In this document: positions 1 to 35,548 of the stretch, in pieces
Numbering within the stretch: the first letter of the stretch is position 1
How the letters are laid out: every line of letters starts with the position of its first letter
Source: a virus
DNA length: 35,548 nucleotides
Strand: one strand, 5' to 3'
IMG/VR virus record: IMGVR_UViG_3300025131_000191
Coordinates: 1-35,548 of that record
Program-made: the position numbers and the translations under genes
The notes under the pieces: generated by a model
The model's database searches: none
Seen by the model: only the letters and a program-made list of their open reading frames with translations
Told to the model about the DNA's origin: nothing

Positions 1-3000
1 TTCTAGTATCAAATTCTATTTCAAAGTTTTCGAAATAGCTATCCTTAATATTTAGAAGAGTATTATTATTTAGAACTTCAGAAGAGTCTGAAGTATTACC
101 TAAACAGAACTCCTCCTCTGTAGGATAAGTCTTAACTGGGAAATCATACAGATGGGCTAGAGATTTCTTAACTGCTGGTAGAGATAAATCCCCTTCCTTT
201 GTAACTTCCCACTTTCCGTTTGGAGTCCAGGACCAATAATAGCGAGGCTTTCCAAAATTAGAAGTAGTAGGAAGTAATTCCGTTACTGCTTCATACGGGG
301 AAGGGCTTAGGTGTGTCTCTGTCCAATACTGCTCTAATTGGAACCCCCACACATACATAGTTTTATCAGCAATATAACCATCAGGAGCAGCACTATCTCC
401 TATAAAGAAGAGAGCTTTCGTAGCGTCCCCAGTAGCCTGAGGATCTGGATTAGATAATCCAGTAATGGTTGTTATGATGCGATACCAACCATCACCAGCA
501 TCTTCAACGATACTTTCCATGTTAGAGTCCGACTTGGCTCTATACACAGGAACACCCCCATCCCACTTCCATTGAATAGTATGATCTCTGTCGGGGCTAA
601 GGTGGTCCGTATTTTGAAGGTCTATCATAAAGCCCGAAACAGCATTAGTAGCAGGTTCTTTAACATAAAAACTTATAGCTATAGTTTTCTTAGCATCCCA
701 CTCAGGCATTCTGGGCATGGAGGAAAGTGCGGCTATACTTCCATAACCTTGCCCCGTCCCTCCGTTTTCTCCGCTCATTATTAGAGAAGACGCTCCACCA
801 AACGGGTTTGTAACTTCAATTGAAGACATAGTACCTAATAAGTTATTTCCCAAGGTCCAATAAGTACCGTCTGATAAAACTTCGTTCTGACTAAAAGATA
901 ACAGGTTAGGGTTTGGTCTAGGCTTGGGTTCCGTATGAATCCAAACTCCTAACTTGCCTCCACCTAAAATGGGAGAGTTTTCTTGAGCCACTAAAGCTTT
1001 TACATCTAATTTGAACTTGTGATCTTTAATAAAGTGATTAGGTCTATCCCCATATGTAGAAAGATCAAAGCGAAGTCTAGGCAATCCTCCAAGAGACTTA
1101 CACTTAATAACGGTGTTATTAACAAGGGGATTTTCCATCCCCTTAACAGCAGTAGAGGAATCTAATTTAAAGATAGTGAATTGGTTGGCTGATGGAGCCC
1201 CAGAAATATCCGAAAATTCAATACCACTTAGGATTTGGGCATTTCTAAGCTCTGCGTTATTGGGATTTCCTTCAATATAAGTTCCTGACAGAGGAATAAC
1301 TCCTCGCCCTGTTCCGAAAATTCCAGATGTTCCCTCTGCGGTTCCATTCCATACATTACTCACATTAATTGCACTAGCACTATCAATTGTAGGAGCTACC
1401 ATATTTCCAACAGCAGACCCAGCTAAATCAAAATCACAGTTGTAAAGACCTTTGCCAAACACTTGAGCAAAGATATTACCTCCAGTCTTAGCAATCTCAT
1501 TTAGCCCCAAAGGATGTTTCGCAAAATACTTACAATAGTCTCGATGAGCTTTCTGGAGTCCAGTACCGAAGCTAAAGTTCTCGTAGTCTGCAAAAGAGTT
1601 TAGAACAAAGCCACTAGCAATAGCTTCGTTAGCAAAGCTTTGTCTATTGTTCTTCCAATAAGCATCAGCAGCATAAGAACTAGAAGTTAAATTAATCTGT
1701 TCGTTAGCGTAATCATAAGCCTTAGATTCAAGAAGCTCATGCATGGTGTTATATAACTCAGGAACCTGACCTCTATCTACATACCTGTCTGTAGTAGAAC
1801 TCACTTCTGGCATCTTGTTATTTGATCCAAGAGAACTTAATCCCCTATAAGGATAAGTTGCGCTAGTATAAACTCCAGAGAATTGACGAGAAGAATCTAG
1901 CTTCTCACACTCATGCCACACCCCTGATGGGTTGATGGGATCAAGTATAGGATAGAACTCTCCTGCTGAAGGGACATAACCTAAGGTAAGTTCTCCTTTG
2001 TCTATAATTTCTGGGCCACTTAGTTCTACAGATTGATATGCAGTGGGGAGAGTAAGTCCCAAAGATAACGGATGCTGTTCTAATTGCGGAGCATACCAAT
2101 ATAGTTCTTTATCTCGAATATCTGCGTCATCCGTATGGAAGTTATTTCCAAGATAAAATATTGGAATCGCCTTATCACCTTCAAGAGTTCCCGTATTTGC
2201 AAGCCCATTAACAGTAATGCCTAACCTATACCAACCACTTCCTACATCTTCAATTGTAGTAGTACTTGAGGCAGCACCACCACCCCCATTAGTTTCAATT
2301 GTAGGAACACCATTCACAAATTCATATTTGTCTGTATACGAAATAAGGGGATTAGTTTTATCATAAACATTTAATTGAAAATAAGTGGCTGATGTAGAAG
2401 GATTATCATGTGCTTTTACATAAACACTATAACATAAAGCAGAATCTGCTCTAAACCTTGGACTCCTATAATAATTGTTAGTGGTGGTTAAGGCTTGTCT
2501 ACCCGTTGAGGTTCCGTTTGCGCTTAATATTAAAGAGGAAACTCCACCAAAAGGATTAGTATGTAATACACTTGAAAATGTCCCCAACTCACCACCAGCA
2601 AACGGCGACCAAGATATACCAGTTAAATCAGAATTAAAAGTAATGGTTGGATCTAAACCAGGATCAACAGTGTACCCCAATAAGTTTGGATTCTGAGCTT
2701 CTAGATCCCAATTCACAGGAGAATTAAATCCAGTCCTATCGTAGTATCCTTCTTTTGGAAGAGTATATCTAAAGTTTCTTCTTCTTAAAGCTCGTCTAGG
2801 AGCAGTAATATTAGCAAGAGTGGTTGATTCAAGGGCATCAGTGATTCTATCTACATCTGCTCGTTTGAAAGTATTAAGTCCCCCTCTTCCATCAGAGTTG
2901 CCTGGAGCTACTAACCCCATAGCTGCTCCACTAATCTCAAAGTTTCCTAGGACAGAGGCTGAAGTATAGGAGGCTCTATTATCATCTTTATCAAAGCCCA

Positions 3001-5230
3001 AGTATTCCCACTTAGCACTTGAGGTGGAGAGGGCATCCTCTGCACTAGCAGTTAGATTTACTCTGGTAATAGCATGGGCAGGAGAGAACTCTCTTGCTAC
3101 TCTAGCTGCTTCATACAGAGCATACTTTCCGTCTCCCTCTAAAGTAGTTTTAGCAAAATCAAAATCAGTATCTTTAAAGTTAATGAATAGATGAGAAGAC
3201 TTTCCGTTCCACAAGTCCAGCAGATTCTTCTCATAGTCTGAGATACTAAGCATTACATCATCAAAGTTCGACGGAACTTGCACCGAACTAAATAGCATTA
3301 AGAACTCATTTAAAGTTCCTAAATCTGAGTCGTCTGTAACCGCACTGCTAAGGATATAATTACCTACCTCATCAGCAAAGCTCTCCTTTACTTTGAAACA
3401 CTTAAGCCTAGCTACTAACAAGCTGACCAAATCAGCAGTAACAGTAGAGTCTCTATAGTATTTTACTTCTTCAAATGGGGGAAGTGGGTAGTTTTCTTTC
3501 TCTCTATAAGAGAATAAGAAATTAAGATCTCCTTGAGGCTTAAGGTAGGTTGGTCTTTCCCCTGTGGTTGGATGATCTGCTCCAGCCATATACACACCTG
3601 AACCTAACGCACCAAATCCTGTCGCAGCCTCAAAGGCTTTACTTTCGTCAAATTGTTTCGCTTCTTGTTTGTAAGCTTGGTATCCAAGACTGTCTACTGA
3701 ATGAACATGAAAGGGTTTCATCCCTGGCTCATTAACAACGGTGTATCGTTTTGTTGTACATCCATTAGCATCAAGTTCCCACAATTCAGGTACAGAAAAC
3801 TTGTTTCCATGAAACAAAAAGTTATCAGGAAAAGCTTTATATAAATCTAAAAGAATACTGTCTGTAACAATTTTAAGATTTTCATCTAAGCTACTGGTAC
3901 TATAGGCGTAGATTCCTGCTTGATTAGCTAAATCAAAGGTCCATGTATTCAAGTCTTTAAATAAGGGGGACTCTGTGCCTAAAGCGTACCAGATTAATTG
4001 AGGAATATATGACTCCCAAAGTTCATCCACCTTACCAGAGACATCAAAAACAGAATCAACAATTAGCGCATTAATAGCAGCTTGAATAGCATCTATCGTT
4101 CCTGATTTCTTATAGAGATCTAAAGCCAAGCGAAGTTGTTGTCTCCACTTTGAAGGAGAATTACCACGAAGTCTAAACCCAATAAGGTCTGCTATGTATT
4201 GAATATGCTCATCTTTAACATTTTCAATATCATAAATTAAACCAATGTTGTCAATTTCATTAGTAAGATCAGCAAACTCATACCCCAACAGATTAGTAAA
4301 CTTTCTAAAAGGTCCTTTAGCTGTTCGATCAGTTAAAGATAAAGAAGCATCAATAAAATTATCAAAAGCACTTTTAACTGTATAGTCCTGTTGATCAATA
4401 TAGAGGGGAGAGTAGATTACATCTACTAAAGTTTGAAGAGCTTCAAGCTTCTGGGTTCCACTGGTATAAGTTGGAGTAACCCCAGCACTAGACTCAGTGA
4501 TACCATCTGCTGTTCCAGAAACAAAATCAGTAGGAATATATGAACCGAAAGAACAGGTTTCGTTATTTCTCCACAGGTATTCTGTTAATCCTTTAATACC
4601 GTCAATAGTCTCTAACGTATTTCCTAGATATAAAGAATTTAAAGAGCTAAGAACATAACTCGATGGAGAATAATCTAACCCTCCATCGGCAGATGTATTT
4701 AAGAAATACATCCATCCTAAAGTATCTACTAAATGATTATGAACACTACTAGCATTTACATCCCCTGTTAGTGCTGAAAGCGTTGTCATATTCGCCTGAA
4801 GCGGATCCACCTGAGTAAGACTCGGAGGTATAATCATGGGAAGAAGTGTCCCAGACAAATAGGTGGCGAACTCTGCGCTAGTATCGTAGTTTGCTAAAGT
4901 AGTGCTTAAAGGCAAAAGAATCTTGCTTTCAAACAAGAAGGGATTAATCTTAGTTAACTCATTTTGTTTAACAAAGTACTGGGATATTCCACTGATATTC
5001 CCTAAAGCACTTGTTTGGCTATTAGCCACTCCCGATAGAGGTATAACATTAGAAATTCGGGACGCAACATTAAGGTGGGAATTAATAACCTGAGAAAGGG
5101 GGTTTACCTCGGTTCCACTTAATGATAAATCTTCCGTCTTATACACCTCGGGGGTGATAAGTTCTACTAGATCTACAAAGTTAGTCTTGTAGTATTTTCT
5201 AGGATTTGGTGTGTACTTGCTATCGCCCAT
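1..5230 (-). CDS. Very large baseplate/tail protein, gpI-like, with two carbohydrate-binding-like modules (partial, 3' end outside window)
   Basis: The frame is open from an ATG at 5230 to the left edge, at least 1743 codons; its C-terminus lies outside. The start is fixed by a TAATG junction: the stop of the gp6-like gene shares one base with this ATG. Around residues 310-395 a helical segment (LLGYEFADL, then IQYIADLIGFRLRG, then a region ending DAIQAAINALI) resembles phage tail protein I (P2 gpI family), which joins baseplate wedges to fibres. Two modules of about 210 aa, near residues 847-1057 and 1438-1647, share the order NPNLL, NPFGG.SSLI, a beta-rich part with YVK, GWYR, and a closing QLEQ. 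This pattern is typical of jelly-roll, carbohydrate-binding-like domains in phage adhesins. Position after gp25 and gp6 corresponds to T4 gp7/gp8. Role as wedge/fibre connector with glycan binding is inference. Confidence 0.75.
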   Translation of the reverse strand, partial: MGDSKYTPNPRKYYKTNFVDLVELITPEVYKTEDLSLSGTEVNPLSQVINSHLNVASRISNVIPLSGVANSQTSALGNISGISQYFVKQNELTKINPFLFESKILLPLSTTLANYDTSAEFATYLSGTLLPMIIPPSLTQVDPLQANMTTLSALTGDVNASSVHNHLVDTLGWMYFLNTSADGGLDYSPSSYVLSSLNSLYLGNTLETIDGIKGLTEYLWRNNETCSFGSYIPTDFVSGTADGITESSAGVTPTYTSGTQKLEALQTLVDVIYSPLYIDQQDYTVKSAFDNFIDASLSLTDRTAKGPFRKFTNLLGYEFADLTNEIDNIGLIYDIENVKDEHIQYIADLIGFRLRGNSPSKWRQQLRLALDLYKKSGTIDAIQAAINALIVDSVFDVSGKVDELWESYIPQLIWYALGTESPLFKDLNTWTFDLANQAGIYAYSTSSLDENLKIVTDSILLDLYKAFPDNFLFHGNKFSVPELWELDANGCTTKRYTVVNEPGMKPFHVHSVDSLGYQAYKQEAKQFDESKAFEAATGFGALGSGVYMAGADHPTTGERPTYLKPQGDLNFLFSYREKENYPLPPFEEVKYYRDSTVTADLVSLLVARLKCFKVKESFADEVGNYILSSAVTDDSDLGTLNEFLMLFSSVQVPSNFDDVMLSISDYEKNLLDLWNGKSSHLFINFKDTDFDFAKTTLEGDGKYALYEAARVAREFSPAHAITRVNLTASAEDALSTSSAKWEYLGFDKDDNRASYTSASVLGNFEISGAAMGLVAPGNSDGRGGLNTFKRADVDRITDALESTTLANITAPRRALRRRNFRYTLPKEGYYDRTGFNSPVNWDLEAQNPNLLGYTVDPGLDPTITFNSDLTGISWSPFAGGELGTFSSVLHTNPFGGVSSLILSANGTSTGRQALTTTNNYYRSPRFRADSALCYSVYVKAHDNPSTSATYFQLNVYDKTNPLISYTDKYEFVNGVPTIETNGGGGAASSTTTIEDVGSGWYRLGITVNGLANTGTLEGDKAIPIFYLGNNFHTDDADIRDKELYWYAPQLEQHPLSLGLTLPTAYQSVELSGPEIIDKGELTLGYVPSAGEFYPILDPINPSGVWHECEKLDSSRQFSGVYTSATYPYRGLSSLGSNNKMPEVSSTTDRYVDRGQVPELYNTMHELLESKAYDYANEQINLTSSSYAADAYWKNNRQSFANEAIASGFVLNSFADYENFSFGTGLQKAHRDYCKYFAKHPLGLNEIAKTGGNIFAQVFGKGLYNCDFDLAGSAVGNMVAPTIDSASAINVSNVWNGTAEGTSGIFGTGRGVIPLSGTYIEGNPNNAELRNAQILSGIEFSDISGAPSANQFTIFKLDSSTAVKGMENPLVNNTVIKCKSLGGLPRLRFDLSTYGDRPNHFIKDHKFKLDVKALVAQENSPILGGGKLGVWIHTEPKPRPNPNLLSFSQNEVLSDGTYWTLGNNLLGTMSSIEVTNPFGGASSLIMSGENGGTGQGYGSIAALSSMPRMPEWDAKKTIAISFYVKEPATNAVSGFMIDLQNTDHLSPDRDHTIQWKWDGGVPVYRAKSDSNMESIVEDAGDGWYRIITTITGLSNPDPQATGDATKALFFIGDSAAPDGYIADKTMYVWGFQLEQYWTETHLSPSPYEAVTELLPTTSNFGKPRYYWSWTPNGKWEVTKEGDLSLPAVKKSLAHLYDFPVKTYPTEEEFCLGNTSDSSEVLNNNTLLNIKDSYFENFEIEFDTR

Positions 5231-6828
5231 TAGTCTAGTAATTCTACATTAATTGTTAAGTTATTCAACTGAACAATTTCATTAAAATCAATTGAGATAT
5301 CTTGTTCAATGTTATCTATAGTTGAGTATCGAACTTCATCAACCTCAAAGATTTGTCTGTTCATTTGAGCCACATTAAAATCTTCTCCGAACTCTTTATT
5401 ATCTACATTCATATATGTTAGGATCTTATCTCTAACTCTCGCTTTAATTTGATCCTGGTTTTCTTCCTCTTCTCTATCAATCCGAATTGTGGTAATTAAA
5501 TCTAAAGTTCTAATAAGCCCATCAACAATAACCACATCGTCTGTTGCCATCTTCTTCTTGTTAATAGCAGTTAGTAATTGAGTTTTAAAGTTTGTCGTAG
5601 CTCGTTGTAATTGAAAATCAGAAGCTTTTTCAAGAACATAAATATCAACTACATTAGCAGAAGAATAAGCTCGTCGAGTAGCTGCTGTAGCCTTACCAAT
5701 TGTACCAAAGGTGCTAATAAACGTATTAGCGAACACAGAATAATCCTCTAAAGTAACTAAACGATCCTGCCTTCTAAAATTTAGTGGAGCATATCGTTTA
5801 GCATGGTCTAAAGTCTCGGCATTTGAGCCTCCTGTACCTTTAGAAGTATTTGTTATATTTACAGAAATAGCACCGTCAAGAGTCCCAGCAAGAGTATTAT
5901 CAATAGTATTCTTTCCTATGTTCCCTCGGGTTCCTCCCCCCACTCTATAAAAGACATAATAATTAGAGGTGTCATCTGGAGAAACTCCTACACTGCCGTC
6001 CCCGAAAACTATGGTCGCTTTGTAATCATCGTCGTAAACTACTTCAAAAATCTTATCAGAAGATCCAGAAGCGAAAAACACATTAGGTACTTCAACAAAG
6101 GCTCCGTTCTTGGTCGCATTAGGCCCATCAGTATAAACCTGAACGCTTCCCTCTACAACAGGACTTTGTGTAAGTTTAATAGTTTTAACACCTTCAGTGG
6201 CTGCGAAACTTCCTGTATCTTTTACTAATGTACCTTCTTGTAAAACTACATTTTCAAATATTTTATTATCAGCACCAATAGTTTCAGTATAATGAAGTTC
6301 AACATTACCAGTACTATTAACTGTATCAACAAGCCCATTAACAACTTTATATAATGTATAAGTTAAAACTCCTCCATCTTCAGGAGAGACAGTTTCAATT
6401 ATTCTATTTTGTGCGCCAATAGTTAAAGTTCTCTTCGCGCCTACAGAGGTTAGTGCTGTCGGAGAAGTAATCTTCGCATCAGTCGCAGCAGAAAGAGGAC
6501 CCTTCATACGAATTCCAATTAACTGCAATAGCTTCTTAACGCTAGGTCGTTGTGTTGCAGTGGCTAGAAAGTTCTCATTAGCAAGCATATCAGCCTTCAT
6601 AGACATAACAGATCCCATGTAGGCTACAAGCTCTAAGAACATCATTCCTAAATCAGATTCTACAAAATACTTATAATCTCTAGGATAAACTGCCTTAGCA
6701 TAATCAATTAGAGAATTACGAAGAGTAAGAAAATCAGTAGCAGCAAAGTTAATAAGAGAAGGTCTCTTTACTACAGGGACTTCTGCTAACTTCATAAAGT
6801 CCGATGCAATGGTTCCAGAAAAGTTCAT
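5230..6828 (-). CDS. 6: Baseplate wedge protein, gp6/Baseplate_J family
   Basis: This 532-aa protein (T4 gp6 is about 660 aa) belongs with the Baseplate_J family, whose members dimerise to form the ring of wedges around the hub. The N-terminal part has a long helical segment with YKYFVESDLGMMFLELVAY, a pattern common at the start of gp6/J-like proteins. The middle contains FYRVGGGTRGN near residue 295, the Gly-rich signature of J-type baseplate proteins, followed by FRRQDRLVTLEDYSVFA. It begins with an ATGA overlap on the gp25-like gene upstream and ends in a TAATG overlap with the gpI-like gene. The gp25-gp6 neighbourhood is conserved in contractile tails, which supports the call. Confidence 0.9.
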   Translation of the reverse strand: MNFSGTIASDFMKLAEVPVVKRPSLINFAATDFLTLRNSLIDYAKAVYPRDYKYFVESDLGMMFLELVAYMGSVMSMKADMLANENFLATATQRPSVKKLLQLIGIRMKGPLSAATDAKITSPTALTSVGAKRTLTIGAQNRIIETVSPEDGGVLTYTLYKVVNGLVDTVNSTGNVELHYTETIGADNKIFENVVLQEGTLVKDTGSFAATEGVKTIKLTQSPVVEGSVQVYTDGPNATKNGAFVEVPNVFFASGSSDKIFEVVYDDDYKATIVFGDGSVGVSPDDTSNYYVFYRVGGGTRGNIGKNTIDNTLAGTLDGAISVNITNTSKGTGGSNAETLDHAKRYAPLNFRRQDRLVTLEDYSVFANTFISTFGTIGKATAATRRAYSSANVVDIYVLEKASDFQLQRATTNFKTQLLTAINKKKMATDDVVIVDGLIRTLDLITTIRIDREEEENQDQIKARVRDKILTYMNVDNKEFGEDFNVAQMNRQIFEVDEVRYSTIDNIEQDISIDFNEIVQLNNLTINVELLD

Positions 6829-7289
6829 GATATGTTTACCTCAACATCAAATGTTTCTAAATCAGCAGTATCTAATTTTAATGATAAAACCACTTTAAGG
6901 GAGTTTCCTCCTGCTGGTCCTGCTTCTCCCATAGGAAAAACAGCTAATTTTCCTATGTGGGCTCCTACAATATAATTCTTAAATGAGTATTGAATCTCCC
7001 TCTTAATTGATTCAAAAGTAGATTCATCTAATGGTTGAAAAAGATACTTTCGTAGATTGCACCCAAAATTGGGAAGCATAACTCGCTCTCCCCTCTCTGT
7101 TAAAAGTAACTGCTTAACTGCTTCTTTTATCATAACAACACCAGATCGCTTTGAAAAGAAGCCCCCTCCCGAAGTAGATCCCAGGGGGAAGGATAGCCCG
7201 TAAACCTCTTGCTTCTGCGAGGTTGGTCCTTGCTTCATATACCTAGGAGGTATTCTTCCAAAAACCGAAACTGTTTGGTTAGCTGCCAT
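6825..7289 (-). CDS. 25: Baseplate wedge protein, gp25 (GPW/gp25) family
   Basis: This 154-aa protein is slightly longer than T4 gp25 (132 aa). It carries the family core: SGVVMIKEAVKQLLLT, then GERVMLPNFGCNLRKYLF, then FESIKREIQYSF. The conserved ExR-like turn and the NFGC.LR..LF segment are hallmarks of gp25/GpW, the sheath-initiator wedge protein also found as TssE in type VI secretion. The gene is joined to its neighbours by a TAATG overlap at the 5' end and an ATGA overlap at the 3' end. The N-terminal 35 residues are an extension relative to T4. Confidence 0.92.
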   Translation of the reverse strand: MAANQTVSVFGRIPPRYMKQGPTSQKQEVYGLSFPLGSTSGGGFFSKRSGVVMIKEAVKQLLLTERGERVMLPNFGCNLRKYLFQPLDESTFESIKREIQYSFKNYIVGAHIGKLAVFPMGEAGPAGGNSLKVVLSLKLDTADLETFDVEVNIS

Positions 7290-9994
7290 TAGGTAATAAT
7301 ATTCTTGAAGAAGCCTTCTTGGGCTTTATAGTTTTTTAAAACTTCTGCATTATCTAGGGCTCTAGAGTAAAATTTTAAGCTTCCTATGTGACCACGCAAT
7401 CCGCTTGTTACTCCTGATCTATTCCCTCCTAGGAAGTTGCCGTGCTGGTACATACCATCCGTGTATCCTCCACCAACAATCCAAGGAGTATAGAAGGTAT
7501 TTAGGAGAGGACCTTGTTTTAGTACCGTAGGACCATCCACCGTAGTAGAGGAGTATTGGAAACTATTATCTTTCTTAAAGGAAGGCAAACTTGGTGCAAC
7601 TTGGGGGTCTACCCCAAATACAGTAGAAATAGCAGACGTAGCCACTAATGAACCATCAGCAAAAAGTTTAATTGTGTCTGTAGTAGGATCACAGGATATA
7701 TCAATAAGAACGAATTGAGAAGATACATTGCCGAAGGCTGTGGCAGAAAGGTCCACTTTCATTTTATAGAAAGTTTCATAATCCTGACAATCATCATTAT
7801 TAATCCAAGAGGCTGAGGAGAGGTCTCTAGCTTGGGTTGGGGCTATGAAGAAACTTAAAGAGGAGGCTGGGTCGTTATCGTAATTATTATTGCTGTAAGC
7901 TGCGGAGGCTTGGGTAATTCTTCTATCTCTAGTAAAGCCACAAACCATTCCTCGCACAAACTGATCACCTCGTCTATTTTCTAAGAAATCCAGATCCCGT
8001 GCCGTTGCTGTGTGATCTATAGCAGAAGCTCCTGATGCTGCGCCAACATTCTCACTAGCTAATATTACCTTTGTAAGCGCAGATGCTGTAGAACTGAGCC
8101 AACCAACTCCTCCGTCCATAATATCAGGAACATGAGCCCAGCACTCCATAGTAAACCCACTTGGCGAATAAGTTAGATCCTGGAACTCTTTAGTGTCGGG
8201 GAGCTTTGCATAAGATCCTAGTGCTGATGCTGCTGCGGGATCACTAGATTTATTTTTAACAATACCTTCTAAATAAGGGATGCCTAGACCAGAGACAAAC
8301 ATAGTTTTTTTAGAAGACCCAACTAACTGAGCATTGTTATACATATTCTCCGTAGCACAGTTGGTTACTGGGAACGCAATAGAGGATGGTAACTCTAAAT
8401 CAGTCTCCAAGAAGTTGTATATGGCAAAGAGATTATCATTTACAATCTGATCATTTAAAGATAGTACAGTTCCTGCGTTTGCGGAGGATGGAGAATAAAG
8501 AATAGATCCTTTTCCTACAGTAGGAACATTCAGATGTCCAATCGAGAGAGAAGGAGGTTTTGCACTTGTCTTAGCAAACTTAGCATCAATAGGTAAAACA
8601 ATACCTACAACATCTGCTTGTTTGAAAATTAAAGAATTTTGTTTTTCAAAATCTACTGATAGATCATAATCAGCTAAATAAGAGAAATCATTAATTGGAA
8701 CCTCCCCAGGAGCAAACCTAGGACCAGCCAAATCTCCATAAATTTGGGGGGCTTTTACAGCAACCTCAATCTGCTTCTTTCTTCTATTTATTTTATTATT
8801 ATGATTAGCAATTTCAGAGATAATTAAGTTTCTCTGGTTAGTTACAATTGAAGAGTCTTCTCCGTAATCAGCGATAAAGGTATATAAATCAGAAGACAAG
8901 TTATACACTTGCTTATTTCTTTGTTGTTTAAGGACTGAGAGGAAGTGATCCTCGTCATAATACATCTGGAGTCCTTGGCTATCATCAATTCTATCTATAT
9001 CAAAAATGTTATCTGTAAACTTATTTAACGCTTTGATTGAGACCGCTTCACCCTTTCCTCCAAGGTTAGGATCGTAATCATATTTCCATTGATCCCCAAT
9101 AGGAACTATTCCCGAAATAGCTAGAAATACGGGATCCAAACCACCAGACTGAGAATCATAATAAAGACCATCAGAGGTTAGTACATACTGTCCTGTAGCA
9201 GTTTTCGGGGGTCCATAAGTAAGTCTAAAGACTTCTTGTTCATCACTCCCAACTTCAGGATCTTCCAAAGGACTTCTAGGAAAAGTAGTTTGGTTTAAGA
9301 AGGGATCTAATTCTGTTGAATCAAGTAGCTTGGGCTCTAATGAGGGGTCTGCAACCCTTTCCTTGATGATATCATTGATTTCATCAAGCTTACTATTGCA
9401 TTGAGAAATAAAGTTTGCCGCTGAAGCGAGTCGAGCTTTATCTCCTGAATACATAGAAGCAAAGAGTTCATTGGCTTCTGCTGAAGGAAGGGTAGCTCTC
9501 TCGTCAGCAGAGTTCCCTGATTGGTAGGATTGGAGGTCGTTCCACTTCTGAAGACAATCAGTGATCGCATCAATTTGATTTGTTATATCCGTATAGTTTT
9601 GGTATATTTGCGCTCCAAATGATGCAGCATATTGGAAGGCTCCTAAAAGACCAGAGAGGTTATCTTTTGTTTGGCTATCATCATTATCAATCCCCATCCA
9701 AGCAGTATCTGAGAAAAACTTAAATACTCCGTTCTCTGTATCAAATTCAATAATACCCGTATTCAACATCAGCTTCTTGAAGACCTCTTTGGTTATTTCA
9801 TTAGCTTTCGATTTTCCCGCAGCTACATTTGATTGCATATTGCTTAATACAGAGCTTGGAAGCAGCTTCATAGCATCCTGGGCGATATTCAACATACAGC
9901 TAGGCATTCCATAAGCCATGCCCAGGGCCTGAATAGCTCCAGTCCCTGTTTGCCCCTGAACTTTTAAGAATGTTTCTAAATCAAATGATGCCAT
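7289..9994 (-). CDS. Virion protein with C-terminal LamG/concanavalin-like domain
   Basis: This 901-aa protein lies between the spike (gp5-like) and gp25 genes. Residues 1-230 are helical. The middle is low in recognisable features. From about residue 610 to the end the order GFTMECWAHVP, IKLFADGSLVATS, then GHIGSLKFYSRALDNAEV matches LamG-type (concanavalin-like) lectin folds, which often bind glycans or act as structural beta-sandwiches. The ATG is preceded by AGAGG six bases upstream. The location suggests a baseplate component or short fibre attached near the hub; the exact role is not known. A C-terminal lectin-like module fits host-surface contact, which is inference. Confidence 0.7.
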   Translation of the reverse strand: MASFDLETFLKVQGQTGTGAIQALGMAYGMPSCMLNIAQDAMKLLPSSVLSNMQSNVAAGKSKANEITKEVFKKLMLNTGIIEFDTENGVFKFFSDTAWMGIDNDDSQTKDNLSGLLGAFQYAASFGAQIYQNYTDITNQIDAITDCLQKWNDLQSYQSGNSADERATLPSAEANELFASMYSGDKARLASAANFISQCNSKLDEINDIIKERVADPSLEPKLLDSTELDPFLNQTTFPRSPLEDPEVGSDEQEVFRLTYGPPKTATGQYVLTSDGLYYDSQSGGLDPVFLAISGIVPIGDQWKYDYDPNLGGKGEAVSIKALNKFTDNIFDIDRIDDSQGLQMYYDEDHFLSVLKQQRNKQVYNLSSDLYTFIADYGEDSSIVTNQRNLIISEIANHNNKINRRKKQIEVAVKAPQIYGDLAGPRFAPGEVPINDFSYLADYDLSVDFEKQNSLIFKQADVVGIVLPIDAKFAKTSAKPPSLSIGHLNVPTVGKGSILYSPSSANAGTVLSLNDQIVNDNLFAIYNFLETDLELPSSIAFPVTNCATENMYNNAQLVGSSKKTMFVSGLGIPYLEGIVKNKSSDPAAASALGSYAKLPDTKEFQDLTYSPSGFTMECWAHVPDIMDGGVGWLSSTASALTKVILASENVGAASGASAIDHTATARDLDFLENRRGDQFVRGMVCGFTRDRRITQASAAYSNNNYDNDPASSLSFFIAPTQARDLSSASWINNDDCQDYETFYKMKVDLSATAFGNVSSQFVLIDISCDPTTDTIKLFADGSLVATSAISTVFGVDPQVAPSLPSFKKDNSFQYSSTTVDGPTVLKQGPLLNTFYTPWIVGGGYTDGMYQHGNFLGGNRSGVTSGLRGHIGSLKFYSRALDNAEVLKNYKAQEGFFKNIIT

Positions 9995-10003
9995 AATCGC
10001 CTC

Positions 10004-11098
10004 TTAGTATGTAGTAACTCCCTCATCTCCGTAATAACTTTGTCCACCCTGCGTGATGGGTGGGGTTGGTCCTGCTCCATTTGCCAAGTTTATTTTACCA
10101 GCATCAATATTTACGGTTGGTCCTGCTTGTACCTCTAAGTTTTGACCAGTTTTAATGCTGAAGTTATCGTTAGATTCCATCCTAATCGCTTGTCCTGCCT
10201 TCAGGTCAATATTTCCCCCTGCATCTAAACGAATATCCCCCTTTGTTTTAATGACAATAGCCCCACCAGTACCGTTAGTTTCAATCTGAATTAGTTGGTT
10301 GTTTCCTGCACTATCTAAACACTCAATAAAGATTCGTCCTGCTTCCGCTTGAGTGAACACATTGACATCCTTCCACTTACTCTGAACATTTACATTTCCT
10401 GCTTTATTGGGTTCACCTTCAGCAGCATTAACTCCTGTTGAGTTGTTGAGAAGCTGAAGTTCCCTACCGTCCCTAACCAAAATATCGGTCTGAGATTCTG
10501 TATTAATATACTTTTGAGGGCCAACGCTCTCAACCTGAATAGATCTAGCAGCCACACTATTATTTTGCGGGTTATCAGCTAAAGTGATTTTACTACCATT
10601 ACCAGAGTCTAAAATAATAGAGTCGATGCCTGGGGCATCAGAAAGAGTAACTGTCTTATTTACGTTTGATCTAATTTCTGTCTTCTTGTTAATGAATCCA
10701 GGATTATAATCCTCACTTACGATAATGCCTCCACCTTGTGGTCCTGTAAGTTGGACTGCCATGGGCTCCCCTCTTGCCCTGTAGAGGTTCGGGTTGGCTC
10801 TCTCTAGAGGATATAGGCTATCATCGGCAAGTGCCGCTCCTTCGACTTGGAGGGGCTCTGGGGCGAAGGTGGCTCCTAGGTAGTACCAGTCTTCAGAGCT
10901 TCCTGGTTTACAAACCAAGACTTGAGTTCCTACTTGAGGAATACCTATAAAAGCTCCTGCTCCATTGGAGGCATAAGGACTAGTATACCAAACTCTTTTC
11001 TCCTCATTCCCTAACTCAAAAATTCTAGCTAAGAACGATCCGCTTCGACTTGCATCGGATCTATCCCTAACTTCTGCTAATGAAATTATCTGGCTCAT
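10004..11098 (-). CDS. 5: Baseplate spike protein, gp5/VgrG-like, without lysozyme domain
   Basis: This 364-aa protein has an N-terminal OB-fold-like segment (about residues 15-90: FLARIFELGNEEKRVWYTSP, GIPQVGTQVLVC, DWYYLGATF), as in gp5/gpV/VgrG spike proteins. Residues 250-345 form short beta repeats (GAIVIKTKGDIRLDAGGNID, then MESNDNFSIKTGQNLEVQAG), the pattern of the triple-stranded beta-helix that makes the membrane-piercing needle. T4 gp5 has a lysozyme domain between these parts; none is seen here, so the cell-wall enzyme must come from another protein. It overlaps the stop of the large hub-like gene by ATGA and is followed by the LamG gene. Confidence 0.82.
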   Translation of the reverse strand: MSQIISLAEVRDRSDASRSGSFLARIFELGNEEKRVWYTSPYASNGAGAFIGIPQVGTQVLVCKPGSSEDWYYLGATFAPEPLQVEGAALADDSLYPLERANPNLYRARGEPMAVQLTGPQGGGIIVSEDYNPGFINKKTEIRSNVNKTVTLSDAPGIDSIILDSGNGSKITLADNPQNNSVAARSIQVESVGPQKYINTESQTDILVRDGRELQLLNNSTGVNAAEGEPNKAGNVNVQSKWKDVNVFTQAEAGRIFIECLDSAGNNQLIQIETNGTGGAIVIKTKGDIRLDAGGNIDLKAGQAIRMESNDNFSIKTGQNLEVQAGPTVNIDAGKINLANGAGPTPPITQGGQSYYGDEGVTTY

Positions 11099-13905
11099 TC
11101 GGTAGTCTCCTCTTCTTTAAACTTAGGGGCATTCTTTACAAGGTTAAATTCAGAAGTAGCAGTACTTGTATTAATAATATGTTTGAATCCCATTATCTTA
11201 TAAAGACCGCTAAAGAAGGAATTCAATAAAGTTTTTTCAGCATCAACAGATTGCTTTATAGGAGCATCTTGAGCAAAAACTATACAAGGAGAAGACATAT
11301 GATGAATATTTGATACATGAAAAAGGGGCAAAGTTTTTATACTCATTTGAAGAGCCTGTCTATACATATTTTCCATCATATCAGTCATCACTGATTGGGG
11401 GTTTCCAGGTAATAGTTGGTCAATTGCGATATACCCCCTAAGATCCTCATCGTCTCCTCCTTCCGCTTTCTCTAATACCGCAGCAACAGCATTAGCAGCC
11501 TCTAATGGATCTTGGACTTTAAGCTCTCTCATAAGCTCTATGGACACATTCCCTTTTAAGTCTTCTATTAACTCTTTTCTATTATCTGCTCCTAAAACAA
11601 AATTCTTTTGTTTTAAATAGGCAACCGCAGCACCAACAGTGCGAATAGGAAGAGTTCCTGTGCCGATAGGTAAGACCCCCTCTGCAACTGCCGAGGCTTT
11701 TCTTGTGACCATCTTTGAAAATCCTGCCTTTAGTTGTGCAAAATAAACTCCTCCAAATTTAAAATTCATATCTAGAATATTAGGATTTGTTGTATTGTAT
11801 CTAAAAATAGGAACTCCTTGTTTCTTTATATAATCTAGTTCTGTGTTGGTAAATTCTTTATCAGAGTACCCAAAGGTATCAGGGATATCAGAAATGTCTC
11901 CAAAGGATCCTGCTCCTGTAATAGGAGGAAATGCAATTTCTCTTACCGCTTTATTATAGCTCTTATTAGTTAGGATAATTGCATCTAGTGGGTGGAGAGG
12001 AATTGCTTTAACTGCACCAATAATACCTGCTTTATAAATTTCAGATTGTTCTTTGGCTTTCTTTTCAAGGGAAGCGATATTAAAGGAAGATGCATCTGCG
12101 TTAAGACTTGGGGCAAGGATATTTTTAGCAAAAAAGTACCCCGCTTCTGTGCCTGCGTATGAGGCTTGTTTTTCAAACTTATTCTGATTGGTTTGGGCTA
12201 AAGCAGCAGCCGATTCATACTCTTGTATATTTTTAAACTTGTTATCTAGATCAATCTTGCCATAGAGATACTTCTGAATCAATGCTTGGTCCCCGATAAT
12301 AACTGCTTCTTTTTGTGTATTAAATTCTCTGTAACCACCAAAGGTAGGAAACTTGTGTGTGGGGAGGGTTTTATTACTGCCTCCCCAAAAGTCCAAAAGC
12401 TTTATATCTGTCTCATTAAATATACCTAAGTGTATTTGGTATTCTTCTTCAGCATTCTTATTAATCTTGTTAATAATCGTATTAACAACATCCATATGAT
12501 TTGGAATACCTTTATTACTAGCTTTTTGAGCTATAGCATAAAAATCATGTACATCAAAATATTGTGCAAACCTCTCGTCAGCAGTTGTAGCCTTTTCATA
12601 CTCTTGAAATGCTGATATCGTGTGCGAAGGAGTAGCTTTTAAATCTCCTGAACTATTAGCATAGTCTCTAAGAACCTGATGAAGTTCTAATCCAAAGGAA
12701 CTTAAGAAGTTAGACATGAAGTTTTCTTTATATCCTAAATCTCCTAACTCTTTACTATATTGGTACTTTACTAGATCTGCGATGAATGCCCCTTCTAAAG
12801 TGGCACTAGAGGAGTCTAATATCTCCACCCCAGAAGCATCAACAGCCTTCTTTAGTTTTCCCATAGCCCCTCTTGCATTTTTAATACTATCATTAATCCA
12901 CTGTCTACAAGTAACATTAATATTTGGAAGAAGAATAATTACATTTGGATTTCCTGTTGCTTTTTGAACATAGCTTCTTAGAGCGTCAACAACTATAGAA
13001 TGAAAATCAAATTCTCCTAACTCGGAAGATACCTCGTCTAGTCCTATCTTTTTTAAAGCATCTGTAATATCAGTTCTATTTTTATAGGCAGTTTCAACTA
13101 CCCCCTCAATACCAGCAACAGCGAGGTCCTCTAAACCTAAGTAGGTAAGGGGATCATAAGCTCGTTCATTTTTTATTATTTTAGTAAATTCGATAGGTTT
13201 GGAGATTCCTGAGTATCGTTGGGTTAATCCAGCTAAGTCTAAATCTACTTTCTCATTAGAGGCTCCCCTTCTTTGGCTTAATTGAACTGATCTTTCGGTA
13301 GGAGTTAGTGTTAAAGTAATTTTTCTAGCCCCCTTCACGGTAATATCAGCCCCAGTCAATATTGTTCGATGAGGGCCTGACCAAAGATCTAATTTGTTGC
13401 CTGATCCATAAGCTACATAAAATTCTTTTTCTCCATAATGCTGCTCCATTTCTTTTTGAAGCTCTGAGAAATATTGCTTATCGTAAAGCAGTTGGCTTTG
13501 TTTTACATCTTTACTTACCCCATCTGCAATTGGATCTTTAACATCTGAAGAGTCTTTAGTATCAGCTTTCCCTTGTTTTTCATAAGTAAACTTATTATAA
13601 GCTTCTGTGTTATAACTAAATCCAGCGATGTTTCTAGTTATACTATCAGACATAAATCTACGCTCAAACTCTCCTTTAGGATCAATAAAAACTAGCGTCA
13701 TTTTCATACCTTTTCCTATACCCATGGTATGTTCAAAAGAAACAAAATTCGGATTTGATTCGTTATCAAAAAGAAGAACATCATCTAGATCTCCCTTTTT
13801 GGTTAACCCTTGGATTAAACTCTTATAGGTCGCTCCGTCTGTAAAGAGCCGATCCATTACCTCTCTATTGAAGCCAATAATTACATTCGCTGTGGGGACT
13901 CTCAT
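11095..13905 (-). CDS. Large baseplate hub-like protein
   Basis: This 936-aa protein lies between gp53 and the spike gene, where contractile-tail phages encode the hub (gp27/gpD). Residues around 165-215 (FYVAYGSGNKLDLWSGPHRT, then DITVKGARKITLTLTPTE) look like the beta-barrel of hub proteins that carry the spike. Further residues are mixed alpha/beta, with no enzyme motif that I can see. It is much longer than T4 gp27 (391 aa), so it may have absorbed extra domains. It starts in a TAATG overlap with gp53 and ends in an ATGA overlap with the spike gene. The hub assignment rests mainly on position and this short region. Confidence 0.55.
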   Translation of the reverse strand: MRVPTANVIIGFNREVMDRLFTDGATYKSLIQGLTKKGDLDDVLLFDNESNPNFVSFEHTMGIGKGMKMTLVFIDPKGEFERRFMSDSITRNIAGFSYNTEAYNKFTYEKQGKADTKDSSDVKDPIADGVSKDVKQSQLLYDKQYFSELQKEMEQHYGEKEFYVAYGSGNKLDLWSGPHRTILTGADITVKGARKITLTLTPTERSVQLSQRRGASNEKVDLDLAGLTQRYSGISKPIEFTKIIKNERAYDPLTYLGLEDLAVAGIEGVVETAYKNRTDITDALKKIGLDEVSSELGEFDFHSIVVDALRSYVQKATGNPNVIILLPNINVTCRQWINDSIKNARGAMGKLKKAVDASGVEILDSSSATLEGAFIADLVKYQYSKELGDLGYKENFMSNFLSSFGLELHQVLRDYANSSGDLKATPSHTISAFQEYEKATTADERFAQYFDVHDFYAIAQKASNKGIPNHMDVVNTIINKINKNAEEEYQIHLGIFNETDIKLLDFWGGSNKTLPTHKFPTFGGYREFNTQKEAVIIGDQALIQKYLYGKIDLDNKFKNIQEYESAAALAQTNQNKFEKQASYAGTEAGYFFAKNILAPSLNADASSFNIASLEKKAKEQSEIYKAGIIGAVKAIPLHPLDAIILTNKSYNKAVREIAFPPITGAGSFGDISDIPDTFGYSDKEFTNTELDYIKKQGVPIFRYNTTNPNILDMNFKFGGVYFAQLKAGFSKMVTRKASAVAEGVLPIGTGTLPIRTVGAAVAYLKQKNFVLGADNRKELIEDLKGNVSIELMRELKVQDPLEAANAVAAVLEKAEGGDDEDLRGYIAIDQLLPGNPQSVMTDMMENMYRQALQMSIKTLPLFHVSNIHHMSSPCIVFAQDAPIKQSVDAEKTLLNSFFSGLYKIMGFKHIINTSTATSEFNLVKNAPKFKEEETTE

Positions 13906-14210
13906 TACAATTTAGGAATAATAATTCTTTGGTTTTGTGTAAACCCTTCACCTGGGTCAGAGATACCGTTTACCAGCATTAGAAGCCACCAATTTTTGGG
14001 ACTGCCATAAAAAACATTAGAGATTAGGTCTGGGCGATGCTCATAACCAACAGGAACATAACCAATCTCATACTCATATGCGTTTCCTAAGTTTGCTAAT
14101 ATATGATCAAACTTAGGAGTATTCAGAATAGTTGTTGTGGTCACACCCCTATGCAAAACTTGATTATAATCTAAACTATAAGGTCCTCTATTTTTTCCTA
14201 AAGATGCCAC
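13905..14210 (-). CDS. 53: Baseplate wedge protein, gp53 family
   Basis: This 101-aa protein carries the gp53 signature: YEIGYVPVGYEHRPDLISNV, then FYGSPKNWWLLMLVNGISDP, ending IIIPKL. The HRPDL..VFYG...WW pattern followed by a final I.IP is the LysM-like fold of T4 gp53, which clamps neighbouring wedges together. T4 gp53 is longer (196 aa), so this is a minimal version. The start codon is GTG at 14210, sharing one base with the TAG stop of the upstream gene (TAGTG), and GGAGG lies six bases upstream, which fixes the start. Confidence 0.88.
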   Translation of the reverse strand: MASLGKNRGPYSLDYNQVLHRGVTTTTILNTPKFDHILANLGNAYEYEIGYVPVGYEHRPDLISNVFYGSPKNWWLLMLVNGISDPGEGFTQNQRIIIPKL

Positions 14211-15187
14211 TACAGTCCTCCGTATCCTGGATCCATGCTATGCGTATCACCCAACACAACGGCTTCCCATCCCGCTAAATTATCTTTCTTAATAATGTCG
14301 GCAGTATCAAACTCTCCAAAGTCTCCAGTGCGTATTTCCTCTAACTTCATAGTAACTTTTAGTTGACGGGGTAGTAAAGTATCTAAATCATACCCTGCTG
14401 CTTCATTATAGTCAATTGTGTAGTTCGTACATATACAAGGAATATCTTGATAAAGAATGCCATGTCTTAACCTTAATACAGGAGGACCGTAAAGGGGGTT
14501 TTTAGAATTATTTACTACACTAGATCTCACAATATTTGTCCAATAAATAATAAGATCAATAATTCTATACTTTATTTGTTTTTGTTGATTGTCATCAAGA
14601 ATTTTAGTTGGAATAGTAGGATCTTCATCTACAACGGTCCTATTTAGGACAAAAGGACTTATCTCATCTCCTACAATTCCATAACTATCCGTAAACTCCC
14701 TTCTTTCCTCAACGGTCATGCCTTGTAATGCCCAATCTGAAGTTAAAACTTGTTTTGCTGATTCTGTAGCTTGTTCCTTTGTATATTTAGTCCCAAGCTC
14801 AAAAGCCATTCCCTTTGGTGCAGAGTCTGCCTTATATGGTTTTAAAAACTTTTCTTTTTCAGAGTCTACATTCATTGGATCTTTTTCATACTTAACAAAC
14901 TGGTCCAACGAAACTCCTGGGTGATCGTCTAAGATGTGCGGCAACGTCATATTGAAAGATAAAGTAAGATTGCGGGAGTCGGCTCCCAGATAACTGTACA
15001 AATTACTTGATCTAGAGATCAAAGAATACTTTTGATACTTTGCTTTCTTATTTTCTTTAATACTAACATTTTCGAAGAAGGGTAGCTCAATAACATAAAA
15101 ATCACTACCCTGTGTTGGTACAGGGAAGTAAAACATGAGCTTTGATCTTTGGGGTAATGCTCTATCAACTATGTGTCTATTTGTCAT
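14210..15187 (-). CDS. Baseplate/tail-tube-associated protein (gp48/gp54 position)
   Basis: This 325-aa protein lies directly after the tape measure gene and before gp53. The N-terminal part (KLMFYFPVPTQGSDFYVIEL, then ENVSIKENKKAKYQKY) and a C-terminal segment (GILYQDIPCICTNYTIDY, then DTLLPRQLKVTMKLEEIRTG) have the look of tube/baseplate-junction proteins in T4-like and other contractile phages. In T4 the comparable slots hold gp48 and gp54, the tube initiation platform. I cannot tell which of the two it corresponds to. One-base overlaps join it to both neighbours, showing coupled expression. Confidence 0.5.
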   Translation of the reverse strand: MTNRHIVDRALPQRSKLMFYFPVPTQGSDFYVIELPFFENVSIKENKKAKYQKYSLISRSSNLYSYLGADSRNLTLSFNMTLPHILDDHPGVSLDQFVKYEKDPMNVDSEKEKFLKPYKADSAPKGMAFELGTKYTKEQATESAKQVLTSDWALQGMTVEERREFTDSYGIVGDEISPFVLNRTVVDEDPTIPTKILDDNQQKQIKYRIIDLIIYWTNIVRSSVVNNSKNPLYGPPVLRLRHGILYQDIPCICTNYTIDYNEAAGYDLDTLLPRQLKVTMKLEEIRTGDFGEFDTADIIKKDNLAGWEAVVLGDTHSMDPGYGGL

Positions 15188-17223
15188 TATTTATCCGTAA
15201 GGTCTGTATGGGAGCCTCCTGCGACTGCCTCTGCGGCTGCTTTTGCTCGTTGTAAGTTTGCTTCTCTTAGCTCCTCTAGCATCTCTTCTGCGGTGGTGTC
15301 TCTTCCAACCCCAAGGATACCTTCAATGCTTCGTCCAAGCATATTAGCTGTTTGATCTAAGAACTCTGGGGTTGTAGCTATTTCAGGAGTTTTTGCATTA
15401 ATCTCCTCTAAGTTTTTTTTGCTCTCTTCAGCAAGACCTAGATTTTTCCTATCTAGTGCTAATCTCTCGTCAAAAGACATCTTCACTTCGTCTGCTTTTT
15501 TTGCGTCTGCGCCTATAGCTTTTTCTTGTGTTTTTTTCGCCTCGTTAGTTAGTTTATACTGTGCGTCCGTAGTATTTTGGAGTTTTTTTAGATCGTTTTT
15601 TTGCTCCCTGAGGATTCTTTCAAACTCTAGAATTGCCGCATTGCCAGTTTGCATATTGCCCGACTTATCTCTTCGCTCTTTTTGAAACTCGATAGCCTTT
15701 CTTGTTTTCTCCATATCCGCTTCTTTAGCTGAAATAGCTTCTAAGCGTGTCATTGCTCTAGTTGTGGACTCGACTACTTTAGCAGATTCTTTAAGACTTT
15801 CTCCAAAATCTCCAAGGAACCCACCAATAAGGGGCAAATCATTAAATTTCAGAAGTATACTACCTAACATATCTTTGAACGCATTAAAGGTCTTTGATAG
15901 CACCCCTACTACTGTATCCCAAATTTTGAACTTCTCGTTTAATTTGAAAATAACGTAGCCGAGAGCTACGAAGGGTGCTGCGATTGCTATAACTGGTAGA
16001 AGAAGCAATGCGAGTTTTATGGCTAATAGTCCAAAACTAACAATAATAGGTGGTAAGATGGTGGCTGCTATTAGAATAAGCTTTGCTGTTATTAGTGTTA
16101 ACGCTAGTGTAAAACCTATTTTAATAATCGCTATATTTTCTGTAATGGCATCTTTAATAGCATAGAACTTTTGTTTTACTGTATCAACTACCCCTGTTAA
16201 CCCTCCCATCTGAACATATAAATCTTTAGCTCGTTCGACTAAGAAACTAATAGCGTCTTTCATAGCCCCTCCAATAACTATAGCTATAGACTTAAATATT
16301 GGAAAAAATTCAAGCAATGCTTTTTGAAGAGGTATCATAATTTCATCTTTAATAACACCTAATTGATCTCCAAAAGCCGCAGCTTGTTCACCTTCTTCTG
16401 CTGTTCTCTTTCCAAATGCGTCCTGAACAGCAGTGAGTTGGATAGCTGAATCACCAAAAATTTCAGAAGCCACACCAACTTTAAAGAAACCATCACTAGC
16501 ATCTCCAACAACATCTTTAAAAGTTCCTGAAGCTTTCGCTATAGCGTCTTTTAAGATTTTCTGGGCTTCAGCGGAACTCTTTGCGGCAGAAAGCTGTTCT
16601 CTTACATTTCCAATGCCTAGCTTAGTTAATTTTTCATAACCATCCATGCTAGTATCCATGATCATACTCATGACACTATCCATGGGACCCTTCATCGAAG
16701 GGCCTAATTCAGCGGTTAGTGTGGTAAATGCCTTAGTAACCTCAGTACCCATACCTGCTAGTTTTTGGGCAGGAAATGATTTAGCTAAGGTATCAATAGC
16801 ACCAACCAAAAGATCGGTACTAACCTGCCAAGTTGCCCCTAACTCTGGTAGTCCTGCTGCTAGATTATTCGTAGCATCCCTGGAAGTATCGAGAGTCATT
16901 TCCATCTGAGCAAAAACTTTAGCGGTTTTAGCCGACTGGGTTCCTGTTAATCGTTGTTGGTTAACAAGCCTAGCAATCCCTGCGGTGTTCCCCTGAAGTC
17001 CAGCCTCCATACCAGCGATCCCAGCAGCAAAGCGTTGGTTCATATCCCCCCGTAAACCCTCCATTGTGCCACCAAGCTGATTGTTGGTTTGCTCAAAGGT
17101 CATACCTAAAGCTAAACTAGCTTTTTCAGCATTCATGGCAAAAGTCATGGCACCTTTAATCTGGGAGGTTAATCCCTCCATGGCTTTAGTTAAGCCACCT
17201 AGTACAAGATCTGATACTACCAT
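15187..17223 (-). CDS. Tail tape measure protein
   Basis: This 678-aa protein has the classic tape-measure make-up. Residues 1-340 are Ala/Gly/Met-rich helices (GMTFEQTNNQLGGTMEGLRG). Residues about 368-426 contain several hydrophobic membrane-spanning segments (FTLALTLITAKLILIAATIL and following). Residues 490-620 are a charged coiled coil (AISAKEADMEKTRKAIEFQK, then DERLALDRKNLGLAEESKK). In T4 the equivalent is gp29, which sets tail length and passes DNA into the host. Its location just upstream of the baseplate genes agrees. At 678 aa the tail would be of moderate length. Overlaps of one base link it to both neighbours. Confidence 0.8.
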   Translation of the reverse strand: MVVSDLVLGGLTKAMEGLTSQIKGAMTFAMNAEKASLALGMTFEQTNNQLGGTMEGLRGDMNQRFAAGIAGMEAGLQGNTAGIARLVNQQRLTGTQSAKTAKVFAQMEMTLDTSRDATNNLAAGLPELGATWQVSTDLLVGAIDTLAKSFPAQKLAGMGTEVTKAFTTLTAELGPSMKGPMDSVMSMIMDTSMDGYEKLTKLGIGNVREQLSAAKSSAEAQKILKDAIAKASGTFKDVVGDASDGFFKVGVASEIFGDSAIQLTAVQDAFGKRTAEEGEQAAAFGDQLGVIKDEIMIPLQKALLEFFPIFKSIAIVIGGAMKDAISFLVERAKDLYVQMGGLTGVVDTVKQKFYAIKDAITENIAIIKIGFTLALTLITAKLILIAATILPPIIVSFGLLAIKLALLLLPVIAIAAPFVALGYVIFKLNEKFKIWDTVVGVLSKTFNAFKDMLGSILLKFNDLPLIGGFLGDFGESLKESAKVVESTTRAMTRLEAISAKEADMEKTRKAIEFQKERRDKSGNMQTGNAAILEFERILREQKNDLKKLQNTTDAQYKLTNEAKKTQEKAIGADAKKADEVKMSFDERLALDRKNLGLAEESKKNLEEINAKTPEIATTPEFLDQTANMLGRSIEGILGVGRDTTAEEMLEELREANLQRAKAAAEAVAGGSHTDLTDK

Positions 17224-17594
17224 TATGCTATTTTCCTAATTCGTCTGAGGGGTCCATAAATATTAGACATTATATATGTTCTGTAATTATCTTCGGGGAG
17301 TTCCTTATTTTTATATAGAGTTTCTAGAGAATCTGGTGAATAATCTCCACCCTCAGGTATCTTAAACCCTGTTAATAGCTTATTTCCTGTTGCAGCATCT
17401 CTGGTAATAGGTTCAGTAAGCAAAAACAACCTCTCGGCCCTACTCCCCTTCCCTACCCCTAGCTTGTATCTAAAGAATAATACATCCCCTGGGTCTGCGC
17501 AGGAGTCCGATTTAGGGACCATAGACACATCCATAGATGGATCTGCTCCAACAGATTTTAAAAAATCCTGAATTTGTTTTGAAAATTTAGCCAT
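17223..17594 (-). CDS. Small protein of unknown function heading the tail/baseplate operon
   Basis: I do not recognise this 123-aa protein. It has a helical N-terminus (KFSKQIQDFLKSVGADP), then a beta-rich middle (GDVLFFRYKLGVGKG, ERLFLLTEPITRDAATGNKL) and a basic end (GPLRRIRKIA). It is the first gene of the minus-strand baseplate series and overlaps the tape measure start by one base, so a role in tail assembly is likely. Its promoter must lie in the 35-bp AT-rich gap shared with the divergent plus-strand gene at 17630; a TATAAT box on the minus strand spans 17608-17603. Confidence 0.65.
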   Translation of the reverse strand: MAKFSKQIQDFLKSVGADPSMDVSMVPKSDSCADPGDVLFFRYKLGVGKGSRAERLFLLTEPITRDAATGNKLLTGFKIPEGGDYSPDSLETLYKNKELPEDNYRTYIMSNIYGPLRRIRKIA

Positions 17595-17608
17595 GCTCTT
17601 ATATTATA

Positions 17609-17616
17609 TATAAATA
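17609..17616 (+). promoter_or_regulatory. T4-type late promoter box TATAAATA
   Basis: The octamer TATAAATA is an exact match to the T4 late promoter -10 consensus, recognised by RNA polymerase with the phage sigma factor gp55. It lies 13 bases before the ATG of the plus-strand gene at 17630, so the transcript would start only a few bases before the start codon. I noticed no other exact copy in the window. Assignment as promoter is inferred from sequence only. Confidence 0.5.
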
Positions 17617-17629
17617 TTAAGTTTAAACC

Positions 17630-17935
17630 ATGAGTGATAACCTAGACATAGAGATTATAGATTTTCTTGATTTGATAAATGAGACACTTAGTTACTCATT
17701 CATAGAAAAATGGAGACATAAGTATTCTGAAAAGTTTGTTAAGCATTTCCAGTTGAAGGTTCTGGATGCTATGAATAAACAGAAGCCAATCAAGCTTGAG
17801 ATGCTTTATAATTATCTAACTAAGAAGTGTAAGTATTCACCAGATCAGGTGACTAACTTCTTTAGGTCGATAGAGATAGATATCTATCACCCTTTTATAT
17901 ATGGTACTTACCCTAAGACTTCTTCTTCTTCTTAG
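17630..17935 (+). CDS. Small unknown protein expressed from a candidate late promoter
   Basis: This 101-aa, largely helical protein (EIIDFLDLINETLSYSFIEK, then HFQLKVLDAMNKQKPIKLEM) is not recognised. It lies between the tail operon and the nuclease, on the opposite strand to both. No Shine-Dalgarno precedes the ATG, but TATAAATA lies just upstream. Its 3' end overlaps the 3' end of the convergent nuclease gene by 23 bp, and the serine-rich tail (KTSSSS) is the antisense of the nuclease's lysine-rich tail. The body looks protein-like in composition, and the dedicated promoter supports a real gene. Confidence 0.65.
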   Translation: MSDNLDIEIIDFLDLINETLSYSFIEKWRHKYSEKFVKHFQLKVLDAMNKQKPIKLEMLYNYLTKKCKYSPDQVTNFFRSIEIDIYHPFIYGTYPKTSSSS

Positions 17936-18689
17936 CTTTTAATTCTTCTATCGTTTTCTGTACCTCATGCATGGTACAGAATTCAGGGCAAGCAGTCTTG
18001 TAGGCACACCAGTTACAGAACTCGTTCCTGTTAGACCTCATCTCATCTTTCTTCTTCTTACGGATCTTCCAGACCTCATCTACGATCTTGCGTAAGTGAG
18101 CATTGATTTGAGGCACAGAGTACTGTACATGGACGAAGTTATTGGTTAGTGGGTAGTAATGTGCAGCCACGATCTTAGAGATGGGAACCTCGTACAGCTT
18201 ACTAATAGCGTACACATAACCTTTTAGTTGGGTATCTTGATAAAGCTCAACTTTAGTCTTTTCCCTCTTAGAAGTCTTATAGTCGATAATAAGATATCCA
18301 CCATCGTCACCCTTAATCACTCGGTCAATAATACCGTTCAAGGTGATATCGTCCTTTACGGGGACTTCGAAGACTACCTCGGTCCCTACGGTCTCTCCCA
18401 ACTTTGCATTGAACTTAAGAAAATTGTCAATACATCTTAAATCCTTGCCCTCATACTTCTTTGATACCTTGTATGAGCCCTTCACCTCTTCAGCGATCAA
18501 CAGCATCTCATCTTGAGTCTTTGCGTTCACCCCGTCCTCTAGGACCTTGTGGATATAAGACCCAAAGTGAAGAGCTTCGGTGTTGGTCTCAGGAGGTTCA
18601 GGAAGACGCTCAACATACCGATAACGGTATTTCAGTTGGCATTGTTTAAATGTCTGGAACTTAGATTCGGAAATTGTTTTTATGTACAT
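17913..18689 (-). CDS. PD-(D/E)XK nuclease, RecB/Cas4-like, with Fe-S cluster cysteines
   Basis: This 258-aa protein shows the RecB-family order: FQTFKQCQLKYRYRY at residues 11-25, GSYIHKVLE (His47), GIIDRV (Asp122), LIIDYKTSK (Asp136, Lys138), and QLKGYVYA (Gln154, Tyr158). Cys17 together with Cys225, Cys228 and Cys234 (C-x2-C-x5-C) fits the 4Fe-4S cluster of Cas4/AddB-type exonucleases. Members resect DNA ends; in T4-like phages such enzymes serve recombination and repair. There is no CRISPR array nearby, so a Cas function is unlikely. GAGGTG five bases before the ATG fixes the start. The ATG lies in a palindrome shared with the divergent primase gene. The tail is Lys-rich. Confidence 0.88.
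   Translation of the reverse strand: MYIKTISESKFQTFKQCQLKYRYRYVERLPEPPETNTEALHFGSYIHKVLEDGVNAKTQDEMLLIAEEVKGSYKVSKKYEGKDLRCIDNFLKFNAKLGETVGTEVVFEVPVKDDITLNGIIDRVIKGDDGGYLIIDYKTSKREKTKVELYQDTQLKGYVYAISKLYEVPISKIVAAHYYPLTNNFVHVQYSVPQINAHLRKIVDEVWKIRKKKKDEMRSNRNEFCNWCAYKTACPEFCTMHEVQKTIEELKAKKKKKS
18682..18689. promoter_or_regulatory. Palindromic shared start site ATGTACAT of two divergent genes
   Basis: The perfect palindrome ATGTACAT holds the start codon of the plus-strand primase gene at 18682 and of the minus-strand nuclease gene at 18689. Both proteins therefore begin Met-Tyr-Ile. Each gene's upstream control region lies inside the other's coding sequence. A good Shine-Dalgarno (GAGGTG) exists for the nuclease only. 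Confidence 0.75.
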
Positions 18690-19677
18690 AATAGCACCTC
18701 AGTTTATTAGAGACTATATTACGCAGAACTTCAGGGATATTGGCAAACTCTCTGCTAGTGGGCGTGAGTTTATCATGGAGTCCTTGTTCGTGAATAACGA
18801 CTGGAAGAAGCACATGAGCGTCAATGTAGATAGTGGTATGTGGCAGTGCTTTAAGACAGGAAGATCAGGAAACTTCACCAGACTTTATTCAGAAGTAGAA
18901 GGTGTTCCTTATTTCAGGGCTCAACGAGATCTTATTATTAAGAACTTTGAATTCCTTGGTGAGGAGGTCCCCGAATTAGATAGACCTGAAAATCAACTAG
19001 AGCTAGACACAAGCAAACTAGTTCCCATTAATTTAGAGTCTGGAAACTCGGATGACAAAAAAGAATTAGATGCTTGGAGCTTTTTGTTTGGTAGAGCCTT
19101 GTTTAGTCTTAACGAAGAAGAAGCTGCTCCCTTTTACTTATGTACTGACGGAAGATTTAAAGATCGGATTATTATTCCATTCAAAAGTGATGAAGGGGTG
19201 GTTTACTACTTCCAGGGCAGGGCATTGTATGATATGTCTCCTAAGTACTTGAACCCTTCTACAGAGATTGCTCCCAAACCTTCTGATATCCTGTATCCCT
19301 ACTCTGAGAACATGGATCACCTAGTTGTCTGTGAGGGGCCTCTAGATGCTCGCTCCTTGCAACTTCAAGGAGTAAACGCTACAGCTACCATCGGAAGCTC
19401 TATTAGCCTACGACAAGCAGAGATTTTGTCTACCTTCAAGGGGAAGATTATTCTAGGTTATGACAATGACGATGCTGGTCAACGAGGGGTTAGCAAATTT
19501 GATAGAACCAGAAAAGAATTGAGGATGGAAGGCTTTGAGGTCTGTCCCCCACCCTCAGGGTTTAAAGACTGGAACGAGGCTCATGTGGCAGATGAAGACT
19601 TATTCCAATGGGTTACGGAAAAGACCACTTCCTACGATTTCGAGTATCAGATTAGTAATCAACTAAATTTTGATTAA
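18682..19677 (+). CDS. DnaG-type primase-like protein with Toprim domain
   Basis: This 331-aa protein has a Toprim domain near residues 212-265: VVCEGPLDA (Glu218), then ILGYDNDDAGQRG (Asp261, Asp263), and KDWNEA near 295. These acidic residues bind the metal for primer synthesis. The N-terminal part, MSVNVDSGMWQCFKTGRSGN at residues 45-64, looks like the zinc-binding domain of DnaG primases, but only one cysteine is left, so zinc binding has been lost. Length is close to T4 gp61 (342 aa). It would make primers for lagging-strand synthesis with a replicative helicase not seen here. Its 3' end overlaps the convergent gene 19652-20215 by 26 bp. The ATG has no convincing Shine-Dalgarno. Confidence 0.8.
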   Translation: MYIIAPQFIRDYITQNFRDIGKLSASGREFIMESLFVNNDWKKHMSVNVDSGMWQCFKTGRSGNFTRLYSEVEGVPYFRAQRDLIIKNFEFLGEEVPELDRPENQLELDTSKLVPINLESGNSDDKKELDAWSFLFGRALFSLNEEEAAPFYLCTDGRFKDRIIIPFKSDEGVVYYFQGRALYDMSPKYLNPSTEIAPKPSDILYPYSENMDHLVVCEGPLDARSLQLQGVNATATIGSSISLRQAEILSTFKGKIILGYDNDDAGQRGVSKFDRTRKELRMEGFEVCPPPSGFKDWNEAHVADEDLFQWVTEKTTSYDFEYQISNQLNFD

Positions 19678-20215
19678 AGGTCGGACACTGTGTTTCACAA
19701 GCCATTAGCACTTGAGCAACATGGGAACCTATGGTAGCTGAAGTATCATATGTGGGATTATATGCTCCTGGCAGCTTTCCAACAACAACATTTGATGTTT
19801 GTTGGCAGTTTGATTCTTTATCAGTATTAAGAACCCATTTTCTGCGGGTATAGCCAACAGCACTAGTAGTGAAAGTTCCAGAAAGACCTAATCCTCCAGT
19901 ACTACTATCACTAAATAGCTGCAATCCTTGTCTTTGGTACAGCCCACTACAATAGGAAGCTTTTTCAAGTTCTTCCACTACCTGAACTGAGAAGTTAACA
20001 TCCACATAACTATAAAGAACCTGAGGACAACCAGAAGCAACACCGTTAGATAAAGTAGGTGCAGTATCATAAACAAAGACCCTCTTCCACATCCCGTTGC
20101 CTACTTGTGTGTGGGTGTGCCAATCTGCAAAGTCGCAAGAACTAGTGTCTCCAGAAGTGTTTAGCCCCGTTCCTGGGGCTCCCGCAATAGCTGTGGGGTT
20201 TAGTGTGGATACCAT
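19652..20215 (-). CDS. Unknown, Cys-containing, probable virion protein
   Basis: This 187-aa protein is not recognised. Composition is rich in Ser, Thr, Gly and aromatic residues (SSCDFADWHTHTQVGNGMWK, then SSTGGLGLSGTFTTSAVGYT), as in beta-rich virion proteins, and it has seven cysteines, unusual for a cytoplasmic-assembled structural protein. AGAGG lies eight bases before the ATG. It follows another unrecognised gene of similar composition. Its last 26 bases overlap the primase gene on the other strand. Confidence 0.6.
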   Translation of the reverse strand: MVSTLNPTAIAGAPGTGLNTSGDTSSCDFADWHTHTQVGNGMWKRVFVYDTAPTLSNGVASGCPQVLYSYVDVNFSVQVVEELEKASYCSGLYQRQGLQLFSDSSTGGLGLSGTFTTSAVGYTRRKWVLNTDKESNCQQTSNVVVGKLPGAYNPTYDTSATIGSHVAQVLMACETQCPTFNQNLVDY

Positions 20216-20234
20216 AATATTTTTCCTCTAACAT

Positions 20235-20261
20235 ATCTAGGCTATCTCCTAGATGTTTTTT
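20235..20261 (+). terminator. Hairpin with T-run, plus-strand terminator candidate
   Basis: ATCTAGG (20235-20241) and CCTAGAT (20248-20254) form a perfect 7-bp stem with a 6-base loop, followed on the plus strand by G and six T. On the minus strand no T-run follows, so termination is predicted only for plus-strand transcription, for instance read-through from the primase gene that ends at 19677. It may instead act as an intercistronic hairpin between the two minus-strand genes. Confidence 0.5.
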
Positions 20262-20279
20262 AAAAAATATTATCTAAAT

Positions 20280-21257
20280 TCAAGTAATCGTAAAATAGAA
20301 CGGAGGAGTTACGAAGTCTTGAGTTAGATAAGAATATGAAGCCTTGATCCAATATGTTCCCGCACCTTTCTGAGCAACACCAGCCGCAGCAGTTGTATCG
20401 TAAGTATAAAGGATTGTGTTATCTGTCGTAAGTGTAGCACCAGCATCAGCTACAACGCTAGTCCACGGAGCCTGATTAACAGCATCATCATTAACTTTAC
20501 TGATAGAAATTGTAGGATTAGTGATTGGATAATCCTTCAAGATATTCTTGGTTTCTTCTGAAAGAGTACTATTCTGAACCGTAATATCAGTCGTAATTTT
20601 CATATCAATTTTTTCACCATAACGAAGCTTCTTGTTGAGAAGTTTGTTACGAGTAGTAATCAGAAGTGGTTCTGTGATCGTAGTGAAGGTATCGTTATAG
20701 AGACTGAAGTTATTAATAAAGAGTTGATACTCAGAGGTATCAAAAAGTTTTACAGTCCAAACATCAATGTAGTCCTGAACAGAGGAAGCAGCGTTGGCTA
20801 CTGTAATTCCGTTATTAAAAGGATATCTAATATTGTAACCACCTGACAAACTGGTATTACCATCTAGAACAGCAACATAGTCTCCAACACCTACTCGGTA
20901 AATCCCACTTGCTTGAGAACCAGGAGTGTAAAGAGTTGATGAAACCCACAACGGATCAAGCAAGTTCTCACTAGTGGTATACCCAGCAGTTCCATCATGA
21001 ATATCTGGAGCAGCCCCACCAGAAACCCCAAAGTTCATTAAAACTACAGAAGTAGCATCACTTTTGATTAACCCATCGTCAGTATCAACAATAGAGCTAG
21101 GGGAAGCATTAGATAACTTAGCAAAGATAGTGCAAGCACTAATATCGTAAGGATCAATAAATTCACCGTTATTAATAAATAGCGTTCTAACTGCTACTTT
21201 TCCACCCACGCTCGGGCGGTTAAATCTATCAACTAGCGTTACTCCGTTTAATTGCAT
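20280..21257 (-). CDS. Unknown probable virion protein
   Basis: I do not recognise this 325-aa protein. It is rich in Thr, Ser, Val and Asn with beta-strand alternation (GIYRVGVGDYVAVLDGNTSL) and closes with a likely Ig-like or beta-sandwich end (GTYWIKASYSYLTQDFVTPP, ending FYFTIT). One helical stretch lies near residue 245 (TLSEETKNILKDYP). It follows the assembly-chaperone gene, whose predicted frameshift extension overlaps its first 29 bases, so translation is probably coupled. The context suggests a tail or neck component; no more can be said. Confidence 0.6.
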   Translation of the reverse strand: MQLNGVTLVDRFNRPSVGGKVAVRTLFINNGEFIDPYDISACTIFAKLSNASPSSIVDTDDGLIKSDATSVVLMNFGVSGGAAPDIHDGTAGYTTSENLLDPLWVSSTLYTPGSQASGIYRVGVGDYVAVLDGNTSLSGGYNIRYPFNNGITVANAASSVQDYIDVWTVKLFDTSEYQLFINNFSLYNDTFTTITEPLLITTRNKLLNKKLRYGEKIDMKITTDITVQNSTLSEETKNILKDYPITNPTISISKVNDDAVNQAPWTSVVADAGATLTTDNTILYTYDTTAAAGVAQKGAGTYWIKASYSYLTQDFVTPPFYFTIT

Positions 21258-21422
21258 CTTGTTCTCTCTCTAGATCTTCTCTTAGTAATTTTAAGAATAT
21301 GGTTCTCTCTGTACGAGTCATAGTTTTTACATCGGAATATGTAAAATGCGCTCGTTTCACAAGTATATAGGCTTCTAGAAGAAGAGAATCGACATCAATT
21401 ACTTCATCTAGTTCACATCGAA
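21229..21422 (-). CDS. Predicted -1 frameshift extension of the assembly chaperone
   Basis: In the -1 frame after the slippery site an open frame of 63 codons runs to a TGA at 21231-21229. It has no usable start codon near its beginning (first in-frame ATG at 21321). The encoded segment includes LLLEAYILVKRAHFTYSDVK and MTRTERTIFLKLLREDLERE. That is the kind of C-terminal helical pair (FTYSDV..M...ER..FL.LL) I associate with tail/baseplate assembly chaperones of the gp51/gpGT type. It fills a stretch otherwise empty of genes (21258-21407). Slippage would give a 308-aa fusion in addition to the 248-aa product. Whether it is made by frameshift or by internal initiation is not shown. Confidence 0.65.
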
Positions 21423-22154
21423 AAAATTTGCGTCAATTGGCAGATCTACGACCGACACCCCTCCGCAGTCCTTACAAATAAATTTAATCTTAGTGTCAAC
21501 ACCATATTCGGACTTTATAGCATTTAAGATGGTTCTAACATCTTTGAGAGGAAGTTTATCCATCACTGCGGAAATAATGGACTTATCAGTATGTCCTTCG
21601 ATCTCTGTCACAAACCGCCATAATTGATCTAGGGCCTGTTCTGTATCCATGAAAAGTCTTTCATCCTTCACTCTAGGTTGTCTAACTTTAATTTCTTTTT
21701 TTGCAATTGGTAGCGTAAAAGTAATTGGATCCTCAAAATCATCAGGAACTGGGTTTACGTTAAGCTCAGAAAGCTTAACGGTTGTAGGGTTCTCAGCTTT
21801 ACATTCTTGACATAAAAGGAGAGTATTGTAGTCATCACCATAGGAGATTTCTCTCAACTTCATAATTAAATAAAGCTTATCCATAGGAAGAAGATCCATT
21901 ACTTTAATATTAGTAACACATCTCTGTAAAACTAGGTTTACTGGGTCATCATTCTTTTTAGCCCCTACAATAGCTTTCTCATCCTCAAAGGTCATGGGCC
22001 GCACGGTAATTGGCATATCCTCATCTTCTAAAGTATAGGCTCTACACTCAGAGGGTAGTTGTACCTCTAGTGCTGTGTCCGAGGGCACCTCTTTCAGTAG
22101 GTCCTCAATAATTTTCTGCTTTGCAGCGTCAGCATTTGGATCGTTTGTTATCAT
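21408..22154 (-). CDS. T4 baseplate hub assembly protein/chaperone family (gp26/gp51-like)
   Basis: This 248-aa protein fits the T4 baseplate hub-assembly protein family. The N-terminal part has VQLPSECRAYTLEDEDMPIT and VRPMTFEDEKAIVGAK. A four-cysteine zinc-ribbon-like pair is visible at Cys115/Cys118 (CQEC) and Cys227/Cys230 (CKDC). In T4 these proteins help assemble the hub and are not major parts of the finished baseplate. It ends FFDVN with TAG at 21410-21408. Just before the stop lies the slippery heptamer T TTT TTC at 21426-21420, followed by an open -1 frame. The gene is divergent from uvsW with 42 bp between starts. Confidence 0.75.
   Translation of the reverse strand: MITNDPNADAAKQKIIEDLLKEVPSDTALEVQLPSECRAYTLEDEDMPITVRPMTFEDEKAIVGAKKNDDPVNLVLQRCVTNIKVMDLLPMDKLYLIMKLREISYGDDYNTLLLCQECKAENPTTVKLSELNVNPVPDDFEDPITFTLPIAKKEIKVRQPRVKDERLFMDTEQALDQLWRFVTEIEGHTDKSIISAVMDKLPLKDVRTILNAIKSEYGVDTKIKFICKDCGGVSVVDLPIDANFFDVN
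21420..21426 (-). other. -1 ribosomal frameshift slippery site (T TTT TTC)
   Basis: On the minus strand the heptamer TTTTTTC fits the X XXY YYZ rule in the zero frame (AAT TTT TTC). It is six codons, counting TTT and TTC, before the TAG stop of the assembly-chaperone gene. Slipping back one base leads into a 63-codon open frame. The known precedent is the G/GT tail-chaperone frameshift of lambda and many other long-tailed phages. Confidence 0.6.
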
Positions 22155-22196
22155 ATATAAACTCCATTAAGGGATTATCTAAACTATAATAGTGTG

Positions 22197-23579
22197 ATGA
22201 AGATCCATGTAGATACATTAAATTCACGCATCGAGACGGATAATCCCGAACTTCTTCGTGCCCTATACGAGCGATACTCCTTTAAAATTCCAGGAGCAGA
22301 GTACTCGGCTGCCTACAAAAGAAGGCAGTGGGATGGAAAAACACACTTTATTTCTAGATCAGGTGTTTTTAAATCAGGACTATTATGTAGTATTCTTGAA
22401 GATTTAAAGAAGATTGAGTGTGAACCAGAGATAGTAAACAATACTTGGAAGATATTAGTACCTGAAGATTTTTCTCCCCAGGACCACCAAATAGATGGAT
22501 TTAAGTACTATGACTACCAACAAGAGCTTATTGCTCTTGGCCTTCAAAATAAGCGCGGTATAATCCAATCCCCTACAGGTTCAGGTAAAACTTTAATTAT
22601 GGCTGGGTTAATTAAAGCTTTAGCGGGACGAAAAATGGTTATTCTTTTCAATGCAAAACAATTACTCACACAAACTTATAAATTTCTTACTGACGATTGC
22701 GGAATTGATAATGTTGGCCTATGTTATGGTGAAGGTTATATTTACGGGGATATTATGCTTTGTACGATCCAAAGTATTGAAAAGATTCTCGATACACATC
22801 TGGAAGAAACTGAAGTGCTGATGGTGGATGAGTGTCATGAATTTGCTAACGGAAAAACTACACTAGCAGCCCTAAAAAGTTTTCCAAAGGCTTTGTATCG
22901 TCTAGGATTTACTGCTACGCCTCCGAATGATCCCATCCCAAGGTATAACTTAGAAGGAACCCTAGGCAGCACTCTACAAGTTGTAAACACTGCTGATCTG
23001 GTAGACTCTGGGAAACTCACAAAACCAATTATTCAAGTAATTCAAAGACCTTATTCTGCGAGTGGATTAGATGAAGACATGTCTTATTTGGATGTTTACG
23101 AAGAATATATTGTAAACAATGAAGAAAGAAACAACAAAGTAAAGGAGATTGTAAATGACATCAAAAAACAAAACAAGCGAGCCCGTATCCTTATTCTTAC
23201 CAAGTCGCTTGATCACGGAAGAGCCTTGGAAGACTTACTTGGGGGACAGTGCGAATTCCTGGAAGGGGCTAATTCGGTCGGAGAGAGGTATAACGCTATA
23301 TCTAGATTCAGAGGATGCGGAGATTCTAGTATCCTCATTGGCACTAAAATCCTCCAAACGGGGATTAACATTGAGGAAATAACCCACTTTATTAATGCAC
23401 GGGGTATGAAATCAGAGATAGCCACTCTTCAAGCTCTTGGGAGAGCATTAAGACGGCACGACAGTAAAGAAGTAGTATATATCTATGATTTCCTAGATCA
23501 AGAAAAATACCTAAGAGAACACTCCCTTTCCAGGAAGCGTCACTATGAAAAAGAGGGACATACTGTTAAAGTATGTTAA
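22197..23579 (+). CDS. uvsW: UvsW-type superfamily 2 DNA/RNA helicase
   Basis: This is a DEAD/H-box-like SF2 helicase of about 460 aa (T4 UvsW 503 aa). Numbered from a GTG at 22194, motif I is SPTGSGKT at 126-133, motif II VDECH at 211-215, motif III-like GFTATP at 238-243, and motif VI QALGRALRR at 413-421. An N-terminal domain of about 100 residues containing KRRQWDGKTHF matches the UvsW substrate-binding domain. UvsW branch-migrates and unwinds R-loops and recombination intermediates, switching replication from origin to recombination mode. GTG at 22194 and ATG at 22197 are both possible; I take the ATG. No Shine-Dalgarno is seen; TATAAT at 22185-22190 lies close to the start. Confidence 0.92.
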   Translation: MKIHVDTLNSRIETDNPELLRALYERYSFKIPGAEYSAAYKRRQWDGKTHFISRSGVFKSGLLCSILEDLKKIECEPEIVNNTWKILVPEDFSPQDHQIDGFKYYDYQQELIALGLQNKRGIIQSPTGSGKTLIMAGLIKALAGRKMVILFNAKQLLTQTYKFLTDDCGIDNVGLCYGEGYIYGDIMLCTIQSIEKILDTHLEETEVLMVDECHEFANGKTTLAALKSFPKALYRLGFTATPPNDPIPRYNLEGTLGSTLQVVNTADLVDSGKLTKPIIQVIQRPYSASGLDEDMSYLDVYEEYIVNNEERNNKVKEIVNDIKKQNKRARILILTKSLDHGRALEDLLGGQCEFLEGANSVGERYNAISRFRGCGDSSILIGTKILQTGINIEEITHFINARGMKSEIATLQALGRALRRHDSKEVVYIYDFLDQEKYLREHSLSRKRHYEKEGHTVKVC

Positions 23580-23814
23580 ATCAAAAATGAAAACAAGACA
23601 ATCAATAGAAAAGCAAGTATTTCAAATGTCAGAAGATGATCGAAATAATCTCCTGACATTAATTGAAGATATTAAACAAATTATAGATAAAAAAATGATT
23701 AGTGAAGCCACCCTCACTAAACTAACAAATACTATAACCGTCCTAGGGTCTCTTAAAGATAATTATATGTGGCGACTACTTAGGGCTGCTAAACAGAACC
23801 ACATGCTAGATTAG
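23545..23814 (+). CDS. Small helical protein overlapping the 3' end of uvsW
   Basis: This 89-aa, Lys-rich, helical protein (DRNNLLTLIEDIKQIIDKKM, then TLTKLTNTITVLGSLKDNYM) begins inside the last 35 bases of uvsW in another frame. AGGA lies about nine bases before the ATG at 23545, supporting this start over the in-frame ATG at 23587. I do not recognise it. Placement mirrors T4 uvsW, which is also followed by a tiny gene, but I see no clear similarity to uvsW.1. Its TAG stop interlocks with the TAA stop of the convergent gene (TTAG at 23811-23814). Confidence 0.65.
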   Translation: MKKRDILLKYVKSKMKTRQSIEKQVFQMSEDDRNNLLTLIEDIKQIIDKKMISEATLTKLTNTITVLGSLKDNYMWRLLRAAKQNHMLD

Positions 23815-24053
23815 CTTTTCTTTTCACAGCAGTCTTCGCTTAAAACGACCTTTTCTGCTTTGCCCTTCCTAGCCTTCGGCATTCCCTCTGTACGGGATCC
23901 CCAGTCAGAGCGGTCCATACCACGCATTCTCTCCATGATTGCACCACGGGCTCTCTCAGGGCCTCTACGGGACTGTCTGAGGTCGTTAGCCTTGGCAAGG
24001 AATAAAAACCCAACCATAGCAAGTAAAATGTTCTCTTTCGTTAAATATTTCAT
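23811..24053 (-). CDS. Small membrane-anchored basic protein
   Basis: This 80-aa protein has one hydrophobic segment at residues 9-20 (ILLAMVGFLFLA) and then a strongly basic region (LRQSRRGPERARGAIMERMR), ending with a Cys pair (CCEKKS). It starts one base after the stop of the other small membrane protein, suggesting a functional pair. Lysis accessory (holin or spanin-like) or virion-membrane roles are possible, but nothing proves either. I do not recognise the family. Confidence 0.55.
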   Translation of the reverse strand: MKYLTKENILLAMVGFLFLAKANDLRQSRRGPERARGAIMERMRGMDRSDWGSRTEGMPKARKGKAEKVVLSEDCCEKKS

Positions 24054-24054
24054 A

Positions 24055-24291
24055 TTAGTTCTCCAAGTTGGGAATTGTTATATCGGGGTTTCCCATTTTT
24101 AGTTTAAGACCCCAGTTTTCCATATCTCTCCTGGTCCACTGATCCTCCAGCTTCCCTTCCAACATATCCAGCTTATAATTGATACCACTAAGCTGAGTAC
24201 TTATCCAGACCACCCCTCCACAGAGAGCAATAACCATACCTAATGGCATTAGTGTGTCCTTTGTTATAAATGTTTTTCTTTCTTGTGTCAT
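24055..24291 (-). CDS. Small membrane protein with one transmembrane segment
   Basis: This 78-aa protein has a basic N-terminus, a membrane span at about residues 14-34 (MPLGMVIALCGGVVWISTQL), then a short coiled coil (YKLDMLEGKLEDQWTRRDME) and a polar C-terminus (NPDITIPNLEN). The W..RDM..W...LK..NP pattern after a short coil recurs in small membrane proteins of diverse phages, function unknown. AAGGA lies eight bases before the ATG. It follows the fibre gene directly. Confidence 0.6.
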   Translation of the reverse strand: MTQERKTFITKDTLMPLGMVIALCGGVVWISTQLSGINYKLDMLEGKLEDQWTRRDMENWGLKLKMGNPDITIPNLEN

Positions 24292-24303
24292 TAGGTTTTT
24301 CCT

Positions 24304-26379
24304 TTAATTTATTCTCTTACAAGCGAATGTAGATCCCGCTCTCAAATTTGTAGTGGCATCAGCAGTAATCTGAATTCCAAGTTTATCCCCTGCCATTAAA
24401 TACCCCATCCAATGAAGTCCAGCATCTGTTGGCTCCGCATTATTTCTCATTTGAAGAACTTTGGTAATTCGAGTAGTTTCTATACCCAAGGCACTAGTTT
24501 GCAGTTGTTGTGTAATTGTGGTTGGGTTAGTCGATCCTACGGGTAGAAAAAAACTACCATTAAAAATAATTTCATAATACCCAGTAGCTGCTATTAATAT
24601 ATGCTCTGGATAAGTGGGAACCCAAGTAATAAGTTCTGGGGATAGTTCATAAGAGGTAGTTGCAGGAGAATCCCCAGCGTCAGCAGCATTTCCACCAAAA
24701 TAAAAGTCTGTTTGATCCACTGTAGACTGCTCGTCATCCGTTTGCTGAACATAAATCCAAGGAGCGGGAACGGGACAAGCACTTACTGTAATTGCAGATA
24801 CTGTAGCAGCGGGAGCAGTACCTCCTAAACACTTTGTACTTGATACATCACCCCAAGTAGCGGCATTATCCCAATCCCCTGATTTACTTGTGACTGTAGA
24901 CTCTGTACTATCCCAACCAGCAAAACCAGGAGCGGAAGGAACTTGAGCATCTAGAGTGGCTGTACTAGCTTCAACCGAACCTGACCAAACATTCAAGGCA
25001 TCAGTACTAGTATCAAGATCAACTACACTGGTCTCCACATTTCCTGAAAAAGCATCTACAATACTAGACAACCCAGCAGTACTAGTCTCCATAGTACTAG
25101 AGAAAGTTTCAAAGGTACTAGATGCGTTTTCTAGGTCACTAGAAGCGTCAGTAATATAATCCCTAACCCTATTCCAGTCAGAATATCCTACTGCTGAAGG
25201 AACTTGGCTTTCTACAGTAGTTACTCTAGAATCAATACTACCGATGTTTGTTGTGTTCGTAGTAATATCTCCATCAATAGTAACTACACTAGTATCGACT
25301 GAACCTGACCAAACATTCAAGGCATCAGTACTAGTATCAAGATCAACTACACTGGTCTCCACATTTCCTGAAAAAGCATCTACAATACTAGACAACCCAG
25401 CAGTACTAGTCTCCATAGTACTAGAGAAAGTTTCAAAGGTACTAGATGCGTTTTCTAGGTCACTAGAAGCGTTAGTTACATAAGCCGTTGTCCTATCCCA
25501 ATCACTATAGCCTACAGCAGAAGGAACTTGGCTTTCTACAGTAGTTACTCTAGAATCAATACTACCGATATTTGTTGTGTTCGTAGTAATATCCCCATCA
25601 ATAGTAACTACACTAGTTTCCACATTTCCTGAAAAAGCATCTACAATACTAGACAACCCAGCAGCACTAGTCTCCATATTACCAGAGAAGGTTTCAAAGG
25701 TTCCTGATGCGTTTACTAAATCTCCCGAAGAATCAACAACAAACGAACTAACCTCTCCTATATATCCAGAACCGTCTGTAATATAGTTTAAAACTCTATC
25801 TCGGAGAGAGGATGTATCTCTAACATTCTCAAAAGTATCCTCCCACCGAGCAGACACAGCCGTATCAACATTAGCATTTCCTCCCCCAGTCCAAGCTCCA
25901 GAAGTAGCAGAAACAGTATCCCAAGCACATAATGAATAGTTATATGCTGAAACCCAAAAAGCCGACCCGTCCGTAGTACTACTAACAGTATCTAACGCAG
26001 CATTCCAATTCTCATACCCATCAGCGGAAACCCCGCCTCCCCCAGTCCAAGTAGCTGAAGTAGCAGAAACAGTATCCCAAGCACATAATGAATAGCTATA
26101 TGCTGAAACCCAATAAGCTGATCCGTCTGTAGTACTACTAACAGTATCTAACGCAGCATTCCAATTCTCATACCCATCAGCGGAAACCCCTCCCCCAGTC
26201 CAAGCTCCAGAATTATCAGAAACAGTAGCAGATACCCCATCAATTCCACTAACCGCATTTCTAACATTTCTAGTGAGGATACTACTAGAAATAGTATCAT
26301 CTGCTGTCATTGCCTTTAATCCAGTAGGTCTCCCTAATTCATCGGCATCTAGTGCAACTAATCCTGAAAAGTCTGTCAC
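24304..26379 (-). CDS. Repeat-built fibre protein with C1q-like C-terminal domain
   Basis: This 691-aa protein is rich in Ser, Thr, Ala, Val and Asp and built of repeats. Two 52-aa units (SADGYENWNAALDTVSSTTD and the following WVSAY, CAWDTVSAT) lie near residues 57-160. Two 108-aa units (TTNTTNIGSIDSRVTTVESQ, VPSAVGYSDW, ASSTFETFSSTMETS) lie near 254-467. The repeats look like a fibrous trimeric shaft. The last 130 residues (YYEIIFNGSFFLPVG, then AGDKLGIQI, ending GSTFACKRIN) have the look of C1q/TNF-like trimeric tips, as in some phage fibres and exosporium proteins. A tail or head fibre that binds the host surface is likely. The 158-aa gene lies just upstream. Confidence 0.75.
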   Translation of the reverse strand: MTDFSGLVALDADELGRPTGLKAMTADDTISSSILTRNVRNAVSGIDGVSATVSDNSGAWTGGGVSADGYENWNAALDTVSSTTDGSAYWVSAYSYSLCAWDTVSATSATWTGGGGVSADGYENWNAALDTVSSTTDGSAFWVSAYNYSLCAWDTVSATSGAWTGGGNANVDTAVSARWEDTFENVRDTSSLRDRVLNYITDGSGYIGEVSSFVVDSSGDLVNASGTFETFSGNMETSAAGLSSIVDAFSGNVETSVVTIDGDITTNTTNIGSIDSRVTTVESQVPSAVGYSDWDRTTAYVTNASSDLENASSTFETFSSTMETSTAGLSSIVDAFSGNVETSVVDLDTSTDALNVWSGSVDTSVVTIDGDITTNTTNIGSIDSRVTTVESQVPSAVGYSDWNRVRDYITDASSDLENASSTFETFSSTMETSTAGLSSIVDAFSGNVETSVVDLDTSTDALNVWSGSVEASTATLDAQVPSAPGFAGWDSTESTVTSKSGDWDNAATWGDVSSTKCLGGTAPAATVSAITVSACPVPAPWIYVQQTDDEQSTVDQTDFYFGGNAADAGDSPATTSYELSPELITWVPTYPEHILIAATGYYEIIFNGSFFLPVGSTNPTTITQQLQTSALGIETTRITKVLQMRNNAEPTDAGLHWMGYLMAGDKLGIQITADATTNLRAGSTFACKRIN
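24977..25617 (-). repeat. Tandem 324-bp repeat in the fibre gene
   Basis: Units are offset by 324 bp (108 codons). Bases 24977-25148 and 25301-25472 are identical by eye over 172 bp, and 25189-25293 matches 25513-25617 with few changes. A third, diverged partial copy follows at about 25611-25730. Identity at the DNA level points to recent duplication or recombination. Confidence 0.85.
25901..26212 (-). repeat. Tandem 156-bp repeat in the fibre gene
   Basis: Two near-identical units with a 156-bp (52-codon) offset encode the SADGYENWNAALDTVSSTTD segments. They lie in the N-terminal part of the fibre, distinct in sequence from the 324-bp repeats. Reading frame is kept. Confidence 0.8.
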
Positions 26380-26396
26380 TTAAAAAAGCCTCCTGG

Positions 26397-26873
26397 CTAC
26401 ACTCCCGCATCATAGATCAAAGGATCAGTAGTTCTTAAAGTATTTAATGGGAATAGGTTTCCGTAGGTAATAGATAAATTAAGTTTAGCAGTATGACTAC
26501 TCGTTGTTACTAGTCTTATTCCTGTTGCAACTTGTCCATTACTGCCGTGCCACTCACCTTCTCCCAGAGTTAAATAACCACAAGGAACTGCAAAACCACA
26601 AACACCACTTGCATTAGGAACATCTTTATCATCAGGTAGCGCACTCAGAGAATTTAAAACTGCATTTCCTTCATGAGATACTCCACTCAATTCTACTAAT
26701 ACCATAGCATTTAAACTTGCGGTTATAGAGGTACTTTTTACTGAAAGATAGTTACACTTAATATCATTCCCCCCAGAATCCCTAAAAGGGATATCCGTAG
26801 TCGTTGTTACATCTGCGGTTCCTACCCCAGAAAGACCTAAACAAAAAACTCTTTGTCCTGTTATAAGATCCAT
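26397..26873 (-). CDS. Unknown, probable virion protein
   Basis: This 158-aa protein is not recognised. Alternating hydrophobic and Ser/Thr residues (NYLSVKSTSITASLNAMVLV, then KLNLSITYGNLFPL) suggest a compact beta-sandwich. It lies between the acidic-tailed helical protein, with which it shares one base at the TAATG junction, and the fibre gene 17 bp downstream. It may be a fibre-attachment or head-decoration protein; that is a guess from position. Confidence 0.55.
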   Translation of the reverse strand: MDLITGQRVFCLGLSGVGTADVTTTTDIPFRDSGGNDIKCNYLSVKSTSITASLNAMVLVELSGVSHEGNAVLNSLSALPDDKDVPNASGVCGFAVPCGYLTLGEGEWHGSNGQVATGIRLVTTSSHTAKLNLSITYGNLFPLNTLRTTDPLIYDAGV

Positions 26874-28489
26874 TATTCTTTCTCCTTATCATCATCACCA
26901 GCCATTCCAAGTTCAGCAGCTATATCAGCTACCATATTTTCAAGATTAGCTAGATCATTAATAGCCTCATCCTCGGATTTTACCTCAGGGGCAACATGAG
27001 GAGCCTCCTCCTCTTCAGAGGCAGCACCTTCTTCTTCCCCACCAGGAACGGGTTCCTCCGCTGGAGGGGGAGGAACAGCAGCCTCAGGGGGTGCTTCAGG
27101 AGTCTCCTTAGCCGCTTTGTCTGCGAGTGCCTTATCATCCAAAGTCTCGTCGCTGGGGTATTCTTGATCTTTAACCGTAGTTTCAAGATTTTTTACTAAA
27201 TCTTTAATATCGGTAAGCTCTTTACTGACTCGTTTGAAGTCAACTTTTGTCGCAGGACCCGAAGCAGCTTCCTCTAAAACCTCATCATACCCAGCCGTAA
27301 CAAACATCTCTAAGAGGTAATCATTAACATCAATACACTCAACACCAGACTTAGTTTTCAGACCTTGTGCCATTTCAGAAAGAACTTCTTTAAGCACTGA
27401 ACCCTTAGGAGATAGTCGGGAAAGTGCTTCAAAAATTACAACCTGAGTATTTGCCAAGCTCTTAAAGGATGCTGGGTTTTGGAGGTTCTGGATATTAACT
27501 CCATACTTTTCGTTAATATTTTGAATAAAAGCTTTCTTAACATCTTTCTTATATTCAAAAATGCGAGATGCAAAGCCTTGAATGTCCTTATCAGAAACCC
27601 CAATACCGTCTGCATGGGAAAGACAATTAGAAAAAGTGTTAAACAAACTCTTCTTAGAAGCTAAAGCAAGATAAGGAACTTCTTTAAGAGCTTCAGATAA
27701 CGCCGCAACAACAGCCTCATCACCTTCAAAAATCATTCCTGTAAGTTTTTGAATTGAAGCATTATCAGCCCAAATCGTATCAAAACTTTTCTTAGATTCA
27801 ATAAGCTCTCGTTTTACTAACTCTTGACGACAAACCATATCATAAATAGAAGGAGTAACTCCGTCTTTAAGAATATATGATTGATTTTCTTCAAGCTCTT
27901 CTAAAGTTAGTTTTGGGAAGTTGAATGCCTGAGAAACTGCGTTAGAAAGATTTATTGCATTTCTAACTTCAGGAACTAAGGTAATTTTCTCAAAGTTTTC
28001 TTTTAAGAACTCTTGAAGTTGGGGAGAAACCTCAATAAGTTTTTGAAACTCAGAAGATTCGACAATCTTCTCAACAGCAGCTAATCTACTAGATTGCTCA
28101 TAAAGTTTAGCTTGGACTGTTGATAGTTTAAGTCGATTCTCCCAAAGAGACAACACATCAGAAAAAGATTCATCAGCAGAAGAATACTCTCCATAATGGA
28201 TTCCTTCAATGAAATTATGAATTTTCTCATTTACAAAGGAATCAAGCTGTTCTCCGTCTTCAAAAACAGAGGAATCTTGTACCTTGATAGAATCAAGGGT
28301 TACGTCCTGATCAGTGGAATACTCTCCACTAATAACTTTACCACTCTCTGTGAGGTAGGAAACTTGTGAATTATTGCTATCAATAGCAAACAAGCTTACA
28401 TTTTCTCTCAAAGATCTGGCTATGCAATCACCTAACTTAACGAGGTGAGTAATAGTTTTATCTCTTTCTTCAAATAGTTTCGAAAACAT
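26873..28489 (-). CDS. Helical protein with acidic Pro/Glu tail; prohead core candidate
   Basis: This 538-aa protein is mostly helical (SSEFQKLIEVSPQLQEFLKE, then VAALSEALKEVPYLALASKK). Residues about 440-510 are a Pro/Glu/Ala-rich tail (PPEAAVPPPPAEEP, GGEEEGAASEEEE), and the last 25 residues form another helix. I do not recognise the family. It directly follows the portal gene, where T4 encodes core/scaffold proteins and the prohead protease (gp67, gp68, gp21, gp22); acidic helical scaffold proteins fit this slot. No protease motif is visible. The portal has a similar acidic Pro/Gln tail. Role as internal core protein is inference. Confidence 0.55.
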   Translation of the reverse strand: MFSKLFEERDKTITHLVKLGDCIARSLRENVSLFAIDSNNSQVSYLTESGKVISGEYSTDQDVTLDSIKVQDSSVFEDGEQLDSFVNEKIHNFIEGIHYGEYSSADESFSDVLSLWENRLKLSTVQAKLYEQSSRLAAVEKIVESSEFQKLIEVSPQLQEFLKENFEKITLVPEVRNAINLSNAVSQAFNFPKLTLEELEENQSYILKDGVTPSIYDMVCRQELVKRELIESKKSFDTIWADNASIQKLTGMIFEGDEAVVAALSEALKEVPYLALASKKSLFNTFSNCLSHADGIGVSDKDIQGFASRIFEYKKDVKKAFIQNINEKYGVNIQNLQNPASFKSLANTQVVIFEALSRLSPKGSVLKEVLSEMAQGLKTKSGVECIDVNDYLLEMFVTAGYDEVLEEAASGPATKVDFKRVSKELTDIKDLVKNLETTVKDQEYPSDETLDDKALADKAAKETPEAPPEAAVPPPPAEEPVPGGEEEGAASEEEEAPHVAPEVKSEDEAINDLANLENMVADIAAELGMAGDDDKEKE

Positions 28490-28528
28490 TTTTAATCTCC
28501 ATTTTTACGAACTCTAAACTTATATATG

Positions 28529-30307
28529 TTAGTTTTTAGTCGTTGGTTTCGCTTTTTCTTGTTGTTTTTTAATTATTCTAGAAATAACTTTCTTTTTGTC
28601 TTCTTCTAGAACTAAATCCCGTAAGGATTCCAACTCAGAACCCCCTTCCTCATTAGCTGTCGGAGGAGCATTCTCAGCAGGTTCTTGCCCACCAGCCTCT
28701 CCAGGCCCAGGAGCAGCGGCCTCTGCCTGTTCTTGTTGTTGCTCCATATCCTTCTTCTGATCTTCTTCAATTTCAGATTGCATTCTACGAATTTCTTCGT
28801 CTGTCATATCATAGAACTCTCTATAGATAGATTCTTTAGAGAAAAGAGCCAATCCTTGAACAGCTTGAATAACTCTTGTTTTTTGCTCATCAATATCAAG
28901 TTTTCTCTTAGCCGACATATCAGAAGGCTCAGGAAGAGAAATCTTTAGTTTTTTAATAAGAGAGGCAGGAAATCCTCGTAATTGTAAATGACGTTTTGCT
29001 AAACTCTCTAAACCAGCTTCAATGTCAATCTGAACTCTTTGAATAGTTCTAGCAAATTTAACGTCAAGCTGGGAAAGGTTCGCTTTTCGTTCTGGGGACT
29101 TATCCTTCTCTACAAGGTAATCCTTAGGCACCTTCAAGGCAGCAAGAAGCTTATCCCTGTAATACCGAACGTCTTCAATCTCACCCAAGTTAGTCGCCCC
29201 AGGTAGTGTATCAATTTTAGTTCCCCTTCCGTTCTTTGTTGGAACAAAGAAATCCTCATCCATAGACATGGGGTTGTACCGTGAATCAATGGTTCCTTTA
29301 GGAGAGTTATAATATTTCTCTTTCTTAAACTTCTGCTTCAGACGCTCAATAAACATCTCAGCTTTGCTAGTGGGCAGGTTTCCTGTATCAACATAGAAAA
29401 TGCGTCTTTCAGGAGCCCGTGAAAGTCTATAAATCATCATTGCGTCTTCCATCATCTTCAGAGAGCGGAATACACGATGACATAACGCAGCGATTGATTT
29501 ACCGTAAGGGTAGAAGATTGGGTCGGAAGTATGAAGTCTGAAATGGACAATTTGGTGTTTATCTAGTTCAATATACTTAACTGGTCTAGCCATTTCAGAC
29601 TGACCCACTTCGGAATACTGAAGTGATTCTAAATTGGGAATTTCTTGTAAGAACTTCTTGAGATACCCATACTCATTCTCTACTCTAAGAATCCAATTGG
29701 GATTAAGAATTTTAAGTTTTTTAATACCCTCTTCTGGCTTTTTAACATCTAAAACTAGCTCAGTAAAACAGTCTCCATACTTAACAGTATTTCTGATAAT
29801 ATCCCAAAGAAATCTATGTAAATTAATTCTTTCAAAAAGTGTGGTAACTTCATCAACCACTAAATCATTTTCAGATTTAATAGTCCAACGCTCTGAACGG
29901 GTTCCTTTTTGAGAAGAATCATCAGCATAAATATCAAAGGCAGCACCGATCTCGGGATATTCATCCATCTCTTCATATTCTTTGTATCGTCTTCTACGGT
30001 TAAGTTCAAGCTGTGGTAGGATAGGGTTTCGTTGAATTCCTCCAACAGCGGGGGCACCATCAATCTCTTGATCCTTAATAACTTCCGTACTAATAACGGT
30101 GTCTCCTGTCTCAGGAAGCACCTTCCCCTTATCAATGGCTTTTTGTACCGTAACTTGAGCTTTGGTTGCAAAGAATTTAGCAAAAAAGCGACCTATAGGA
30201 CCTGTAGGGGTATAAACTCCCCCCGCACGGTTCTGAGTCCCACCAAAAGTAGTATAACCACTTTCATTTAATTCATCATTTACTTCATCATTTACTTCAT
30301 CAGCCAT
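28529..30307 (-). CDS. 20: Portal protein, T4 gp20 family
   Basis: This 592-aa protein (T4 gp20 524 aa) carries portal hallmarks: RRYKEYEEMDEYPEIGAAFD around residue 105, FDIYADDSSQ, RFLWDIIRNTVKYGDCFTE and LAALKVPKDYLVEKD. It forms the dodecameric ring at the head vertex through which DNA is packaged. The N-terminus repeats NDEVNDEVNDEL and the C-terminus is an acidic Gln/Pro/Glu-rich tail followed by a basic end (KKQQEKAKPTTKN). Its start overlaps the terminase stop by 16 bp, the usual terminase-portal order. Confidence 0.93.
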   Translation of the reverse strand: MADEVNDEVNDELNESGYTTFGGTQNRAGGVYTPTGPIGRFFAKFFATKAQVTVQKAIDKGKVLPETGDTVISTEVIKDQEIDGAPAVGGIQRNPILPQLELNRRRRYKEYEEMDEYPEIGAAFDIYADDSSQKGTRSERWTIKSENDLVVDEVTTLFERINLHRFLWDIIRNTVKYGDCFTELVLDVKKPEEGIKKLKILNPNWILRVENEYGYLKKFLQEIPNLESLQYSEVGQSEMARPVKYIELDKHQIVHFRLHTSDPIFYPYGKSIAALCHRVFRSLKMMEDAMMIYRLSRAPERRIFYVDTGNLPTSKAEMFIERLKQKFKKEKYYNSPKGTIDSRYNPMSMDEDFFVPTKNGRGTKIDTLPGATNLGEIEDVRYYRDKLLAALKVPKDYLVEKDKSPERKANLSQLDVKFARTIQRVQIDIEAGLESLAKRHLQLRGFPASLIKKLKISLPEPSDMSAKRKLDIDEQKTRVIQAVQGLALFSKESIYREFYDMTDEEIRRMQSEIEEDQKKDMEQQQEQAEAAAPGPGEAGGQEPAENAPPTANEEGGSELESLRDLVLEEDKKKVISRIIKKQQEKAKPTTKN

Positions 30308-31836
30308 TTAAAATCTTCCTCAGTCATTCCACCATAAGCAGTTTTGAAATTATGTTTATAATTTTTACTTGGCATAAGGGGTTTTTGTTCTTTCTCAATT
30401 TTTGATACAAACTCAATATGAGTAGTATCCAATAAGTTTTTATAAGCATGAACGGCTAAGGCAAGGCTCATAACCAAATCATCATGATGATTCTTCTCAG
30501 CCTCTACTTTACCGTTCTCGTTTATAATAAATGTCATCAGTTCGTCGCAAGTCCGAGTCGAATTAATCTTGATTAAGTCGGTTCTGACCGCTTCTTCTAG
30601 TTCAGCTAGTATACTTTCTCTATTCTTCGCAGTTACCTGAAAGCCAATTTCATCCTTGTCATCAGCCCACAAGTTTTCGTACTCATAAATATTATAGAGC
30701 CAGTCGATTAAGTTATTTCCAATAGTATTCCGCTCACAGATTATGTGCGCTACATTATATAGCATACCTTCATTAAATAAAATTTTAGCAAAGTCATTTA
30801 TTGGGGTTCTATTGGAATAAAACTCGGCAACTTGTTGTCCGTTGTACATATTAATCACATGAAATGCCGAGTAATCTCGATCTCTCCCTAGAGAGGTATC
30901 ACAAGAAATTAAATACTCATACTGGGGTTTTGCTTCTTGCCAAACTCGCATTCTATTATTGTACTTCGTAAAGTATTCTTCGCTTGTTTGAGATGAAATT
31001 GCCTTTAGAACTTCTCCTTCAATGTAAGTATCTCCTGTTCCTAGGAAGGAGCATTCATATTCCTGAAGCCACTGCTTCATAGGCATATTAGCCTTAGTGG
31101 TTTCTTCCCATTTATGAATATCTAATCCTTTCTCTTTCATCACCTCGTAGAGATGACTATAATTTTCATTGTAATTATATTCAGGATGTTCTTGCCACCT
31201 AATATCAATAGGATTAAAAGAGTTATCTCCAGTTAGGGCTTTTTGATAAACATCATGAAACCAATTACCAATACCATTAACAGTAGAGAGAACGAAAGCA
31301 CGACCTCCTGTGGAAATAATGGGATAGACAGCAGCCCAGATGGTGTCAATATTTTCAATAAAAGCAGCCTCATCAACTATGAGGAGAGATCCCGCCAAGG
31401 AACGTCCCGACTGCTTTCCTGAAGGACGAGATTTAATAGTAGAACCTGTCATCAGTTTAAGCGTATGCTTATTATCTTCCTGAATTCCTGGCTTTAGGAA
31501 GGACGGAAGTTCATCATACATAAGTTTAATTCTATCTAAAACTTCTGTTGATTCTGCGTCACCCTTAGAAAGAATAACTACTTGCTTATGCTTCTGAAAT
31601 ATGATCATCCATAAAGAGTAAGCGGCTGCAATTGTAGTACATCCTGCTTGTCTAAATTTTCTTAGGATGTTAAACCGATTCCCTTCTAAATTTTCAAGGA
31701 TTCTTTCTTGAAAAGGATACAGTTTAAAGGGAACCAGACCACGAACAGGGTGTGTAACTTTGATATAAGTTGAGATAAAATGCAGAGGATCTTTCGTACA
31801 TCTCTTAAATTCTTCTAATAATCTTTGATTTTCCAT
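30292..31836 (-). CDS. 17: Terminase large subunit, T4 gp17 family
   Basis: This 514-aa protein (T4 gp17 610 aa) has both motor and nuclease domains. Motifs seen: a variant Walker A, KFRQAGCTT at residues 60-68; Walker B LLIVDEA at 151-157; coupling motif STVNG at 184-188; nuclease acidic residues Asp313 (SCDTS), Glu368 (CERN) and Asp452/Asp453 (HHDDLVMSLALA). The normal Walker A lysine is replaced by Cys66, with Lys60 at the front of the loop, as in variant P-loops of some phage terminases. It cuts and pumps DNA into the prohead with the portal made by the next gene. The small terminase gene is not seen here. Confidence 0.94.
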   Translation of the reverse strand: MENQRLLEEFKRCTKDPLHFISTYIKVTHPVRGLVPFKLYPFQERILENLEGNRFNILRKFRQAGCTTIAAAYSLWMIIFQKHKQVVILSKGDAESTEVLDRIKLMYDELPSFLKPGIQEDNKHTLKLMTGSTIKSRPSGKQSGRSLAGSLLIVDEAAFIENIDTIWAAVYPIISTGGRAFVLSTVNGIGNWFHDVYQKALTGDNSFNPIDIRWQEHPEYNYNENYSHLYEVMKEKGLDIHKWEETTKANMPMKQWLQEYECSFLGTGDTYIEGEVLKAISSQTSEEYFTKYNNRMRVWQEAKPQYEYLISCDTSLGRDRDYSAFHVINMYNGQQVAEFYSNRTPINDFAKILFNEGMLYNVAHIICERNTIGNNLIDWLYNIYEYENLWADDKDEIGFQVTAKNRESILAELEEAVRTDLIKINSTRTCDELMTFIINENGKVEAEKNHHDDLVMSLALAVHAYKNLLDTTHIEFVSKIEKEQKPLMPSKNYKHNFKTAYGGMTEEDFKWLMK

Positions 31837-31868
31837 AAAAATAGCTTCTGTTCCATATATTATAGTAT

Positions 31869-32561
31869 ATGAACATACACGCTATTATATGTACTAGAGA
31901 TAGAAACAAGGTATCTTCAACTACCGACAAATTACTTAGTTTTTTGTGTATTGGTGGGGTTAAAGTATATTTACTATCTAATGCTCAATCATTATTCGCT
32001 GCTTATAATGGAGCCTTTCAGAAGATTGACCCAGACCCCGAAGATATAATTATATTCTGTCACGATGATATAGAAATCAGAGAAAATCCAGAGCTTTTTC
32101 TCAACAAACTAAAGGAAGCATTAGCTCCAGACGAGGTTGGGTTCGTTGGCCCAGCAGGAACTATGGAGTTAGGCCCCGATGCGGTCTGGTGGGATCAAAC
32201 TAGGTGGCAATACGGTAAGCATCGAGGAGAAGTACTCCATCTAGACCCAGAAAAGAAAGAGTATATCACCCAATATGGCCCCCCAGGAGAAGTTGTGGTA
32301 CTTGATGGGCTCTTCTTAGCAGCAAAGCGCAGAGTTTTAGATGAAGTAGGCTTAGAAAAGCCCGAATATTTTGAAGGGGAGTGGGATTTCTATGATATTC
32401 ACTATACTTCCCAAGCTTTTCTTAAGGGGTTCACTAATAAAGTAGTAAATATGCGTATTTTACATAATTCTAGAGGTGAATTAGTGGGAAGAGACTCTTG
32501 GCATAAAAATAGGGAAGCATTTATCGCAAATAATGTCTTCCCTATAGAAATAAAAGAGTAA
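31869..32561 (+). CDS. Glycosyltransferase, GT2-like (GT-A fold, StrF-like)
   Basis: This 230-aa protein shows a GT-A pattern: an N-terminal beta-strand (MNIHAIICTRDR), a metal-binding HDD at residues 65-67 (IIFCHDDIEI), GFVGPAGT at 91-97, VVLDGLFLAAKR at 144-154 and FYDIHYT at 174-180 with His199 near the end. The set HDD, GF.G..G, LDG.F...., F.FYD..... is that of the Glyco_tranf_2_5/StrF-like group. It probably moves a sugar to phage DNA bases, a virion protein or host surface glycan; the target is unknown. It is alone on the plus strand between terminase and the minus-strand small-gene cluster, with no Shine-Dalgarno and a TATAGT box directly before the ATG. Confidence 0.8.
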   Translation: MNIHAIICTRDRNKVSSTTDKLLSFLCIGGVKVYLLSNAQSLFAAYNGAFQKIDPDPEDIIIFCHDDIEIRENPELFLNKLKEALAPDEVGFVGPAGTMELGPDAVWWDQTRWQYGKHRGEVLHLDPEKKEYITQYGPPGEVVVLDGLFLAAKRRVLDEVGLEKPEYFEGEWDFYDIHYTSQAFLKGFTNKVVNMRILHNSRGELVGRDSWHKNREAFIANNVFPIEIKE

Positions 32562-32596
32562 AAAAAGCAAAACTCCCCACCATTACTGATGGAGAG
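32560..32596 (-). terminator. Intrinsic terminator of the minus-strand small-gene cluster
   Basis: On the minus strand CTCTCC (32596-32591) pairs with GGGGAG (32578-32573) across a 12-base loop that can itself form CCAT/ATGG, followed by TTTTGCTTTTTTT (32572-32560). The T-run overlaps the stop of the convergent glycosyltransferase gene. It would end transcription from the genes at 32652-35042 before it runs antisense into the glycosyltransferase. Confidence 0.65.
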
Positions 32597-32641
32597 TAGG
32601 TGCGAAGTCCCAAACCGCAGAAAGGCGTAGGGCACCGTCTC
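32592..32641 (-). ncRNA. Candidate folded RNA element next to the terminator
   Basis: Nested complementary blocks are visible: GAGA 32592-32595 with TCTC 32638-32641; GGTGC 32599-32603 with GCACC 32632-32636, or in register GGTG/CACC; CCC 32609-32611 with GGG 32630-32632; CGC 32616-32618 with GCG 32625-32627, closing a six-base loop. The element is non-coding and lies 11 bases after the stop of the 61-aa gene. On the minus strand its closing stem shares bases with the terminator stem, so the two cannot form together. Some segments recall riboswitch cores, but I cannot name a family. Strand is uncertain. Confidence 0.4.
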
Positions 32642-32651
32642 TGCTGTTGGT

Positions 32652-32837
32652 CTATTTCTTCTTGCTGGTCTTCTTCCGAGCAGGTTTTTTGATAGTTGGA
32701 GCAGGAGCAGGAGCTTCAGGAGTCTCAACAGCAGCCTTTGCACCCACCATCCTATCTAATTTCTTTTGGAGAACCTTACGGTGGCCCCCCTTCGCTTTAG
32801 CAAGTCTCGCTCTAAGTTTTTCTTCGTTTCTATCCAT
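32652..32837 (-). CDS. Small Lys/Ala/Pro-rich histone H1-like basic protein
   Basis: This 61-aa protein has a basic helical N-terminal half (EEKLRARLAKAKGGHRKVLQ) and a C-terminal tail of Pro, Ala and Lys (APAPTIKKPARKKTSKKK), like histone H1 tails. A role in binding DNA or RNA is plausible. AGGA lies about nine bases before the ATG, and the start overlaps the end of the 46-aa gene upstream. It is the last gene of its cluster. Confidence 0.6.
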   Translation of the reverse strand: MDRNEEKLRARLAKAKGGHRKVLQKKLDRMVGAKAAVETPEAPAPAPTIKKPARKKTSKKK

Positions 32838-32970
32838 TATTAAATTTCCTTCCGTGTTTTCTTTTTGATTCTTTTAAGAAGAAGTATTTAAGCTTCTTTT
32901 GAATAAGAGCTAACTTCTCCCAGTATCTAGGTCCCTTGTTGTTATATCTTTTATTCTTTTTATTCGTCAT
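32830..32970 (-). CDS. Very small basic protein (46 aa)
   Basis: An open frame from ATG at 32970 to TAG at 32832-32830 encodes MTNKKNKRYNNKGPRYWEKL, then a Lys-rich helix ending GRKFNNG. It fills exactly the space between two genes, overlapping the end of the upstream one by 11 bases and the start of the next by 8. This tight packing, as elsewhere in the window, supports a real gene, though no strong Shine-Dalgarno is seen. Function unknown; strongly basic, so nucleic-acid binding is possible. Confidence 0.5.
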   Translation of the reverse strand: MTNKKNKRYNNKGPRYWEKLALIQKKLKYFFLKESKRKHGRKFNNG

Positions 32971-33145
32971 TTACGCTAGAAGTTTCACCTTCTAATTCAA
33001 AGATCCAGTTAATTCCTTTAGCAATCCCAATTCCAGCCCCAGCAACAAGCCCAAGCAAAATTAAAATTTCTGCTAAACTCATTCTGTAAACTGAAAATGG
33101 TGTTCTAAACCTGTCCTTGAAAAATACTGCCCATATTGGATTCAT
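32960..33145 (-). CDS. Small single-span membrane protein
   Basis: This 61-aa protein has a basic N-terminus (FFKDRFRTPFSVYRM), a membrane span at about residues 24-44 (LAEILILLGLVAGAGIGIAK) and an acidic tail (ELEGETSSVNDE). It overlaps by four bases (ATGA) the end of the two-span membrane protein upstream, so the two are probably made together. A holin/antiholin or spanin-type pair is possible. Not recognised. Confidence 0.6.
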   Translation of the reverse strand: MNPIWAVFFKDRFRTPFSVYRMSLAEILILLGLVAGAGIGIAKGINWIFELEGETSSVNDE

Positions 33146-33510
33146 TTTTTACCTCCTAATAACTCATCCTCTTTTCCTTGTCCGTTTTCTACGATTCCTT
33201 TCAAAATCGTACTCAGATTCGTCACTACCAGTGTGATTAAACCCGCCACGACCGCTATGCTTTCTGATGGAATGAATTTAATACTACCAATGAACGCAAG
33301 TACGAGAATTAATAAGTATAAGCCCGCAAATTTTGCGAGGTGCTTAGAAGCAGTTTCCTTAGCACTTTCTTTAATAAGAAGTTCTCTGAACTTAGCGTCA
33401 GACTCAGCTTGTAATTTATCTACCTCAACTCTACCCTCAGCCTCTTTCAGCTTTAAAGCAGAAGTTACATCAATATATCCTTTTCCATCAACCATCGGTG
33501 TTTGTCCCAT
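33142..33510 (-). CDS. Two-span membrane protein, holin-like candidate
   Basis: This 122-aa protein has an amphipathic coiled-coil N-terminal half (LKLKEAEGRVEVDKLQAESD), then two membrane spans at about residues 64-82 (LAKFAGLYLLILVLAFIG) and 86-108 (SIAVVAGLITLVVTNLSTIL), and a charged C-terminus. Size and arrangement fit phage holins but also other small virion-membrane proteins. The ATG follows AGAGGA with rather wide spacing. A lysozyme-like gene at the right window edge could be its partner; this is inference. Confidence 0.55.
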   Translation of the reverse strand: MGQTPMVDGKGYIDVTSALKLKEAEGRVEVDKLQAESDAKFRELLIKESAKETASKHLAKFAGLYLLILVLAFIGSIKFIPSESIAVVAGLITLVVTNLSTILKGIVENGQGKEDELLGGKK

Positions 33511-33519
33511 TATTTATTT

Positions 33520-33606
33520 CTATCCTCTGATTATATGTAGGAGATCTTGGAGGTTTTTGCGCCGAATTTTTTTTAGAGTACCTGCTGGTTTCCCAAAATT
33601 ACTCAT
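33520..33606 (-). CDS. Candidate 28-aa peptide resembling the start of the upstream gene
   Basis: A short frame from ATG at 33606 to TAG at 33522-33520 encodes MSNFGKPAGT, then a basic helix (KKIRRKNLQDLLHIIRG). Its first residues resemble the N-terminus of the gene just upstream (MSKFGTPPAG). It fills the gap between two minus-strand genes. No clear Shine-Dalgarno is seen, so it may be real, a decayed duplicate or chance. Confidence 0.3.
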   Translation of the reverse strand: MSNFGKPAGTLKKIRRKNLQDLLHIIRG

Positions 33607-33615
33607 ACTATTTTT

Positions 33616-34119
33616 TTAGAATTGACTTGCCTTTTTGCCACACAAATCTTTCATCTCGGAATCAGTCGGAGGTATTGACATATCTTCCCCTGGGATAGCA
33701 CTATTCTTTAAAAAGTCTTTCATACAAGCTTCAATTTTGTCATGAGACCCTTTAGGTCTAAAGGAGCCTGTAAGTAACCAAATTGTTCTAAAGCATTCTG
33801 GTAGTGCATCAAACGAACTAAATCCATGATCAGAAGAGTAATCATAAGACCCCACTCCTGCATCGCACTCGCACTCATCACACTTCACTAAAGCTATATG
33901 ATAAAAGGTCGATTTGCCCCCCATTTGGGAGCCACTTCCTAAATGTGTCCAAGTATCCCAATTGCAGCTTCCACCAAGCGCATCGCCACAATTAACCTCA
34001 GTAGTCAATCCCCATGCCCAATAGTAATTATCTGCATCTTTAGAAACTTCCATCCAAAATCTCCGATACCATTTACATTCACAAATTTGTCCTGCTGGGG
34101 GTGTTCCGAATTTACTCAT
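33616..34119 (-). CDS. Unknown Cys- and Trp-rich protein
   Basis: I do not recognise this 167-aa protein. It has ten cysteines (including CEC at the start and KCDECECDAG in the middle) and many Trp/Tyr residues (CKWYRRFWMEVSKDADNYYW). The clustered cysteines could bind metal or form disulfides in a particle. The gene lies 11 bases after the 303-aa gene. Nothing in it points to an enzyme. Confidence 0.55.
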   Translation of the reverse strand: MSKFGTPPAGQICECKWYRRFWMEVSKDADNYYWAWGLTTEVNCGDALGGSCNWDTWTHLGSGSQMGGKSTFYHIALVKCDECECDAGVGSYDYSSDHGFSSFDALPECFRTIWLLTGSFRPKGSHDKIEACMKDFLKNSAIPGEDMSIPPTDSEMKDLCGKKASQF

Positions 34120-34130
34120 TTTATTAACTT

Positions 34131-35042
34131 CTAAGTGTAATCGTGACGGAATGTATCATAGTAAACATTTTGTGCTACTCGATCCTCTTTTTGTAACCAG
34201 CTATATCCATTAGAGTTGGTGGGCTGTGCTACAGCCATTCGAATGTTTTGCGAGGAGCCTGTGAATGAATCACACAAACTCTCAATTATAGAAATAAGCC
34301 TATCTCTTCCAGCACTTTCATTGTCCCAAGCATCCTCGGCACTTGTATTATAGGCACCATTTATACTATAGTCATCCATCCAATGCTGTTCTCTTTTCTT
34401 CCATTGAGGGTTCTCTTTGAAGTCGATATGTCTCCAGACGGATCTCATCCATGGATACCACGGCAAAGGATCACCTAGGTTTGTACCATTATCCCATGTC
34501 AGTGCTGAAACATTTATCAGACCGTGGGTTGTACCTAATTGGTTGAACTCATGTACGGTATGAATAAGATCATCCCATTTTTCTTGTTTTATATAAGGCA
34601 TAGTAGTTACGACAGAACCTTGTGGACCCATAATAAATCCAGAAACAGTTCCATAACTAACTCCATACTGATCAGTTGATTGTGGATTTAGTGTAAGTTT
34701 TTGCAACTGAGTAAAACCACTTGTTCCTATTGGAAGATGTACTTTTTCTTGTCTATTATAAAGAGTTGCTACAATATACAATTCTGTTCTAGCAACATTA
34801 TCAACAGCACTAAATTGAGTTAATCCAAAAACATCAATAGCGGCTTCCTTTGTGCGATCAGGGTATCGTACATAGTCGAATCGCATTGTTTGGGTTGTTC
34901 TGGCCCAATCTTCGGAAGCACTAGTAACAGTACCGCTGGCGGTTCCTGATGCAAATCCTACCGAACTCATATCTGTGATCCAATTGGCTCCTGATATAGC
35001 TGTTCTTCCTGGTGCTGCTACGGGGGTAAGTTCGTCGGGCAT
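34131..35042 (-). CDS. Unknown, probable virion protein
   Basis: This 303-aa protein is not recognised. It starts with a low-complexity Ser/Thr/Ala segment (GFASGTASGTVTSASEDWAR), then mixed alpha/beta with many aromatic residues (GDPLPWYPWMRSVWRHIDFK) and ends YDTFRHDYT. Composition and late-strand position suggest a structural role. AGAGGAAA lies six bases before the ATG, and TCTAAATA (one mismatch from the T4 late box) lies about 20 bases upstream on the minus strand. It is the first gene of the minus-strand series. Confidence 0.6.
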   Translation of the reverse strand: MPDELTPVAAPGRTAISGANWITDMSSVGFASGTASGTVTSASEDWARTTQTMRFDYVRYPDRTKEAAIDVFGLTQFSAVDNVARTELYIVATLYNRQEKVHLPIGTSGFTQLQKLTLNPQSTDQYGVSYGTVSGFIMGPQGSVVTTMPYIKQEKWDDLIHTVHEFNQLGTTHGLINVSALTWDNGTNLGDPLPWYPWMRSVWRHIDFKENPQWKKREQHWMDDYSINGAYNTSAEDAWDNESAGRDRLISIIESLCDSFTGSSQNIRMAVAQPTNSNGYSWLQKEDRVAQNVYYDTFRHDYT

Positions 35043-35115
35043 AATTAATTTCCTCTTACCTTATTTAGAGAAGCTTTGATATAGTTTTAGCTTTTATTTT
35101 TTTGTTTTTTTTTTT

Positions 35116-35159
35116 TTTAAGGAATCCTAACTTTTTTGGAGTCCCTTAAAGTTTTTTTT
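35116..35159 (+). terminator. Hairpin with T-run in the divergent region
   Basis: TTTAAGG (35116-35122) pairs with CCTTAAA (35144-35150), with an inner TCC/GGA pairing, followed on the plus strand by G and eight T. It would stop plus-strand transcription, although no plus-strand gene lies just upstream. It could serve to insulate the gene at 35347 from read-through. Confidence 0.4.
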
Positions 35160-35251
35160 AAGTTAACCAATTATATATGTACTAGTATCTATAGGTCGCG
35201 TAGCCGTACATAGGAGTCCCATCAACGCGAGATTTTCCGGCGACTTGAACG

Positions 35252-35284
35252 GTCATAAGTATAGTATTAACAAGCACTTATGAC
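35252..35284. repeat. 9-bp perfect inverted repeat (operator or RNA hairpin)
   Basis: GTCATAAGT (35252-35260) and ACTTATGAC (35276-35284) are perfect reverse complements around a 15-base centre. It lies 62 bases before the start of the exported lysozyme-like gene. It could be a repressor operator or a hairpin in the 5' untranslated RNA. Confidence 0.6.
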
Positions 35285-35318
35285 GATTCAAAAATAAACA
35301 ACACAAAGGGGTTGATTT

Positions 35319-35339
35319 ATGCCTCCAAATAGACGATAA
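35319..35339 (+). CDS. Six-codon leader frame with strong Shine-Dalgarno
   Basis: AAGGGG lies seven bases before ATG CCT CCA AAT AGA CGA TAA (peptide MPPNRR). The stop is seven bases before the ATG of the next gene, which has no Shine-Dalgarno of its own. Pro-Pro and rare-type Arg codons (AGA, CGA) could slow ribosomes. This suggests translational coupling or attenuation, but it may be chance. Confidence 0.35.
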   Translation: MPPNRR

Positions 35340-35346
35340 TATACAT

Positions 35347-35548
35347 ATGAATGATCTAACAAAGACATGCCTCAAGGGCATCATGTACTACGCTATCGCC
35401 ATCACTTGCTTCCTCTCACTGGTGAGCATGGCAAGTGCTAACACTAAGACCTACTCCAATAGGGACATACTAGATGCCCTGAGACAAGTGGAGACTGGAG
35501 GCTGTCCCAATGAGGGCATAGGTGCTAAGGGTGACAATGGCAATGCTA
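35347..35548 (+). CDS. Exported lysozyme/transglycosylase-like protein (partial, 3' end outside window)
   Basis: Sixty-seven codons are visible. The N-terminus has a signal peptide or signal-anchor (KGIMYYAIAITCFLSLVSMA, then SAN), followed by ILDALRQVETGG, CPNEGIGAKGDNGNA. The ALRQVE.GG..N pattern with a glutamate is the start of lysozyme-like SLT-type muramidase domains; the rest lies beyond the edge. It would cut peptidoglycan after export, as an endolysin independent of, or aided by, a holin. Codon use is richer in GC than in the neighbouring late genes. The start is chosen as the first in-frame ATG. Confidence 0.6.
   Translation, partial: MNDLTKTCLKGIMYYAIAITCFLSLVSMASANTKTYSNRDILDALRQVETGGCPNEGIGAKGDNGNA

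Follow-up and report, generated by a model that had tools for sequence, protein, structure and literature searches.

Probable −1 ribosomal frameshifting in a T4-type tail-assembly chaperone gene for gp26-like and gp51-like forms

A T4-type tail-assembly chaperone gene from an uncultivated phage very probably specifies two proteins, a short gp26-like form and a long gp51-like form, the latter through −1 programmed ribosomal frameshifting at a T TTT TTC heptamer near the 3′-end of the gene. The gene was found in a virus record of 35,548 bases (the window) that carries a T4-type virion module with genes for a terminase, a portal protein, and gp25-like and gp6-like baseplate wedge proteins, adjoined by a gene for a UvsW-type helicase. 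The closest terminases from named phages, which include Flavobacterium and Microcystis phages, are about 30–34% identical, and thus the window represents an uncultivated lineage far from T4. The features of interest are listed in Table 1.

Table 1. Features of the chaperone locus in the window
Feature	Coordinates	Strand	Description
Short form	21408..22154	-	248 aa, ATG start, gp26-like tail-assembly chaperone (PF12322 T4_baseplate, phrog_150)
Slippery heptamer T TTT TTC	21420..21426	-	Asn/Phe/Phe codons AAT TTT TTC
Zero-frame stop TAG	21408..21410	-	9 nt 3′ of the heptamer
−1 frame extension	21229..21420	-	63 codons plus TGA; C-terminal domain of the long gp51-like form
Possible stem-loop, candidate frameshift stimulator	21375..21411	-	Starts 8 nt after the heptamer; unproven
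Downstream gene	20280..21257	-	325 aa, function unknown; from the ORF list

The reading frame for the 248-aa protein ends with GCA AAT TTT TTC GAT GTG AAC TAG, and the heptamer (21426–21420) has X XXY YYZ phasing. No stop interrupts the −1 frame between a point 22 nt 5′ of the zero-frame stop and a TGA at 21231–21229, and the predicted fusion, which would read ...NFF and then RCELDEV... across the slip, has 245 + 63 = 308 amino acids. An open stretch of 63 codons is expected with P = 0.0026 at this composition. The first 29 nt of the 325-aa gene are shared with the 3′-end of the extension, and a similar overlap or close junction is found in most of the relatives. Across the 24 window genes, an in-phase T TTT TTY was found at two positions, of which the one in the chaperone gene alone is at a gene end. 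The second is internal to a 691-aa ORF (24304–26379, codon 608 of 692) and is probably there by chance. The coordinates and numbers in an earlier note on this DNA (the phase of the heptamer, the 63 codons, and the 248-aa and 308-aa forms) were found to be right, and the frameshift observation in the window is confirmed as more than chance.

The decisive evidence comes from relatives. A scan of IMG/VR identified 71 of these, 68 with at least 35% identity (35–93%) and three remote ones at 23%. In all 68, the heptamer is present, identically phased, as T TTT TTC or T TTT TTT and the −1 frame is open; no relative at or above 35% identity lacked the site or had a stop in the −1 frame. The extension is 57–66 amino acids long across these 68 loci, and the distance from heptamer to stop is 9 nt in nearly all relatives. 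The three remote relatives have neither the site nor a −1 extension; in these, TTT TTT CGT is found further upstream together with an open +1 frame.

A nonredundant set of 49 loci (<90% identical) was used to examine the site itself. Between −45 and +69 nt around the site, every other invariant run is shorter than the six T's. The codon that is 5′ of the T run varies (AAT, GAT, TCT, AGT, and GGT) and ends in T in all 49 loci, while in the rest of the gene the same residues are encoded by T-ending codons in 68% of cases. The first Phe codon of the site is always TTT, relative to 79% of the other Phe codons in the gene; these 49 loci are related and not independent, and this codon conservation is not expressed as a probability.

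The extension behaves as a protein-coding segment. The −1 frame gave a dN/dS of 0.19, the other two frames gave 0.80 and 1.74, and in-frame stops number zero in the 49 loci, versus 7–8 on average in the other frames. By these measures, the extension is under purifying selection in the −1 frame only. The mean column identity is 66% for the extension and 59% for the short protein. AlphaFold was run on the two halves separately, rather than on the fusion as one chain, and returned a confident helical domain for the extension (pLDDT 89.5) and a model for the short form with a pLDDT of 86.8.

The short form matches the Pfam family T4_baseplate (E = 5.4e-18, 65.9 bits, cut-off of 24.5 bits) and phrog_150 (E = 1.4e-23), and a fold search of the PDB with the short form gave no significant match. 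On the 282 positions of phrog_150, T4 gp26 covers 14–235 and the short form of the window 14–234, while T4 gp51 covers 13–280 and the window fusion 15–281. The short form therefore ends where gp26 ends and the fusion where gp51 ends, and the two products are assigned as gp26-like and gp51-like. When searched alone, the extension matched phrog_634 (baseplate hub assembly catalyst) weakly, with E values of about 5e-4 to 1e-3. A profile of the extension aligned, at an hhalign probability of 96%, with one that combines the C-terminus of T4 gp51 and the extensions from named phages. A Foldseek search placed gp51 from P-HM1 near the top (E = 0.026), with all matches above E = 0.001. By these alignments, T4 gp51 is a lengthened gp26. 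The window gene would yield one protein of each length, and thus the product pair would be a short chaperone and a long chaperone. The link that the earlier note drew to T4 genes 26 and 51 holds; its description of the locus as a fused version of these two genes is wrong, since T4 gp51 is itself already the long version of gp26. An alignment of 44 relatives contains two invariant cysteine pairs in the short form, C115/C118 and C227/C230, which suggest a zinc-binding site.

We infer the slippage, its rate, and the role of the products in assembly as follows. The majority of the ribosomes would terminate at the TAG to give the short form, which corresponds to T4 gp26. The remaining minority would slip one base back on T TTT TTC and continue in the −1 frame to give the long form, the counterpart of T4 gp51. 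In phage lambda, short chaperones (gpG) are made in large numbers and long ones (gpGT) in small numbers through −1 frameshifting (PMC5009743). By analogy, the tape-measure/hub complex would be covered by many short and few long copies, and the additional helical domain may recruit subunits of the tail tube or hub ahead of chaperone release. The −1 frameshift and the G/GT-like logic proposed in the earlier note are supported by the 68 of 68 relatives and by selection in the −1 frame. The lambda proteins differ from those of the window in belonging to another family (the window protein matches Pfam TAC_7 only with an E value of 0.09), and the lambda slippery site, GGGAAAG, differs from T TTT TTC. 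No tape-measure gene was identified within the window; a 678-aa ORF at 15187–17223, with 51% helix-forming residues and no convincing family match, is a candidate for the tape-measure protein.

A stem-loop downstream of the heptamer, CTAGATGAAG...CTTCTTCTAG, has a calculated energy of −12 kcal/mol and a z-score of −1.7, and may possibly act as a frameshift stimulator. Near relatives carry a similar stem, which is not universal. Covariation measures for this stem were not above those of shuffled alignments, though the stem pairs in 71% of cells, and RNAalifold predicted no consensus structure at the site. A downstream stimulatory RNA structure is not essential to the G/GT-type class of frameshifts. 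An upstream GGAGGGG was considered as a Shine-Dalgarno-like stimulator and rejected, as its distance from the heptamer, over 30 nt, is too great; this sequence encodes a Cys-x-x-Cys loop.

The extension could instead be a separate small gp51 gene that is translated by re-initiation or from an internal start after the stop of the short gene, with no fusion protein made. Records for cyanophages and rhizobial phages annotate a separate gp51 of 54–62 aa at the extension, 78 of 80 P-SSM2-type contigs contain an in-frame ATG, and a −1 frame ATG is found at or just past the stop in cyanophages, KVP40-like phages, and phiM9, where coupled re-initiation could contribute. However, the only −1 frame start in the window that leaves at least 35 codons is a GTG at 21360, which is 50 nt past the stop; it has no Shine-Dalgarno sequence, and initiation there would remove one third of the extension. 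The earlier note had seen no usable start near the beginning of the −1 frame, and the nonredundant loci bear this out: an ATG, GTG, or TTG that leaves 35 extension codons is absent from 15 of the 49, a start with an SD-like motif occurs in one of the 49, and no start is conserved among those seen. Internal initiation is therefore rejected for the group to which the window belongs. Conservation at the protein level (FFR.EL) begins at the slippery site, ahead of any start codon, T4 gp51 itself is a full N-plus-C protein, and re-initiation would have no need for six invariant in-phase T's. Aeromonas 65 and Asswx_1 also have no start that leaves 35 extension codons, and thus frameshifting is the likeliest route in those phages. 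Re-initiation in place of a fusion is, on balance, very unlikely.

It is likewise improbable, to a similarly high degree, that RNA polymerase slips on the T run to generate mixed mRNAs that are read without frameshifting. A homopolymer of 6–8 T's in every relative speaks for such slippage, but six T's are short for slippage by a bacterial polymerase, and entry to the −1 frame in this manner requires a one-base insertion or a two-base deletion. Moreover, the conserved feature is the tandem-slip phase of T TTT TTY and not the length of the run, and phiM9 retains the phase with T TTT TTG. A single frame disruption in one metagenomic contig could equally come from a decayed gene end or from an error in sequencing or assembly; this reading is refuted by the same junction in 68 other contigs and in isolate genomes, and by purifying selection on the extension, which leaves it with a negligible probability.

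Ribosomal frameshifting at this junction appears to extend to named phages. A T TTT TTN junction was found in P-SSM2, P-SSM4, S-N03, phiN3, phiM9, KVP40-type phages, Aeromonas 65, Asswx_1, and ORM_20, and thus in cyanophages and in KVP40-like, Aeromonas 65-like, Sinorhizobium, and Ochrobactrum phages. The variant in phiN3 is T TTT TTT and that in phiM9 is T TTT TTG, while in XacN1 and RAS14 the T TTT TTT is at a greater distance 5′ of the stop. In the Kyanoviridae (P-SSM2 and P-SSM4), as in the window, an in-phase T TTT TTC is followed by a −1 frame extension; unlike in the window group, there is an in-frame ATG past the stop and the databases hold two genes. The short gene of P-SSM2 ends with AGT TTT TTC GTA TAA, with gp51 in the −1 frame, and the pair is located at 6495–7390. 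The predicted peptide across this junction is ...SFFRISMAHEDLESYYK, and T TTT TTC is kept in 80 of 80 P-SSM2-type contigs. PSSM2_106/107, considered as the chaperone pair of P-SSM2, is wrong and belongs to another family. A separate gene with its own start, which the earlier note named as evidence against frameshifting, was thus found in part for the cyanophages, with their ATG and gp51 annotation, and not for the group of the window. Existing annotations mostly either treat the extension as a gp51 gene of its own or omit it. The annotated gp51 of cyanophages (P-SSM2 6495–7390 and similar) corresponds to only the C-terminal domain, and the full long form is unannotated.

In T4, as in the window, the short and long products occupy the same profile positions of phrog_150, and the Pfam family is T4_baseplate, but T4 differs in having two full genes, 26 and 51, on opposite strands. 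Gene 26 of T4 ends with GAG TTC TTT GAG TTA CTA TAA, has no slippery site, and has gene 25 in its −1 frame. The record analyzed here has one PF12322 match, and two full-length genes in the T4 arrangement were not found within this 35.5-kb fragment; a second gene could be located elsewhere. A maximum-likelihood tree groups gp26 and gp51 of T4 as sisters (97/83), next to Straboviridae of the frameshift type. This placement tentatively suggests that duplication replaced frameshifting in T4, the caution being due to the very long branch of gp51. A broader reading, to which we would give even chances, is that T4-superfamily phages, including the cyanophages and part of the Straboviridae, ancestrally and for the most part produce the hub/tail chaperones by frameshifting at T TTT TTY. 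The gp51 gene of the cyanophages would then be an annotation artifact and the 26/51 pair of T4 a later duplication, through which frameshifting was no longer needed.

Tail chaperones produced through frameshifting form a classic class, and the mechanism is common in phage tails. According to PMC10885494, the T4-type tail-assembly chaperones gp26 and gp51 were identified by Vladimirov, Gautam and Davidson 2022, and some T4-like phages have short and long genes in place of frameshifting. Poly-T −1 frameshift signals in the short-form genes of T4-like phages are mentioned, with a citation of Vladimirov et al. 2022, in PMC12846349. The two-form strategy was called possibly undescribed in the earlier note; given that mention, this is doubtful, and the novelty of the present findings is limited. 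What is solid here is the breadth of the conservation, the exact correspondence with gp26 and gp51, and the lack of a usable start in the group of the window. T4 gp51 has long been described as an essential protein of unknown function (PMC3004832). With its C-terminal domain identified as the frameshift extension of a gp26-like gene, the two proteins would be a short and a long version of a single chaperone. In these phages, including cyanophages, the long form is divided or missed by gene callers, and T4 may provide a clear case of one lineage that swapped a conserved frameshift for two genes.

Other shifts are found near this family. The chaperone of phage Adele (Vandenendeviridae/Andersonviridae) has a conserved poly-T −1 frameshift with the motif GTTTTT (PMC12846349), and resembles that of the window as a poly-T −1 frameshift in a myophage tail chaperone, with a different motif. 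Vibrio phage D506 and phage VAP7 have the extension in the −1 frame and no T TTT TTN (CTT TTC and CAC GTT TTT CGC, respectively), with a TAATG that overlaps the stop; the VAP7 sequence resembles the GTTTTT reported for Andersonviridae. Bacillus SP-15, Listeria LIS04, and Streptococcus GXN1 have, as does the window, a PF12322-type gene with an out-of-frame downstream domain, located near tail-tube and tape-measure genes; in SP-15 and LIS04 it is just upstream of the tape-measure gene. They differ from the window in having a +1 (or −2) frame extension, which is a different shift, and the sequences suggest a separate +1 frameshift in a group that is sister to the clade of the window. The same +1 (or −2) arrangement is found in locus L081. 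SP-15, LIS04, and GXN1 share CC CGA TTY just before the stop, and the downstream frame looks gp51-like.
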